Source: Chaetoderma sp. LZ-2023a (lineage: Eukaryota > Mollusca > Caudofoveata > Chaetodermatida > Chaetodermatidae). Taken from it: a stretch of DNA of 64,000 nt. This document shows, in pieces, positions 1 through 64,000 of this stretch (position 1 is its first letter; the number at the start of each line of letters is the position of its first letter). A model generated the notes under the pieces. That model worked only from the letters and a program-made list of their open reading frames with translations, did not search any database and was not told where the DNA came from. The DNA lies in NCBI GenBank assembly GCA_034401795.1, contig CM067366.1, positions 75,965,707 to 76,029,706 on the forward strand, read 5' to 3'. Position numbers and translations under genes: made by a program.

Positions 1-430
1 ATTTCGCCCATAGTGCATACATACGACGTTTCCCTATTTCCCAGCATTAGAAAAGTCGAATATTTTGCAGGTTGTTGCTGCCTTGCAACAGTTTTAATTC
101 AAATTAGCTCCAAAACAATCGTCAGAATTTGTGAAAATTCGCATCGAAATTTTGTGAATTTACTATGAAAAACAGTAATTCATTTTATTCGTAAAATGGC
201 CACCAATACCTCAGCCTACAGCCTTCAGAGGGGGATATTAAACAGTAGCAGTCAAATTCTGCCGATCACCGGCGTATAAAGCAATTACTTATATAAACAT
301 TCACGTGCATGGACTATAACTCGGGACGGGCGGGCTTGAACGTCAGGAATAGATGTCTGTACAACTACCTTGCTAGAACAATCAGAATATCGATGCAATA
401 GTTGTATTAAAAGACTACACTGGTGATATT

Positions 431-990
<560 letters not shown>

Positions 991-1640
991 AACAGAGTTA
1001 AACGTGTGTATGAGATTCAATACACCGTCAATAATAAAGATACTTCCCATGATGGTACTGTCGTCGTTGATTTATCTTGGATCATATCTGAAATTTGTAC
1101 CGCAATATGTAATGAGCGGCCTGTTAATTCGTATGCCTCTAATAAAGGGCATCTTGCCGTTAGCAAAGATCTCATTAAGCATTCTCCGTGATTGGTAGTT
1201 ATGGTTGCTGCAACACACATCCTACTTGAACGTGTTTCCATATTAACTCCTACACGCACATTGTAGTATTATGTGGATGCTTCTGGAGTCATTACTACAC
1301 ATGCAGTATTGCGACCGCTGAGTCACAACCTGCAATAATCGGTTTAAAACGGGCATCAGCTAGGACGTAACGCAGCCGTAAATAACCTAGTAGTGCAATT
1401 CTCTGTTAAAACAGGTACATTAGATACTCATTACCCGGCTCTAATTGTCTGATACCCATTAGGACTCTTGATAGCCAGTTAATGGAGAAATGCATGGGTA
1501 CAAGTTATGTAATTCCGGAATCGGTAGTTATAATCTCCAGGCTGAATGGGGAGGAAGGTGTATTTCGTGGATATATTATAGATCTGCAAGTGAAGAGTTC
1601 AAAAGCAGTATGCTAGACAATGATAGACGCGGATGGACAC
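991..1640. other. unassigned sequence
   Basis: About 650 bases between the GA tract and the first MITE. Three short overlapping open frames occur, none with a recognisable domain or convincing splice context. Confidence 0.5.
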
Positions 1641-2053
1641 AATGAACCTTTCCGGTTTTAGCTTTGCCCGACCCATATCTAGCTAAGCTCCGCCCACATC
1701 TCGTTCGTGTTGGGATCGATCGATCTCTGAACACACTGACTATCAATTTCCAAAATACAACACAGGTAAGCTGTTGAATATTTTGAAACTAATTTGACTG
1801 GGTGCTGTTACTGCTTAGGCAGCAACAGCGCTCAGTCAAATTAGTTTCAAAATATTCAACAGCATGTTTATTAAATAGCAAAGAATTACCCAGACATATA
1901 ATTCATACAACGTGTAGGACAGTTTGAGATTTGATGACGGCCTATATGGAACCCTTTGTGACGTAATGATTGTGACGTCAGCATTCACACGCCGAGCTCA
2001 TTATGACGTCATTTGAGGTCAGAAGATGGATGAATACTCTGGAAAGGTAAATT
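1641..2053 (-). mobile_element. palindromic-core MITE (family 1), full length, reverse orientation
   Basis: Reference copy for the dominant repeat. It starts with an AATGAACCTTTCC end and finishes with a complementary GGAAAGGT end, so it has short terminal inverted repeats. Inside, in order, are a GC-box-like block (GCTCCGCCCAC), a GATCGATCGATC block, the donor-like CACAGGTAAG, and a near-perfect palindrome of about 100 bp (GAATATTTTGAAACTAATTT facing its complement around GCTGTTACTGCTTAGGCAGCAACAGC). A final segment is rich in TGACGTCA. No coding capacity is present, so mobilisation would need a transposase from elsewhere. Copies elsewhere in the window define these parts by comparison. Confidence 0.85.
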
Positions 2054-3340
2054 ATGCCCTGCAGCACACATAAACTGTTAACATAAGTATAACATAGCTA
2101 AAGTTGTCGACAGCTTATTGTCCAAACTAAAACTACATCAAAGGGGACCCTCAGTGTACGTGAATGTGCAGCATTCGATAGGGCCGTCTACATAGCTGAA
2201 TTTAATAATCATTATCTATACAGATAACCATGGTGAAGTGTATCTGTTCTTTTATGTTAATCTACCTGGAACAAGAATCGCAATACTTTGCACTAGAACA
2301 TGAGCCAACATATCTTTGGACCGATCACTATAACGCCAGACACTAGAAATATGTTACTGATAGTGAGTGACAGCATTGGGCATTCTTAATAATTATTTGC
2401 CGTCTAACCTACGGATAGACGCGTCGCCACAATGCCAGCCTTGAAACTTCCACTATTCTCTTATGGGTAACTGGCATCTTTGTCATTAGCATATATATAC
2501 GCTAACTAGAACTATTCTCTAGGAAAGGTATATACACGGTGTTGTCAAATCTCTGTTTACATGTTTAAACAATTTTGCAGTCACATGCATGTATTTATAT
2601 ACTTAATGCGAGGTTGTCGCGATTATGCATGACTTCTTCTATGGTAGCTGGGTGAATATCTTCTTAAACTTTAGAATCCTTCAACAGCACGGTCTTGGAA
2701 ACGGACATGGGCAAATAATAAATATCTAATGTCAGTGGGTAGGTCAGTGCTGAGGACGTTAGATACAGCAGCCGATTATAATAAGGGAAGCGGGGACATT
2801 TGCACCCGGCCCCAGATTTTGACCAGCCCCCAATTTCTTCTATCAAAAATATTTGTTTTTAGTGAATAATGTGCTTTATGCAGTTTTTCTTTTTACAAAA
2901 ACAAACTCTCAAGTAATAAAATAAACAAGAAATGTTCACTGAGCCAGTGCATTATCAGACTAGCTGCCTGGACATCATGTCCAGAGAGCTATTTTCGTTT
3001 GTAAGGAGAGAAACTGCATAACTGGATATGGTGCAAACTTGGCGATTTGTTATGGTCTGCAGTATAAAATAAAAAGATAGTCATGTATGCCCCACTCTAT
3101 GCTAGTTTGTATAATACACATAGCACAAAGTGGGGCATACACCCCCACACAATTGTATATTCCAAAATGTTTAATGGACAATAAGACTCAGTGACGGATC
3201 CAATGGGGTGGCCCGAGTGCCCTGGCCACCTCCACCCCCCACCACTCCCCTTAGCTAAAGTCGTGAAGATGTCATGAAAATTATGTTCCTTTGAACCCTG
3301 AAGCTATCAAATCTCAATTTCAAGACAATCATACGGGTCT
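2054..3340. other. unassigned sequence
   Basis: About 1.3 kb without a supported gene, RNA or clear repeat. A 60-codon minus-strand open frame at 2664-2846 has no recognisable features. Confidence 0.5.
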
Positions 3341-3344
3341 GTAA

Positions 3345-3395
3345 TCTGTTGAATACTTTAAAACTAATTTGACTGGAAGCGGTTGCATCATTTGT
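3345..3395. mobile_element. MITE family 1 core fragment
   Basis: One half of the palindromic core (CTGTTGAATACTTTAAAACTAATTT) is followed by unrelated sequence. It is preceded by decayed reverse-orientation flank (CAATTTCAAGACAATCATACGGG), so this is a truncated copy. Confidence 0.6.
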
Positions 3396-3716
3396 GCCTT
3401 AGTATGAGTAACGTATTACGTTAAATAATGCAAAATACCAATAAATGTATGAATGTGCATTGAAGAATTACACTTATTCTCTAAGGATGTGAAGATAACA
3501 CCTTGACTGATGCAATTTTAAAACTCTAAAATTTGCATCGTATTATGTTTCCTCAATGGACACATCACATCTGTAGTGGCATGTAGCCTTACTAAGTTAT
3601 GAATATGAATAGGTGAATAGAATGATTGTTTAATACATGTTCACAATCTTATTATCTGTCTTACCAAAATTCGCATCTCAGCAGTTTTAAGTTAAACAAA
3701 TTTCTCTGGTGGAGCA

Positions 3717-3733
3717 ACCCCCCCCCCCCCCCC
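3717..3733. repeat. poly-C run
   Basis: Uninterrupted cytosine homopolymer of about 17 bases, prone to sequencing error. The flanks are unassigned. Confidence 0.9.
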
Positions 3734-3876
3734 ACACCTCCGAAACACACCACCCATTTTTTTGGAAGGGCCCCCCTCTGAGAGTCCCTCCCAGACCTAC
3801 CCCAAGGACCACCCTTCATGATTGTATTATAGATTAATATTATTTGTTTATCTTCTCGATGGCACCACTTGCACAT

Positions 3877-4077
3877 CCAGAGGTAAATATGGCCCTACAG
3901 TTGGCTGTTAAATTATTCCATTTTAGCCATTTAATTTCATTTTTCTGTTCACTCAGTTTTTTATCCAGTCCTGTTTTAATAACTGAATGGCTAAAAAAAT
4001 TGACTGAGCAAAAAAAATGTAATTAAATGGATAAAAAATAATTTAACAGCCAACTGATGCTTCATATTTACCTCTGG
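3877..4077. mobile_element. 201-bp foldback (hairpin) element
   Basis: The two ends are inverted repeats of about 41 bp. The left begins CCAGAGGTAAATATG and continues to CAGTTGGCTGTTAAATTATT; the right is its complement with a few mismatches. The interior is also largely self-complementary, with TAGCCATTTAATT and TATCCATTTAATT blocks in exchanged order. No other copy was recognised in this window. Confidence 0.75.
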
Positions 4078-4464
4078 AAATGCAGGAAATGCCATCTGCG
4101 AGCATCTAGATTTCGAAATTTTCCAGAGGGACCCCCTTAGGTTTTGCCTTCCGCTTCCCTTCAACTCCACACATATTCTTTGCCCCCGGCGCTGGTAAGG
4201 CTTAATGCGGCGCTGGTTAGATATGATACAGCTGGCCTGTGTCCAAATGTCTGATACTCATTATGCCAAGGCAGCAATCTAATAGGGGAAACGAAGACCC
4301 CACAGAGACAATCACAACATCTTCTCAAGTGAAAAATCAATCGTATGGATGCTAATCTGATAATGGTTAGGTGGACTTACTATGTCTATGGTAGTGTATA
4401 GCAGATTGAAGACCTGTAGACAATCTTGACACAAACTAGCCGGTGTATCGGTAGGATTCGAGGC

Positions 4465-4700
4465 ATTCAATCTGCCACTCAAGTATCTGCTGTCATCTTC
4501 ATATTATGTCGCTTGTTATATGGCATCACAATCAAATGACGTAGGCCCGACAAGAAAGTGTCAAAGATCCAACAGAATGTGTTTGAATTATACGTAGTTG
4601 GTGAAATTACAGTTTAATAATCATTCTACTTAACATTTTGAAACTAATTTTAAATTAGCTATTACTGCCCTAGCCAACAATATATCGCCGCATAGGTAGT
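4465..4700 (+). mobile_element. decayed MITE family 1 copy
   Basis: A forward-orientation order is discernible: an ATGGCATCACAATCAAATGACG segment, then TTTAATAATCATTC, then ACATTTTGAAACTAATTTTAAATTAG. It is strongly diverged and the 3' half is missing. Confidence 0.55.
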
Positions 4701-4789
4701 TACAAAATAGTGAACACATTACCTGTATAGTTATCATGAAATGAATCGGTCTTCCCCGTAAGTACCAACAAATACAGAGGCAACTCTGT

Positions 4790-7310
4790 TTATGTCTAAG
4801 CTTCTTCAAACAAGAAACTGTGCTCGACATCCTCGGACGACGCGGTCTTCCCAGGAACTTACCATAGTTCCATGGAATGTACGTGGTCTGAGCACAACAT
4901 CAACGAGGCAAACCTTATGTGCAGACTGTGAATGCAATACCATCGATAGTACATGCATTCAAGAGACTAAAGTAGCTAAAAAAACCCAGAGCAACAACTA
5001 TAGAAGGCCATAAGCTAGTACTCATAGAGCTCGAACATACCACATACCTGGGTTTAGGGTTACTAATCGGGCCAAGGGTCTTGGACCATTTCATCTGTTT
5101 TGGATACGTCAGTGACTGCGTTGCATTCATCAACTTGGCTATACCTACGTGAAAACACACCACCACTAAGTGTCACATAGTCAACGTATATGGCCCAACT
5201 ACCGAAAAGCCAAAGAGAATCCAGCAATATTTTATTCTTTCCATGCAGAACTGCGCTCGGCCATTACAATACCAGGTAGATGGCAACTGTTCGTGTCTGA
5301 AGATTTCAACTCCAAGTTGGGTAAACTCGGAATTGTGGACAAAGGTTCAAGACTTGGCCTATGCATAGGATCGCATGGAGAGGGCACAGGAAAAAGGAAT
5401 GAAGACGTACTGGTGGCATTCCTTAGTTCCAATGGCTTATTTGCCACCAGTATGGTTTTTAAACACCCATGCCATCTCCGGACAACATGGACTGGACACA
5501 TTGCTGATCGCAAAGACCCACAAGAGTCTAAGGCTACAATAGCTGTCTTCAATCAAGTAGATTTCAGGCTATGCAAGACAGAATCAAAACCCCTCCTTCG
5601 GGATGTTGGTTCCTACTAAGCCATAAGCCAGCCACACGGCTTCAGATGAACAATCTCTACCTAATTATAAGAAAGTAGAGTCAACCTCAACCTACCCAAG
5701 CTTATCAGCGATACTGATACTCAAATGTCATACAAAAAGACCCCCGGGAGCAAATAGCTAACATCGATCTCAGCTCCAATCCAAACGACGCCCTAATCAA
5801 AATACTAAATTATATGGCATCAACAGCTACCATCACCATATGTGTTCTTAAAAACAACCGAACTAGGTATACTGATGACCCTCTAGCAGTAAAACTGTCA
5901 GCAGAGCAGAAAGCGTGGCCAAGGTGAAGACCACACCAAACTACGCTGGGAGCGCAATAACATTCTGCATCGCATTAGCGAACGCTTAAAAGAGCTTGCT
6001 ATTCATCAAGCAGACGCCCTAGCAGATAAAATGACAGCCATGGATGACTGTCACAAAATGTTTCGGGCAGCCCGAGCCCTGACAGTTACGGACACAAGTT
6101 ACACACACCACTTACTGTACACAAATATGAAGGACACTTTATCGGGACTGACCAGGGCAAAGCCGAGGCGATTCGAGAATGGTTCAAGGAACAGTTCACT
6201 GATCACGATGTGGGGCCCTTGCACCCGTTCTCCGGAGACCACACGTCATTACTAAGACCAATTAAAACAGCAGAAATTGAGAAGGCACGTGTATCTGGGC
6301 CTGATGGCACGAGCAATGAACTATTTAAATATGCAAGCGACATTATCTCAAAACCGACCACGCACCTAACCAATTCAGCTTTTATGCACCACATTCGCAT
6401 CTACGCTGTAGGCCAAGGCATCCTTATCTCACTACCCAAGCCCAAGAAGCCAGCTGGCCCCAGGCAATCTGCGGCCCATTGAATTCATCAGCAGCGTACG
6501 GAATGTCATATCCAATGTTACTCTATACCACATCCGAGAGAAGATAGATGTCTTCACCGGATCATGGCAAAGTGGCTTCAAACGTGGACGCAGCTGCGCA
6601 GACATTGTATGGGTTCAATGTATGCATGTGCCGGTAGCCATGTCCAAACACTGGAATTTCCACAAAATGGGAATTGGCATGTCACGAGCCTGCGACACAA
6701 TTAAATGTTCAACGATCCTAGATGTACTACACCAGCTCAGTTGCAATGAAGATGAGCTACGACTAGTGAGATTACTTCTTGCAGACACCAAGCTGAGAGT
6801 ACGAGTCAAGTCAGTGAAGTGTGTTGAATTTGAGAAAGTAATCAACTCCCCACAGATTATCTATCTCCTGTGCTTTTCACCTGTTACCTTGCTGCTACAT
6901 TGAAATCCGTGCTGGAAAGTTCCACAAGAGAACCCCCAACCCGCCCACCCCATCCCACCCCACATCATCAATACTGGGCATGCCGCTAGTGATGGACTAT
7001 GCCGACGACGTGGAGTTCATAGACGAGGAAAGGAAACCCCTTTCCGAACTTCTCACAATAGCTGCAAGCAAACAAAAAATTGAGAATATCTTTATGAATG
7101 AATGCAAAACAGTCCACCTGCATATACATATCTACAAAGAATAAAACTGAAGAAAATAACGACCCACCTCGTGACGCTGAACCGTGGAGGAAAGGTATAC
7201 ACCTGGGCTCACTACTTTGCAGTACTGCTGACTTTGCTGACGCTGCATCATGTGGGGCCTAGCTTTTCAGTCCTTTTGGAAGATATGGATTCGTAGATCG
7301 TAGCGTATAC
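4790..7310 (+). pseudogene. non-LTR retrotransposon (APE endonuclease + reverse transcriptase), decayed
   Basis: Consecutive plus-strand fragments read as one LINE ORF2. An endonuclease/exonuclease/phosphatase domain begins with LTIVPWNVRGLS and CIQETKV (about 4855-4970), then continues in another frame with FVSEDFNSKLGKLG, RTTWTGHIADRKD and NQVDFRLCKTE (5170-5620). The reverse transcriptase follows: KARVSGPDGTSNELFKYASD (about 6280-6345), LPKPKKPAGP, GFKRGRSCADIVW and LRLVRLLLADTKLRVRVKS, then the catalytic box as DYADDVEFIDEE near 6990-7030. After that the frame decays, ending near AFQSFWKIW about 7255-7290. Several frameshifts and stops separate the pieces, so no functional protein is made. 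The family aspartate of RT motif A appears as MSRACDTIK, with Cys before Asp. I assign it only to APE-type LINEs, not to a clade. Confidence 0.85.
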
Positions 7311-7879
7311 TAGAAAGGGTTATTAAGTATTGTGTATACCATATTTGCGTTTGGAGAAGTTAGGGAACACACAGAGAAGAATACTGGAATGGGTCCAGAT
7401 GAGCGTATCATAGATGGTGTATACTCTAGCAATTTATAAGCCGGGTTAGGGCAGCAATGCATAACAGTAAACAGACTTTCTTTGAAACACCGGACATCTA
7501 CGACCAGATATATTTTTCGGACGTCAAATGGCAGCCTTAGGAAAGGAACAGTCGTGTACCTTGGCGTGGCTAACGAGTAAATCCGTCTGGGGATTTGATC
7601 ACGATCTCACTACAGACACGTATTAAGTATCCTATTGAATAGCCATGAAATTCAGTTCCATCAAGCCCATGATGGAATTTAAAAAGATGGGCCAGGATTG
7701 GGTTGGTGATGGGGGGGGGGGGGGGCAGGGCAGAGTTCGAGAAAGAAGATGAATGGCCGATTGCAGTCGTTTGCTGATGCATTTATTGATACAGACACGT
7801 ACGTTAATTCATCATGATTGTCGTTATCACCGTCGTCAACGGTATCATCGTCCTCATCATGGCAATAGCAATCTTCATC
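7311..7879. other. unassigned sequence with poly-G run
   Basis: Sequence between the two oppositely oriented LINE pieces. It contains a G homopolymer at about 7709-7726 and short CATCATCGTC-type repeats near 7830-7865. No gene was recognised. Confidence 0.5.
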
Positions 7880-8655
7880 GACACCTCTTTTCCTCAGCCG
7901 AAATACTTAGCTTCCTAAGGTCCATTCTTAATTTTAGTGTACCGAGTCCTGCTTTCTTGAGGTCACCTTGTAGCACGTATAGCAGATTTATGCAATGATA
8001 TGCTCTCCTGGCTTTGTATTTGCTGGCTCCGAGTAGGGCGAATTCAAAGGCTCTCTGTGCTGGTGTGTCTTCAGGCATTCTTAGCATATGGCCAAACGAA
8101 GACCATCTTTGCTGGGCGATCTTTACAGACAGCTGTGACGAATTACACATCTTGTATAGGGCATCGCTGGAAATTCTGCTGTCTGGCCATCGGTGTACAG
8201 TGATGGTGCGTAGGTGATTGCGGTGGCAGGAATGCCCAGCTATTACACTTATACAGCATCAATGATATGCAGGTTGCATTGTATAAAGATAGTCTTTTTA
8301 CCAAAGGCATCTTTGATATACGATTCCATATCTTCCAGAAGGACTGGAAAGCTAGGCCCCACATGACGCAGCGTCAGCAAAGTCAGCAGTACTGCAAAGC
8401 AGTGAGCCCAGGATTGGACCTTTCCTCCACGGTTCACGGTCACGAGGTGGGTTGTTATTTTCCTCAGTTTTATTGTTTGTAGATACATATATTAAGTTGA
8501 ACTGTTTTGCATTCATTCATAAAGAGATTCTCAATTTGTTTTTTACTTGCAGCTATTGAGAGAATTTCGTCAAAGGGTTTCCTTTCAGCGTCTATGTAAT
8601 CCACATCGCCAGCATAGTCCATCTCTAGCGGCATACCCAGTATTGACGCGACGTA
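7880..8655 (-). pseudogene. LINE 3' part on the minus strand (same family as 4790-7310)
   Basis: Read on the minus strand, 8650-8560 gives a decayed RT catalytic box (LEMDYAGDVDYID-like, with YAGD for YADD). Then follow an AFQSFWKIWNRIS segment (about 8310-8360), LSLYNATCISLMLYKCNSWA (about 8240-8300), and the C-terminal RWSSFGHMLRMPEDTPAQRA (about 8045-8110), ending in a basic Lys/Arg-rich tail near 7880. Stops and frameshifts break it. It overlaps in content with the 3' end of the plus-strand copy, so it is a separate insertion facing it rather than a simple 5' inversion of one copy. Confidence 0.8.
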
Positions 8656-8659
8656 TTAC

Positions 8660-8830
8660 ACGTCATTGGACATTATGCTGTCTGGCCATCGGTGTCCAGT
8701 GGTGGTGCGCAGGTGTTTGCGGCGGCAGGCATCGTGATTGTCTAGAGTTGTCTTTTGGAGCTGCCCAGCTATTACAGTTATACAGCATCAAGGACATACA
8801 GGTTGCATTGTATAAAGATAGTCTTCTTCT
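8660..8830 (-). pseudogene. second minus-strand LINE fragment
   Basis: The minus strand reads RRLSLYNATCMSLMLYNCNS followed by a His/Pro-rich stretch ending at about 8663. It is clearly homologous to the segment at 8143-8300 but a separate copy. It lies directly against the neighbouring fragment's RT box, giving two partial copies in tandem on this strand. Confidence 0.75.
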
Positions 8831-8877
8831 GTTCGCACTCATCATGGACATCTGCAGATCTGTCACGAGCAGCGACC

Positions 8878-9785
8878 CGAGTTGTGACAATATTTCTGAT
8901 TGTTGATTACATATTTGCCGTATTGGTTTGCGTGTTGTTGCTGTTGGTCGAGTGTCATTATGGCTCAAAGCTGCACATCCTTGAACTTATAAAACCTCGT
9001 CCAAGTTCTAGTGGCCATGAGTGGTATGGATGAAGAATATTATATCGTAGTTGACCACCCTAAGGTGGCGGCAATTATAATCATATTGGCAGGTTCGACG
9101 ACGCTTATACAGGAAGGGCTAGATGCGAAAAATAGTGTAACAATTAGCTTAGACGTAGACTTGGAGTTGTTTTATCATAACCGGCTATACATTTTGAAAT
9201 ATAAGTAGCATTCTTGTATCATTGTATTAGAGTGCTAATAGAAAGCAGTTTAACTCATGTCCACTTGGTTCAAGGAAACATCATCTTCTTTAAAGAAAAC
9301 ATGGACGTTGCGACCTCAAGGGCATTGCACATTATTAGCGATTGAGCTGAGCTGGATTCTCAATGTTTACAAGTTAAAAACGCATTGCATGTATGCATTT
9401 AGAACATATACGGCACACAGGTTATTGCTTAGCTAGTTGATAGCACATCTCATTAGGGGTTCTCGTGATTGATTCTCTTGAAATCCAACTTTGAGACTAT
9501 GAAACGGATAGTATCCCGCGTCTGGGTTGTGCTTTAGAGCACAGAATGAATGTGGATCTACACGGTTCACTGTAGGCATGCGCCAACATATCATAACTGC
9601 CAGGTCAATGCATGATGCAATTGATTTACCACGTTTCATGTCGACAGAATATATTTTTACAAACACAGTATCAAAAAAATATCTGATTTGATGTGAACCA
9701 GTAGATCATATCAATTCACTTTAACTCTGTTCGTGATTACTTCGGACGATAGCTCGTTTTGTTATTATTGAATGATTAAATGCAA
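8878..9785 (+). repeat. 0.9-kb duplicated segment, copy 1
   Basis: It matches 19018-20404 over its length apart from indels and one MITE inserted in the other copy. Shared landmarks are ATTTGCCGTATTGG, GTTGTTGCTGTTGG, GGCGGCAATTATAATCATAT, GATAGCACATCTCAT, AACATATCATAACTGCCAGG and GTAGATCATATCAATTC, ending near ATTATTGAATGATTA. No coding region was recognised. It may be an interspersed repeat of unknown class or a segmental duplication. Confidence 0.8.
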
Positions 9786-9839
9786 TGTTCGTCGCGATAG
9801 CAGACATTGTAAAACGAATCGTAGGAGAAAACGTAGCAA

Positions 9840-10200
9840 GAGCTGATATATAGATCCGACCAATTACGGCACATATAGCCTAACGTCACACTTGACATGC
9901 ATAATGAACGAGGCATTTCAGTCCGTCATGATCATAGTCCCAAGTGTTTGACTTGTATGTCTTTACCGTTTAATAAACATGTTGTTGTATATTTTGAAAC
10001 TAATTTGACTGTGCGCTGTTGACAACACTATCACGTAAAATTACTTTCAAAATATTCACCACCTTACATATATAATAGTTCCCTTGAAATTGAGATTCTG
10101 TAAATTCAGGGTTCAAATTCTATACATCGATCCCAACACGTGCACGCCGTGGGCACAGCTCGCCTGGATATGGGTGTGGCATAGCTGGAAATAGATCACT
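9840..10200 (+). mobile_element. MITE family 1 copy, forward orientation
   Basis: TGTATGTCTTTACCGTTTAATAAACATG leads into GTATATTTTGAAACTAATTTG, a shortened palindrome, then CTTGAAATTGAGATTCTG, CATCGATCCCAACACG and GGGTGTGGCATAGCTGG. The 5' third is strongly diverged. Confidence 0.75.
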
Positions 10201-11327
10201 CTATAGTCCGATATATCGATACATCAATATATCGTATGTTCCAATGTTGGATGCACTTCTTCGTGGCTGGGGTGGATTAAGCTCATGCACACATTACAAT
10301 GAGACAAATGAATAATTAAGACACAGCACGGTGCGTTAAAATGAACTCCTCCAGCGCCACTCATGCAAAAGCCATACCATTAATGTGATCCAAGTGCTGA
10401 CGCCTCTAGGACATTGTGTAATATGGGAGCTCTGAAATCAGATCTCTTGTATTGTCAGAATTAAATATGTACTTGTTGGTTGTCAAATTGTTATTTTAAA
10501 TATATGTTTATTATTTTTCTTCTTATGTATTATTATTTCACACTGCACATACTCTTAATCTTCACTGTCAATGTGCTTCAGTAGTTGCACAGCATGTTTC
10601 CCCTGGCCATGAAGTAACATTACATACCTGATATTTTAATTAGGGATTCGGGTATTGTCTTGTTCTAGCTTTTCTAATCAACGCTTTTATTCGAACAAAC
10701 CTACACACACCCACGACTTTATCTGAAAGTCTACATCCAGCACATCTAGTCACCAGTGTACATGATTTTAAAACTATTTCACTTACATTTATCTGAAACA
10801 AAATTGGAAATGATTTGCTTGTCGTGGACTATGACACGCAGTTATCAGACATTGTAATTTTCAGGAAGATTTGTCATCAGAATAAGCACAGCATTGCTTG
10901 CCTCTGTGAAGGCGTGTGATGTCAGTGCTATATCGAGAATGATCTATGTAAATATAATGACACATCGACAGAAAGAATGATTTACTATTGTTAATAATTT
11001 TCTACAGTAAACGCAATCATTCATCCACGTTCATTTGCGATTCGCGAGTGCATATACGTGATTCTATTGCTTTTCAACATAATATTACTATTCTTGCTGG
11101 CATTCATATATACACATAAAAACTTTGAATTTGCTGTATCCAATTATTCTAGAGGACGCCATGATAAATAGCGACCTAAAGGGAGCAGTAATGATTAAAC
11201 TCAGGGCATAGAACAACATTAAGAAGCTAGATACTCAGGATAATAACAAGGAATACTCCTTAATGAAGGAAAATGGATGATTACAGATGCAGGGTGTTTC
11301 AAACTAATGCAGCCGTAGAATTGATTA

Positions 11328-11360
<33 letters not shown>

Positions 11361-11427
11361 GAAAACACTCATCATCACCACCATCATCACCACTAAGATA
11401 TTTAGTGACATTTGTGGGTACATATTC
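10201..11427. other. unassigned sequence with a short (CAT)n tract
   Basis: AT-rich DNA with no supported gene. An ATC/CAT trinucleotide microsatellite lies at about 11329-11361, with diverged CATCACCAC units to about 11395. Confidence 0.6.
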
Positions 11428-11865
11428 TTAACCCCTCTTGTGTCAACTTAACCCTTTAATGGTCAAGTTGGTCAAAATCGACATCTGCAGTGATCTTGAG
11501 AAATGTCAATTTATAGGCTAAGAGAAGAATATTTTTGAAATTTTAGCACTGAAATAACTGTCTCGGTAACCGAGCCAGTCATTCCAGTGGTAAATATCCA
11601 GAAATACACTTCTTGGTCTGCAATTGGACACTGGCTAGGCAAAGATTTGACTTGTATTGACCATTGCACTTTTGATGAATACCCATTTGAAGGATAACAT
11701 AAATTTATTTATTTTTTTGTAAATTACCGTTATAAATTTACAAAAATACTCTTTTGACTGCAAAAAAACCCTAGCTTTCCTTGAAAACTCTTGGCAAGTA
11801 AATAGTTAATTGAAATAAATAGAATTTTGGGCGCTTTAATGCGGCGTTGGCACACCAGGGGTTAA
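11428..11865. mobile_element. TTAA-ended foldback MITE (family 3)
   Basis: The left end TTAACCCCTCTTGTGTCAAC faces the complement of the right end, TTAACCCCTGGTGTGCCAAC, with 17 of 20 positions matching. TTAA lies at each tip, as expected for insertion at a TTAA target. An internal hairpin block, CGGTAACCGAGCCAGTCATT, recurs in both other recognised members. It has no coding capacity. Confidence 0.7.
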
Positions 11866-12439
11866 ATAGCTAGATAGTTACTGAAGATTGTATATACTAA
11901 CCAGTTAGCTTTAACTGCTTCGTGACATAATCTGAACGAGTAGGATTTATATTGTATTGAGAGACATTTCATGAAGTGAATCAGAAAATATGAAGGGCAT
12001 ATTAAGTCTATCTTAATCATATACATATATGTCTATGTATTTGTATACAGCCTTTGTTAGACCGAAAAAACCGGCTGGCTTTATATTAATACGCTATCCT
12101 GCACATTGCCTTTCATGTGTCAAAATGAATACGACTTCCATTGAGATAAATAGAGGGTGTCCCGCTTGTCACTTGGAATGAACCCCCCTTTTCAAATCCT
12201 GCGAACTTGACAATGCCATCCTCTGTGTACAGTAAATACTTCTCTTCGTTGTATGCACTTGAGCGAAGTGGCCATTGTATTACCATCAATGGTGTCTTTT
12301 AAGTCGTTTTGGGAAATCTATTTAACACTGATCTGGTGAGACATATTGTCAACATTGAATTTGAACAATGATAAAGCGCATGTTTATGAAGATTGATTGA
12401 CGGCAAGGCAAAGGTGCTGTTCGGAACGGCCTGATCACG
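11866..12439. other. unassigned sequence
   Basis: About 570 bases with no open frame of note and no repeat recognised. Confidence 0.5.
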
Positions 12440-12680
12440 CAATAGAGGAATTCAATCTGTTTGTCAAGTATATAACATCATCATAACCAATTCCGTCACA
12501 CGTATGCTGATATCACAATCAACTACGTGATGAGTGACGTAGCTATGTTCATTTTGGAACTCTTAAAATGTGTACGAATTGTATATCTTTACTATTAAAT
12601 AAACATCATGTTGAATATTTTGAAACTAATTTGACTGTGTTTTTTTGCTGCTATAGGGCTGAGTTGATGAGATATTTGTC
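12440..12680 (+). mobile_element. MITE family 1 copy, 3'-truncated
   Basis: A forward copy with the ACATCATCATAACC / CAATCAACTACGTGATG segment, TACGAATTGTATATCTTTAC, AATAAACATCATG and one palindrome arm (GAATATTTTGAAACTAATTT). The sequence then diverges, so the second arm and 3' end are lost. Confidence 0.75.
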
Positions 12681-14214
12681 AATGTTGCATTTGCACCATG
12701 AGACCGCACATGTTCATGGCTATTGATTGACTGGGATGTAACTGTAGTGCTCTGGAGCTTAGCTGGAGAATGTTGTGGTATAGCTAGACGTGGATTAATC
12801 CATTATTCCTGAAACACCACCTGCTGTTGAGGCAGATAAGTAGGGTGCCCACCAAGGAATGTGATTGACATACCACTAGTCTTGTTGAATCATCATTATA
12901 GTGGCGAATAACACATCGATTCTGGCAACTGAAGTGCATTAATAGTACATAATTTACTCGGTAAATGAGCACTCAAAGCTTATCCAATAAAACGAGTTTC
13001 ACAAACGGCCTAGGAAGTCACACGTACCGTATTATTTAAGAATCATATCATTCTCCATTGAAAGTATCGTTATTATAATAAAAACTGTGAATGAGTATAA
13101 GTAACAATCTATAATTCCCACTAATGTACATTCAGTGTTGATGCTGTATTTTTGAAGAAAAATACACCGGGTAATTGTACACATGCCTGCATGCGTTCCT
13201 GTCCTGCCAGACTGCCATACTCTGCGTTCGTCAGTCAAAGCTAAAACGCAAGGTAAGTCAACTAGCAATATATCATATTAATGTGGCTTATTTCACAATA
13301 ACAATCTATAAATCCTAACTCGTGGCATAATTTGGCTGGACTCGCTGGAGCAACATTATAGCCACTCGAAATACAACTCAAATGTTGATACAATGTAAAT
13401 AAATACGCTCTGCTTAGTGTACAACATTCGCTTATATACTAATGTACGATATACGTCTAGTGCAAGTGAAGTGTAATTCTAATGTTACGCGCCATCAATA
13501 GTTTCCAATTCTGAAGACAATTACTTCATGCATTAAAAGAAGGTAATGGGAACATGTAGTGTTGCTTAATTCCTAGTCACAGGTACAATAAGGTAGTAAT
13601 ATCACTAAGAGAAATAATGCATGCTTAATATTAAGCAACATCTTCATGACATTCTACTCAAATACGCCCGCTTGTATTTCTGGCTGTCGTTTGATGCAGT
13701 ATGCTTCTACTTTACTAACGCGGTCATAGGCAATGTGGTTATCACGTCTTGTGTCACTGAAACAGTGCAGAAGTTAACAATTTAGGCTGACCCATCAACC
13801 GATAGATAGGAAGATTGCTGTTTATTTGCGCATTCTAATATCCCGCTGATTCTCATTCCGGTCTTTGGTCTGAGCAATGGGTTGCTAACCGCTCATTCAG
13901 GACTCCGGTTCTACTAAATACAACATGTTGGGCGCTAACATCTTCAGTTTTAATGACGCTAGCGTTGCCGCAAGTGTGGTCCTTAATATAGTATGTTTAT
14001 TAACCATGTGAACCCGAAAAAATCCAGCTACGAAGAAAACTCCAAATAAAAGCCAAACTAACTATACACTACAAGAATTTCTCTGCTGAGTATGTTGTTA
14101 CTCATACACATTATATGGTGTCATGATTTATTGCGTGAATAGTTATCCAACTAGTCACGTAATACAGTATGACACCATATACTTGATCAACATGCCAGAT
14201 CCATCCAATACATT
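12681..14214. other. unassigned sequence
   Basis: About 1.5 kb. Two minus-strand open frames of 62 and 78 codons (12784-12972, 13032-13268) show no domain, signal peptide or coding-like composition that I would defend. Confidence 0.5.
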
Positions 14215-14553
14215 CAATTCGCTTTTCCAGAGTATCTACCCATCATATGACATCATAATCAGCTACGAGATTTGTAGAATGACATCATAATGAATGACGT
14301 CATGAATGATGTCGATAAGTATGTCACGAACGCATATTTGAAGACTGTCTATGCGTTATTGTACAAATTGTATGCCATAGGCAGCAACATCACCCAGTCA
14401 AATTAGTTGCAAAATATTCAACAGCTTCCCTGTATAATTTTCAGGAAATTGATAGCTAGGGCATTCGGGGATCGATCAATCCCAACACGGCGATGTGTGG
14501 ATGGAGCTTAGCTAGTGATGGGCGGGCATAGTCTACAAATGGAACGGTCCATT
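14215..14553 (+). mobile_element. MITE family 1 copy, forward
   Basis: The 5' end is near CTTTTCCAGAGTATC. The CRE-like region carries ATGACGTCATGAATGATGTC, but the first palindrome arm is deleted: TGTATGCC joins directly to ATAGGCAGCAAC. The second arm, the GATCGATCAATCCCAACACG block and the GGAACGGTCCATT end remain. Confidence 0.8.
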
Positions 14554-14782
14554 TAAGTACCACAATTTCAAGAAAAGAACATTCAAAGGAATATGAATAT
14601 TCGCAGACTTCATTTCCCGTTCACCTTAATTAGTAACAGCGTCGTCTACGTTGAAAATATACACAAGCGAATACATGAAAGAAAAAAAAACCCAGCACGA
14701 TGGTTGAATTCTTGAAGTTATGATATTCACAATCAACAATAAGGTAATGTCGTCTCTATTGCTCTATCATTAATTTGATAAT

Positions 14783-15113
14783 GGATGAATTCGATCTGTC
14801 AGTCAAGTATATTCCGTCATTATTAAATATGTCACATATAGGCACATAATCATGAATCTGGAATAGCGTGTCAGTTGTATGAATTGTATGTCTTTACTAT
14901 TTAATAAACATTCTGTAGAATATTTTGAAATCTGTCTAGGCACTGTTGCTGACACATCCCCCAGTCAAATTAGTTTGAAAATATTCAACCAACGTTAATT
15001 GTATAGCTATAATGAAATTGAGATTCAACGCATATAAATCGATTATAACACGTGAAATCCATGCACTGAGCTTGGCTAGAGGTGGGCGTGCATATCCATT
15101 GTCACCCATTACA
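14783..15113 (+). mobile_element. MITE family 1 copy, forward
   Basis: TGTATGTCTTTACTATTTAA and AATAAACATTCTG precede a damaged palindrome: the first arm loses its tail and the second, TCAAATTAGTTTGAAAATATT, is intact. The 3' part carries AAATTGAGATTC, AATCGATTATAACACG and GGTGGGCGTGCATATCC. Confidence 0.75.
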
Positions 15114-16472
15114 CTCTCTGAAACGGTCAGTATTAATTTCCGCTGAGTTTTCGAAGATGCCTGTGATACAGTTCAATATCGCCTCACAAACAACTACGTA
15201 ACCACTCACAATAAGACACGCATAGGCAAACTATGCATTCACGGCGTTACTACATAGCGAACCACGCTGAATGAAACAGAGAAAAAGCTGATTAACGATT
15301 GTTTTTACCCCAATGACCATTATTTACAGTATATCATTCTTCTGACGATATGAAATTATATTATAATAAATTATTGTTAAAATCGTAGTGAATAGAGGCA
15401 AGCTATGACGCGAGTATTGTGATTGTATTTATGTCTGAAAATTACATGGTTGCCGACTCCATACAGGGGCAATCGGCCATCTCGGCTTTTGTTTTCGACA
15501 TATTATATCTCCAATTAAACCTAAAAGCATGGATATGATGAATGCAAGTATCAAACTCGATAAGAAAGGTGTATATGTGGTTTTCGCTTTGACTGATAGA
15601 TATGCGCTGAAGAGAAAAGCATACGAGAGATGAAGAGCGTTGTGGTGAGGTGGAGAGAGAGAGAGGGAGGAATATGGCCAGCGAGAGTTCAGGGGATTGG
15701 GGAGGGGTGAGGGTGACTGACTCCATAAGCCAGTCAGCCAGCATGGTCGTGGGTGAGCGATTGAGTGATCCTATGAGTGAGCGAGCCAACGGCGAGTATG
15801 TGAAGAGTGGGCTGGGCTGGGGTGGGATGGGTGGGTGAAACGGTCCTACAGAATCTTGAATTACATGATCTGTTTAGGAGCCAGGCCATAAACGAACCTA
15901 TGCTTAGATATCACCAGAATATGGTCAGTAACTATGGCTCAAGCAAACTATCAGATTATTGGTGGCGAAAGATGTTTGTTATCTTAAAGAGATTGTCATT
16001 TGGCCAACACATAAGATCTAATGCACATTGAGAGACAATGAGAGTTGAAATGTTTTTAACGGTTGGGTCGCGTATATTCATTTCACGTGTTCTAATGTAA
16101 TGAATTGCCTGCATGGATGGATGTATTCCAAAGATATATATCTCATGTGAAAGCAAACAAACTGTAATCAGAGAATTTTATTGATCCAGCGAGATAAACT
16201 CTATCGAACACATCCCACATCGCCGTTAATCATCTGGAAAGCCTTCATTATCACCAGACATAAACATCAGTGTATGGCTGCCATGTCGCGATCCTCTCGA
16301 TCTTAACAAGTGGTTGCCTTTAACATGTCATTGTTGCACACATCTATCAGCTCTAGGAACTTATTAAATTGCACATGAATGGAATAACGGTGTAATGGCA
16401 CGCTTCATCGCGTGTACATGGTACTTATAATTCCACATAGAGTAGACTTATGTAAGGAGCAAATAATGGCTG
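15114..16472. other. unassigned sequence
   Basis: About 1.35 kb. It is purine-rich near 15645-15670 and 15780-15835. Short open frames on both strands have no recognisable protein features. Confidence 0.5.
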
Positions 16473-16790
16473 GATCTGCCCATCTCTCCTCTCTTTCTCT
16501 CTCTCTCTCACTCTCTCTCCCTCCCTCTCTCCTCACTCCCTCCCTCCCTCCCCCCTCTCTCTCTCTCCCTCTCTCCCTCCCTCCCTCCCTCCCTCCCACC
16601 ATCCCTCCCTCTCTCTCTCTCGCGCTCTCTCCCTCTCTCCAGCTTTCCCGCCCTCTCGCCCTCTTTCTCTCTCTGGTTTTCTCCCTCTCTCCCACAATCC
16701 CTCCATATAAATATCTTGCTCTCGCATCTCTCCTTCTCCCTCTATCTCTCTAACTCTGTATCTCCATCTCGCCCTCTGTCTCATCTGTTC
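16473..16790. repeat. CT-rich low-complexity tract
   Basis: Pyrimidine tract of CTCT, CCCTCC and CTCGC units. The Ser/Leu/Pro-rich frames here are artefacts of the repeat. Confidence 0.95.
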
Positions 16791-16929
16791 TCTTTTCTGC
16801 TATTTCTGTTGTATTTCTGTTGCATATGAATAATAACAACGACTCCGTAGTTTCGCTGCCATAGTCAATTAGGGCACATGTAGGCCGACATCACAATGAT
16901 ATTCAGCAGAGAATACTCCGTCATAATGC

Positions 16930-17185
16930 TGACATAGTCGGTAAAGTTTAAGAATTGCCTTTAATAGATTTACAATATAACAAAACACTATGTTGAATAT
17001 TATGAAACGAATTTGAATGGGTGCAGAAACAGCACAAGTCAAATAAATTTCAAAATAGCCAACAGCCTACATGTATAATTACACTTGAAATGAGATTCTG
17101 GGAATTCAGGGTTCAATATAAATAAAACAAAGCGTGGGCGGAGCTTAGGAATAGATGGGCGGGGCATATCTTGAAATGGATCCAA
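16930..17185 (+). mobile_element. MITE family 1 copy, 5'-truncated
   Basis: Starting with the AACACTATGTTGAATATTATG arm, it has a shortened central loop, the complementary arm CAAATAAATTTCAAAATAG, TGAGATTCTGGGAATTCAGG, GGGCGGAGCTTAGG and ATGGGCGGGGCATA. Confidence 0.75.
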
Positions 17186-17639
17186 CTGTTGTCTTAGTTT
17201 GGGCTCTGACAGCTGTTATATAAAGATATCCATTTTGAAAGTCTAATTTGTATATGCACTTCAGTTCGAGAGGGTTGGCGTGCTATAATATATGTGCCTA
17301 TCAATCCAGAATTGTTAGTAATGATAGACATAATTAGTTGTATAAATTCGTAAACTGTGTATATATTTTTTCTCTGTAGCTCTGTAGTTTTGTTGAGAAT
17401 AAAATAAACTCGCATCTAATCAACATCATAACAACATAGTTATATAGTTTGCCAAGTGTGTATCCCGATGTACCCACACTTTTCATGATGTAGCTGGCCA
17501 AAACCAATCTATTTAGTGGTCTTGGTGGATGCCCATTTGCAGGCCAAGATAATACTATTTTTACGACTGGAATCATTCTTAATTACAGGTTTTGTTTAAA
17601 AAAAAAATAGTAGTCACCATTCACACCACTGAGGTTATA

Positions 17640-17817
17640 GTACCTGTTTTCGGTGTAATACCGGTATACCCACAGTCCAACTGGAATGACTGGCTCGAGA
17701 ACCTAGCCAGTCATTTTAGGGGGTACACAGACATAATCTTCTCTTAGTTTGCAAATGAACATTCAATAAAAACATATTTTGATATCCTTGATAAAATGTA
17801 GCCATTAACGGGTTAAG
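17640..17817. mobile_element. family 3 foldback element, partial
   Basis: The hairpin block reads CTGGAATGACTGGCTCGAGA followed closely by its complement, CTAGCCAGTCATTTTAG. The right end, AACGGGTTAA, matches the TTAACCC terminus of the family. The left end could not be placed. Confidence 0.5.
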
Positions 17818-17824
17818 TGAGGCG

Positions 17825-18000
17825 AATATTTACTTTGTACAGATCAAATTAGTTCCAAAGTATTCAATAGCTTAACTCTATAGTTTCCTGGAAATGGATA
17901 GCCAGGGAAGTCAGAGCTCGATCGACCCCAACACGGACGTAGTGTGGATGGAGCTTAGATTGAGATGGGCGGGACATAGCTAAAAGTGAAAAAGATCAAT
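17825..18000 (+). mobile_element. MITE family 1, 3' half
   Basis: Only the second palindrome arm (CAAATTAGTTCCAAAGTATTC) and the 3' part (GGAAATGGATAGCCAGGGA, CGATCGACCCCAACACGGAC, GATGGGCGGGACATAGC) remain. Confidence 0.75.
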
Positions 18001-18384
18001 TTCAAGACAGGCCACTCATCAGTTCCCCTGATAACGCAGGTCATTGGGCTGGTTCCCGGCTACAAAGTCAGCAGCGTGGTAATGAATGATGAATGGGAGT
18101 AATACTATGTATTGGCAAACAGAGCTTACGTACATTTGGGATTATGTGGAATTGAGATATGGTGAAGAAATGCCAAACTTATAATAACAGACACTCTCAT
18201 ATAGATGCACCCACACAGACAGTCAGGTACATCTGTGCAGAAAACGGCCAATTAGAAACATACTTAGGCTTTATCTCCACGCGGTCTTTCTATCTGGTTA
18301 ATCGATCTTAAAGGCCCTTCCCATGTATCACTCGGACGAGTTGTAACGATATAGGAAGGAGCAAATAGTAATATGATAGAGCGA

Positions 18385-18500
18385 ATTCGACCTTTACATT
18401 TGCAGATCTACCCGCCTATCTCTATATAAACTCCAACCACACCTCGCTCGTGTTGTGATCGATCGATCGCTATACTTCCTGACAACACACGTGTCATGCG
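18385..18500 (-). mobile_element. MITE family 1 copy cut by the assembly gap
   Basis: The reverse-orientation start is recognisable (CGACCTTTACATTTGCAG, CACACCTCGCTCGTGTTGTG, GATCGATCGATCGC). It breaks off at the N run before the palindromic core. Confidence 0.7.
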
Positions 18501-19000
18501 NNNNNNNNNNNNNNNNNNNNNNNNNNNNNNNNNNNNNNNNNNNNNNNNNNNNNNNNNNNNNNNNNNNNNNNNNNNNNNNNNNNNNNNNNNNNNNNNNNNN
18601 NNNNNNNNNNNNNNNNNNNNNNNNNNNNNNNNNNNNNNNNNNNNNNNNNNNNNNNNNNNNNNNNNNNNNNNNNNNNNNNNNNNNNNNNNNNNNNNNNNNN
18701 NNNNNNNNNNNNNNNNNNNNNNNNNNNNNNNNNNNNNNNNNNNNNNNNNNNNNNNNNNNNNNNNNNNNNNNNNNNNNNNNNNNNNNNNNNNNNNNNNNNN
18801 NNNNNNNNNNNNNNNNNNNNNNNNNNNNNNNNNNNNNNNNNNNNNNNNNNNNNNNNNNNNNNNNNNNNNNNNNNNNNNNNNNNNNNNNNNNNNNNNNNNN
18901 NNNNNNNNNNNNNNNNNNNNNNNNNNNNNNNNNNNNNNNNNNNNNNNNNNNNNNNNNNNNNNNNNNNNNNNNNNNNNNNNNNNNNNNNNNNNNNNNNNNN
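18501..19000. other. assembly gap (500 N)
   Basis: Exactly 500 N, so the length is probably a placeholder. The 16 bases before it (ACACACGTGTCATGCG) are the perfect reverse complement of the 16 bases after it. All open frames spanning it are meaningless. Confidence 0.99.
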
Positions 19001-19017
19001 CGCATGACACGTGTGTT

Positions 19018-20404
19018 CGAGTCGTGAGAATATTTCTGATTGTTTGTTTTGCTGATTAAATATTTGCCGTATTGGGTTGCTCGTTGTTGCTGTTGGCAGA
19101 GTGTTCTTATGGCTCGAAGCTGCGAATGTGTGGACTTATACAGCTTCGTTCGAATTATAATGGCCATGCTGATATGGATGAAGCGAATGGACCTTTCTAG
19201 TTTATCCATCCACCAATTGACGTAATAATCAACTGCGTGACGTGTGGGATAACGTTATAATCAATGCCGCCATGATTGACGTAGACGGACTAGCGCTGTT
19301 GGACGAATTATATGTCTTTACTATTTAATAAACATGCCGTTAAATATTTTGAAACTAATTTGACTATTTTTTAGTAACAGCGCCAGTTCAGTTAGTTCCA
19401 AAAATATTCAATAGCTACCAATGGCTATAGTTTTCTAAAAATGTATGGTCAGGCAGTTCAGGGATTTATCGATTCCAACACGGCAAAGTATGTGTAGAGC
19501 ATAAATAAAGATGGGCGTGGCATAGATAAAACTGGATTCCTCCATTCTATCGTAGTTGACCCCACTACCCAAACCCCCATAAGTTGGCGGCAATTATAAT
19601 CATATTGACAGTGTCTCGTAAGCCTTAATCAAGAATGGCTAGATGCGAACACCCCCAGTGTAGCAATAAGCTTAGACTTAAACTTGGAGTTGTTTGTCAA
19701 TACCCAGTTATAAATTTGAGAACCTAAGATAACGTTCTTGTATGATTATATTAAAGTTAAATTTCTGAATGTGATGCTAATGGAAAGCAGTCTAACTCAT
19801 ATCCACATTCCTAAAAAACCTTCATCTTTCATAGTGAATGAGTTGGAGTGTCTGCATCTATGCCATCATATGCAAGGTTTACCGAGTAGGTTTCCGGCCG
19901 CAATGACACGTTATTAGCGATTGAGCTTAGCAGGACTCTTAATGTTTACAGGTTAACATATTGTACGTATGCATTTAGAACGTGTACTATATGCATATGT
20001 TATTGCTTGGCCTGTTGATAGCACATCTCATTTGGAGTTCTCGTTGTTCGTTGATTCTCTTTAAAATAAGTTGTCATGTGCATGCACCCCAAAAAGAACA
20101 GCTCAAATTTGAGACTACGAAATAAATAGTCAGTCGCGTGTCTGAGCTATGCTTTAGATTGGAGAGTTAACGCCGATCTACACGGTCCACTGTAGTCATA
20201 CGCCCACATATCATAGCTGCCAGGTTAATGCATGGTTCAATTGATTCACCACGTTGCATGTCGACAGGATATATTTTCTTTACAAACACAGGATCAGAAA
20301 AATGTCAGATTTGATTGACCCAGTAGATCATATCAATTCCCTTTAACTCGGTTCGGGATCAATTTTGACCATAGCTCGTTGTGTAATTATTGAATGATTA
20401 CATG
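19018..20404 (+). repeat. 0.9-kb duplicated segment, copy 2, interrupted by a MITE
   Basis: Homologous to 8878-9785. The match runs from CGAGTCGTGAGAATATTTCTG to GATATGGATGAAG, stops at the MITE occupying 19186-19546, and resumes at CTATCGTAGTTGACC, where copy 1 is nearly continuous. It ends near ATTATTGAATGATTACATG. This copy also has a few small insertions, for example near 19830 and 20060. Confidence 0.8.
19186..19546 (+). mobile_element. MITE family 1 copy inside duplicated segment
   Basis: Ends AATGGACCTTTCTAGTTTATC and ATAAAACTGGATTCCTCCATT. It carries TATGTCTTTACTATTTAATA, a palindrome with a reduced loop, ATCGATTCCAACACGG and GATGGGCGTGGCATAG. Comparison with the uninterrupted paralogous segment near 9030-9045 places both borders to within a few bases. 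Confidence 0.85.
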
Positions 20405-20609
20405 TAACTATTTCACGTAGCCGGAAAAATCGGCCTCTGCTGCGTTCGTTGCGGAATATAAAAGCATTATCTAGGAGCAATGCTGGCGAAGAAGATCCAG
20501 AAGTCGCTTCTGATGCTCGCAACGGAGAGGACACAACGAAAAATGGTAAAAGGAGAACTAATGACAGCTGAAACAAATTCCTACTCATTCCAGCCGCAGA
20601 ACCCATCAC
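20343..20609 (-). other. ambiguous open block, possible exon on either strand
   Basis: On the minus strand, an ATG near 20606 opens a frame whose start looks like a secretion signal: a short polar start, the hydrophobic run LFQLSLVLLLPFFVV, then SSPLRASEA. It is followed by a basic C-terminal part. On the plus strand the same DNA, after an acceptor-like TTTCACGTAG near 20418, gives a hydrophilic tail containing NAGEEDPEVASDARNGEDTT and a stop near 20566. Antisense of hydrophilic codons tends to be hydrophobic, so at most one reading is real. I recognise neither protein. Confidence 0.2.
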
Positions 20610-20731
20610 TCATCACCATTAGTGTTGTATTTAGGCTGATTCTCTATCTCGCTTCATTATGGGTCACCTCTCCAGCTTTAACATTCATACTTCCATACAG
20701 GTTCAAGACGCGAAGCAGGGATGTATACTAA

Positions 20732-22567
20732 GATCACTGCCGTCTACCCTAAAAGCAATCATATCTAAGCCAATTTCAGGAAAAACCTACCAAATGCTGT
20801 CAGAGGTCTTTGTCAGCAACTATTCGTAATTGTACTTACGAAATTGTTTATTGGATCTTGTCCCACGCTTAAAATTGACATGTTAGAACTAAAACATAAA
20901 AATGTGTAGATGATATAACTTATATAATCAACACCTCTAGTAAACAATACTGCCACACTAATCAGTGCTATATATATATATATATATATATGGGAATGAC
21001 CAAACAGCGGCTGTATGATTTCCTGCCATCGTAAAATTTGCAGTAGACAGACCTATTTTCAAAACCTGATGAAGGAAACGTTTTTTCAAGACCGTCACAA
21101 CCCATAAATATAGCCATTCTTTAATGTGTCGCAATCAATCGATGATTCAGTTATAACCCCCGTCATAGCTCTTCTGTTACACTATCTTGAAACGGCGGAA
21201 AAAAACACAACAGTGTAAGTGTATAAGCGGCATTTTATATCTGAATCATGTTACGTTGAAGAGTATATTAATTAGACGTCAAGACCGAATCATTGCCCTA
21301 GTTATCCCAAATGCATTTATCCATTTCTATAATAAATCTGAATATTTCGAATGGTAGCCTATTTTGATAAGCACAGCATCATTTCATCCACTGAGAAAAA
21401 CTAAGTGACAGCATCGATACACCCATCATACTGTGACGACCATCACAGCAAAGTCAAGACCATCACATTCCTTATTTTTAAGTCATTGAAATGTGTACAT
21501 TTCTTTACATCAGCGCTGCCTTATGAGTTTATGTGTCCTGCTGTTTTGTGTTATCAATACACCTTCCGTTGCACAATATCAGAGAAATTTGCATTTCTAT
21601 ATTATTTCAGGTCAAGACAATAACAATTTGTCAAGACCGTCACATGCGTTAAGACCACCACAAAGAATCTTTCATTTGGATTCATAAATTCTATCTTTAC
21701 AGCTAACAAGTGGATATAGTATTCATTAATTGCCCTTATATATGTTGTTGATAATTTTGCAGCACATGCAGCGCATATGTATCCTAATTTTGATAACATC
21801 ACCCCTTACAATTTGTGACGGTCTTGACCAAATATATGGGAATATGGGTTATTGAGGACATAATTTTCAGGGAATGCATTTTAGATTAAGCATGGCAAGT
21901 TCTAAAACTCATCATCTCCAACCAAGTCAAATGAATAAAAATTAAACATTTCTAAACTACGCTATTGGTACGTTTTTCGGAAATTTACCAAGTTACAAAC
22001 GGTGTCGTTTCACACTGTTGGTGCTCAGCGCTATGACCTGTGGTCAAAGGGGGAGAAACTGAGCAACCGGGGTACCTACGGTGATCTTAGCCCGATTATG
22101 CTCGTCATCAACATTGGCAACCTTGCATAAATGCATAGTCGAAGGCGAAGAAGACGAAAAAGAAGAAGAAGAAGAATATAATCAAGAAGGCAGTGGACAA
22201 ATCAGCTTACTATAGATATGACATCTCGCAATACAATTCACTTATCAAAAAAATTTGATGCTGAGGATTAGTAAATGACGCGACTATGACATGTTTTCGG
22301 AAGCATATCTTCAAATGTCAATATCGTGTAACCTTTGCCAGCGCTGTATTGGTGTTTCTTACCAAATGATTGACAAGTTGTGTGAAACCATACTAGTATA
22401 CAGAAGGATAATCATCTTGAGAAAAGTGAGGAGGGAAGGAAAGCCATTAACTTTCTAATGCCGTACCATTATAACGCTATGGATGGAGTTTTGAAAGTGG
22501 CTACATCAATATACGAGCATAGCGGGATCTGACATAATAAAGAGAAACTTGTTGGAACAGAACGCAA
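20732..22567. other. unassigned sequence with repeated CAAGACCGTCACA-type motif
   Basis: About 1.8 kb. A short (AT)n tract lies at about 20967-20991. Between 21087 and 21830, variants of GTCAAGACCGTCACA occur at least four times on the plus strand and once inverted (TTGTGACGGTCTTGACC near 21808-21826). A GAAGAAGAAG run lies near 22150-22175. No gene was recognised. Confidence 0.5.
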
Positions 22568-22957
22568 CTAATGGATGAATCAGTTTAGCTATGCACCGCC
22601 CATCTCTGGCTAAGTTCCACCCACACTTTCCCGTGTTTGGATTAATCCAATCGTGACCAGGATGGCGTCATCTGGGACCAACCCGTGGCTTCAAGTTTGT
22701 TGATGAAATCTGTGGTGTCGCGTACATGGGCGTATGGCAGCAACGGCGCCAAGTCAAATTAGTTTCAAAATAGTTGACAGCATGTATAGAAAATAGTAAA
22801 GATATACAATTCACACAACCTGCCTGACTATTAAGCATATAATACGGACTAATTCGAGTCAGTCATGACGTAATGGTTATGACGGCACCCAAGACGTAAC
22901 GTAGTTGATTATGACGTCATATGATAGATGGATAAACTGCAAATGTCCATTGAACAG
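22568..22957 (-). mobile_element. MITE family 1 copy, reverse, internally altered
   Basis: It starts AATGGATGAATCAGTTTAGC and ends TGGATAAACTGCAAATGTCCATT. The 5' part has GCACCGCCCATCTCTGGC. About 90 bases of unrelated sequence (near 22655-22735) replace the usual donor-like block and first palindrome arm. The second arm and the CRE-like tail (TGATTATGACGTCATATGAT) remain. Confidence 0.8.
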
Positions 22958-23609
22958 TTTAACCACGCCTGGTTAAAGTTATTATGTCTTTCCAAGAATC
23001 TCTGTGGAATGGAAATGTTACATTGTGTGTGAAAATACTTTGAGAACAGCCAGGAAAGGGATCAATGATAGTTAAAGCAGTAAATGAGTAAAATATCCAT
23101 TGCGCATTTCAAATTAGTGACATAGCATTCGACAGAAATGCTAATGCAGAATGATTGATCATTACACCCTCTTAGCTGAAGAGCTATACTACTATACTCT
23201 TTCCCCATCCAATAACACGACAAGAAATAACTTTGTTAACGATCCGACATATATTAGGTGATTTTGCGACGTGATGTCACCAGTGATTCAGTGTTTTAAA
23301 ATTGAGGGTACTCAAAGCGCATTTTAAACCATGGTGCTATCTTCCAGTCTTTAATCCAGGGAAGCAGATAAAGCACAACGCACTGTTGCGAATTTAAATT
23401 GATTTCTATGTTCACCAAGTGCCAGCTGTTCTTTCCTTGGCTCATTCCTAGATTTATTAGTCTTAGTGAATCGATTAGAGCTCCGTATAAAACTTGGTAA
23501 AACATATGTTCTTAAGATAAGTGTCTCAAGGACGATTTAATTAAGCATTACATGTCCACATATTATGCTTAATAGGATCTGCTGGATTAGATATAGAAAT
23601 GGATATAGA
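22958..23609. other. unassigned sequence
   Basis: About 650 bases with no supported feature. Confidence 0.5.
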
Positions 23610-23809
23610 GGGGCATTATCATCATCACCATCATCATTACCACCACCACAAAGAACCCCCAGCGCAGCCGCCATCATCCAGTCACCACCATTTCTACTAC
23701 CACCAGCACCAGCATCACCACACCCACCACCGCCGCCACCACCATCACCACCACCATCACCATCACCACCACCACCACCACCACCACCACCATCACCACC
23801 ACCACCACC

Positions 23810-23856
<47 letters not shown>

Positions 23857-23857
23857 C
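23610..23857. repeat. compound (CAC/CAT)n-(AAC)n microsatellite
   Basis: CATCACCAC-type trinucleotides run to about 23808 and change abruptly to pure (AAC)n. They give artefactual His, Pro, Asn, Gly and Val runs in all frames. Confidence 0.95.
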
Positions 23858-24204
23858 ATTCGTCGTCACATTGGTATCTTATCTGAGAAAATTGCACAAA
23901 TAAAAAATCATTTAAACACAGAATCTGAATACGTCACTCTACTGTCAGACAACGTCAGAATAACACATTTCTCCCTGCTAATGGCCGCACTACAATGAAG
24001 ATATAATGTTAGAATAAAAGCCATTTCTGACAGTAATTATAAGCTATGGCCGCTGAAGGTTGTCTGTATTCACTCTGTAATTCAGACACCGTTTGTTGAT
24101 TCCGAAAATACATGTTACTAGCTGGAGTTATTTCTGAAACCAGTGAAATCCATGTTATAGCGCCATTCCGATCACTGGGGAATGGTGTGATTAATTTCTA
24201 GCTA
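23858..24204. other. unassigned sequence
   Basis: No open frame or repeat recognised. Confidence 0.5.
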
Positions 24205-24573
24205 TGCCAAGCCCACTCGATGAATCCGATTTCGTAGTCAAGTATATGACGTCATAATCAATTACGTCATATTGCAAAATGCGTAATGAATGGCGTAACT
24301 ACTAAATATGACCGTCAGGAACATTGAATAGTCCGTTAGTTCTACGAATTGTATGCCTTTACTATTTAATCAAACACTATGTTGAATAATTTGAAACTAA
24401 TTTGACTGGACTCTGTTGTTGCCATAGGCAACGACTTCGGCCAGTCAAATTAGTTTCAAAATGTTCAACATGTTAGTTGTATAGTTACCACAAAATTGTG
24501 ATTTTGGGAAATCAGGATTCAAACTAGAAATCGATCCCAAATTGCGAAAAGCATGGGCGGAGCGTAGCTAGAA
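24205..24573 (+). mobile_element. MITE family 1 copy, forward, abutting a reverse copy
   Basis: It carries ATGACGTCATAATCAATTACG, TACGAATTGTATGCCTTTAC, a well-kept palindrome (AAACTAATTTGACTGGACTC through CCAGTCAAATTAGTTTCAAA), AATCGATCCCAAATTGCG and GGGCGGAGCGTAGCTAG. The 3' tip is replaced by the next copy. Confidence 0.85.
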
Positions 24574-24957
24574 ATGGATGTCACACTTCTAGCTAAGCAC
24601 CTAATACTTTGCGCGCGCGTTGGAATCGATTTATATACTTTGAACGTTGGATGGACTCCATGACTATCAATTTCCAGAAAACTATACAGGTAAGCTGTTG
24701 ACTATTTTGAAATTAAACCCACTAGTACTGTTGCTGCCTATGGCAGCAACAACGCCCAGTCAAATTATTTTCAAAATATTATTTCAAAATATTCAACAGC
24801 AAGTTTATTAGATAGCAAAGACATACAATTCGTACAACGTGTCAGACTATTACGCGTTAAAGAGGGACTATTTGTAATCATTTCTGACGTCATGATTATG
24901 ACGCCAGTCTACACGTCACTTAATTGATTATGACGTCAAATGCTGGATAGGTAAACT
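24574..24957 (-). mobile_element. MITE family 1 copy, reverse, tail-to-tail with neighbour
   Basis: It begins at AATGGATGTCACACTTCTAG. It contains GACTATCAATTTCCAGAAAA, CTATACAGGTAAGC (donor-like), and a palindrome with a small local duplication (CAAAATATTATTTCAAAATATT). It then has TACAATTCGTACAACGTGTC and TTGATTATGACGTCAAATG, ending GCTGGATAGGTAAAC. Confidence 0.85.
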
Positions 24958-24999
24958 AGGGAAGATGAATTGCTATCATTGCCGATGCAAGCGGTTGGT

Positions 25000-25060
25000 T
25001 ATTTTGAAACGAATTTGTCTGGAGTAGTGACTGCCTATGTCTTTCAGGCAGCATACTGGC
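25000..25060. mobile_element. MITE family 1 core fragment
   Basis: GGTTATTTTGAAACGAATTTG followed by GGAGTAGTGACTGCCTATG and AGGCAGCATACTGG looks like one palindrome arm plus loop. Weak but consistent. Confidence 0.4.
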
Positions 25061-25090
25061 CATGCCAGAGTGGGTGGTGGGTGTTAACGT

Positions 25091-25092
<2 letters not shown>

Positions 25093-25157
<65 letters not shown>

Positions 25158-25180
25158 GTAGATAGAGAGAGAAAGAGAGA
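25093..25180. repeat. (GA)n microsatellite
   Basis: Nearly pure (GA)n, the first of three GA tracts within 750 bases. Confidence 0.95.
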
Positions 25181-25639
25181 GAGAGGCATATGTTGCTGTC
25201 ACGTAACCTTATTAGTGAGAAATAAAATCAATAATAGGACATGTTTTAATGAATGCTACTCAATGGAATATGATGAATTGATGTCGATGCCATCATAAGT
25301 TCAACCAGTGACCTATTGAGTAGCGGGCATTTGTTATGCATCGGTATTAGCGAATCAGGTCTTTGCAGCTATTCGTGGAATTAGCTAATTGAGTATGGAG
25401 TGTCTGCGAAATATCCGGTGCTATAAGAAGTCTATTTCTGTAACCATTTTATATGTCTACGTACTAATGACGCATGTGTCTAGGAGGCAGGATCTATCGG
25501 GCACTCAATATGTGTGTCCTTATCCTCATATAGTCGATCAGGTGACCAACCAAATAGGGAAAAAATAATCGGATAGTGAGTGAATGAAGTAATAAAGCAA
25601 TCAATCATGTGCATGCCCGAATAAGTGAGTGAAGAATTC
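25181..25639. other. unassigned sequence
   Basis: Nothing recognised between the GA tracts. Confidence 0.5.
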
Positions 25640-25782
25640 AGAGAGAGAGAGAAGAGAGGAGAGAGAGAGAGAGAGGGGTGGGGGGGGGGGGGGGTAGAGG
25701 CGCCGAAGTCCCCGCAGCTGCGGGAAGAGGAGAGGGCGTCCAAGACCAGCGGTAGACCCGAGACTCTGTTCAAAAATCGCTA

Positions 25783-25842
<60 letters not shown>
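25640..25842. repeat. GA tracts flanking a poly-G run
   Basis: GA repeats at about 25640-25675 and 25785-25842 bracket a G-rich run (about 25676-25695) and roughly 90 bases of GC-rich single-copy-looking DNA. Confidence 0.9.
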
Positions 25843-25843
<1 letters not shown>

Positions 25844-26039
25844 AATAACAATCAAGTGACTGTTTGATTAGTTGTTCATTTTAGCATGTGAGGTATATCA
25901 TATGTAAGCCATATGTCTCTAATCCTTAAGTGTCGCTATCTAATAGGGGACTGTTAGTTATACAAACATGTATTTTGCACACTCATTATTGAAATTCTGT
26001 TATTATTGACACTTTTAACTGCCGTGTTCGGTTCCAAAA

Positions 26040-26097
26040 TGGCATAACAGAGGAATATTTTGGCTATGTCCACCACTTCCTAGTTAAACTCCGTTCA
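26040..26097 (-). mobile_element. left part of a MITE family 1 copy split by the Polinton
   Basis: TTTTGGCTATGTCCACCACT and CCTAGTTAAACTCCGTTCA match the reverse-orientation start of family 1. The copy resumes at 33753 with TGTTTTGCGCG. Removing 26098-33752 restores a collinear match to the copies at 43030 and 63750. Confidence 0.75.
26088..26097. repeat. putative target-site duplication (left)
   Basis: ACTCCGTTCA occurs here and again at 33743-33752, just outside the two inverted repeats. Polintons usually duplicate 6 bp, so part of the 10-bp identity (CGTTCA being the minimum) may be coincidence at the element tip. Confidence 0.75.
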
Positions 26098-26440
26098 GCA
26101 GTTACGTGTGGGGATGTACGTTATTGTTGTGGATCGGTACGCTATTGTTCTGGAACAAAATAATTATGGATTCTTTTGTTCTTGAACAATGACGTACAGC
26201 TGCCAACACAATGACGTACAGCTGCCCAAACAATGACGTACAGCTGCCCAAACAATTATGTACAGACCCCCATGAAACTGAAATTCTTTTACTGTGTGTC
26301 GTCTGTAGGTGATTGTTGTGCGGCTATACGTGATTGTATTTTATTTAACAATGTCGTCGAGAGGGTTGGGGGTGGTGGTGTAGAGAGAACAATTTTGTCC
26401 ATGTGTATAATAAAATAATGTATATATGTGATTATAATAA
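26098..26440. repeat. Polinton left terminal inverted repeat
   Basis: Matches the complement of 33518-33742: AGTTACGTGTGG, TGTACGTTATTGTTG, AATTATGGATTCTTTTGTTC, CGTACAGCTGCCCAAACAAT, TTTAACAATGTCGTC and TGTGTATAATAAAATAATG, in the same order. This arm is longer because a unit of about 22 bp containing AATGACGTACAGCTGCC is tandemly repeated three to four times near 26185-26265. Confidence 0.9.
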
Positions 26441-28605
26441 TACACGATTTGACTGTAAGTTGTTGGTGGCTTAACCGACATCGTTTTACGGGCAAGTTGT
26501 TTTTTAAATACTTAATAGGTGCTGTGATATAGTGTGTGCAATAACGTCAGCGGTTAGATTTTGTTGCCGCTCGATGTCATTGTCTCGTTTACGACAAAAT
26601 ATCAGTAATATGCGTCTGAAAGCAATGATTCACGCATTTAAGGACTCCTAATAGTTGTGAGCTCAAGCGATCGATATCCTTTCATTCTGTATGATAAAAA
26701 GATTATTTTTCACCCGTAGTAAAAGTTTAATTTAACCATTCATCAGTGACGCATTAGCCGTGAGATATGTCCTTAATCGAGATACAAACATGACACATGT
26801 CAAGGAATAATGAAAAAACGTACACAGTACTTATTTGTACCACACGTCTTGTTCTAGGCATTATATTTTAGAAATATTTAGTAATTCAAAATTACTATTA
26901 AATTATCGTCTAGTTCACTCACCAGGAGATAAAGTGTTTTTCTCTTTGTAGCTATGAATGTGTGCTTCTCTTGACAGTTTTGTGTACAATTTTGAATGGA
27001 ATAAATACTGCAATTTATACCGTTACATGTTTTGGTTTGCATTATTGTTCACACTCGTGCGCAATTCGTTTCCCAGTTCTTAACCGAGTGGACATATGGA
27101 CTTGTTCCGTCATCAATTACTCGAATATCTTGTTTTGGATTTCACGCTAGAGATTGTGCATATTTATAAGGGGGTGGAATTATGCGTGAATATATGTATA
27201 AATACTATGTTTTTTCCTTCGTGCATCGCATTGCTCATGTTAACATTAAACATGGACGCTTCAAACAGGCCAGCTTTTCTGATGTTAGACCATGCCTATG
27301 ATCTCTCGGCCACCATTTGATCTAATAATGGCACTGGTATATTAAGTTATGAAACCACACATGACCACGATGAAAGGCGTATCATTATTCACCTTACTGT
27401 GGAATACGTGGTAGAACACTACGCACCTGTACTGTCGGAATCTGGTTCTGAACCATCTTCCATGGCATAAGGGTGTCCTACGTGCTATCGCATATGCACC
27501 CCACACACACACGCACCTCACGCGACAACACATACACAATCACACATACTGGCATACCCTCTCACGCATAGTGCCACATGCGTGCCCTGCCTCCTCTAAG
27601 CATACCCATGTATGTATTCTCTGTTTCATTCGCCTGTACATCGTGTATGTGTGCGTGCGTGCGTCTTTTATGCACCGTATACATGCGTGCATATGTCGTG
27701 TATGTATGCAGCAATGATAACGAAGTTGATACTTCATATTCAGCCATTTGTTTTAATTACGTTCATCCAGTTCTGTTAGATATTCTCTCCAGCGGTTCTG
27801 GATTCCGCGCATTACCTTTTTAAATGGCTGCTGAACCGGTACTTCGTTATATCTGTTCCACTCCACGCATCTACACCTAATCAGTATAGAGCCGATTGTT
27901 TACCAGCGATTGCATAATAGAGATTTGTTTTCCATTTGCACTTTGCAAATTCAAAAAGATGAATGCCTTACTGGTAGCGTGCATTTCCCTTTTATAGCTA
28001 AAATATGAATGCTGTCAGTGAAACTAACTTTCCAATCTGAACACGCACTTATTTCAGCCATATGGGTTTTTTCCAACGCTTAAAATTAACATCTTCTGGA
28101 TTTCAGAACATAACTATGCAGACAATTGCATGTACAAAATTCATTTCTTCATGCCATAGATGTTTGAGTGGCATTATTTTATAGAAACTAGAATTGATAT
28201 GAGTGTCATTAATACACAGAATTCAATTACGGATGAGAACATGTCATACAGTTTCCCGCATTCAGATATTAAAACCACACATATTAGCCAATAATTCATG
28301 CGAATATGATTAATTAGTGTATTGATTTGTTATCATTGTGGGGCGCTGCATGCTCCTAGTGTAACATTATTCGTTAACCATTATCGGAATGCTTTCGCAT
28401 TAAAATGTGTTCTTCCACTGGTGTGTATAAAAAAATGGTGATAATTATGGATGGTGGTTGAGGGGTGATAGAGGAAGAGGTTAAGGGAACGCGAAGAAAT
28501 AATAAACTTATTCAAAAAAAGCCGATACATTTTTATGATAAATAAATATTACGGACATTTATTCGTAATAATTATATTCTTAATGAAAACATAGCAGACA
28601 AATAA

Positions 28606-29094
28606 TTAAACATTAAGCATGATATTTTTTCTCTGTTTATTCATAATCCTGCGCATCACACATTTCACTATAGTGTCATTTTTGTCTCTGTTTATTAGCG
28701 CCCATAATATATGCTTCATTTGTACACCTCTCGAACGATGATAAAAGAAATATACACAATAATATCCGCAAGTAGTCATCGTTGCTGGTTGAACACGATC
28801 ATTGTTGAAATAATAAACACACGCATGGCGTCCATTTTGCACATTTGATATCATTCTTCCATCTGAAGGGCGTCTTCTATAAGGATCGACGCATTCAGCA
28901 TTTCCATTTCTAGTGTAATAAACCGCCACCCATTGCTGTCCAGATTTATTACGGGGATGTGTGTTTATTACTAATGAAGCCAGGCGATATTTACTATGCA
29001 TAGGCACATTGTCAATTGGAAAAATGCAGAGAAATTGTTCAGGCATTTTATTGTCACTGAATAATAGATCCTCTATTTCAAATGTATTCGACAT
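28606..29094 (-). CDS. adenovirus-type cysteine protease of Polinton (catalytic His replaced)
   Basis: An uninterrupted 162-codon frame. In Polintons this protease family (related to adenain) is thought to process virion proteins. Visible landmarks are the strand normally carrying the catalytic His, here SGQQWVAVYY (Gln54 where His is expected); an acidic residue in ECVDPY (Asp70); a Gln at residue 102 in the oxyanion position; and the nucleophile in TTCGYYCVYF (Cys109). The basic C-terminus and length are normal for the family. The start ATG is preceded within about 10 bases by the end of the capsid remnant, the expected gene neighbour. The CAA codon at residue 54 predicts an inactive enzyme even though the frame is open. 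Identity is confident; activity is doubtful. Confidence 0.85.
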   Translation of the reverse strand: MSNTFEIEDLLFSDNKMPEQFLCIFPIDNVPMHSKYRLASLVINTHPRNKSGQQWVAVYYTRNGNAECVDPYRRRPSDGRMISNVQNGRHACVYYFNNDRVQPATMTTCGYYCVYFFYHRSRGVQMKHILWALINRDKNDTIVKCVMRRIMNKQRKNIMLNV

Positions 29095-29104
29095 ATGTTT
29101 TAAT

Positions 29105-29905
29105 AATCTGTTAGTACGTTAAAGTCTGATCCAATTTCTACTGTATTATAAAATTCAGTTTAACACATTATGTTGGTTGTAGTGGAAAGAGCTTGAGCAA
29201 AATGGAAAAACACCCTTAACAAACCAGTGCGTGTAGGGTAGCGATGATCTGAATCAGCTAGATCTGGTTTAAAATCACATGCAAACAGCAGGGTTCCGAG
29301 TCTGAACTGTGGCTTACTTATCAGGTAACTTTGAATAACACCCCAGTACCGCTGAATATTGAGAAATAAGCGTCAGAGTAAATGTTGTCACTAAAAAAAG
29401 TCTGTATTTGTGATGTTTTAATCTCTTCCCCATTTATATAACATGTAGCGTAGGTAGTGTTATTGTTATCAAACTTGAACAGATTTTACTGTACCACCCC
29501 ATTATATGCATCATTTGGTAGAAAAGTGAATACTACTCTAGTAGGAAGCTATCCAATAAATATAGTATCTCTACCAATGGGCATAGCGCCATTAGGTACA
29601 GTAAAAGTCTTACACACTACACATTTAATAGGATAGTATATGCTTGTCTGTCTGTAACTGCATGCACCACTAGCAGATCTGCTAATAGAATAACTTTGCG
29701 TACAAATAAGTTAGCAGACAATATTTTCAGTTTAGGCCTCACTCCTACTGCAGCCATACTGGCAAAGACACCTTTACTCCGCTGTTGACATACTCTTAAA
29801 TCTACAGAACCGAGAAGGAATCGGTCCTGCAGAAACATGTCACTGTGTATGCGCCGCATTAATTGTACTGTTGTACTTTCAGCCATTATTATTCTGCGAG
29901 CTTGA
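29105..29905 (-). pseudogene. Polinton major capsid protein (double jelly-roll), decayed and N-terminally deleted
   Basis: Minus-strand fragments in successive frames match the Polinton/adintovirus-type capsid. RRIHSDMFLQDRFLLGSVDL and LSANLFVRKV lie in the open frame 29617-29961. After a frame change come TFTVPNGAMPIGRDTIFIG, then VFTFLPNDAYNGV, NTTYATCYINGEEIKTSQIQ, YFSIFSGTG, and a final LLRVFFHFAQALSTTTNI leading to the protease start. At least one frameshift (near 29620-29650) and several stops interrupt it. The first jelly-roll's N-terminal part is missing; its place is taken directly by polymerase sequence. Assignment rests on motif order and on the adjacent protease. Confidence 0.75.
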
Positions 29906-31560
29906 AATCCTAAGTTAGTATCGGTGATCGATTCAGAAATTAAAGTCTTAAATCTAGACATGGCTAAACGTAATACAGTTACGTCATCATTACAATATTC
30001 GATGAGATTTTTATCAACATCGTAGTGCTCGTGTCTAGATATCTGTTCGGTGTATCAGCAATCAAATTCAATCAATTCATTCACATTCATATTTTGTGGA
30101 CAGAATAGCTCCCTCTTGGGAAATAGTATTACCTTTCCCCAATATTGAGGCATGTTGAGCTGATGGAGAAATGCCCACTTATGAACAGGAAAATTAAAAG
30201 CATCGCCCATCTTACGCAATGAAAGAGGAAAAAAGTTTATGGAATCGATAAAACGTATATTGCCTATGTCAAATGAGAGAACTGCATAGCCACGCATAGT
30301 ACTGTTTATAGGTTTAAGGTGTATGTTAGCGGTTTTGCAAATGCATTGAAGGAGTAAAAGAGAATCACAGATGCGAGCATTGTGCATGATCACGAAATAG
30401 TCAGAGAAAACATATTATCTATTGAATTTTTTGCCAGCATACATAGCCTTAACACGTGTCAGCCAGCTAAAGAACTGATCCACTGCGTCTAAACCATGAA
30501 AGTGAAAATATCCATAATTCATGCCTCGATGACATGTAGAGCAATGGTCTTCGAGCGGTTGGTTGATGCATGCATCACAACATACCATTGGCTACCACGA
30601 AATTAACTTTATGCTCTGCAAGAATATTAGTATTGCTACTTTCAATAGGCGATAAATATGTTTCTGTATCGTAAATAATTTATTTTTGAAAATCTTCATA
30701 TTTACAAATGTCAGCATCCTTATGTATAGAGTGTGCATGGGATAATGACAATATAGGTTCTTCAATTACTATATGATAACATGTGTGATTTTCAGTAATG
30801 ACAAACTTCTCTTTACACGCGTAACATTTTGTCATACCACGACCGTGGTCATCACCATCTTTATGAATGCGAATGAAACAATGGGGACACACCTTCACGA
30901 TTTCACAGGTCTCATTAGAGAGGTGGTTCGCCATACATTAATGGTTATAATACTTCCAATGGCAATCATTACACATTATTTTATGCAAAGCACCTGTAGA
31001 AATACAAGATCCTTTATCAGAATAAGGGGTCATACAACTACGACACCGCACTGTGCATGTGTGATCACTAGCGTATGATGCATTACACTGTATATAGTGA
31101 TTACGTACCATAAGAAATGCGGCGATAGACGTGATCAAGGACATATGATTAGCGCATTATGAATGCATAGGTTTGATACATGGTACACTCATGAAATCAC
31201 TACCGAATACGTATACATGTGTCGACTCTGAGTAGACTTGAATAGAAAATTGATTGGGAAAGTGTTCCTGAAATTAATACCAATCAGTACTATTAATTTC
31301 ATGTTCAGGAATAAAGCAAGCTGTATGATACTCACGTGCCATATGCGTCAAATATGTTTTATTGCGTATCAAATTACGCCATCCACATGTAGAGATTAGT
31401 TTGCTCATTTTCTCAATACATTTTATTCCTAAAAATATTCCTGCCGCGAAACAGAATGTATATTCAGCGCAAATGGGTATAATACATTTTTTAATATCGA
31501 TGTGTGCATCTATATCAGATAAAGGTAAATTCAATAAATTTAAATGTATAGTATTGGTCG
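29890..31560 (-). pseudogene. Polinton protein-primed DNA polymerase B, exonuclease part only
   Basis: Read on the minus strand, fragments follow the order of Polinton PolB. An N-terminal helical part holds YLTHMAREYHTACFIPEHEI. Cys/His-rich zinc-binding segments follow (CRSCMTPY, CPHCFIRIHKDGDDHGRG, CYACKEKFVITENHTCYHI). Next come CCDACINQPLEDHCSTC, exonuclease motif II as HNARICDS, FIDSINFFPLSLRKMGDAF, and exonuclease motif III as EYCNDDVTVLR near 29965-30000. Stops occur, for example a TGA at about 30055-30057 just before YTEQISRH and others near 30415 and 30590. The polymerase palm and thumb are absent: the frame passes into capsid sequence after about 29920. The protein would normally replicate the element using a terminal protein primer. 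Confidence 0.8.
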
Positions 31561-31894
31561 AACCTAGGAGAGTATCATTTCGCCCACCTGAGTAGTAGCC
31601 CTCTACGTGAAAACGTGAAATTCAAAATCTTCTGATAACCTACCATCAGTGTTTGATTGAATAACTTTTTCCACTGATTCTAAAATTACGTCAGGCATAA
31701 TTTCATTCCATAGCCTAAAATCCATGGCTATTGGCATTTCCAAAGAAGGGTGCATCAACTTGATTCTCATGTGGTCTTTCGGCTGAGATTTATTTTTTCG
31801 CTATACATATCTAGCAAAGGTTGAAAGGCACCAGACACGAACTCAGAATGAGTAAGTGGTGTATCAGCTATAGGATAACTGCTAAAAATACTTT

Positions 31895-33035
31895 CTATTC
31901 AGTACCTTCAATACCATACATTTTACTGCGGTATTTGTGCACAGTCTCCACAGATATATAGTCAGTATAATCAAATACCGACCTTCCAATTTGAGGGTAC
32001 TCACAGCGAATGCATTGTAAATAATGATTAAGAAGGTCTTTGGTAAGCATTATATTCTCCGATATACAATGAGCGATTTCATCAGCGATGAGCCTAAATT
32101 CATCTTCTGTATGATTTGCATGCATATCAATAAGAATTTTTTGAGTAGGAATGATTACATCACAGCAATAATAAGCAGTTAAGCAGAATTATCATCATTA
32201 GGAAGGCGAGCTAAATCCAGGGATAGGTCATTAGGAGAAGACGCAATGCAGTCAGGAACTGGCGCAACATCAAACAAATTTAGGTCGTGTCCATCACGTA
32301 CGTTGGTTGAAGCAGAATGGATAGGTTCGATTACGTCATATTCATAAACATTATGAGGATAATTGAAAAATGATGATAATGATGATGATGATGGTACGGT
32401 ACTAATATGAGGAATATATAGTTCAGTTCTCGTATGAGCGGCTAGATCATCGGTAGAAGCATGATCAGTAGGCACGTTTATGTCATAATCAATAATATTC
32501 TGAGGATAAATGCTAAAGGATGACACGGGAATAAATAATTCAGGAATTAAGTCTTCGATGTCATGAGTAGGCTGATATACAGCTTTATCATCCATACAAT
32601 TTAAGTTACGCACATTTTCTGCTCTATCAACGGATCCCACAGACTCCATACTTGGGAATACATCAACTCCATAATCATAAAAATGATCTGGATAATTGAA
32701 TACCGACGCATCAGTATTCATAATGGTCAGTTCAGGAATGACTTCGCAGTAATCAGGAACAAATACAGAGTTGTCATTGCTTTAATTTACATTACTTACT
32801 GCAATGTCATTATGCTCATCAGATGCACACATTTGTGGAATTGTAACGTCAGGATGATAAAACGTAGCATCCAAAAATGTAAGGTTATCAGCATGTTCAT
32901 CAGTTGAAAAGGGTAGATCCAGTTTAATCCAACGACATCAGAGTCATGCATCTGCTGCAAAATCGCATTAACGGCATTTTCACATTCGTTAACTCTGTCC
33001 CTTAAATTAGCTGCCATTTTGCAAGGTAATAACAT
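31895..33035 (-). pseudogene. unrecognised acidic ORF region upstream of PolB
   Basis: A minus-strand frame opens with MAANLRDRVNECENAVNAIL near 33016, shifts frame near 32915, and continues through a 180-codon open stretch (32179-32721) rich in Asp, Ser, Pro and Tyr. That stretch contains three imperfect repeats: VFNYPDHFYDYGVDVFP, FSIYPQNIIDYDINVPTDHA and FFNYPHNVYEYDVIEPIHSA. A further 76-codon helical stretch follows (31895-32125). Since no other gene intervenes, this may be an N-terminal extension of the polymerase ORF or a separate element-specific gene. I recognise no family. Low-complexity acidic sequence with Tyr-rich repeats suggests a disordered protein. Confidence 0.45.
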
Positions 33036-33517
33036 GTAATGTCTTTAACGCACACTTATTTACTTCTCGTTGATCAAATATTCTTTTTAATTATTCTTTT
33101 ACAATCTATACTCAATAAGTAAATATTAAGAATGTTAAAAGAACAAATATTAAACTTCAGAGATCTGACAATTACCTGGTGAATAAAGCCGTTCTATTTA
33201 AGCTCACGTGCAGTGAAAAAATACGCGCCAGGCAGATGCCGGCCGCGAACCTCAGCCCTCCTCCTCCTCCTCACCTCGATTATACGACCACCTATACGTC
33301 TTATATTTTAACCCATATACCTCAGTAGCTAACGCCAGAGGGGGTGGGGTGCACGCAGCTAGTTTAAAACGTAAAATACCAAACTTTTAGGGGTTACTAT
33401 TTTTGTTATTTACAAGTACACCGCAAAAGACACGTCTACTAACACACCATTCTTCTAAATTCAGGGAAGACATTCTCATTTAGACTATATCAATTTTATG
33501 ACACTATTCACCCCAAA

Positions 33518-33742
33518 TTATTAGATCACATATATGCATTATTTTGTTATACACGTGGACGAAATAGGTCTCTCTACGCCCCCATTGACGACATTGTTAG
33601 ATAAAACACAATCACGTACACGTACATCATTGTTTGGGCAGCTGTACGCCATTTTATCGAGAACAAAAGAATCCATAATTCTTTTGTTCTAGAACAATAA
33701 CGTACAGATGCCCAACAATAACGTACAGCTCCACGCGTAACT
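33518..33742. repeat. Polinton right terminal inverted repeat
   Basis: Complement of the left repeat, about 225 bp. The tip reads CACGCGTAACT followed by the direct repeat. Here the GTACAG unit appears as two diverged copies (AACAATAACGTACAG). The DNA between 33036 and 33517 is AT-rich with a CTC-rich patch near 33255-33280 and no gene. Confidence 0.9.
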
Positions 33743-33752
33743 ACTCCGTTCA
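33743..33752. repeat. putative target-site duplication (right)
   Basis: ACTCCGTTCA, identical to 26088-26097, followed immediately by the resumed MITE sequence (TGTTTTGCGCG). Confidence 0.75.
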
Positions 33753-34100
33753 TGTTTTGCGCGTTTTGTGATCGATGTATCTACGTTGAACCCTTGCATT
33801 CTCAGAATCCCATTTCAAGGTACCGTATTTATATAGATAACCTGTTGAATATTTTGAAACTAATTTGACAGCACGCAGTAGTAAACCTATCAGACATAGC
33901 ATTGGTATACTTGATGGAGTATGACAGGTACAGGATGGCGTATTCTCTGTCAATTATGATTGTGACGTCATCATACATGTGCCGTCATCATAGATGTGAC
34001 GTAATGCACTTCATTTTAGAAATCAATCAACCCTGCCATGATAGTCTGGAAGCTACAATCAATTCAGCCAATTTTACCATTAATAGTACCATTCATCATA
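33753..34100 (-). mobile_element. right part of the MITE family 1 copy split by the Polinton
   Basis: TGTTTTGCGCGTTTTGTGATC, TTGAACCCTTGCATTC, AGAATCCCATTTCAAGGTAC and the arm GAATATTTTGAAACTAATTT, then the CRE-like tail with GTGACGTCATCATACATG. The second palindrome arm is lost. Confidence 0.75.
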
Positions 34101-34684
34101 TTTTCTGTTGTCTTATTATTGTATCAGAGAGATCATAAATTTGCATCAGAGGTAGGCCTACCTCGACCTTTATAGATAATGTACGTGGGTTGCACTCATT
34201 GATGGTGTTGACGAGAACCATTTGGTTTATCATGCCGGGATCGCATGCAATACTGTTCTCAATTTGTCATTGGTGAGCTATAATCAATGGTAAAGTATCC
34301 CTTGGCAAGCCACCATTGTCGTTAGTCGGCAATACGCCGTTACTATACGTGATTTACTGCTGTACTCATTTACCCCATACTGTAGTCAGTGACCTATCTA
34401 GGTCCTATTGTTGCGCAGTGAAATGCAGCCACCAGTTCTATAGGTAGGAGAATAGGAAGGAAATGCGTACGGGAAGCTTTCTATCCTTTGTCCATTTAAC
34501 ACATATTTCACAGCAGCTTCAGATTCCTATATTCTATTTCAGTACGCTGGGCCTGTCTCTCATGTGTCCTCTGTCATAATCCAATACGTCGCCATACGCT
34601 AGCTGACGTCGAATAGCTTCATCACACGTTTCGAAAAGACTGTCATGACGTGGATGAAGTGTACTGCCATGACGTGTGTCTTTG

Positions 34685-34750
34685 ATGAATGCACCATTTA
34701 CTAAACATTGTTTTGAATATTTTGAATCTAATTCGACTTTAAAGGACATC
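34685..34750 (+). mobile_element. MITE family 1 core fragment
   Basis: TTTACTAAACATTGTTTTGAATATTTTGAATCTAATTCGACT is one arm in forward context, interrupted afterwards. The preceding DNA (34490-34680) carries diverged TGACGT-type motifs. Nothing else was recognised in 34101-34684. Confidence 0.55.
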
Positions 34751-34974
34751 TCATGGTATCTATTGGTAACCATTCAGGTGATAGAATTTGCCACAAATAA
34801 GCTATCCATAACATTTTAACTTTTTATCTTACCGACAATGAAAGATATTCAGGCTTCAGTAGATAAATGTTGGCGCATGTCTACAGCCTATAGCGGCTGC
34901 CATGATTTATCTTTCAACCAATCTGCCTTGGAATAAGCGCTCAGTCATCGTGTCAGCTGTCAGCTTTTGTTTGG

Positions 34975-35120
34975 TAATGTGGCAAAAGCAATCATACAGG
35001 TAAATTGTTGAATATTTTGAAACTAATTTGACTGTAAGTTGTTGCTGCCATAGGCAACAACAACCTCCAGTTAAATTAGTTTCAAAATATTCAACGAGAT
35101 GAATAGTACACGCATTGGCA
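34975..35120 (-). mobile_element. MITE family 1 core, nearly perfect palindrome
   Basis: CATACAGGTAAATTGTTG leads into both arms (AAACTAATTTGACTGTAAGT and CAGTTAAATTAGTTTCAAAA) around TTGTTGCTGCCATAGGCAACAACAA. The flanking parts are diverged. Confidence 0.8.
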
Positions 35121-35309
35121 CTCGCATTACATCACGCACCGTCAATTAAGGAGGAAAAATTGTAGCGATCACTGTTCAACATTTACCCGATAGTACAACG
35201 CAGGTTCTTCTGATAGAGAACCGGGAATGTAACAGGATGTACATGATATAGAATCTATAAAACCTAATCTGCCGGTGCAATATAATATTTGAGATGAGAT
35301 TAGCATCCC

Positions 35310-35435
35310 TTTAATATTTTGCTGCTTATGGCAGCAACACATTCCTGTCAAAATAGCTTCAAAATCTTCAGCAACTTACTTGTATATACTAACCTTGGAA
35401 TTGAGATTCTGGGAATTCAGATCTCAACAGGCCAA
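35310..35435 (+). mobile_element. MITE family 1, 3' half
   Basis: GCTGCTTATGGCAGCAACAC, TCAAAATAGCTTCAAAATC, ACTTACTTGTATATACTAAC and TGAGATTCTGGGAATTCAG are a forward 3' half. It then runs into the minisatellite. Confidence 0.65.
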
Positions 35436-35459
35436 CCGATTCTGCTTGTGTGTAAATAC

Positions 35460-35725
35460 TGTGAGCAGGTCACCATCCATGGTATTCAATACTGTGACCA
35501 GGTCACCATTCACGGTATTCAATATTGTGACTAGGTGGCCATCCACGATATTCAATACCGTGACGAGATCACCGTCCACCGTATTTAATACCGTGTCCAT
35601 GTCACCATCCATCGTATTCAATACTGTGACCAGGCCACCATCCACGGTATTCAAAATCGTGACCAGGTCACCATCCACGGTATGCAATACTGTGACCTGG
35701 ACACCATCCACCGTGTTCACCAATG
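35460..35725. repeat. 33-bp minisatellite of self-complementary units (8 copies)
   Basis: Eight tandem imperfect 33-bp units approximate GGTCACCATCCACGGTATTC followed by AATACTGTGACCA. In the best units, CACGGTATT-C-AATACCGTG is a 9-bp perfect hairpin, with GGTCAC and GTGACC also paired. Because 33 is divisible by three, both strands stay open. The minus strand gives 11-residue repeats like TVLNTVDGDLV; the plus strand gives VTRSPSTVFNT. No start, splice or homology evidence makes either a gene. Confidence 0.9.
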
Positions 35726-35802
35726 TTGTATACATCAGCTCCTTATTAGCTTTTCATATACTATTAGCAAACTATTATGTAACGTTATTTAACGATATGG
35801 CA

Positions 35803-36200
35803 ATAGAGGAATCCAGTTTTAGCTATTCCCCGCCCATCTCTAGCTACGCTACACCCATACTCCGGCGGTGTTACGGTCGATCGATCCCTGAACTCAATAA
35901 CTATGCATCTCAGGGAAACTTTACGGGTAAGCTGTTGGATATTTTGAAACTACTTTATCTCGGCGCTGTTGCTGCCTATGGTAGCAAGATCGTCCAGTCA
36001 AATTAGTTTCAATATATTCAACTGAAAGTTGATTAAATAGTAAAAGTAAAATTCGCTCAACATCGCTTAGTCCGTCGTCAATTAAGCGTTCGAGACGAAC
36101 TTATGTAAATCATTCATGAGGTCATTGATTATCACATTAGCATACACGCCACGTTGTTAATTATGACGTCATATAATTGATGGATAAAATGGAAGGGTCT
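35803..36200 (-). mobile_element. MITE family 1 copy, full length, reverse
   Basis: GGAATCCAGTTTTAGC start, CCCCGCCCATCTCTAGC, GGTCGATCGATCCCTGAAC, CGGGTAAGCTG (donor-like), both arms around GCTGTTGCTGCCTATGGTAGC, then TTAATTATGACGTCATATAA and the end GGATAAAATGGAAGGGTC. Confidence 0.85.
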
Positions 36201-37239
36201 GTTGACTCATCCACTACTCCATTCGATACAAAGTTGGCTGCATAGCAGTTAAACATGTACATTTTAAACATTGCAAAGCCTTCACTTTGCATGGACGATA
36301 ATGCAAGGACATTGATAATCATGTCTGTAATGTGAAAACTGTCCGTATTCAAGCTCTGTCTGCAAACGACGAGGGCAATATTTATCTAATGGCGACGACA
36401 ATAATGGCGAACATTTTACGATCACGGTTCAAGGAAAACCCGGGCATTTATAATGGAACCGGAATTGTTCCCGCAAAATCCTCTACGCGTGATCGAGTGA
36501 ATGCTCTCTGGTTTCCTCGGATAATGGGGCCGGTCAAACATTCTTCCTTGTGATCACATACTTGCCTTGTAACAAGTACATTATAATCTCCGACATGGAA
36601 AAGGTTTGCATTCTCAAATATAACCTCACCAAACAAGGATACTGCGACGGCGGCTTGGTACGGTACTCGAATTGTTCTAGTACTAATGAAGCCGGAAGAG
36701 TGGGTGGCCTTATTTGACTAGAAGCCAGTAATGACCCACGCCCGTAATGAGAAATGGGTATTGCATTCGCGTCTCTCTGGGGCACGTGCTCGCGTGTGAG
36801 CGCGTGTGTGAGATGCGTGCGCGTGCTCGCGTGCGTCCATGTGTGTATGGGGTTACGTGCGTGTGTATGTGGCTCTGTCCACGTGCGTCTTTCCATGTCT
36901 GGGCGTGGATACTATCCCGATTTAGCTCAAATGTTAATGCAGCAAATGATCTTACAGCTACGGGTGCCTTCTAGACGGTTTACGTCATCCGGATATAGAA
37001 AACACCGATCCTGATCGAATCACATTCCAGTTCTACGGATACCTCGGAAACTATTCGTCAGATTTGGATCAAATAGTTACACGAGGAAAGGTATGGCCGA
37101 AAAATAGGTGTCCAGTACTATGATCGTGATTTTAAAAGTACTGAAAATCCAAGAAATCTGGAAAATCCGAAAACTCTTTTTGTATAATGTGATAGAACCT
37201 GAGGCTGATTGTTTGGAAGAGCATGTCAGTTTGACACTG
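36201..37239. other. unassigned sequence with GT-rich tract
   Basis: A GTGCGTGC/GTGTGTATG tract lies at about 36780-36905. Open frames over it are Cys/Val- or His/Thr-rich artefacts. The plus-strand frame at 36332-36553 (73 codons) has ordinary composition but no recognisable domain. Confidence 0.5.
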
Positions 37240-37654
37240 AATTCACCTTTCCAGAGTATCCATCCATCATCTGACCTCGTGTGACGTCATAATCAGCTCA
37301 GCACGTGTATGATGACGTCACACCCATTACGTCACAAAGGGTTCCATATAGACCGTCATCAAATCTCAAACAGTCCGACACGTTGTATGAATTGTATGTC
37401 TTTTAAATTGTATGCTATTTAACAAACATGCTGTTGAATATTGTGAAACTAATTTGCCTGGATGCTGTTGCTGCATAGGCAGCAACAGCACCCAGGCAAA
37501 TTAGTTTCAAAATATTCAACGACTTACCTGTGTAGTTTTTTGAAAATCGATAGTTTTAGGGTATCCAGAGACCGATCGATCCCAACACGAGAGAGGTGTG
37601 GGCGGAGCTTAACTAGTGATGGGCGGGGCATAGCTAAAACCGGAAACGTCCATT
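37240..37654 (+). mobile_element. MITE family 1 copy, full length, forward
   Basis: One of the best-kept copies. AATTCACCTTTCCAGAG start, GTGTGACGTCATAATCAGC, GATGACGTCACACCCATTAC, AAAGGGTTCCATATAGACCG (subfamily marker), AACAAACATGCTGTTGAATA and an almost perfect palindrome around GCTGTTGCTGCATAGGCAGC. Then CCGATCGATCCCAACACG, GTGGGCGGAGCTTAAC, GATGGGCGGGGCATAGC and the end CCGGAAACGTCCATT. Confidence 0.9.
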
Positions 37655-38839
37655 GAAATGAAAAATACACTCAGAGGTTCGAAAGAGGCAGGTACGAGGG
37701 AACCATTTCCATTAGGGGCCACAAATATGCCGGCGCCTCTTTAAAATGTGTGCTTGTACGCCCACCTATTTAAATGTACCATCGACGTATAGCACCTGAA
37801 GGCAGTCAATCGACTTGTTGCAAAACAGCATTTCTACAGCGACACTTACCACCAAACCTGTCTATAGCGGGACACACGCGATCGGTCCAGAAGATTTTTG
37901 TTTTCGGAAAGCGTCGATGTTCTGGTATAGAACTAATCAGCTTTGCGCCTAACTATCCATCAATCTTGTCTAATTACCCGACCATATGGATTGTACATGG
38001 TGAATATGAGTAAATTGGGTGAAACACGCGAGCTTGGAGCGCACAGGAACCAGAGCCCGCAGGCTAACAACTTAATCAGAGCAAGCGTCCATTGCGGACC
38101 ATCTTCCCTTCAAAAGTATGGTCTCTTCGATTGCAGTGGTCAATTCATTTCGGAGAAGAGAATTAACCAACGAACTTGCAAACGCTGTTTCTCTAGTAAA
38201 TATTGAAGAGAAAAATAATGGATCCGGCACAGGTAACCTCCTGACTGAAACAGCAAAGTATGCAGCTGAAATGGAGGTAAAATGGTCTGTTACGCACGAA
38301 TCAATGCAGGGATGGCACATGATGATCATATATCTCAACCGAATTAGAAGATTGTATTGTTTTTATTAATTGCATAATTTTAAAATGTTTAGAAATAAGT
38401 ATTGAGCACAACCTATTTCCAAGTTAGAAACATGGTGCTACAATATATATAGCTCATAAATAAATTTGAATGTTTCCAAAACAAAAGCACAATCATGTTA
38501 GTAAAACATTTTCTGTTGGATATTTTGAACATAATTGGATTGGAAGACAACTATTTCGTTCTTGAAACAATCCACATTATTTTGGAGATATACTGTAGAT
38601 AGACTGATGCGGTTCACTTTGTAAAACAACCGAATGAATAGCATAAATCCCATCAAACGCTACTAACACTCAACTAACTCGACTAACATTAGCGATTTAT
38701 GGATGGCCAAAATATGCCAGTGAAATCTTGGATATACTAACTAGGTCCTAAGATGTCCTGCATAGTGATTTACCAATTGAAGTGGATGGGGTGGTGGTTG
38801 GCTAGGGATTGGGACGGAGTGTTGGCGATCTGTCACTCA
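37655..38839. other. unassigned sequence around the candidate exon
   Basis: Apart from the possible exon, nothing is recognised. A plus-strand 79-codon frame at 37774-38013 has no identifiable features. A weak MITE-like TTCTGTTGGATATTTTGAAC lies near 38510. Confidence 0.45.
38137..38276 (+). other. candidate internal exon (unrecognised protein)
   Basis: Acceptor-like CTCTTCGATTGCAG precedes and donor-like GAG/GTAAAA follows a 140-bp block. In one frame it encodes 46 residues of normal composition, starting VNSFRRRELTNELANAVSLV and ending LLTETAKYAAEME. An alternative donor-like CACAG/GTAACC lies inside near 38232. No family was recognised and no partner exon was identified. The opposite strand is also open here, which weakens the case. 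Confidence 0.2.
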
Positions 38840-39165
38840 CTAAAGAATCTGACATTATAATCAAATACGTCACTAGGTAGCTGACGTCACAATCATAATG
38901 CGTATTATTATTCCGTCAGGTGTATGATTTGTATGCCTTTGGTGGATTTGTAATTTTATAAACAGTCTGTTGAATATTTTGAAACTACAACAATATGCAA
39001 CAACATTCGCCAGTCCAATTGCTTTCAAAAATATTCAACAGCATACCTATACGCCTTGAAATCGGGATTCCGGTAATTCACTCTTCACCGCGCATACATC
39101 GAGTTCGAGTTTTGAATACGCGTACAAAGTGGGCGGAGCTTAGCTAGAAGTGGGCAGGGTGTAAC
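38840..39165 (+). mobile_element. MITE family 1 copy, forward
   Basis: GACATTATAATCAAATACGTC, GCTGACGTCACAATC, AACAGTCTGTTGAATATTTTG, a shortened palindrome, TTGAAATCGGGATTCCGG, AGTGGGCGGAGCTTAGC. The 3' tip is replaced by the TTAA-ended family 3 element. Confidence 0.8.
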
Positions 39166-39173
39166 TCACACCG

Positions 39174-39470
39174 TTAACCCTTTAGTGACGAAATTTTGTC
39201 AAAAAATTAAAATATTTGCTTATCGAATGTCTACCTACAGGCCAAGTGAAGATTATTTTTTGAAAATTGGTCACCGGAATGACTGGCTCGGTTACCGTTG
39301 ATTGGATTTACGGCCGTATATATTGCCAGAAACGCAGTTTGATTGGCGGACATATAGATAGGTGGATCAAATTGGTCGAATTAAAGGTTAATGTTAAATC
39401 GTGTCCTATTGACAAAACAAATACACCCTTAACTCTAACTTTGAAGGTACCCTAATGCCCAAGTAACACT
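39174..39470. mobile_element. family 3 foldback element, partial
   Basis: It begins TTAACCCTTTAGTGACG and contains CCGGAATGACTGGCTCGGTT, the hairpin arm shared with the elements at 11428 and 17640. The right end is uncertain. Confidence 0.5.
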
Positions 39471-40238
39471 GCAGTTAATTTGTGCTAGATTTCCAAGTGG
39501 ATTTGACAGCAATCTGCTTCTACAAGTTCTGGAATCGTAACAGATTTTGATTATTTGATTTATGGGTTTGAACACCTTAGAGTACAATGCAGAGAGGGAA
39601 TTCTACGACTTTGACACATTGTAGGACTAGGAGGGTGGATGATCGGTGTCCAGATTGAAACACATAGAATCGTCTTATCAACGAGCCGAACAACACACGC
39701 GATTTACCTGGCATGAGCATGGGTTAAGCTCCAGGAACCATTTCAACCATACAGTCTACTCGCAATACTGGATTCACAAGTTGGCACAGCATACCTTCTG
39801 GTGAATAAAAATGTGTTTGGCTGGGAGCTGTTGTTGCACATATGAGCAAAAGGTTTCTTGAAAATCAGCTACAAAATAGCCAACAGCTTGCTTGTGTACT
39901 TGTCTTCAGATCGGTAATCTGGAAGATCATCGCTGAAAAGGTTAACGCCGATCAATAAATTTGTCTCAAGTTTTCTTGGGTAAACCAATAATTCCTAATT
40001 TAGCCGAGCATTTACTGCCAGACTGAAGGCGCGCTCCAGCGTTTAATCAAATGAGATGAGTCCATCGGATTTTCCGTATCGATACGTCAGCTGGCCCGCA
40101 AATCTATAAGTTGTAGCCCAAATAAAAGTGATACAAGTGATATATATGCGCTAAATACTGCGCGACAGGGCGTGACATGGCCTGGTGTTGGGTGGCACGA
40201 GGAGTGGGGCGGTTTGATGCAAGCGGGCACACGGTTGC
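39471..40238. other. unassigned sequence
   Basis: No gene. A very diverged MITE core may lie near 39820-39900 (GCTGGGAGCTGTTGTTGC, CAAAATAGCCAACAGC). Confidence 0.45.
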
Positions 40239-40287
40239 GCCGTGGTGGTGGTGGTGGTGGTGGTGGTGGTGGTGGTGGTGGTGGTGT
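40239..40287. repeat. (TGG)n microsatellite
   Basis: Pure TGG trinucleotide run giving Trp, His, Pro or Gly/Val homopolymers in the translated frames. Confidence 0.95.
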
Positions 40288-40464
40288 CCAGTGAGTTGGG
40301 ATGTGAGGATTAGAATACACCATAAGAGGTTGGAGCTCTCAGTTGTTCTATTAGGGTGCATGCACGTGGACTGAAGAATGATTGAGTGCATAGATGGTGT
40401 CAGTGGTGGGGATAGTTGGGGTTTCTGGGTGGCTAGATGTGTGGCTCGGTGGTTGTTTACGTGG

Positions 40465-40735
40465 ATGAATGAGTGAGTGAGTGAGTGAGTGAGTGAGTGA
40501 GTGAGTGAGTGAGTGAGTGAGTGAGTGAGTGAGTGAGTGAGTGAGTGAGTGAGTAAGTGAGTGAGTGAGTGAGTGAGTGAGTGAGTGGGTGGGTGGGTGG
40601 GTGGGTGGGTGGGTGGGTGGGTGGGTGCGTGAGTGAGTGAGTGAGTGAGTGGGTGTGTGTGTGGGTGTGTGGGTGGGTGGGCGAGTGGGTGGGTGGGTGC
40701 ATGCGTGGGTGGGTGGGAGGGTGGGTGGTTGTGTG
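40465..40735. repeat. (TGAG)n-(TGGG)n tetranucleotide array
   Basis: About 120 bp of TGAG units, then TGGG units, TGAG again, then mixed GTGG/GTGT. The Thr-His-Ser-Leu repeat peptides on the minus strand are artefacts. Confidence 0.95.
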
Positions 40736-41034
40736 AGTGCGGAGTGGGGGGGGGACGTGCGCATGGTGCCTGCATTCAGGGTATGTGTGCGCGGATATGC
40801 GTCGTGTCTTTCCTCGTAGTTTTAACTTGCTGAAGGATGCATTATGGTATGGGACCTCGTTAGATCTAGCGAGGTTGTAGTGGATAATACGATCGAGATG
40901 ATGGTAGGTTTATTTCGTTTGTTCATAGGCACGTGTATGAATAAATCATTGTAGCGACGAACAGAAACATAAGGTACTGGGAGAGGCGCATGGGAGAGTA
41001 CATTGGTGAGTGTGGTTAGCGACCTCCTTCCGAA

Positions 41035-41215
41035 CTCCCACATACACACACACGCATGCACGCACGCGCAAACGAACGCACGCACGCACACATGCACACA
41101 CGCGCACACGCACACACACACACGTACGCATATACGCACGGCTACCACGACTCCACCACACAACATCACACACCAAACACGAGCACTAAACACACCGCAC
41201 ACACACAGTCGGCAC
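41035..41215. repeat. CA-rich low-complexity tract
   Basis: Interrupted CACACG, GCACGCACG and CACACA units. Translations are artefactual. Confidence 0.95.
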
Positions 41216-41313
41216 ACGCGCAGGCACGCACGCAAGTGCGCGCCCATGGCAGTGATACGTGAAATAATTGTCTGGTGTAATAAAAGACATAAAAGCTACG
41301 TGTAAGTACTTAC

Positions 41314-41351
41314 CCGAGCAGGAATAGTGCCGAGATTACTGTTAGATCCAT
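41314..41351 (-). other. candidate signal-peptide first coding exon
   Basis: On the minus strand, GAACATGG (favourable start context) opens MDLTVISALFLL, a typical signal-peptide beginning. It runs straight into CTCGG/GTAAGTAC, a consensus splice donor, leaving phase 2. About 1.6 kb of repeat-poor DNA lies upstream on that strand, suitable for a promoter or 5' UTR. No downstream exon was identified, and 12 codons are too few to name a protein. Confidence 0.3.
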
Positions 41352-43029
41352 GTTCAGAAAATCAGATTTCTGGATGTAGGTGATTAGTTGTAATTCTTTC
41401 CTGGCAGCTATCTCTTGATGTCACTGTTAGCACTCTATCACTTGTAGCGGCTTGCTTCTCGAGTGTAAGCTTGCAATCCGATCGATACCAAAACCACTGA
41501 AGATGATTTCTGCTACGCTGTTTAGCGATTCCAGTTATTCGATGCGTTCTACCTCTTGTTTTTGCTATTGTTGCTAAAATCGCTTATCAAAACTATGCAA
41601 TTTAAAATATAGTGTTTTCATTTTTCGATCGAGTATCAGTGATGAGGCCTATTCTGTTTCACAAAACGTGAAATCGGTACACCAAACCGTCCATTGAAAT
41701 CTTGCGTCTGAGATGATTTCATCCACTCAGTGCGCAGGCCCGGGAAAAAATAGTTCTCCATCGACGACTTTTGTATCGTTGCTGTAATTCGTTTCTATGT
41801 TGATTATAGAGTCAAACTTGCCTCTAACCGGACCGGCGACAGCCCGTTAGTCAGTTCGTTAGCTACTCATCTACTCGGTTGATTCGTGGCTCTTGCTGAA
41901 GGCGTCGTCGTGGTCCTTGTATATGTTGACGCGGCGGTCTATTACGAAATCCTAAAAGCTAAACGTGTCGTAATTGATCCCATCCGTTATTCCTTTAGGC
42001 GTGTTTGTAAGTGCCAGAGTAGCGGGTTTCTAGCGCTCGGAGAAGACTCGGGAAAGCTTCATTGATAACGTCTGACAATTAGGGCAAGCCATACGGGCAA
42101 GGATTTGTTAAAATATTACCTGAGGGAACACGAATAATTGATCTCTTTTCAGTGTGTTAATGCCACGAGATAACCACGAGAAATACCTGGCGAACCAGAA
42201 AGATATTGCTCTGCTAACGCAGGTTAGGGGCCCGGTACTGGACCAATACCGGGCCAACGCAGCCCGGCATTGGCGCAGTGCCGGCCCAGTAACCTGCATT
42301 ATCAGTGCAGGTATGTATGTTAGGTAGGTAATCACTTGACTATCTCTTCCAAAGAACAAGGAAATCTCGTCGCTAAACACCTGAACAAGATAGATCCTAT
42401 TTCCGGATTCTGTATTTCATTGATATCACCAGCAGAAAGCCAGAATTCCGTCAGTAAAGTACACCATTGCGGGATAAATACAATATCCAGCTGAACAGGA
42501 GCGCCGTGGTCAATACATAGCACGCGATCGCTCGAACTCTACATCGGATCAACGGTAAATATTAGAAACATGTATCAAAGAGCCTTTCACGCAGACGCAC
42601 TAACTCACTCGCACACGTACGTACACAGTTGAACACGAGCTGAGCGCGAGCCGGGTGTCGTTTTCGTCGCCCTCTCTCTCTTCGAATCTTTTACTCACAG
42701 AAACCATTCTATAGGCCTATCACTCACGTATTGAGCGACCATGCTCAGCATTCGTCTCTCAGATACTTGAGCACCACCACGCCAAGCTTACTGGCTGCCG
42801 TGTCAGTGTTGCCAGAATACTAGACAACTGTCGTTGAAATATAATTCCATATCAGTATCGGTGTCAGCGTTCAGTAGTCAAATCTCTAATCTCTACGGTC
42901 ATGACATTAGCGACCGTTACCAATATTAACGGTGTCAATGTCTGCTACCCAGAGGTACTGTACAATTAGTTTGCCGTATGTGTTAAAGGGTACACGCGGG
43001 AGAAATATAGTATCCTGATCACGGCATTC
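41352..43029. other. repeat-poor island, possible promoter/5' UTR region
   Basis: Apart from one small hairpin element, this 1.7 kb lacks the window's repeats. It is locally richer in CpG, for example around 41820-41960 and 42590-42680. No gene is defined; the minus-strand frame at 42108-42380 overlaps the hairpin element. Confidence 0.4.
42212..42304. mobile_element. GC-rich double-hairpin micro-element, copy 1
   Basis: It opens GCTAACGCAGGTTA and closes TAACCTGCATTATCA. Inside are two hairpins, GGCCCGGTA/TACCGGGCC and CCGGCATTG/AGTGCCGG. Related copies lie at 46155 and 61352. Confidence 0.6.
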
Positions 43030-43432
43030 AATTGAGATTTCCATTTTTAGCTACGCCTCGCCAATTTATAGCTAAGCTATGCCCATGTTTTGTGCGTCTG
43101 ACTTGGGATCGTGTTATATATAATTTGAACCCGGACGTCGCAAAATCTCATTTTAAGGTAACATTTCAGGTAGGCTATTGAATATTTTGAAACTAATATG
43201 AATTGGTGCTATTGCTGCTAATGGCAGCATCAGTGCCCAGTCAAATTAGTTTCAAAATATTCAACGAATCGTTATTAAATAATAAATCCATCAAAGACAA
43301 TCATTTCGTATACTTGGCTGACTATTCCAGTTTCACGATGGAGTATTTCTGTCAATTATAATTGTGACGTCAGCCTGCATATGGTGAACTTGATTATGAC
43401 GTCACATACTTCACCGGCAGACCGGATTCATC
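43030..43432 (-). mobile_element. MITE family 1 copy, reverse (GCGCG-less subfamily of 33753)
   Basis: ATTGAGATTTCCATTTTTAGC, CTAAGCTATGCCCATGTTTTG, TTTAAGGTAACATTTCAGGT and both arms around GCTATTGCTGCTAATGGCAGC, then AATTGTGACGTCAGC, TTGATTATGACGTCAC and an end near ACCGGCAGACCGGATTCATC. Confidence 0.85.
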
Positions 43433-43776
43433 AATTCGTTCTTATGTAAAACGTATAGGTGATGCATATACACACGAGAAGTAACCGGATGTGTGATCAT
43501 GATGAGAGTTCATCTCGTATTGGTAACTTCTCAGGCTTGGTTACCATGATGTAGGAAAAGTGAGCGTGCTAGGCGATTTTCATAAATTTTTAGATGGAAA
43601 TTTCTCAAAATTCTTTGCAATTTGAAAGTCAATGAATTAATATGACGTGACAATAACTACCAGCTAATAATTATGAATGTCCAACTAACTAACTTTTTGT
43701 ATAGCGACTGATTCCAAAGTGCGATTGCCACTTTGCCGGCTTATAGACAAGTTTGGAATTATTTTGTCTTTATGGT
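43433..43776. other. unassigned sequence
   Basis: Nothing recognised. Confidence 0.5.
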
Positions 43777-44135
43777 TTTAAAGGTGCATATTCACGGCAA
43801 AATGCTTGAAAATAAAATTGTTTAAATTGTATACATTTAGGGGCTTAAATTGTGGGTCTAGAAGGAGTGAAACGAAATAAATCTCATCCTTTGATGATTT
43901 CATTACGTGTAAATTAATATAATTGTTTAAGTTGTGAATTTGAATAAGGGACTCGTGCCTCTATGTCAAATTCACATCTAAAGCTACGAACTTTTTTTAT
44001 ATGGAATGAACTCATCATATGTTAAGATTTATTTCGTTTCATCCAATCTAGATCCATAATAATTTAAGCCTCTAAATGTATACAATTTTAACACTTTTAT
44101 TTTCAAGAATCTTTGTGTTAATATGCACCGTTAAG
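43777..44135. mobile_element. TTAA-flanked near-palindromic MITE (family 2), copy 1
   Basis: TTAAAGGTGCATATTCACGG at the left faces its complement at the right (TAATATGCACCGTTAA). The arms continue inward: AAAATAAAATTGTTTAAATT, GGGGCTTAAATTG, GAAACGAAATAAATCTCA and ATGATTTCATT, each with a complementary partner, so almost the whole 350 bp folds back. No coding capacity. The TTAA target suggests piggyBac-type mobilisation. Confidence 0.8.
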
Positions 44136-44689
44136 GGAAATGAGCCAGCCACTTCGGAGTAGTGTATTTCTACCCTAAACAATTACCAGTTATCAAAGAT
44201 ATTGACTCCTATTTGCATATGAACTCAAAGTACTTGCTAACGCATACCTTGGAATCTTATCTTCCGTAGTAATTGATGGGTTGTTTCTAGGCACCCCCCA
44301 CTCATGTCTAGCTAAGATACATTCTCGCTGAACGCGCCTATGAACTCTGAATTCTCATAATCTCGATTTTAAGCCAACCCTTAAAAATAATACAATAATA
44401 GGGCCCAATAAAAGAACCTTGCTCGGAGATTTGAGTTATCCAACCTTTTGCTTCTCTGTATTATTTCTCATTTCACGCTTGGAAGGAAAAGGCCAAACGT
44501 GTCATGCGTGTGGTTATATATACATGATGGACGCACATCGTCGCACGTAGCTTCAAGTTAACAGTGGCATTTATTACCTATGGATGTCCCCTGTCGTCTA
44601 GTTCTGTTTAAGCTTCTCTGCTGAATTTCGGAAATTCTAGAAAAAACGTTATCAATGAACGAATCTGTGCGCGATGAATGGATCTGTTT
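44136..44689. other. unassigned sequence
   Basis: A weak family 1-like stretch (AGGCACCCCCCACTCATGTC, TAGCTAAGATAC) lies near 44290-44320. Otherwise nothing was recognised. Confidence 0.45.
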
Positions 44690-44896
44690 CTCTAGTATCT
44701 GATATCATAATCAATATATGCCACATATTAGCTGACGTCACAATTTGATAGCATAGGTCCGCGCCGAAATGCTGCGCAAATGTCCGATACAGTGTGAAGC
44801 CTATATCCTTTGGAGAATGCCCCGCACTGTTGTCTATATAGGCAGCACCAGCTCACGATCAAGTTAATTTCAAAGTACTCAACATTTTACCCGAAT
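44690..44896 (+). mobile_element. older MITE family 1 copy, interrupted
   Basis: GATATCATAATCAATATATG, GCTGACGTCACAATTTG, a diverged core with TATATAGGCAGCACCAG and AAGTTAATTTCAAAGTAC, then TTTTACCCGAATAATT. At that point a better-kept copy starts. Confidence 0.65.
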
Positions 44897-45267
44897 AATT
44901 GACCTTTCCAGAATATCCATCCATCATCTGACCTTGTATGACGCCATAATCATCGCAACGCGTATATGATGACGTCACACTTATTACGTCACAAAGGGTT
45001 CCATATAGACCGTCATCAAACCTCAAACAGTCCGACATGTTGTTTGAATTTTATGCCTTTGTAATTGTTTGTTATTTAATAAACATGCTGTTGAATATTT
45101 TGAAACTAATTTGACGGTCAAATTGGTTTCAAAATATTCAACAGCTTACCAGTATAGCGTTCTTGAAATCGATAGTCAGGGAGTTCAGAGATCGATCGAT
45201 CCCAACTCGAGCGAGGTGTAGGTGGAGCTTAGCTAGAGATGGGCGGGCATAGCTAAAATGGTCCCTT
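44897..45267 (+). mobile_element. MITE family 1 copy nested in an older one
   Basis: AATTGACCTTTCCAGAATATC start, GATGACGTCACACTTATTACG, AAAGGGTTCCATATAGACCG, AATAAACATGCTGTTGAATA. The palindrome arms are joined with the loop deleted (TTTGACGGTCAAATTGG). Then GATCGATCGATCCCAACTCG, GATGGGCGGGCATAGC and ATGGTCCCTT. Confidence 0.85.
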
Positions 45268-45449
45268 ACTGTGAGGTTGAGATTCTTGGAAGGAAGGGTT
45301 TAAAGAGTTAACATATATTTACAGACAGTAAAACAATTGCGCGGGCAAAGATAAAAAGGAACCCCTCCACCGATCAAGTCTCGATGAACGTTCAGAAAGA
45401 TCAATGCATTAGTCAACATAGCACCATCCACACACATGAAACAGTGAGT

Positions 45450-45730
45450 AGGCTTATGGAGGAATCCAGTTTTATGCCCCGCCCGTCTTTGAGCTAACCT
45501 CCACCAATACGTCGCCCTGGTTGGGATCGAGTGATCCCTGACTTCCCTGACTATACATTGCCAGAAAACTATACGGGTAAGATGTTGAATGTTTTCTAAC
45601 TAATTTGACTGAGTGATGTTGCCTGTTGCACCAGCGCCCAGTCAAATTAGTTTCAAAACACGACATGTTTATTAAATAGGAAAGCCATACAATTCTTGCA
45701 ACATCTCTTAGTCATCCATCAGTCATAGAG
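45450..45730 (-). mobile_element. MITE family 1 copy, reverse
   Basis: GGAATCCAGTTTTATGCCCC, GTTGGGATCGAGTGATCCC, GAAAACTATACGGGTAAG (donor-like), a damaged first arm, then CAGTCAAATTAGTTTCAAAA, and TACAATTCTTGCAACATC. The CRE-like tail is lost. Confidence 0.75.
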
Positions 45731-46154
45731 TTCGTGAAAAACCTAGTAATGCCACGCATGCCGTAATTGAGTACGTTGTTATATGATAGAGGGACCATTG
45801 CGTCTATGCGCCAGTCTGGCGGGAACTGGACTCTCGTTTGGCTTAGCTGATTAAGCATAGGCGAATACAAGTACAAGGTAAATGCTATAAATAATATTCT
45901 TAAAAATAACAAAATATTGTATATTACCTCACAATTCTTTATTTTAAGCAGGTTTTGGACACCCGCTCAACAGAAATCGTAATCTTATGTGATACTTATG
46001 GCCACCTTTAGATCCGTGTGTACTACATATTATTAGTAAATGGATATTTCTTTTAATAGAAAAGTAACATTAACGGTATACATTTTAATTAATTCATGCC
46101 CCATACTGCTAGCATACAATCTCTAGACACACATTAAAGCCAAACGTAAACCCA
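45731..46154. other. unassigned sequence
   Basis: Nothing recognised. Confidence 0.5.
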
Positions 46155-46244
46155 GATAACGTCGATGACGGGCCGATAGAATGCCGATATATTCAGTATC
46201 GGCCCGGTATGCAGCCGGCTTGCGCCCAAAAAACTGCGTTATCA
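46155..46244. mobile_element. GC-rich double-hairpin micro-element, copy 2
   Basis: GATAACG start and AACTGCGTTATC end. Internal GGGCCGATA/TATCGGCCC and CCGGTATGCAGCCGG stretches are a diverged version of the copy at 42212. Confidence 0.5.
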
Positions 46245-46670
46245 GGATACCTTCTATTGATGTAGTAAACATCTGAACTAAGATAGTATATGTGAAGCAA
46301 ATTACGTTCCTGGCATTGGATGATGTATATGAGTCATTTCAAATATTCAACCACTATTAATTACACAAACAATTGAGCATCTTAATTAGTTAAACCATCA
46401 GATAGGCCACATCAATATTTCTTTAATCCATTCTAAGCTGCTTCGCATCGTTAAAAAACAGCTTAAATATGATATCTATGGCCATTTTGACGTGATCAAG
46501 TGAAGATTATTTATGTTCCTCTTACAGGGACAACTGATGCTGATAATTTTCTCTCTTGCAGCTGGCATTAGTTCTGCGTATATCCCATTCATAATCCTCT
46601 CCGTGTCGAGATTTCTGACAAGGAAACGCAGCAGCCATTCCAATTCCATCCGCTTTATTACAGTTAACTC
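46245..46670. other. unassigned sequence
   Basis: Nothing recognised. Confidence 0.5.
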
Positions 46671-47024
46671 TTAAAGGTGCATATTCATAGTAAAATTTCT
46701 GAAAATAAAATTGTTTAATTTTTACACTTTTAGAGGCTTAAACTGTAAGCCTACATGTGATGAAACGAAATAAATCTTAACATATGATGGTTCCATTCCA
46801 TATAAATTAATAATAATTTTTTAAGTTGCGAAATTGAAATAGAGGTACGGGCCTCTATTTCAATTTCGCAGCTTAAACCATTATATTAATTATATGGAAT
46901 GGAACCATCATATGTTAAGATTTATTTCGTTGTATTACACTTATGCACATAATTTAAGCATGTAAAAGTATGCAATTTTAACAAATTTATTTTCAATCCT
47001 TCTGGTGTGAATATGCACCTTTAA
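46671..47024. mobile_element. TTAA-flanked near-palindromic MITE (family 2), copy 2
   Basis: The best copy. TTAA, then AGGTGCATATTCATAG; on the right GTGAATATGCACCT, then TTAA. The centre is a perfect hairpin: GCGAAATTGAAATAGAGGTA, then CGGGCCTCTATTTCAATTTC. Arms include AACATATGATGGTTCCATTC and its complement. Confidence 0.9.
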
Positions 47025-47029
47025 TAGTC

Positions 47030-47240
47030 CGCCACGGTGTACGGAGTGTATGTCTTTACCATTTAATAAAGCGCGGCCAGTTCAATTAGTTTCATAATAT
47101 TCAACATCTTACCTCTATAGTTATCTGGAAATTGATAGTTGTGAAATTCAGAGATCGATCGATCCCACACGAGCGAGGTGTGGGTGGAGATTAGACAGAG
47201 ACGTGCGGGGCATAGCTAAAGTTGGAAAGGCCATTAGGCT
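47030..47240 (+). mobile_element. MITE family 1, 3' half
   Basis: GAGTGTATGTCTTTACCATT and AATAAAG with the first arm deleted, then AATTAGTTTCATAATATTC, GATCGATCGATCCCACACG, GGTGTGGGTGGAGATTAG and TTGGAAAGGCCATT. Confidence 0.8.
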
Positions 47241-47991
47241 ATATAGGTTTACGTAGTACCAATTAGAACTGTGTAGTATGCGCATTCTTGTCATAAGGTA
47301 ATACACATGTAGTGTAATAGCACGATCAAGTGTCTTGAGAGCATAGCGCTATTGCTGTTATGCCTATCTACAAAATGGTGTTATCATTACAATATGGATA
47401 ACTATTTATCGCATCCTTTGCATTTTGGGCTACGTTTGGATCGCTAGCAATAGTCAGTTAGTCAGTTTGCTGTTTAACTGAACATGCGCAGTTGCTATGC
47501 CTAAGCGAACGCTGTTTAGTCGCGTATGGTTCGTTGGTACCCGATTCCCCATTGAATTACTATTGCAGAACATATTATGGCCTTCGAAAAAGCGTTATTT
47601 TTGTCCACTTAGACGTCAAAAAGTGTCCATATCAGATACGGTGGGAAGGAAATGGGTCTTGGGAACATTGACATACAATAGGAAAGTATAATGTCATCAA
47701 ATCTATGTTAGTTAGGGAAATATTGATACTTTTATATGCATTTATTCGTAGCAGGCGAGGGTTGTCAGCCATTTTGACATGTATGCAAGTTTCATGCAAC
47801 CGAGCTCGGATGCTCATTCGACTATAGTTTACTAGCAAGCTAACTATCTGTTTGTGTCTAGTTAACTATAGTAAATTATGGTTAGCCATCAGCATTTGAG
47901 CTTGGTTTATATTGGATGAATGTGTTGAAGCTCGCTTGTAGATGAGGTACATTTGTTAAATGCGTAATCGTGCACTCCCTGCTTTCTGGTC
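47241..47991. other. unassigned sequence
   Basis: Two short antiparallel open frames near 47497-47838. Neither was recognised. Confidence 0.5.
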
Positions 47992-48362
47992 GGACTTCAC
48001 GGTTCCAGTTTATACATCGATCATTTGACGTCATATTACGTCATAATTAACTAAGTGACGTGTATGATTACGTCATAATCATTACGTCATGAATGAGTCG
48101 ATATAATCCGTCTTTAACGCTTACTAATCCGACAGGTTGTACGAATTTTATGTCTTTACTATTTAATAAACATTCTGTCGAATATTTTGAAACTAATTTG
48201 ACCAGGCTGCAATAGTCGACTTAGTTTCAAAATATTCAACAGCTCACATGTATAATTTTCTGGAAATTCATTGTAAGCTCAGTAATCGATCGATCCCACC
48301 ACGGACGTTGTGTGGGTGGAGCCTAGATTGAGATGGGCGGGGCATAGCTAAAAGTTCACCTT
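47992..48362 (+). mobile_element. MITE family 1 copy, forward
   Basis: ATTTGACGTCATATTACGTC, GTCTTTACTATTTAATAAAC, GAATATTTTGAAACTAATTT, a shortened loop, GATCGATCGATCCCACCACG, GATGGGCGGGGCATAGC and AAAAGTTCACC. Confidence 0.85.
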
Positions 48363-49249
48363 GCAGAATATATAAGCAATCTGATTAAAGATTTCTTTTG
48401 TGGGTTTAATTTCTTGTGGGCTATGTATCCTGTCCATGTTTTTCGATGACGGATGCGTAAAGGGTATATTTGATACACATACACCATGAGTGCAGACGAA
48501 GGCAGCTAGTGCAGCTCCATTGCGCTTACGTTTTCTCAGCCCATAGGAACAAATAACCTATTCAAACCGGGCTTTGCTTAGTTTGTCAAGTTTGGCGGTG
48601 AGGTCACCACAAAGGAAAAGTTGCCATCTTGCCCGGATATTCATAGTTGTGCACAATTCATCGCACTCGAGTATTTATATTGATTTCTAATCAGCCGGCA
48701 ATGGGGTGTCTAAACCGCGAACATTTCACGGTGCGAGAGCAAACTCAAATGGACGGTGTTGGATACATTGGTCGTTTGGTTGAGGGTTGAGACATGATCA
48801 GGCTATTGCCTGTATGCGTTTGCCAGTTCGCAAACCTGGTCGGCGTTAGCTTCCCCGAATGTAGTGGAGGAGACCGGGTGAAGGTGTCATCATCTTTTTT
48901 CAAAACAAACTACCGAGAAGGCTATCCAGACATCGTGTATAAAATAATAATTGAGTTGATCGCCGTGGTTGTGTACACAGTTGTAAACAAAACGAACTTC
49001 TACGTACAATCCTAAGATGTGTGGCGACATCAGCTGCTAAAACATCAATCTAGCCATGAATAGTAACCAAAGGAGATCCTATGTTGATGATCTACTTGTT
49101 ACAAAGCTGCCTACACAACAGAAAACACTTCGGCTGACACAATACAAGAATGGACCAACGATCAGTTCGCTAGCACAGAAAGCGAAATGTATACACGTTT
49201 GAAGGCCAGCTATGGCCATTGCATAAGCTAATATCGGAAGCACAATTTA
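48363..49249. other. unassigned sequence
   Basis: A 73-codon plus-strand frame (48794-49015) is not recognised. From about 49050 the sequence may belong to the LINE fragment that follows. Confidence 0.4.
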
Positions 49250-49530
49250 GAAAAGGATTACCATATTTAAGGAATGGCTGTCTATGCAGGCCTGACAACA
49301 TTAAAAACGACCTGCTTAAATATGTAGATCATACCATCTAGACAAAGATCGCGCACATCATCAACTCCGCCTTTGAACAACACCTCCCTATCGATGCTTT
49401 CGCAGAAGGTACATTCCTCGCTATAAGAAGCCTAGGAACGACTAAGAAACCACCCGGCCCTCTTTTCTACCTGAGACCAATAGTGCTTTTGAACACCATT
49501 CAGGAAATGTTATCAAATGTGACATGCTTG
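49250..49530 (+). pseudogene. LINE reverse-transcriptase fragment
   Basis: The plus strand reads INSAFEQHLPIDAFAEGT (frame mixed), TTKKPPGPLFYLRPIVLLNT and IQEMLSNVTCL, matching the template-grip and LRPI region of APE-type LINE reverse transcriptases. It resembles the LPKPKKPAGP segment of the LINE near 6435 but is not the same copy. Frame breaks occur near 49310 and 49440. The GC-rich block that follows (49530-49750) is open on both strands and not recognised. Confidence 0.6.
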
Positions 49531-50009
49531 TAGCCGCCGGGGACGCGCGTGGCTCTGCCACTTGCCCTTGTTGCTTCTGCTGGTCGGCCAGCCTCGGGGT
49601 TGGGGAGCGGTCGCCGTGCATCTCCGGTGTCCACAAAAACCTACCTCCAATGCAATGATTACGTTCCAGCGGGCTCGTGCAGCCATTGCTGCGACCATTT
49701 AACACTACCTTACCGTCCCGGCTGTTCGTGTCCCTGGTGTGTCTAGCCGTCATTTCTAAGGTGGAAAGAACGGTGCTAGCACAATTTACTTACTTGATTA
49801 TAGTAACAAACAATTTTTGTATGCTTGCCACTTACGAACGGTGTACGTAAACACGAGAGTGGTGAATTGGGTTTATGTCTCGCCGGAGGTACCTAACTGA
49901 TCTAGTCATATATAGACGGCATCGTGAAAGGTACCCCTGTGCGGGAAATCTCCGGTCAGAGTACACCAGTTGGTTTAATATAAACTATATCTGCCTCAGG
50001 CTGGCACAA

Positions 50010-50620
50010 AATTATTGGTTTTGCGAGAGGAAAGTGCCTCGCGTGGACCTCCATCACAGGAAAATGCCTACAACGCCGTAGCGGAGGAAGAGAGAATATA
50101 GGAGAGAGAGAAGCCGTCCTGCATAATATGCAGTGGCAAAAATGGAGAACCCATACCAAACGGTGTCAAGGATGACTGCATCTTTACCGTTGGCTTGAGA
50201 GGAAATATATGATGGTGCAGTACCGTGCTCCTCATGGAGGACGGCCGAGGAAGAATAAACGACCGACCATAACAATGCGGAGGAAGAATGGGGAACCAAA
50301 CCCTCCTTATGGCGAGGATGATTAAATCCTTGCCATTCGTTTGAGAGGAAATGTACAATGGTACCACACCGTGGCGCCTTGTGAGAAGGCAACCGCTGGG
50401 AAGCTAACTATAAAAATGTGAGAAAGGGGTGGATGTAATTTCATCGTTTACGTGCAAACGCTAGAGAGACATCCCCCGGTAACGAAAATGAGGAGGAAAA
50501 TTATGTTAGCCTTCACTACACAAGGTTTTAGCGAGAGGAAAATGCATCGCGCGGGCCTCCGTCAAAAAGAGAAATGCCCTCAACGCCACAGCGGAGGAGG
50601 AGAGTGGTAAAAAAGGGCCG
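50010..50620. repeat. diverged tandem repeat, unit about 145 bp
   Basis: Recurring landmarks are GAGAGGAAA (near 50020, 50197, 50342, 50533), CAACGCC(N)3AGCGGAGGA (50070 and 50575) and AATGGRGAACC (50140 and 50289). They define at least three decayed units. Open frames on the minus strand repeat the same residues and are not taken as genes. Confidence 0.6.
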
Positions 50621-52339
50621 CCCTCCTATCCTACCAAGAGAGAGAAAAATGATCATGTGTACTTATCCTAATATAGTTATGTTACTGTTGTGTGCCTACG
50701 ATGTGTACGTAAAGATGCGGTAGCTGATTTCCATTGATATCAACACCGGTGTCTTATGAAAGTTAAAGATACAGTTTTAATTGATACCGTCCAAGTTTTT
50801 GAGTACCTAAAAATGGCCTAGACTAACCTTTAGTTGTAAGTCTAAAACACATATGTTTTGGCCGCAAATGACGTAGAACCAAAAGTCCTTAACGAATACG
50901 TCTTCCTGGCGAGGATGCTCGGTACCGTTGCCGATACACCACGGAGCATGTCTCCTCAGACTGACAGCGTGCAACATGTTGTCTGGTGGTAGCTTCAGAG
51001 CCGCAAAGCAATCCCTCTGCATATTGCATCACAACCACAAATAACAACACATGGACAAATCACATTGATGGAAGCGTGTTTAGAAAACGGTTCTTAGCTT
51101 ACTTACGGTGGGGAGAGAGAAACGTATTTCCATCTATGCTGGCTATCCCATATGGTGTGGTGAGCTGCATGGCTTTACCCGGTCACCATTATGAGTTAGA
51201 TGGCAATCCGTGTTTCTATCCGTCACCTAAGGTTTCGAGTACGAACCGTATGAGATCAGTACCCTGGCGTTACCGTTGAGCTGCTTTAGGTTTGAAGAAA
51301 ATTGTCCATAGAACACTGTTAGGACGGCAATGATATTGCCTTGTTTATATTTTCGCAGTATTTCCTACTTTGACATACATAGTCTTGCTTAATAGGTATC
51401 TGACGATAGACGGGGTATGTATGTGAACGGCAAATTGATTCTGGCCGGGAAGAAACCTGCAGTAGTTTCTTGAGACGGTTCTAACCATTCTGACGGTGGA
51501 AACTCGAACAATTATTTCGGTCAGACGGCCAGAGAAGCGTAATCAAAGGCAGTTACTCTTTTCCTCAATTTAGGAGGCCTTAACATGAACGCCAACTATG
51601 GAAATCAGTAGTACCGTTTATACAACGCTCTTATTGCCCGTGAAGAAGAGTTTTTTAATAACAATTCTCCGTTTGAAGAGTAACCGCTCTCGGCCAGCGT
51701 AAACACTTATCCTATCGAGCTATCATAGTTCTAGGTTTAACGGTATCATGTCATGTTCTCTGGTGAGAGCATGGGCAGCGACCTTAATGTAAAATTGGTG
51801 CCATTGGGAGAAAATACGGTGATGTATTTGTTGTTGATGTATAGTGTAACCTAGGTGGACTGGGGTCCAAATATTTGTGGTTTTTTTTACTGCTACCTAA
51901 CAATATGGGCAGAATGCCTGCTTACATATATATATATGTATATTTCATTAGGAATATAGGGCCGATTCAACCCACGGTGCCGTCTATATGCTGACACCAT
52001 TTACAACGTTCTCTGGTACCTGCACACGCTCGGGCGATGTCTACGGGTCTCCAAAAGAGTCTGTTTTAATTTTACCATATCTTCGCCAGGTTTGAAACGA
52101 TTTAATTTTGGTTCAGAGTTTTAAATTCCTCATTCAATTCTGATATTGATAGATACCAAAATCTTTGAGGACAGTCCCATATTAAAGAATTGCCATAATA
52201 TGAGCAAGTATATAGATAAATTGCCAGTCTCCACCGGCTAACGCGTCAATGTGTGTTTACCTCTCGTGGCCGCTTATGCGCGTAGAGCGCGTACAGTTTA
52301 AAACATGAGTTGGATCACGACGATGTGACGGTTTATCAT
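50621..52339. other. unassigned sequence
   Basis: About 1.7 kb. Short open frames at 50807-51279 have no recognisable domain. A small (TA)n-like patch lies near 51925-51945. Confidence 0.5.
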
Positions 52340-53040
52340 CAGTGCTCTTGACTTGCTCCCTCGACGCAGCGCTGTCATATGTGCGAGAACACTCCACAAG
52401 ACCAGCCCCTCCAATCCCGATGATAGGTATACTACTAGCAATGGAGTGTCCAGATGATGTTAACTTTATCGACGAGGAAACGGATCCTCTTGATACACTA
52501 CTTCGGACAACTGCAGAGCAGCTCAAGCCTGCAAACCACCTCTTGCAGGAAGTCAAATCAGAGTCCACGCACGTACACCTACCTATCCGACCCCACAGAA
52601 ATGAATTTTGATGGCACCTGAATTCGGGAAAATGCGAAGTGGAGAAATGGGATGATCTTATGTTCCTTCCTCTGCAGCTCAACCGACACTGGAACCTGCT
52701 GTCTAATAGGAGGTATCGCCTTTTAATCATTTTCGAAGTTATAGAGTCGTGGCTCGAAAAATCTGCAACTATATGATGTTACATGTGTTTCCATAAAGCT
52801 ATGCAGTTGCAACAGCTGGGCAGCTCCAAAATCCATATAGAACAAACTTGCATGCCACCGCAACCCTATGCGAGACATTATACATCATTGCTGGCCCCCA
52901 TAGTATAATATCAAATACAGTGTTTCGCAAACTGAACAACGCAGAGCCACTATCTATTAGGGTACTGCAACAGAGATTGGCTGCCTTTGAATGGCAGAAA
53001 TTCCGCCTGCTCATAAAGCACTACCATTGGCAGTGGTAGG
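52340..53040 (+). pseudogene. LINE fragment (same family as 4790-7310)
   Basis: An 89-codon stretch reads LLTCSLDAALSYVREHSTRP, then PPIPMIGILLAMECPDDVNF. This is the RT segment around the catalytic box, with YADD changed to CPDD, so it is inactive. Further on, NAEPLSIRVLQQRLAAFEWQ near 52945-53000 matches the C-terminal region seen as RWSSFGHML at 8100. Frameshifts separate the two. The ORF on the opposite strand is a shadow. Confidence 0.75.
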
Positions 53041-53267
53041 TGCACGCAAAGGATGCCGCAACATCAATTCAATACGTGTTTTGCGATCAAACATCAAAGA
53101 ACATAATCTATGACCACTAATTACGAGAAAGAGCCTAGAGGAGCTCAGAACCCCCATCCCCCTCATTGGACAAGACACAGTGAGGAAGGTTGAGGAAATA
53201 CCAATTTCAGCTGAAAGAAGTTTTGACTTCTTCAGTTACAGAACACAGTCACTCACCATCGTCATAG

Positions 53268-53372
53268 GCATCGCCATCGTCTTTGTCATCGCCATCACCA
53301 TCGTCATTATGGCCGTCGTCAAGGTCGTTGTCGTCGTCGTCGTCGTCGTGTTTGTCGTCGTCGTCGTCGTCT
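53268..53372. repeat. (GTC)n / (CATCGT)n microsatellite
   Basis: CATCGTCAT units grade into pure GTC. The Val-rich frame spanning it is an artefact. Confidence 0.9.
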
Positions 53373-53532
53373 TTCCTATGTATCATATTCAATTGAGCAA
53401 ATCAAATTATGAAGGCGTTCCTGATTTCTTTCAGATAATACATAATACGAATACTACAAGAAAGCATCACGATCACGTGACTAGTTAAATTGTACGTATA
53501 TCAGTTATTTATCACTTACTATTGCCGCAAAA

Positions 53533-53857
53533 TTAAAGGTGCATATTCACAGCAGAATGCATGCAACTAAAATTGTTAAAATTGTTTTCTTTTATAGGCT
53601 TAAATTATGTGTCTATATGAAATGAAACGAAATAAAACTGAACATATGATGATTTCATTCTATATAAATTAATTTAATTTTTTAAGTTGCGAAATTGAAA
53701 TAGAGGCTAGTGCCTACATTATTAATTTATATGGAATGAACTCATCATATGTTAAGTTTTATTTCGTTTCATTACATATTGGCTCACAGTTTAAGCCTCT
53801 AAAAGTATATAATTTAAACAAATTTATTTTCAGTAATTTTGCTGTGAATACCTTTAA
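53533..53857. mobile_element. TTAA-flanked near-palindromic MITE (family 2), copy 3
   Basis: TTAAAGGTGCATATTCACAG start; GCTGTGAATACCTTTAA end, with four bases of the terminal repeat deleted. The internal arms GAAACGAAATAAAACTGAAC and CATATGATGATTTCATTC have complementary partners. The central loop is shortened. Confidence 0.85.
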
Positions 53858-54050
53858 TAATCTTGTTTTTATTGCATTGTTGCAGAGGCGATAATGTAAT
53901 GACCAAATGCATCATGGTGTGACTCATGATAATTTCACCATGACACATTCTTCACGAACACGTTCAGCGATCGACTACCACATGAGTGAACCGGGAACAC
54001 CATGTGTTCTAGGCCCTACGTTTAGGTGATCACAGTCCTAATAGCATTTA

Positions 54051-54371
54051 GACAATGGATGGATCCAGGTTTAGCTATGCCTCGGTCATATTTATCCGAG
54101 CTCTGCCATTGGTTTCCGCGTTTTGGTATCGATTTATATACGTTGAATCCTGAATTCCCAGAATCCCAAATTCATGGTAGTTATACAGCCAGCCTATTGA
54201 CTATTTTGGAACTAATTTGACTGGGTGAAGTTGGGGGCATACTATGTGTACACCGTACTGACTTTTTAAAGCCCACGATGGACTTAACTGTGTCATTAAT
54301 TACACATTTTGGTTGTGACGTAATTGATTATGACATCATATTCTTGATCGATAGATCGGATTCACCCTTTA
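54051..54371 (-). mobile_element. MITE family 1 copy, reverse
   Basis: AATGGATGGATCCAGGTTTAGC, GGTATCGATTTATATACG, TTGAATCCTGAATTCCCAG and one arm (GACTATTTTGGAACTAATTT). The second arm is missing; the tail has GATTATGACATCATATTC. Confidence 0.8.
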
Positions 54372-54884
54372 TCAAATAAATCCTGAATTATGTTGGTATT
54401 ATTAATATATTGAGGAAACGGAATAGTTTACATGGATGACAGATTAATAATCTACTGTGATTTTGTAAATTTAGCAAAAGTGAGGATACGGTCAATATCT
54501 AATCTTAGATATATGAGGACGAAATATGAGTAGGAAAAATAAAAAACAGCAATAACTCAAAAAGATGGTAATAAGTGAACATTTCTTACTTTAGCTATTC
54601 CATCTGCATAATGCACGTATGTTAATACTTGTAGTACTCACAATCAGCAAAGCACGATTATTCTTTAATGGCGTAGCATTTATTGTAGGGCCTTTATCTG
54701 ACAGAGTAGCATGCATTTACCTATGTGTTGTAGCACAAAGACGCTACATTTCTGTTATTCAGATATTAACTTAAAACATAATTTAGTTAGATCTCTGAAT
54801 CTCTCACACCATGGCACCATGTCGAAGAAGCAGTCATTTATGTATGAACTAGACGTACAAGGTGAGGAAAAACGTTCCCAGCGG
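54372..54884. other. unassigned sequence
   Basis: Nothing recognised. Confidence 0.5.
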
Positions 54885-55155
54885 CGTCTAATGGGCCCAT
54901 CTTTATCTAAGCTCCACCCACATCTTGCTCGTGTTAGGGTCGATCGATCTCTGAACTCCCTGACTATCAATTTCCAGAAGACGATACAGGTAAGTTATTG
55001 AATAATTTGAAACTAATTTGACTGGGTGCTGTTGCTGCCCATGGCTACAGCATGCTTATTAAATAGCAAAAACATACAATTCGTACAACGTGTCGGACTA
55101 TTAAGTGCTAAAGACAGACTATGTTGAATCATTCATGACGTCATGATTATGTTCC
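54885..55155 (-). mobile_element. MITE family 1 copy, reverse
   Basis: AAGCTCCACCCACATC, GGGTCGATCGATCTCTGAAC, CTATCAATTTCCAGAAGACG, ATACAGGTAAGTTATTG (donor-like) and the first arm. The second arm is lost, then TACAATTCGTACAACGTGTC and CATGACGTCATGATTATG. Confidence 0.85.
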
Positions 55156-55310
55156 GCTTTATATTACGAAAACGGAATTACCTTACTTGCATCAAGTAGT
55201 TGAATTGATTACTACTGACGTGAGTCTGACCGACATGGTCAGGCCAATGAATGATGTAAGATGGGGTGGGCTACTCTGCGGGTCATGGCTATTCTAGAAT
55301 TCTAAGTTAG

Positions 55311-55400
55311 AGAGCGAGAGATAGAGAGAGGGAGAGAGGATGGGAGGGGAGGATGGAGGGAGGGGAGAAAGCGATAGAGGGAGGGTGGGGCGAGGCGGAG

Positions 55401-55482
<82 letters not shown>
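55311..55482. repeat. (GA)n / GGGA-rich microsatellite
   Basis: Purine tract, pure GA from about 55404 to 55480. Confidence 0.95.
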
Positions 55483-55485
<3 letters not shown>

Positions 55486-55771
55486 GGAGGGGGGAGGCGA
55501 CATATTTTGATTATGACTGCCGATACTTGAATGACCCATCAGATCCCCGCACTTTGACACCACCATCTATGTACACACAGAAAACTCACGGCAACGCATC
55601 ATACAATGTGTAACCTCATACTTCATTCTATTATGAGTAGCAATATTTACTCTGTATAAAAACACCACAGATTGATTGAATAAATACATAGGGTCACATT
55701 AATATAAAGTAATACGTGGAAACGTGAATAGCTAATCAATTTCTGAATTCTGATGGTCAAAGCACGTTCTA

Positions 55772-56163
55772 AATTGAACTTTCCAGTTTATCCGTTCATC
55801 ATCTGACGTCATATGGCGTCATAATCAACTAGGTGGCGTGTAGGATGGTGTCATTGTTAATTATGACTGGATTTAGTTTGTCGTTAACGCGTAATACTCC
55901 GATACGGTGTACGAATTGTATGTCGTTACATATATAGTAAACATTATGTTGAATGTTTTGAAACTAATTTAACTGGGCGAATGTTATAAACATCAACAGC
56001 ACCCAGTGGAATTAGTTTTAAAATATTTACCCGCTTACCTGTATAGTGTTCTGGAAATTGGCAGTCAGCGTGTTCAGCGATCGATCCATCGCAACACGAA
56101 CGAGGTGTGGGTGGAGCTTAGCAAGAGATTGGCGTGGCATTGCTAAAACCGGAAAGGTCCATT
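55772..56163 (+). mobile_element. MITE family 1 copy, full length, forward
   Basis: AATTGAACTTTCCAGTTTATC start, TGACGTCATATGGCGTCATA, TACGAATTGTATGTCGTTAC, arms with a reduced loop, GCGATCGATCCATCGCAACA, GTGGGTGGAGCTTAGC and the end CCGGAAAGGTCCATT. Confidence 0.9.
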
Positions 56164-56341
56164 ACAAACATGTTTTATTGTTTGTTGACATACCATTAAT
56201 CTGTATCCCAAGGGATTTTACTGTATGTAGCATGTGTCATGACTGCTGGATTCCGGGATAACATGATTGGTGTGCATAGGGTTATGATCCGGAAACGTAT
56301 ATATTCATCAAACCCAGTGAATGTAAGCAAATTATACGTTC

Positions 56342-57997
56342 TATACACCTGTGCAAAAGTTAAGCACCAGCAAAAACAATAGAACGTAGAAACATGATGG
56401 TACAACTAGGCTGCCATACTTTTTGTCCCCGCGTTAGCTGACATATTTCCAAGTACGAAATGCACATGCATGTATGACTTCACGCTGCTTGATGTCCGTG
56501 CGTGGCGGGAAACAGCACACGTGTTCAGTTATGTAAAAGTCCAGTTTGAGGTCTAGAACATTACATACAGATTTAGGCGACAAGATTAGGAATTTTGTGT
56601 TCATGACCGTGGTTTATTTGTACAGAGAGAATTAGCTCTTGATTGTGAACCGCTATGGCAAGACGAAGGTTAAGTGATCGTGTGAAATGGCAAATCATAG
56701 GCATGCATACCACTGGTATGTCATGCAGAGAGATTGGCAGACAGCTGAACATTAACCATACTGTAATCAGTCGTTTGATTGCAAAACATGGGCAAACTAA
56801 CGAGGTGAACGACAGGCCTAGATCTGGAAGACCGAAGAAGACTACTGCCCGTGATGATCGAGCCCTAGTACGCCTTGTTAGGAGATCTCCATTCACCAAC
56901 AGCAGAGTGCTCAGCCAGCAATGGGAAACGCGCAATAGAGTGTCAATGTCTACCGTCAAAAGGAGACTGTATGCTGCTGGCATGAAAGCTATGTGACCTG
57001 TTAGACGTCCTCTCCTCATTGCACACCACAAAGAGGAGCGTCGGAGGTGGTGCAACGAAAGAAGACACTGGAACATGAGATCCTGGAGACGGGTACATTG
57101 GTCCGATGAAAGTCGGTTCCTGCTTCATGCCACAGATGGTCGAACTCGTGTATGGAGGGCCAGACGCACGGCGTACGACCAACGTAACATCATGGAAGAA
57201 GTTCCATTTGGTGGAGGTTCCGTTATGATATGGGGGTGCATCTCATTTGATTGTAAGCTGGATTTGTTGACTGTAGCTGGAACACTAAATGGACAAGATT
57301 CCATACTGGATAGAGTTGTGGTCCCTCATTTTGTAAATCATGCACCTGGAACCCACCCTATATTCATGGATGACAACGCCCGACCACATCGTGCTAGAGC
57401 TGTGCATGAATACCTCCGCCAGAATGCCATCGAAACCCTACCATGGCCAGCAAGGAGCCCTGACATGAACCATATTGAGCATATCTGGGACATTCTGGGA
57501 AACATGGTGAGAAGGAGGGATCCTCCTGTGCAGAACCTACATGAATTAACAGATGCACTCCATCTTGAATGGCAACGAATACCACAATGGCGTATCAGTC
57601 GGTTGGTGACCAGCATGAGACGTCGTGTCCAGGCCGTCGTCCAGGCACAAGGTGGATATACCCGGTATTAATAATGACAGTCTCAAACTCGTGCACAGAT
57701 GTTAAACTTCGTTTTCAGACACCATTAATGACAATCTAGCCACGTGTGTCAACTGTAGGGCAATAGTTGTCAGTTGTGTCAACGTAACCATATTCAGGCC
57801 TCGTTTTCAAGTTCAAACAAAAACATACAGTGTTTCCCCACCATCATAATCAGCATTCCTCTAGTTGCATTATTACCTCTTGCACTAAGATGGATGGGTA
57901 CATAAATGTTTATGCTATTGCTTTCTTCATAGCACATGAATATACCCTCGCATGTTCGTAAAAATAGGGTGGTGCTTAACTTTTGCACAGGTGTATA
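56342..57997 (+). mobile_element. Tc1-like DNA transposon (about 1.65 kb)
   Basis: Terminal inverted repeats: CACCTGTGCAAAAGTTAAGC at 56346 and its exact complement ending at 57993, extending to ACCA on the inner side and TATA on the outer side. The TATA includes the TA target duplication expected for Tc1/mariner elements. It encloses one transposase gene. Length, repeat and gene layout are those of an essentially complete element. Confidence 0.95.
56655..57671 (+). pseudogene. Tc1-like transposase, single in-frame stop
   Basis: 338 codons in one frame, interrupted only by TGA at codon 114 (56994-56996). The N-terminus is a paired-like helix-turn-helix region (MSCREIGRQLNINHTVISRL, about 20-50), then a basic GRPKKT linker and a second DNA-binding part. 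The catalytic domain shows the first Asp in HWSDESRF (151), a GGGSVMIWGCIS block, the second Asp in FMDDNARPH (240) and Glu in NHIEHIWD (275). That is 34 residues between them, so DD34E as in Tc1. Tc1 enzymes cut and paste their element at TA sites. The stop precedes the catalytic domain, so this copy should be inactive unless read through. Otherwise it is unusually well preserved for this window. Confidence 0.93.
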
Positions 57998-58871
57998 TTT
58001 GCCAACGTCGTTGCAGGTCATACACTAACTCGGGATGATACACATTGTGCGTGTACGCGTGCGTGCGTGCGTGCGTGCGCGAGAGAGTGTATGTGGGTGT
58101 GCGAGTGCGTGCGGATGTGCCTGCGTGCGTCTGTGCGTCCGTCCGAGTGTGTGTGTGAAGGTTGGTGGACGAGGGTGAGCGTGTGTCCATCCACGCGTAT
58201 TTGTTGTGGCAGATAGCAGTTCCATAAGTAAGTCGCATCGGCATAAAATATATGATAATCCTCCCGTTTTATCAGACAAATTGCGGTCTGCAAATTAAGA
58301 AGCATTTATTTTATACCAGACAAGCAACATGAGAGTAAGATATATTCAAACTTTTATTATCATTTATTTAACATTATCATTTGGCATTAGGGGCAACCTC
58401 AACCGAACACTCCGATCATAGATTTTGACCCGCTGTGACAACCATCTGTATATGTAAGAATGTAAATGTCACCGGCCAGACAAAAATCCTGGACAGAGTG
58501 GCTTACGACCCACTCATCCGCCCAGTGCAGCAGATCTCCAGGGTAGCCAAAGTATAAAAGTATCGTTGATCATTTACCCTTCCACGCCTAGGCGGATGAG
58601 TAAATCGGATGACGAATTGGGGGATTTAAGTTTATTGAAGTTCAACCTAATTACTGCCCAAACGCCTGTGATTGGTGCAATGTCGATTCCAAAAGAATAG
58701 TAGCATTTGTCATGCGACTGAGGTGTAATACAATAGTGATTTCTATCCATTGTCAACTCCCGGCGGACTGTTGAGAGCATTTTACAAATTAAAATTGCAT
58801 CAATAAAATGCAGCGTTCTGAGTGTATTATATTTGGTATATAGCCAAATAAAAAGAATGAGCACGGAAAAT
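57998..58871. other. unassigned sequence with GTGC-rich tract
   Basis: A GTGCGTGC/GTGTGTG tract spans about 58045-58170. A 96-codon minus-strand frame (58574-58864) has no recognisable domain. Confidence 0.5.
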
Positions 58872-60335
58872 CTTTCATAATCTGTGCCTGATGACTTTAA
58901 ATCTGCAAATGTAATGCCACTACTGAAGAAACCATCTCTAGACTCTGATGTGCTTACAAACTACCGTCCAGTGTCCAATCTATCATATATCTAAAAAATG
59001 TTAGAAAGGTTTGTCGCTGATCGTCTAAATAGTTACCTGGAAGCTAACAATCTTCTCGAACCTTACCAGAGTGCATACCGGAAGTTACATAGTACAGAAA
59101 CAGCACTACTGCGAGTGCAGAATGACATACTATGTGCCATGGATGATCGTAAGTGCGTTTTACTTGTGTTGCTAGACTTATCTGCTGCATTCGATACCAT
59201 CGACCATAATCTCATGCTGTCACGTCTGCAGGAACTAGGCATAACTGGCACCGCGCTGTCCTGGTTCAAATCCTATCTCACTGGTCGCTATCAGACTATC
59301 ATCGTAAAAGACAACAAATCATATTATCGTGAACTATTGTCTGGCGTGCCACAGGGGTCGGTTTTGGGCCCTCTGCTTTTTACGATCTACACAGCACCTC
59401 TCGGTTGCTTATTACAAAGTCAGGAAATTGATTATCATCTATATGCTGATGATACCCAATTGCATTTGGCCTTCCATCATAGCAATCAAACAAACGCTCG
59501 TGAGATCTTAGAACATAGCATTCGCGAGGTGAAGCTCTGGATGCTCAACAATCTCCTACAGCTCAACGACAATAAGACTGAAATCCTGCTAATTTCGTCA
59601 CGTCAACGCAGGTCCAAAATTGACATCGAGCAACTTCAAATTGGACAGAATAACATCAAATTTAATTCTAATGCTCGCAACATCGGGGTAATCTTCGATG
59701 ATGCGATGTCAATGGACAATCACATAACATCAGTTTGTCAATCACTATTTCGGAACTTTAGAGACATTAATAGAATACGGAAATTACTTAGCGGGGACGC
59801 AATTAGGTCACTTGTCCATACCACCATCACATCTAAACTAGATTACGGCAACTCACTGCTAGCTGGCATCACCACCGAACAACAACACAGACTTCAGAGA
59901 GCACAAAACGTAGCAGCTAGACTAGTAACACATTCTCACCGTCATGACCACATAACCCCTGTACTTAAACAGCTTCACTGGCTACCCGTTAAAGAGCGAA
60001 TCAACTACAAAATTGCACTTCTAGTCTTTAAATGCCTGCATGGACTTACACCACTATACCTCTGTTCGTTGATAACGAAGAGAATAGCACCAAGATCCCT
60101 GCGATCAAGCGAGCAACTGTTGTGTGTAATTCCATGGCTGGACAACGAGCCTTTTCAAAAGCTGGCCCAAATCTCTGGAACAACCTCCCGGCACACATTC
60201 GGAACTGTGATAAACTTGAACCTTTTAAGTCTCTTCTAAAAACGCATCTTTTTTCTTAAAATTTTAATTTTGTAAAGCGCCCTTGAGCGATTAAATTCGG
60301 AATCGGCGCTATAGAAATACCTACATACATACATA
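58872..60335 (+). mobile_element. CR1/L2-like LINE, 5'-truncated
   Basis: Starts mid-ORF with [20 protein letters not shown] and ends in a CR1/L2-style tail. After the coding end come AATTTTGTAAAGCGCCCTTG and CGGCGCTATAGAAATAC, then a short tandem ACAT repeat instead of poly-A. The endonuclease and first ORF are missing, as is usual for LINE insertions truncated during target-primed reverse transcription. Confidence 0.9.
58875..60259 (+). pseudogene. CR1/L2-like reverse transcriptase, 413-codon open stretch plus frameshifted end
   Basis: The main open frame runs 58998-60239. Upstream, the same frame continues to 58875 but meets a TAA at 58992-58994, just before KMLERF. Reverse transcriptase motifs are intact: motif A LLVLLDLSAAFDTIDHN (Asp60), motif B GVPQGSVLGPLLF (117-129), motif C YHLYADDTQLH (YADD 149-152), thumb-like LNDNKTEILLIS, and the C-terminal LKQLHWLPVKERINYKIALL typical of CR1/L2. 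A frameshift near 60110-60148 moves the conserved ending (RAFSKAGPNLWNNLPAHIRN and FKSLLKTHLFS) into another frame, closing at 60259. With one stop, one frameshift and no endonuclease it cannot retrotranspose alone, but it is a recent-looking copy. Confidence 0.92.
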
Positions 60336-60896
60336 ATTCCAGATAATTGGATATGAATGGCTTATTTTATTATAGATAATGGCATGTCTATCATCTTTTT
60401 ATTGCATATCTGTACTTTATGTGACATCTTGTCAAATGCGTGCATCGTTATTATTATATTACTATCAATAATAGTCATGTCCGTATCAAAGTGCACTATA
60501 GACCCCGCCACAGACGCTGCATGCACAATCTATCTAGGTATCGATGAAAATGAATGTAATTGAGGAATCTAGTTTCTCAGTCACAGACGCAGGTCACCGC
60601 GTAATGAGCATATGAGCACTGCCCTTAGCACGGTGATCCGGTCTCTGAGTACAAGTAATAACGTTCACACAAACTATTTCTGATAAATTATACCACGTCA
60701 AATGATTGGCAGGTCAGTACAACAATACGGATGAATTTCCTCAGATGTTGGTGTGCACTCATTCGTTCATTCACTCATCCTCCCTTTCTATAGCCAAGAC
60801 AACGTGGTAATCGTTTTGAAATCATTCACATACATTTTAATCTGATTACAGATGAAATATAATACAATCAAAGAGCCCACGACTTATCTTTTCTGG
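60336..60896. other. unassigned sequence
   Basis: A 68-codon hydrophobic plus-strand frame (60357-60563) has no support beyond being open. Confidence 0.5.
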
Positions 60897-61088
<192 letters not shown>

Positions 61089-61351
61089 AAGAAGAATATT
61101 CAGTTTTTAAAAGATAAGCATATATGCACGCGTCTCCATTTTCTGAATACTGTCATGATTAAATTTCCATCCAATTAGAATAGTCTGGGCCACTCGTTTC
61201 CGTAAATAGAAGCATTCATATATGCTGAGTCGACGGCATGAATATACATGTAGATTAATGTAAATGAAGTACTCAACGATGCCTCCTCCAGAAGTAGGTT
61301 GACTGGAGTGGCAACGCACGCATGAAGTATCTATGCGTTCGGGCCACCCAT

Positions 61352-61446
61352 ATAATGCAGGTTAATTGGCCGTTCGTATGTCAGTGCTGCCCAAACTGAT
61401 ACGGTATTGGTCCAGTAGGCTGCTGGATCAGTAAACTGCGTTATCA
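61352..61446. mobile_element. GC hairpin micro-element, copy 3
   Basis: ATAATGCAGGTTA start and AGTAAACTGCGTTATCA end, with ACGGTATTGGTCCAGTAGGC inside. It is homologous to the copies at 42212 and 46155 but more AT-rich and decayed. Confidence 0.5.
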
Positions 61447-61524
61447 CGTACTCTAGCATTCCGCCTAGCTAGCAGAGTACCAGTAACCACCTAATGCGTG
61501 ACTTGCTTTTGTTGTGGGCTGGTT

Positions 61525-61580
61525 ACTGAAAGTTAATTGTTATTTTGAGATTAATTTGACTGAAATCTGATGGTTACTTA
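61525..61580. mobile_element. MITE family 1 core fragment
   Basis: GTTACTGAAAGTTAATTGTTATTTTGAGATTAATTTGACTGAAATC: one diverged arm only. Confidence 0.4.
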
Positions 61581-61822
61581 CCAGCATGTTATTACATGAC
61601 AAAGAATGCGCTGTCGATGGTCCTACAGCAGGGAACCTAACCTACTGCTTATGTTGACGCAACGTAAGCACGGATAACCATCGTCGACAGCAAATAAATG
61701 GGATATAAATAACGGACGTGAACGAAAACGAATACCCATGTGATATGGGCTAGTCTATTACTAATCTGGCATACCTGCGATGGAATAAGGATCGCTTTAA
61801 GAGCACACTATTGATATCAATA

Positions 61823-62186
61823 GATCATTCCACTTTCCACTCTATCCATCCAGCATATGACGTCATAATTAACTACGTGACGTATATAATGACATCATAC
61901 GCAATTGCGTCATTATGACGCCACGAATGACGTAGATAAGTACGCCACGAACCCACAATTGAAGACGGACTGTGCGTTCTTGTACGAATTGTGTCTTTAC
62001 TATTTAATACAGAATCTTTTTGAATATTTTTAAACCAAAAGTTTGCCATAGGCAGCAACAGCACCCAGTCAAATTAGTTTCAAAATATGCAACAGCTTAT
62101 CTGTATAGTTTAGATTGATCGATCGAGGTGTGGGCGGAGCTTAGCTAGCGGTAGGCGGGGCTTAGCAATAACTCGAAAGACCCATT
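61823..62186 (+). mobile_element. MITE family 1 copy, forward
   Basis: ATTCCACTTTCCACTCTATCC start, CATATGACGTCATAATTAAC, TACGAATTGTGTCTTTACTA, a damaged first arm, CAGTCAAATTAGTTTCAAAA, GATCGATCGAGGTGTGG, GGGCGGAGCTTAGC, end CGAAAGACCCATT. Confidence 0.85.
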
Positions 62187-62384
62187 CTACGGGGAGTGCC
62201 AGAGTGTCAATGGCGTCTGGTGCCGGTACGTAGTTAGTTTGACCAGACACAGATCACAAATGCATCGGATTAAATACTGGTTTCACCTATTATATTCCCA
62301 GACACAAAGTAGAAATACGCTCACATTAACCTGTTGATCCCTGAAGATCAAGAATTTGAATTTTAGGGGAAACGTGTATGGAAT
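62187..62384. other. unassigned sequence
   Basis: Short spacer between MITE copies; nothing recognised. Confidence 0.5.
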
Positions 62385-62480
62385 AAGTTGAATATTTAGA
62401 AACTAATTTGAAAATGTGTTATTGCCGCCATAGACAGCAACAGGTTCCAGTTAAATTAGTTTCAAAATATAGAACAGAAA
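62385..62480. mobile_element. MITE family 1 core palindrome
   Basis: GTTGAATATTTAGAAACTAATTTG and CCAGTTAAATTAGTTTCAAAA face each other around GTTATTGCCGCCATAGACAGCAAC. The flanks are not recognisable. Confidence 0.7.
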
Positions 62481-63749
62481 CTAGCTTACGTACTGAACCA
62501 AGTTTAGTATTTGGCCATAGCGGTTCAAATACAAGCTATTCGTGTTGCATTAAGACGCTGACGATCGTCTTTTCCTTGCTCCAGAGTAATCAAATTCCAA
62601 TAAGATGAAAAAAGCACACGTTTTGATGTCTGATTCCTACAGTCATCAAGCGGACCCCATCTCGAAACAGAGATAAACCCTGCACACGTAATGAGACCAA
62701 TGTTTCTGTAATGGCCGGTTTACACACGATCAATTTTGTTCGTTAACCCTATGCAACTGGGGGGAATATGCTCACTCTGTCCCGTTTCACGCGCTAACTG
62801 GTGTAAATTTCGACAGCATTGTTGTTGCAAGTTTTTGCTACAGGAGACAGCAGCATCCTTCTTTAAAAAAAAAAGTTATCATAATATGTGCAACAGCCAA
62901 ATTCTCGCCTGCTGTTGTACAATTGTACCATTAACATTCGGCATCAACATTGTCAATAAATCCTCTTTCTGAACATCATTACACAATAATGTTTAGCTGA
63001 GGGTTTGGACAAATTCAGCCGAGGACAAGATAAACTGCATTCCTGAGGGTATGTGATGACATTGGTGGCGGCACTGGATGTACACATGTTGATTTAGAAG
63101 TGGGTGCTGAGTGTTGCTAGAAACGGCTTTTGGATTGTCTATTCTGTTGTCTGAGAGGGTAGAGGCAGTCTGGTAGTTTACCAGCACGCTCTTTGTCCAT
63201 GCTACCAGTACATGTTCGTTAAGCTGGCGGTGATGAAGTTGATGGCTAACAAATGCGCTGTGCGGTCGACAGTGGCCATGTTGTTGTGTTCGTATTAGCA
63301 GTAGGTTACGAAGTTCTAACCTATGTAAACCGTGTCTTAGGAGGATGAACCGCCGACCAGGTAGTGTGAGCATTATACCTGAACAACTACATACATATCT
63401 AGATAACTGTTATATCAGTCGAGCAATCGAGTGACGTTGCTAACTCTTACATCTTCCTCTGTAAGACTGCCATTTAACACGCGGTTCTCCATTTACCAAA
63501 TGCAATTTGAAAAATTATTTTGAAACTTGATGCAAATACGGGGCTACCTTTGACTTACAGGGATGCCAACTACAGCCTACCACAACAATATTGGTAAATT
63601 GCCTCCTGTAAATGAATATGCCATTATCCCGTCATGTGCCACTTATTTTATTAATGATTTGATGGATGGGTACTCTGGAAAGGTGAATTTGTTCTCCAAA
63701 TATCACTATGGAATAGCCGCATACAACCACGATATTTGGAACATGGCCC
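62481..63749. other. unassigned sequence
   Basis: About 1.3 kb. A 126-codon minus-strand frame at 62993-63373 is His/Leu-rich, with no recognised domain or signal peptide. Confidence 0.45.
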
Positions 63750-64000
63750 CATTCATCAATGGATGGATCCCGTTTTAGCTATGCCCACTCATTTATAGCT
63801 AAACTCCGACCATGCTTCGCGCGTGCTGGATCGATATATATTATTGGAATCTTGAATTGACAGGCTTCCAATTCCATGGTACGTATACAGTTAACCTGTT
63901 GAGTATTTTCAACCTAATTTAACTGGGCATTGGTGTAGCCTATGGCAGCCACAGCGCCAAGCAAATTTAGTTTCAACATATTCAGCACAATGTTTATTAA
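63750..64000 (-). mobile_element. MITE family 1 copy, reverse, cut by window end
   Basis: GGATCCCGTTTTAGCTATGC, TAGCTAAACTCCGACCATGC, ATTCCATGGTACGTATACAG and both arms diverged around TGTAGCCTATGGCAGCC, ending in AATGTTTATTAA at the border. Confidence 0.85.

What the first reader, a model, noticed from the sequence alone, without database searches (positions are those of the whole stretch)
26098..33742. Miniature Polinton/Maverick with intact ends but without polymerase palm, integrase or ATPase
Sequence shows 225-343 bp inverted repeats, a flanking 10-bp direct repeat, and PolB-exonuclease, capsid and protease remnants in only 7.6 kb. Established knowledge: autonomous Polintons are about 15-20 kb and carry integrase and ATPase. 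Inference: either a deletion derivative mobilised in trans as a defective-interfering-like element, or a full element that shrank after insertion.
Basis: partly seen in the sequence, partly recalled or inferred. Interest (0 to 1): 0.75.

Follow-up and report, generated by a model that had tools for sequence, protein, structure and literature searches.

The report
Old Polinton with a private deletion
This is an old, dead copy of a virus-like transposon (a Polinton) in a large eukaryotic genome that lost its middle through a deletion seen at no other place in that genome, so this copy shows no sign of having moved in its short form, although a different short family with Polinton ends in the same genome did spread.

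Summary
The element is real: window 26097-33745 (7,649 bp), inverted repeats of about 344/228 bp, a perfect 6-bp target duplication (CCGTTC), and broken remains of protease, capsid and PolB exonuclease; no palm, integrase or ATPase was found. The host assembly is held (2.44 Gb). Related elements carry the missing genes. The join at 29927/29928 is one internal deletion of about 8-9 kb with 1-2 bp of microhomology. It looks private: the junction 24-mer (up to 3 mismatches) has 1 place genome-wide, against 681 for a capsid-side 24-mer at the same point, and 0 of 39 other scored relatives cover both sides. Repeat divergence (K2P 0.11-0.14) explains about 54-96% of the element's terminal branch, so shrinkage after insertion is the best reading (0.8); a deleted form mobilised once is not excluded. 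By-product: a separate short lineage. Of 31 terminus pairs, 10 are under 10 kb; at least 6 of those 9 besides the window share an interior with a broken exonuclease fragment (872 places genome-wide) and, in the two read, no mobility gene was found. It presumably moved in trans. A zebrafish repeat name (Polinton-1N1_DR) suggests such forms are catalogued. New member of a known kind.

The parts
26091..26096 (.). left copy of the 6-bp target duplication CCGTTC
   Evidence: sequence printed
26097..26440 (+). left terminal inverted repeat, starts AGCAGTTACG; holds 22-bp tandem units at 26185-26272
26444..27831 (.). stretch without a recognised gene, conserved in relatives (K2P 0.107-0.198 over 26444-27700)
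28609..29118 (-). adenovirus-type protease remnant, open, but the column I take for the catalytic His (recalled) reads Gln
   Evidence: Peptidase_C5, E 5e-4; alignment to L034
29103..29928 (-). major capsid protein remnant, N-terminal part missing, several frames and stops
   Evidence: name and recall
29927..29928 (.). deletion junction, 1-2 bp of microhomology
29928..30694 (-). PolB exonuclease remnant, frames broken; palm and later parts missing
   Evidence: (DNA_pol_B_2)
31618..33044 (-). coding remnant upstream of the exonuclease, conserved in relatives; taken for the PolB N-terminal region (recalled likeness, no Pfam match)
33518..33745 (-). right terminal inverted repeat, ends CGTAACTACT
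33746..33751 (.). right copy of the 6-bp target duplication CCGTTC
   Evidence: sequence printed

Best explanation
A full-length Polinton of about 16 kb inserted here with a 6-bp target duplication (shown: ends, duplication, same-family relatives with the missing genes; inferred: that a Polinton integrase did it). Later, while resident in the chromosome, it lost one internal segment of about 8-9 kb (PolB palm, ATPase, integrase, minor capsid, N-terminal part of the capsid protein) by end-joining at 1-2 bp of microhomology (join shown, mechanism inferred), and the rest decayed. It is an immobile fossil, not a moving miniature.
For: Junction 24-mer with up to 3 mismatches: 1 place, the window; reversed control 0. 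Capsid-side 24-mer under the same rule: 318 + 363 = 681 places, reversed control 3; the 100 listed all have the undeleted last two bases. Spanning query: 1,814 candidates, 40 scored; the window alone covers both sides, 12 cover the capsid side, 27 the PolB side. Fetched copies stop or start at 29927/29928: L031, L038, L043, L045 and L035, L037, L040, L044. Relatives hold the missing genes. Both halves of the window have the same nearest copy, C9:121.9 Mb, lowest K2P in 4 of 5 segments. Half the TIR distance (0.055-0.068) is 54-96% of the window's terminal branch (0.071-0.100), so little of that branch precedes insertion.
Against: The timing is rough: few TIR sites, wide range, assumes TIRs identical at insertion. 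Only 40 of 1,814 candidates were scored, and one of the 12 capsid-side copies (C9:7022550-7022990) runs 13 bases past the join and was not read. In a local test the junction pattern would have found 10 of 16 combinations of relatives' halves, so a diverged sister copy could be missed. The control pattern differs from the window by only two bases, so it counts capsid-side copies and does not prove each of the 681 undeleted. Single-copy forms cannot show whether the deletion came before or after insertion.
Confidence: 0.8

Rival explanations
1. The deletion arose in a replicating, extrachromosomal Polinton genome (defective-interfering-like), and the shortened form was integrated once here by proteins supplied in trans.
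For: Ends and target duplication are intact; both ends needed for integration are kept; another short lineage in this genome did move; 4-46% of the terminal branch may precede insertion.
Against: No second copy with the join; most of the branch is after insertion; other copies show their own, different internal deletions, as ordinary decay would give.
Confidence: 0.14
2. The element is a recombinant of two different Polinton copies (ectopic exchange) rather than a deletion within one.
For: The family is large (1,814 candidates), so exchange partners are plentiful.
Against: Both halves are nearest to the same copy in 4 of 5 segments; one pair of flanking duplications fits one insertion. Trees give weak support for any sister.
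Confidence: 0.04
3. The join is an assembly error between two collapsed Polinton copies.
For: High-copy family; reads were not available.
Against: Perfect duplication in flanking sequence and K2P of about 0.09-0.2 to the copies compared make a collapse unlikely.
Confidence: 0.02

Closest known systems
Polinton/Maverick elements, degraded copies (vertebrate survey PMC8097293, passages and section 6 read)
   Same: Inverted repeats, 6-bp target duplication, protease, capsid and PolB remains; the survey% of loci eroded.
   Different: This copy lacks one internal block of about 8-9 kb; the survey passages I read do not describe such a case.
C9:121.9 Mb and C13:25.36 Mb elements of the same genome
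   Same: C9:121.9 is the nearest copy read (K2P 0.089-0.132 in five segments). C13 has the same kind of terminus.
   Different: They carry PolB palm, ATPase-like pieces, chromodomain and, in C13, a clear integrase domain.
Polinton-1N1_DR of zebrafish (one passage of PMC9341505)
   Same: A repeat name that by recalled Repbase custom marks a non-autonomous Polinton.
   Different: Sequence not seen; the passage gives only its use as a promoter. The window's copy is single, not a family.
Other short Polinton-ended lineage of this genome (C9:3411363-3419181, C16:124264585-124271945)
   Same: Similar length and ends, PolB exonuclease remains.
   Different: Different interior, multi-copy, no protease or capsid found, younger repeats (98% alike).

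Membership tests
Polinton/Maverick | long terminal inverted repeats with AG...CT ends | tested here: met
Polinton/Maverick | 6-bp target site duplication | tested here: met
   CCGTTC on both sides
Polinton/Maverick | protein-primed PolB | tested here: inconclusive
   exonuclease only; palm absent; palm present in relatives
Polinton/Maverick | retroviral-type integrase | tested here: not met
   absent in this copy; rve + Chromo in the C13 relative. So a defective copy, not an autonomous member
Polinton/Maverick | packaging ATPase | tested here: not met
   absent in this copy; Pox_A32-like in relatives
Polinton/Maverick | adenovirus-type protease and major capsid protein | tested here: met
   as broken remnants: (Peptidase_C5, below cut-off); capsid name and recall
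mobile non-autonomous (trans-mobilised) Polinton | several insertions share the same internal junction | tested here: not met
   window junction found once, with control
mobile non-autonomous (trans-mobilised) Polinton | for the other short lineage: shared interior at different sites with own duplications | tested here: met
   two elements read; interior pieces at 40 of 40 scored places each
mobile non-autonomous (trans-mobilised) Polinton | mobilisation by proteins of a full-length element | not testable with these tools
   needs experiment or recent-activity data

The most novel reading that the evidence does not exclude
The genome holds a separate, high-copy family of short (about 5-9.5 kb) Polinton-ended elements that spread without any integrase, ATPase, polymerase palm, protease or capsid gene that I could find in the two copies read. 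They carry a C2H2 zinc-finger ORF, minisatellites and a PolB exonuclease fragment broken in the same way in both. They would be satellites of full-length Polintons that recognise nearly identical ends, and deletions like the window's are the raw products from which such families could start.
Probability: 0.6. Interest if true: 0.5.

Novelty: new member of a known kind. Interest (0 to 1): 0.33.

Why it matters
For this element: intact ends and a target duplication on a short Polinton do not by themselves mean that the short form moved; here the junction test points to a deletion at one locus. For the genome: it offers a private deletion and a spread short family side by side, together with long elements that still show an integrase ORF, which makes trans-mobilisation of Polinton ends a testable question.

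Tried and rejected
Considered and rejected or set low. (1) A moved shortened form for this copy: junction found once. (2) Integrase or ATPase hidden inside: none found. (3) Recombinant of two copies: both halves nearest to the same copy in 4 of 5 segments, though tree support is weak. (4) A 10-bp duplication: 6 bp is flush with the termini. (5) Relatives in IMG/VR viral contigs, searched with the protease and one exonuclease piece: none confirmed. A protein search with the protease: 3 candidates, none at E <= 0.001. (6) Rfam at gathering thresholds: no match. (7) Papers: searches. One search, for five phrases naming non-autonomous or mini-Polintons and 'Polinton-1N1', gave one paper, PMC9341505, of which I read one passage. 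PMC8097293: passages and section 6. PMC10294476: two passages. PMC6431247: passages. Other papers: listings only. Kapitonov and Jurka 2006 was not read.
Full report
What is there. The window lies at G000:C8:75965707-76029706 of a 2.44-Gb assembly in 2,753 contigs. The element spans 26097-33745 (7,649 bp). Its arms align over 344 and 228 bases, with a local alignment score of 282 against 76-102.5 in five shuffles. It starts AGCAGTTACG and ends CGTAACTACT, with CCGTTC on both sides. A terminus pattern made from it and relatives has 121 + 129 places in the genome and none when the pattern is reversed, so the ends belong to a large family.

Genes. On the minus strand, from the right end inward, lie a coding remnant that I take for the PolB N-terminal region (31618-33044; recalled likeness, no Pfam match), the PolB exonuclease (to 30694), the junction, the capsid remnant (29103-29928) and the protease (28609-29118). 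PolB and capsid are in several frames with stops. The protease frame is open, but the column I take for the catalytic His (recalled) reads Gln, where the two relatives' ORFs that show this part read His. For the missing genes, 13 relatives' protein pieces gave no match inside the element at E <= 0.1.

Relatives. The C9:121.9 Mb copy (about 17 kb between its ends) has palm pieces (DNA_pol_B_2 profile 212-283 and 368-413 of 468) and a chromodomain; the C9:36.1 Mb copy (about 16 kb) has ATPase-like pieces (Pox_A32 E 0.002 and Adeno_IVa2 E 0.0043, both below cut-off). A piece that I labelled integrase in C9:121.9 had no Pfam match alone, but it is 86% identical over 112 residues to C13:25.36 Mb, where the ORF has rve (E 1.9e-12) and Chromo (E 3.3e-13) and resembles foamy-virus integrases of known structure. 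The C13 ATPase passes the Pox_A32 cut-off. Not all long relatives are complete: C9:36.1 lacks a match to window 29929-31404, C9:121.9 lacks 29684-29949, and C5:16.2 lacks 31034-32790, so copies carry different internal losses.

The junction. From the capsid side, copies stop at 29927 or 29928 (L031, L038, L043, L045); from the PolB side they start there (L035, L037, L040, L044), or at 29950 (L033). The join shares 1-2 bases with both sides. Genome-wide, the spanning query had 1,814 candidates, of which 40 were scored: the window covers everything, 12 cover only the capsid side (ending at query 425-429, one at 442, that is 13 bases past the join; it was not read) and 27 only the PolB side (starting at 428-431). 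The junction 24-mer with up to 3 mismatches has 1 place; a capsid-side 24-mer that ends two bases past the join has 681, with 3 in its reversed control. That control counts capsid-side copies: the window itself would fit it with two mismatches; all 100 listed places have the undeleted last two bases. The reach of the junction pattern, tested on relatives' halves: 10 of 16 combinations lie within 3 mismatches, and 4 of the 6 misses involve one copy, L044; two loci (L033, L034) were not placed and were left out. The missing segment measures 8.2 kb in C4:39.17 Mb (two rows) and about 9.0 kb in C9:121.9 Mb (rows), so the parent had about 16-17 kb.

Timing. TIR distances (K2P): the window 0.109 (whole) and 0.136 (first 89 bp), C9:36.1 0.106, C9:121.9 0.026. 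In trees of four segments (19, 7, 6 and 15 rows, some rows being overlapping pieces of one copy) the window's terminal branch is 0.071, 0.079, 0.100 and 0.079. Half the TIR distance, 0.055-0.068, is 54-96% of that. So most of the time in which the deletion could have happened lies after insertion; this is an inference with wide error.

The other short lineage. Pairing the ends (100 of 250 ends listed) and (all 54 ends of one type, 17 pairs) gives 31 distinct pairs closer than 30 kb: 10 under 10 kb, 2 of 11-13 kb, 16 of 15.5-18.8 kb and 3 of 21.5-26.6 kb. One of the 10 short ones is the window. Two others were read: C9:3411363-3419181 and C16:124264585-124271945. Their interiors are collinear in blocks at 90-97%, their own arms are 98% alike, and their duplications are AGGGTT/AGGGTT and GACGTA/GATGTA, 5 of 6. 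Of Polinton genes only an exonuclease fragment is found, split over the same three frames in both; the next best hit is a 21-residue minor-capsid match near one end of C16 (E 0.013), the others have E >= 0.086. The query with this fragment had 1,819 candidates; 40 of 40 scored match over all 501 bases at 96-100%. The C2H2-ORF query had 1,760; 40 of 40 scored match over 727-738 of 738 bases at 89-100%. A 30-mer of the fragment with up to 3 mismatches has 434 + 438 = 872 places and none in the control; this counts fragments, not whole elements. Of the 9 short pairs other than the window, 5 hold one of the listed places or 117 and a sixth (C16) was read; of 21 longer pairs, 1 holds one (C4:18945240-18962173) (the lists are capped, two contigs' places were left out, so absence is not shown). 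The C2H2 ORF has dN 0.068 and dS 0.087 between the two copies, no clear constraint. The integrase-bearing C13 element shares the first 34 bases exactly with C9:3411363 and 88% over some 870 bases of the arm with C16. I infer mobilisation in trans; the step itself is not shown.

Verdict. The element is an ordinary Polinton fossil; the contrast within one genome is moderately interesting.

Noticed in passing
G000:C9:3411363-3419181 (L049, L050) and G000:C16:124264585-124271945 (L051, L052): A different short lineage with Polinton ends, shared interior and no mobility gene found; a 30-mer of its broken exonuclease fragment has 872 places genome-wide.
   Followed up: partly
L049:3096-3626 and L051:2949-3584: C2H2 zinc-finger plus acidic ORF in the short lineage (zf-C2H2 E 0.0025, below cut-off); dN/dS about 0.8 between two copies, no clear constraint.
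   Followed up: partly
L049:2401-2987 and L050:1426-2198: Minisatellites with units of about 20-21 bp inside the short elements, one of them directly beside the exonuclease fragment.
   Followed up: no
L031/L032 and L037: Other long or partial relatives carry their own, different internal deletions of PolB.
   Followed up: partly
L055:2268-3137: Integrase ORF with chromodomain, open over 289 residues, in the 15.7-kb C13 element; the nearest database protein is 62% identical.
   Followed up: no
window 26185-26272: 22-bp tandem units within the left inverted repeat, fewer in the right one.
   Followed up: no
window 18484-19017: Run of masked bases (N), which reads as a perfect inverted repeat in the repeat search.
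   Followed up: no
window 56649-57671: Two adjacent ORFs that look like a Tc1/mariner-type transposase (recalled likeness, not searched).
   Followed up: no
window 58995-60239: 414-residue ORF that looks like a reverse transcriptase of a non-LTR retrotransposon (recalled likeness, not searched).
   Followed up: no
window 6968-7299 and 8315-8646: 332-nt inverted repeat, 88% complementary, 1,015 nt apart; possibly another mobile element.
   Followed up: no
window, 24 places listed (for example 33837-33882): 46-nt interspersed repeat found again and again across the window, one copy close to the element's right end.
   Followed up: no
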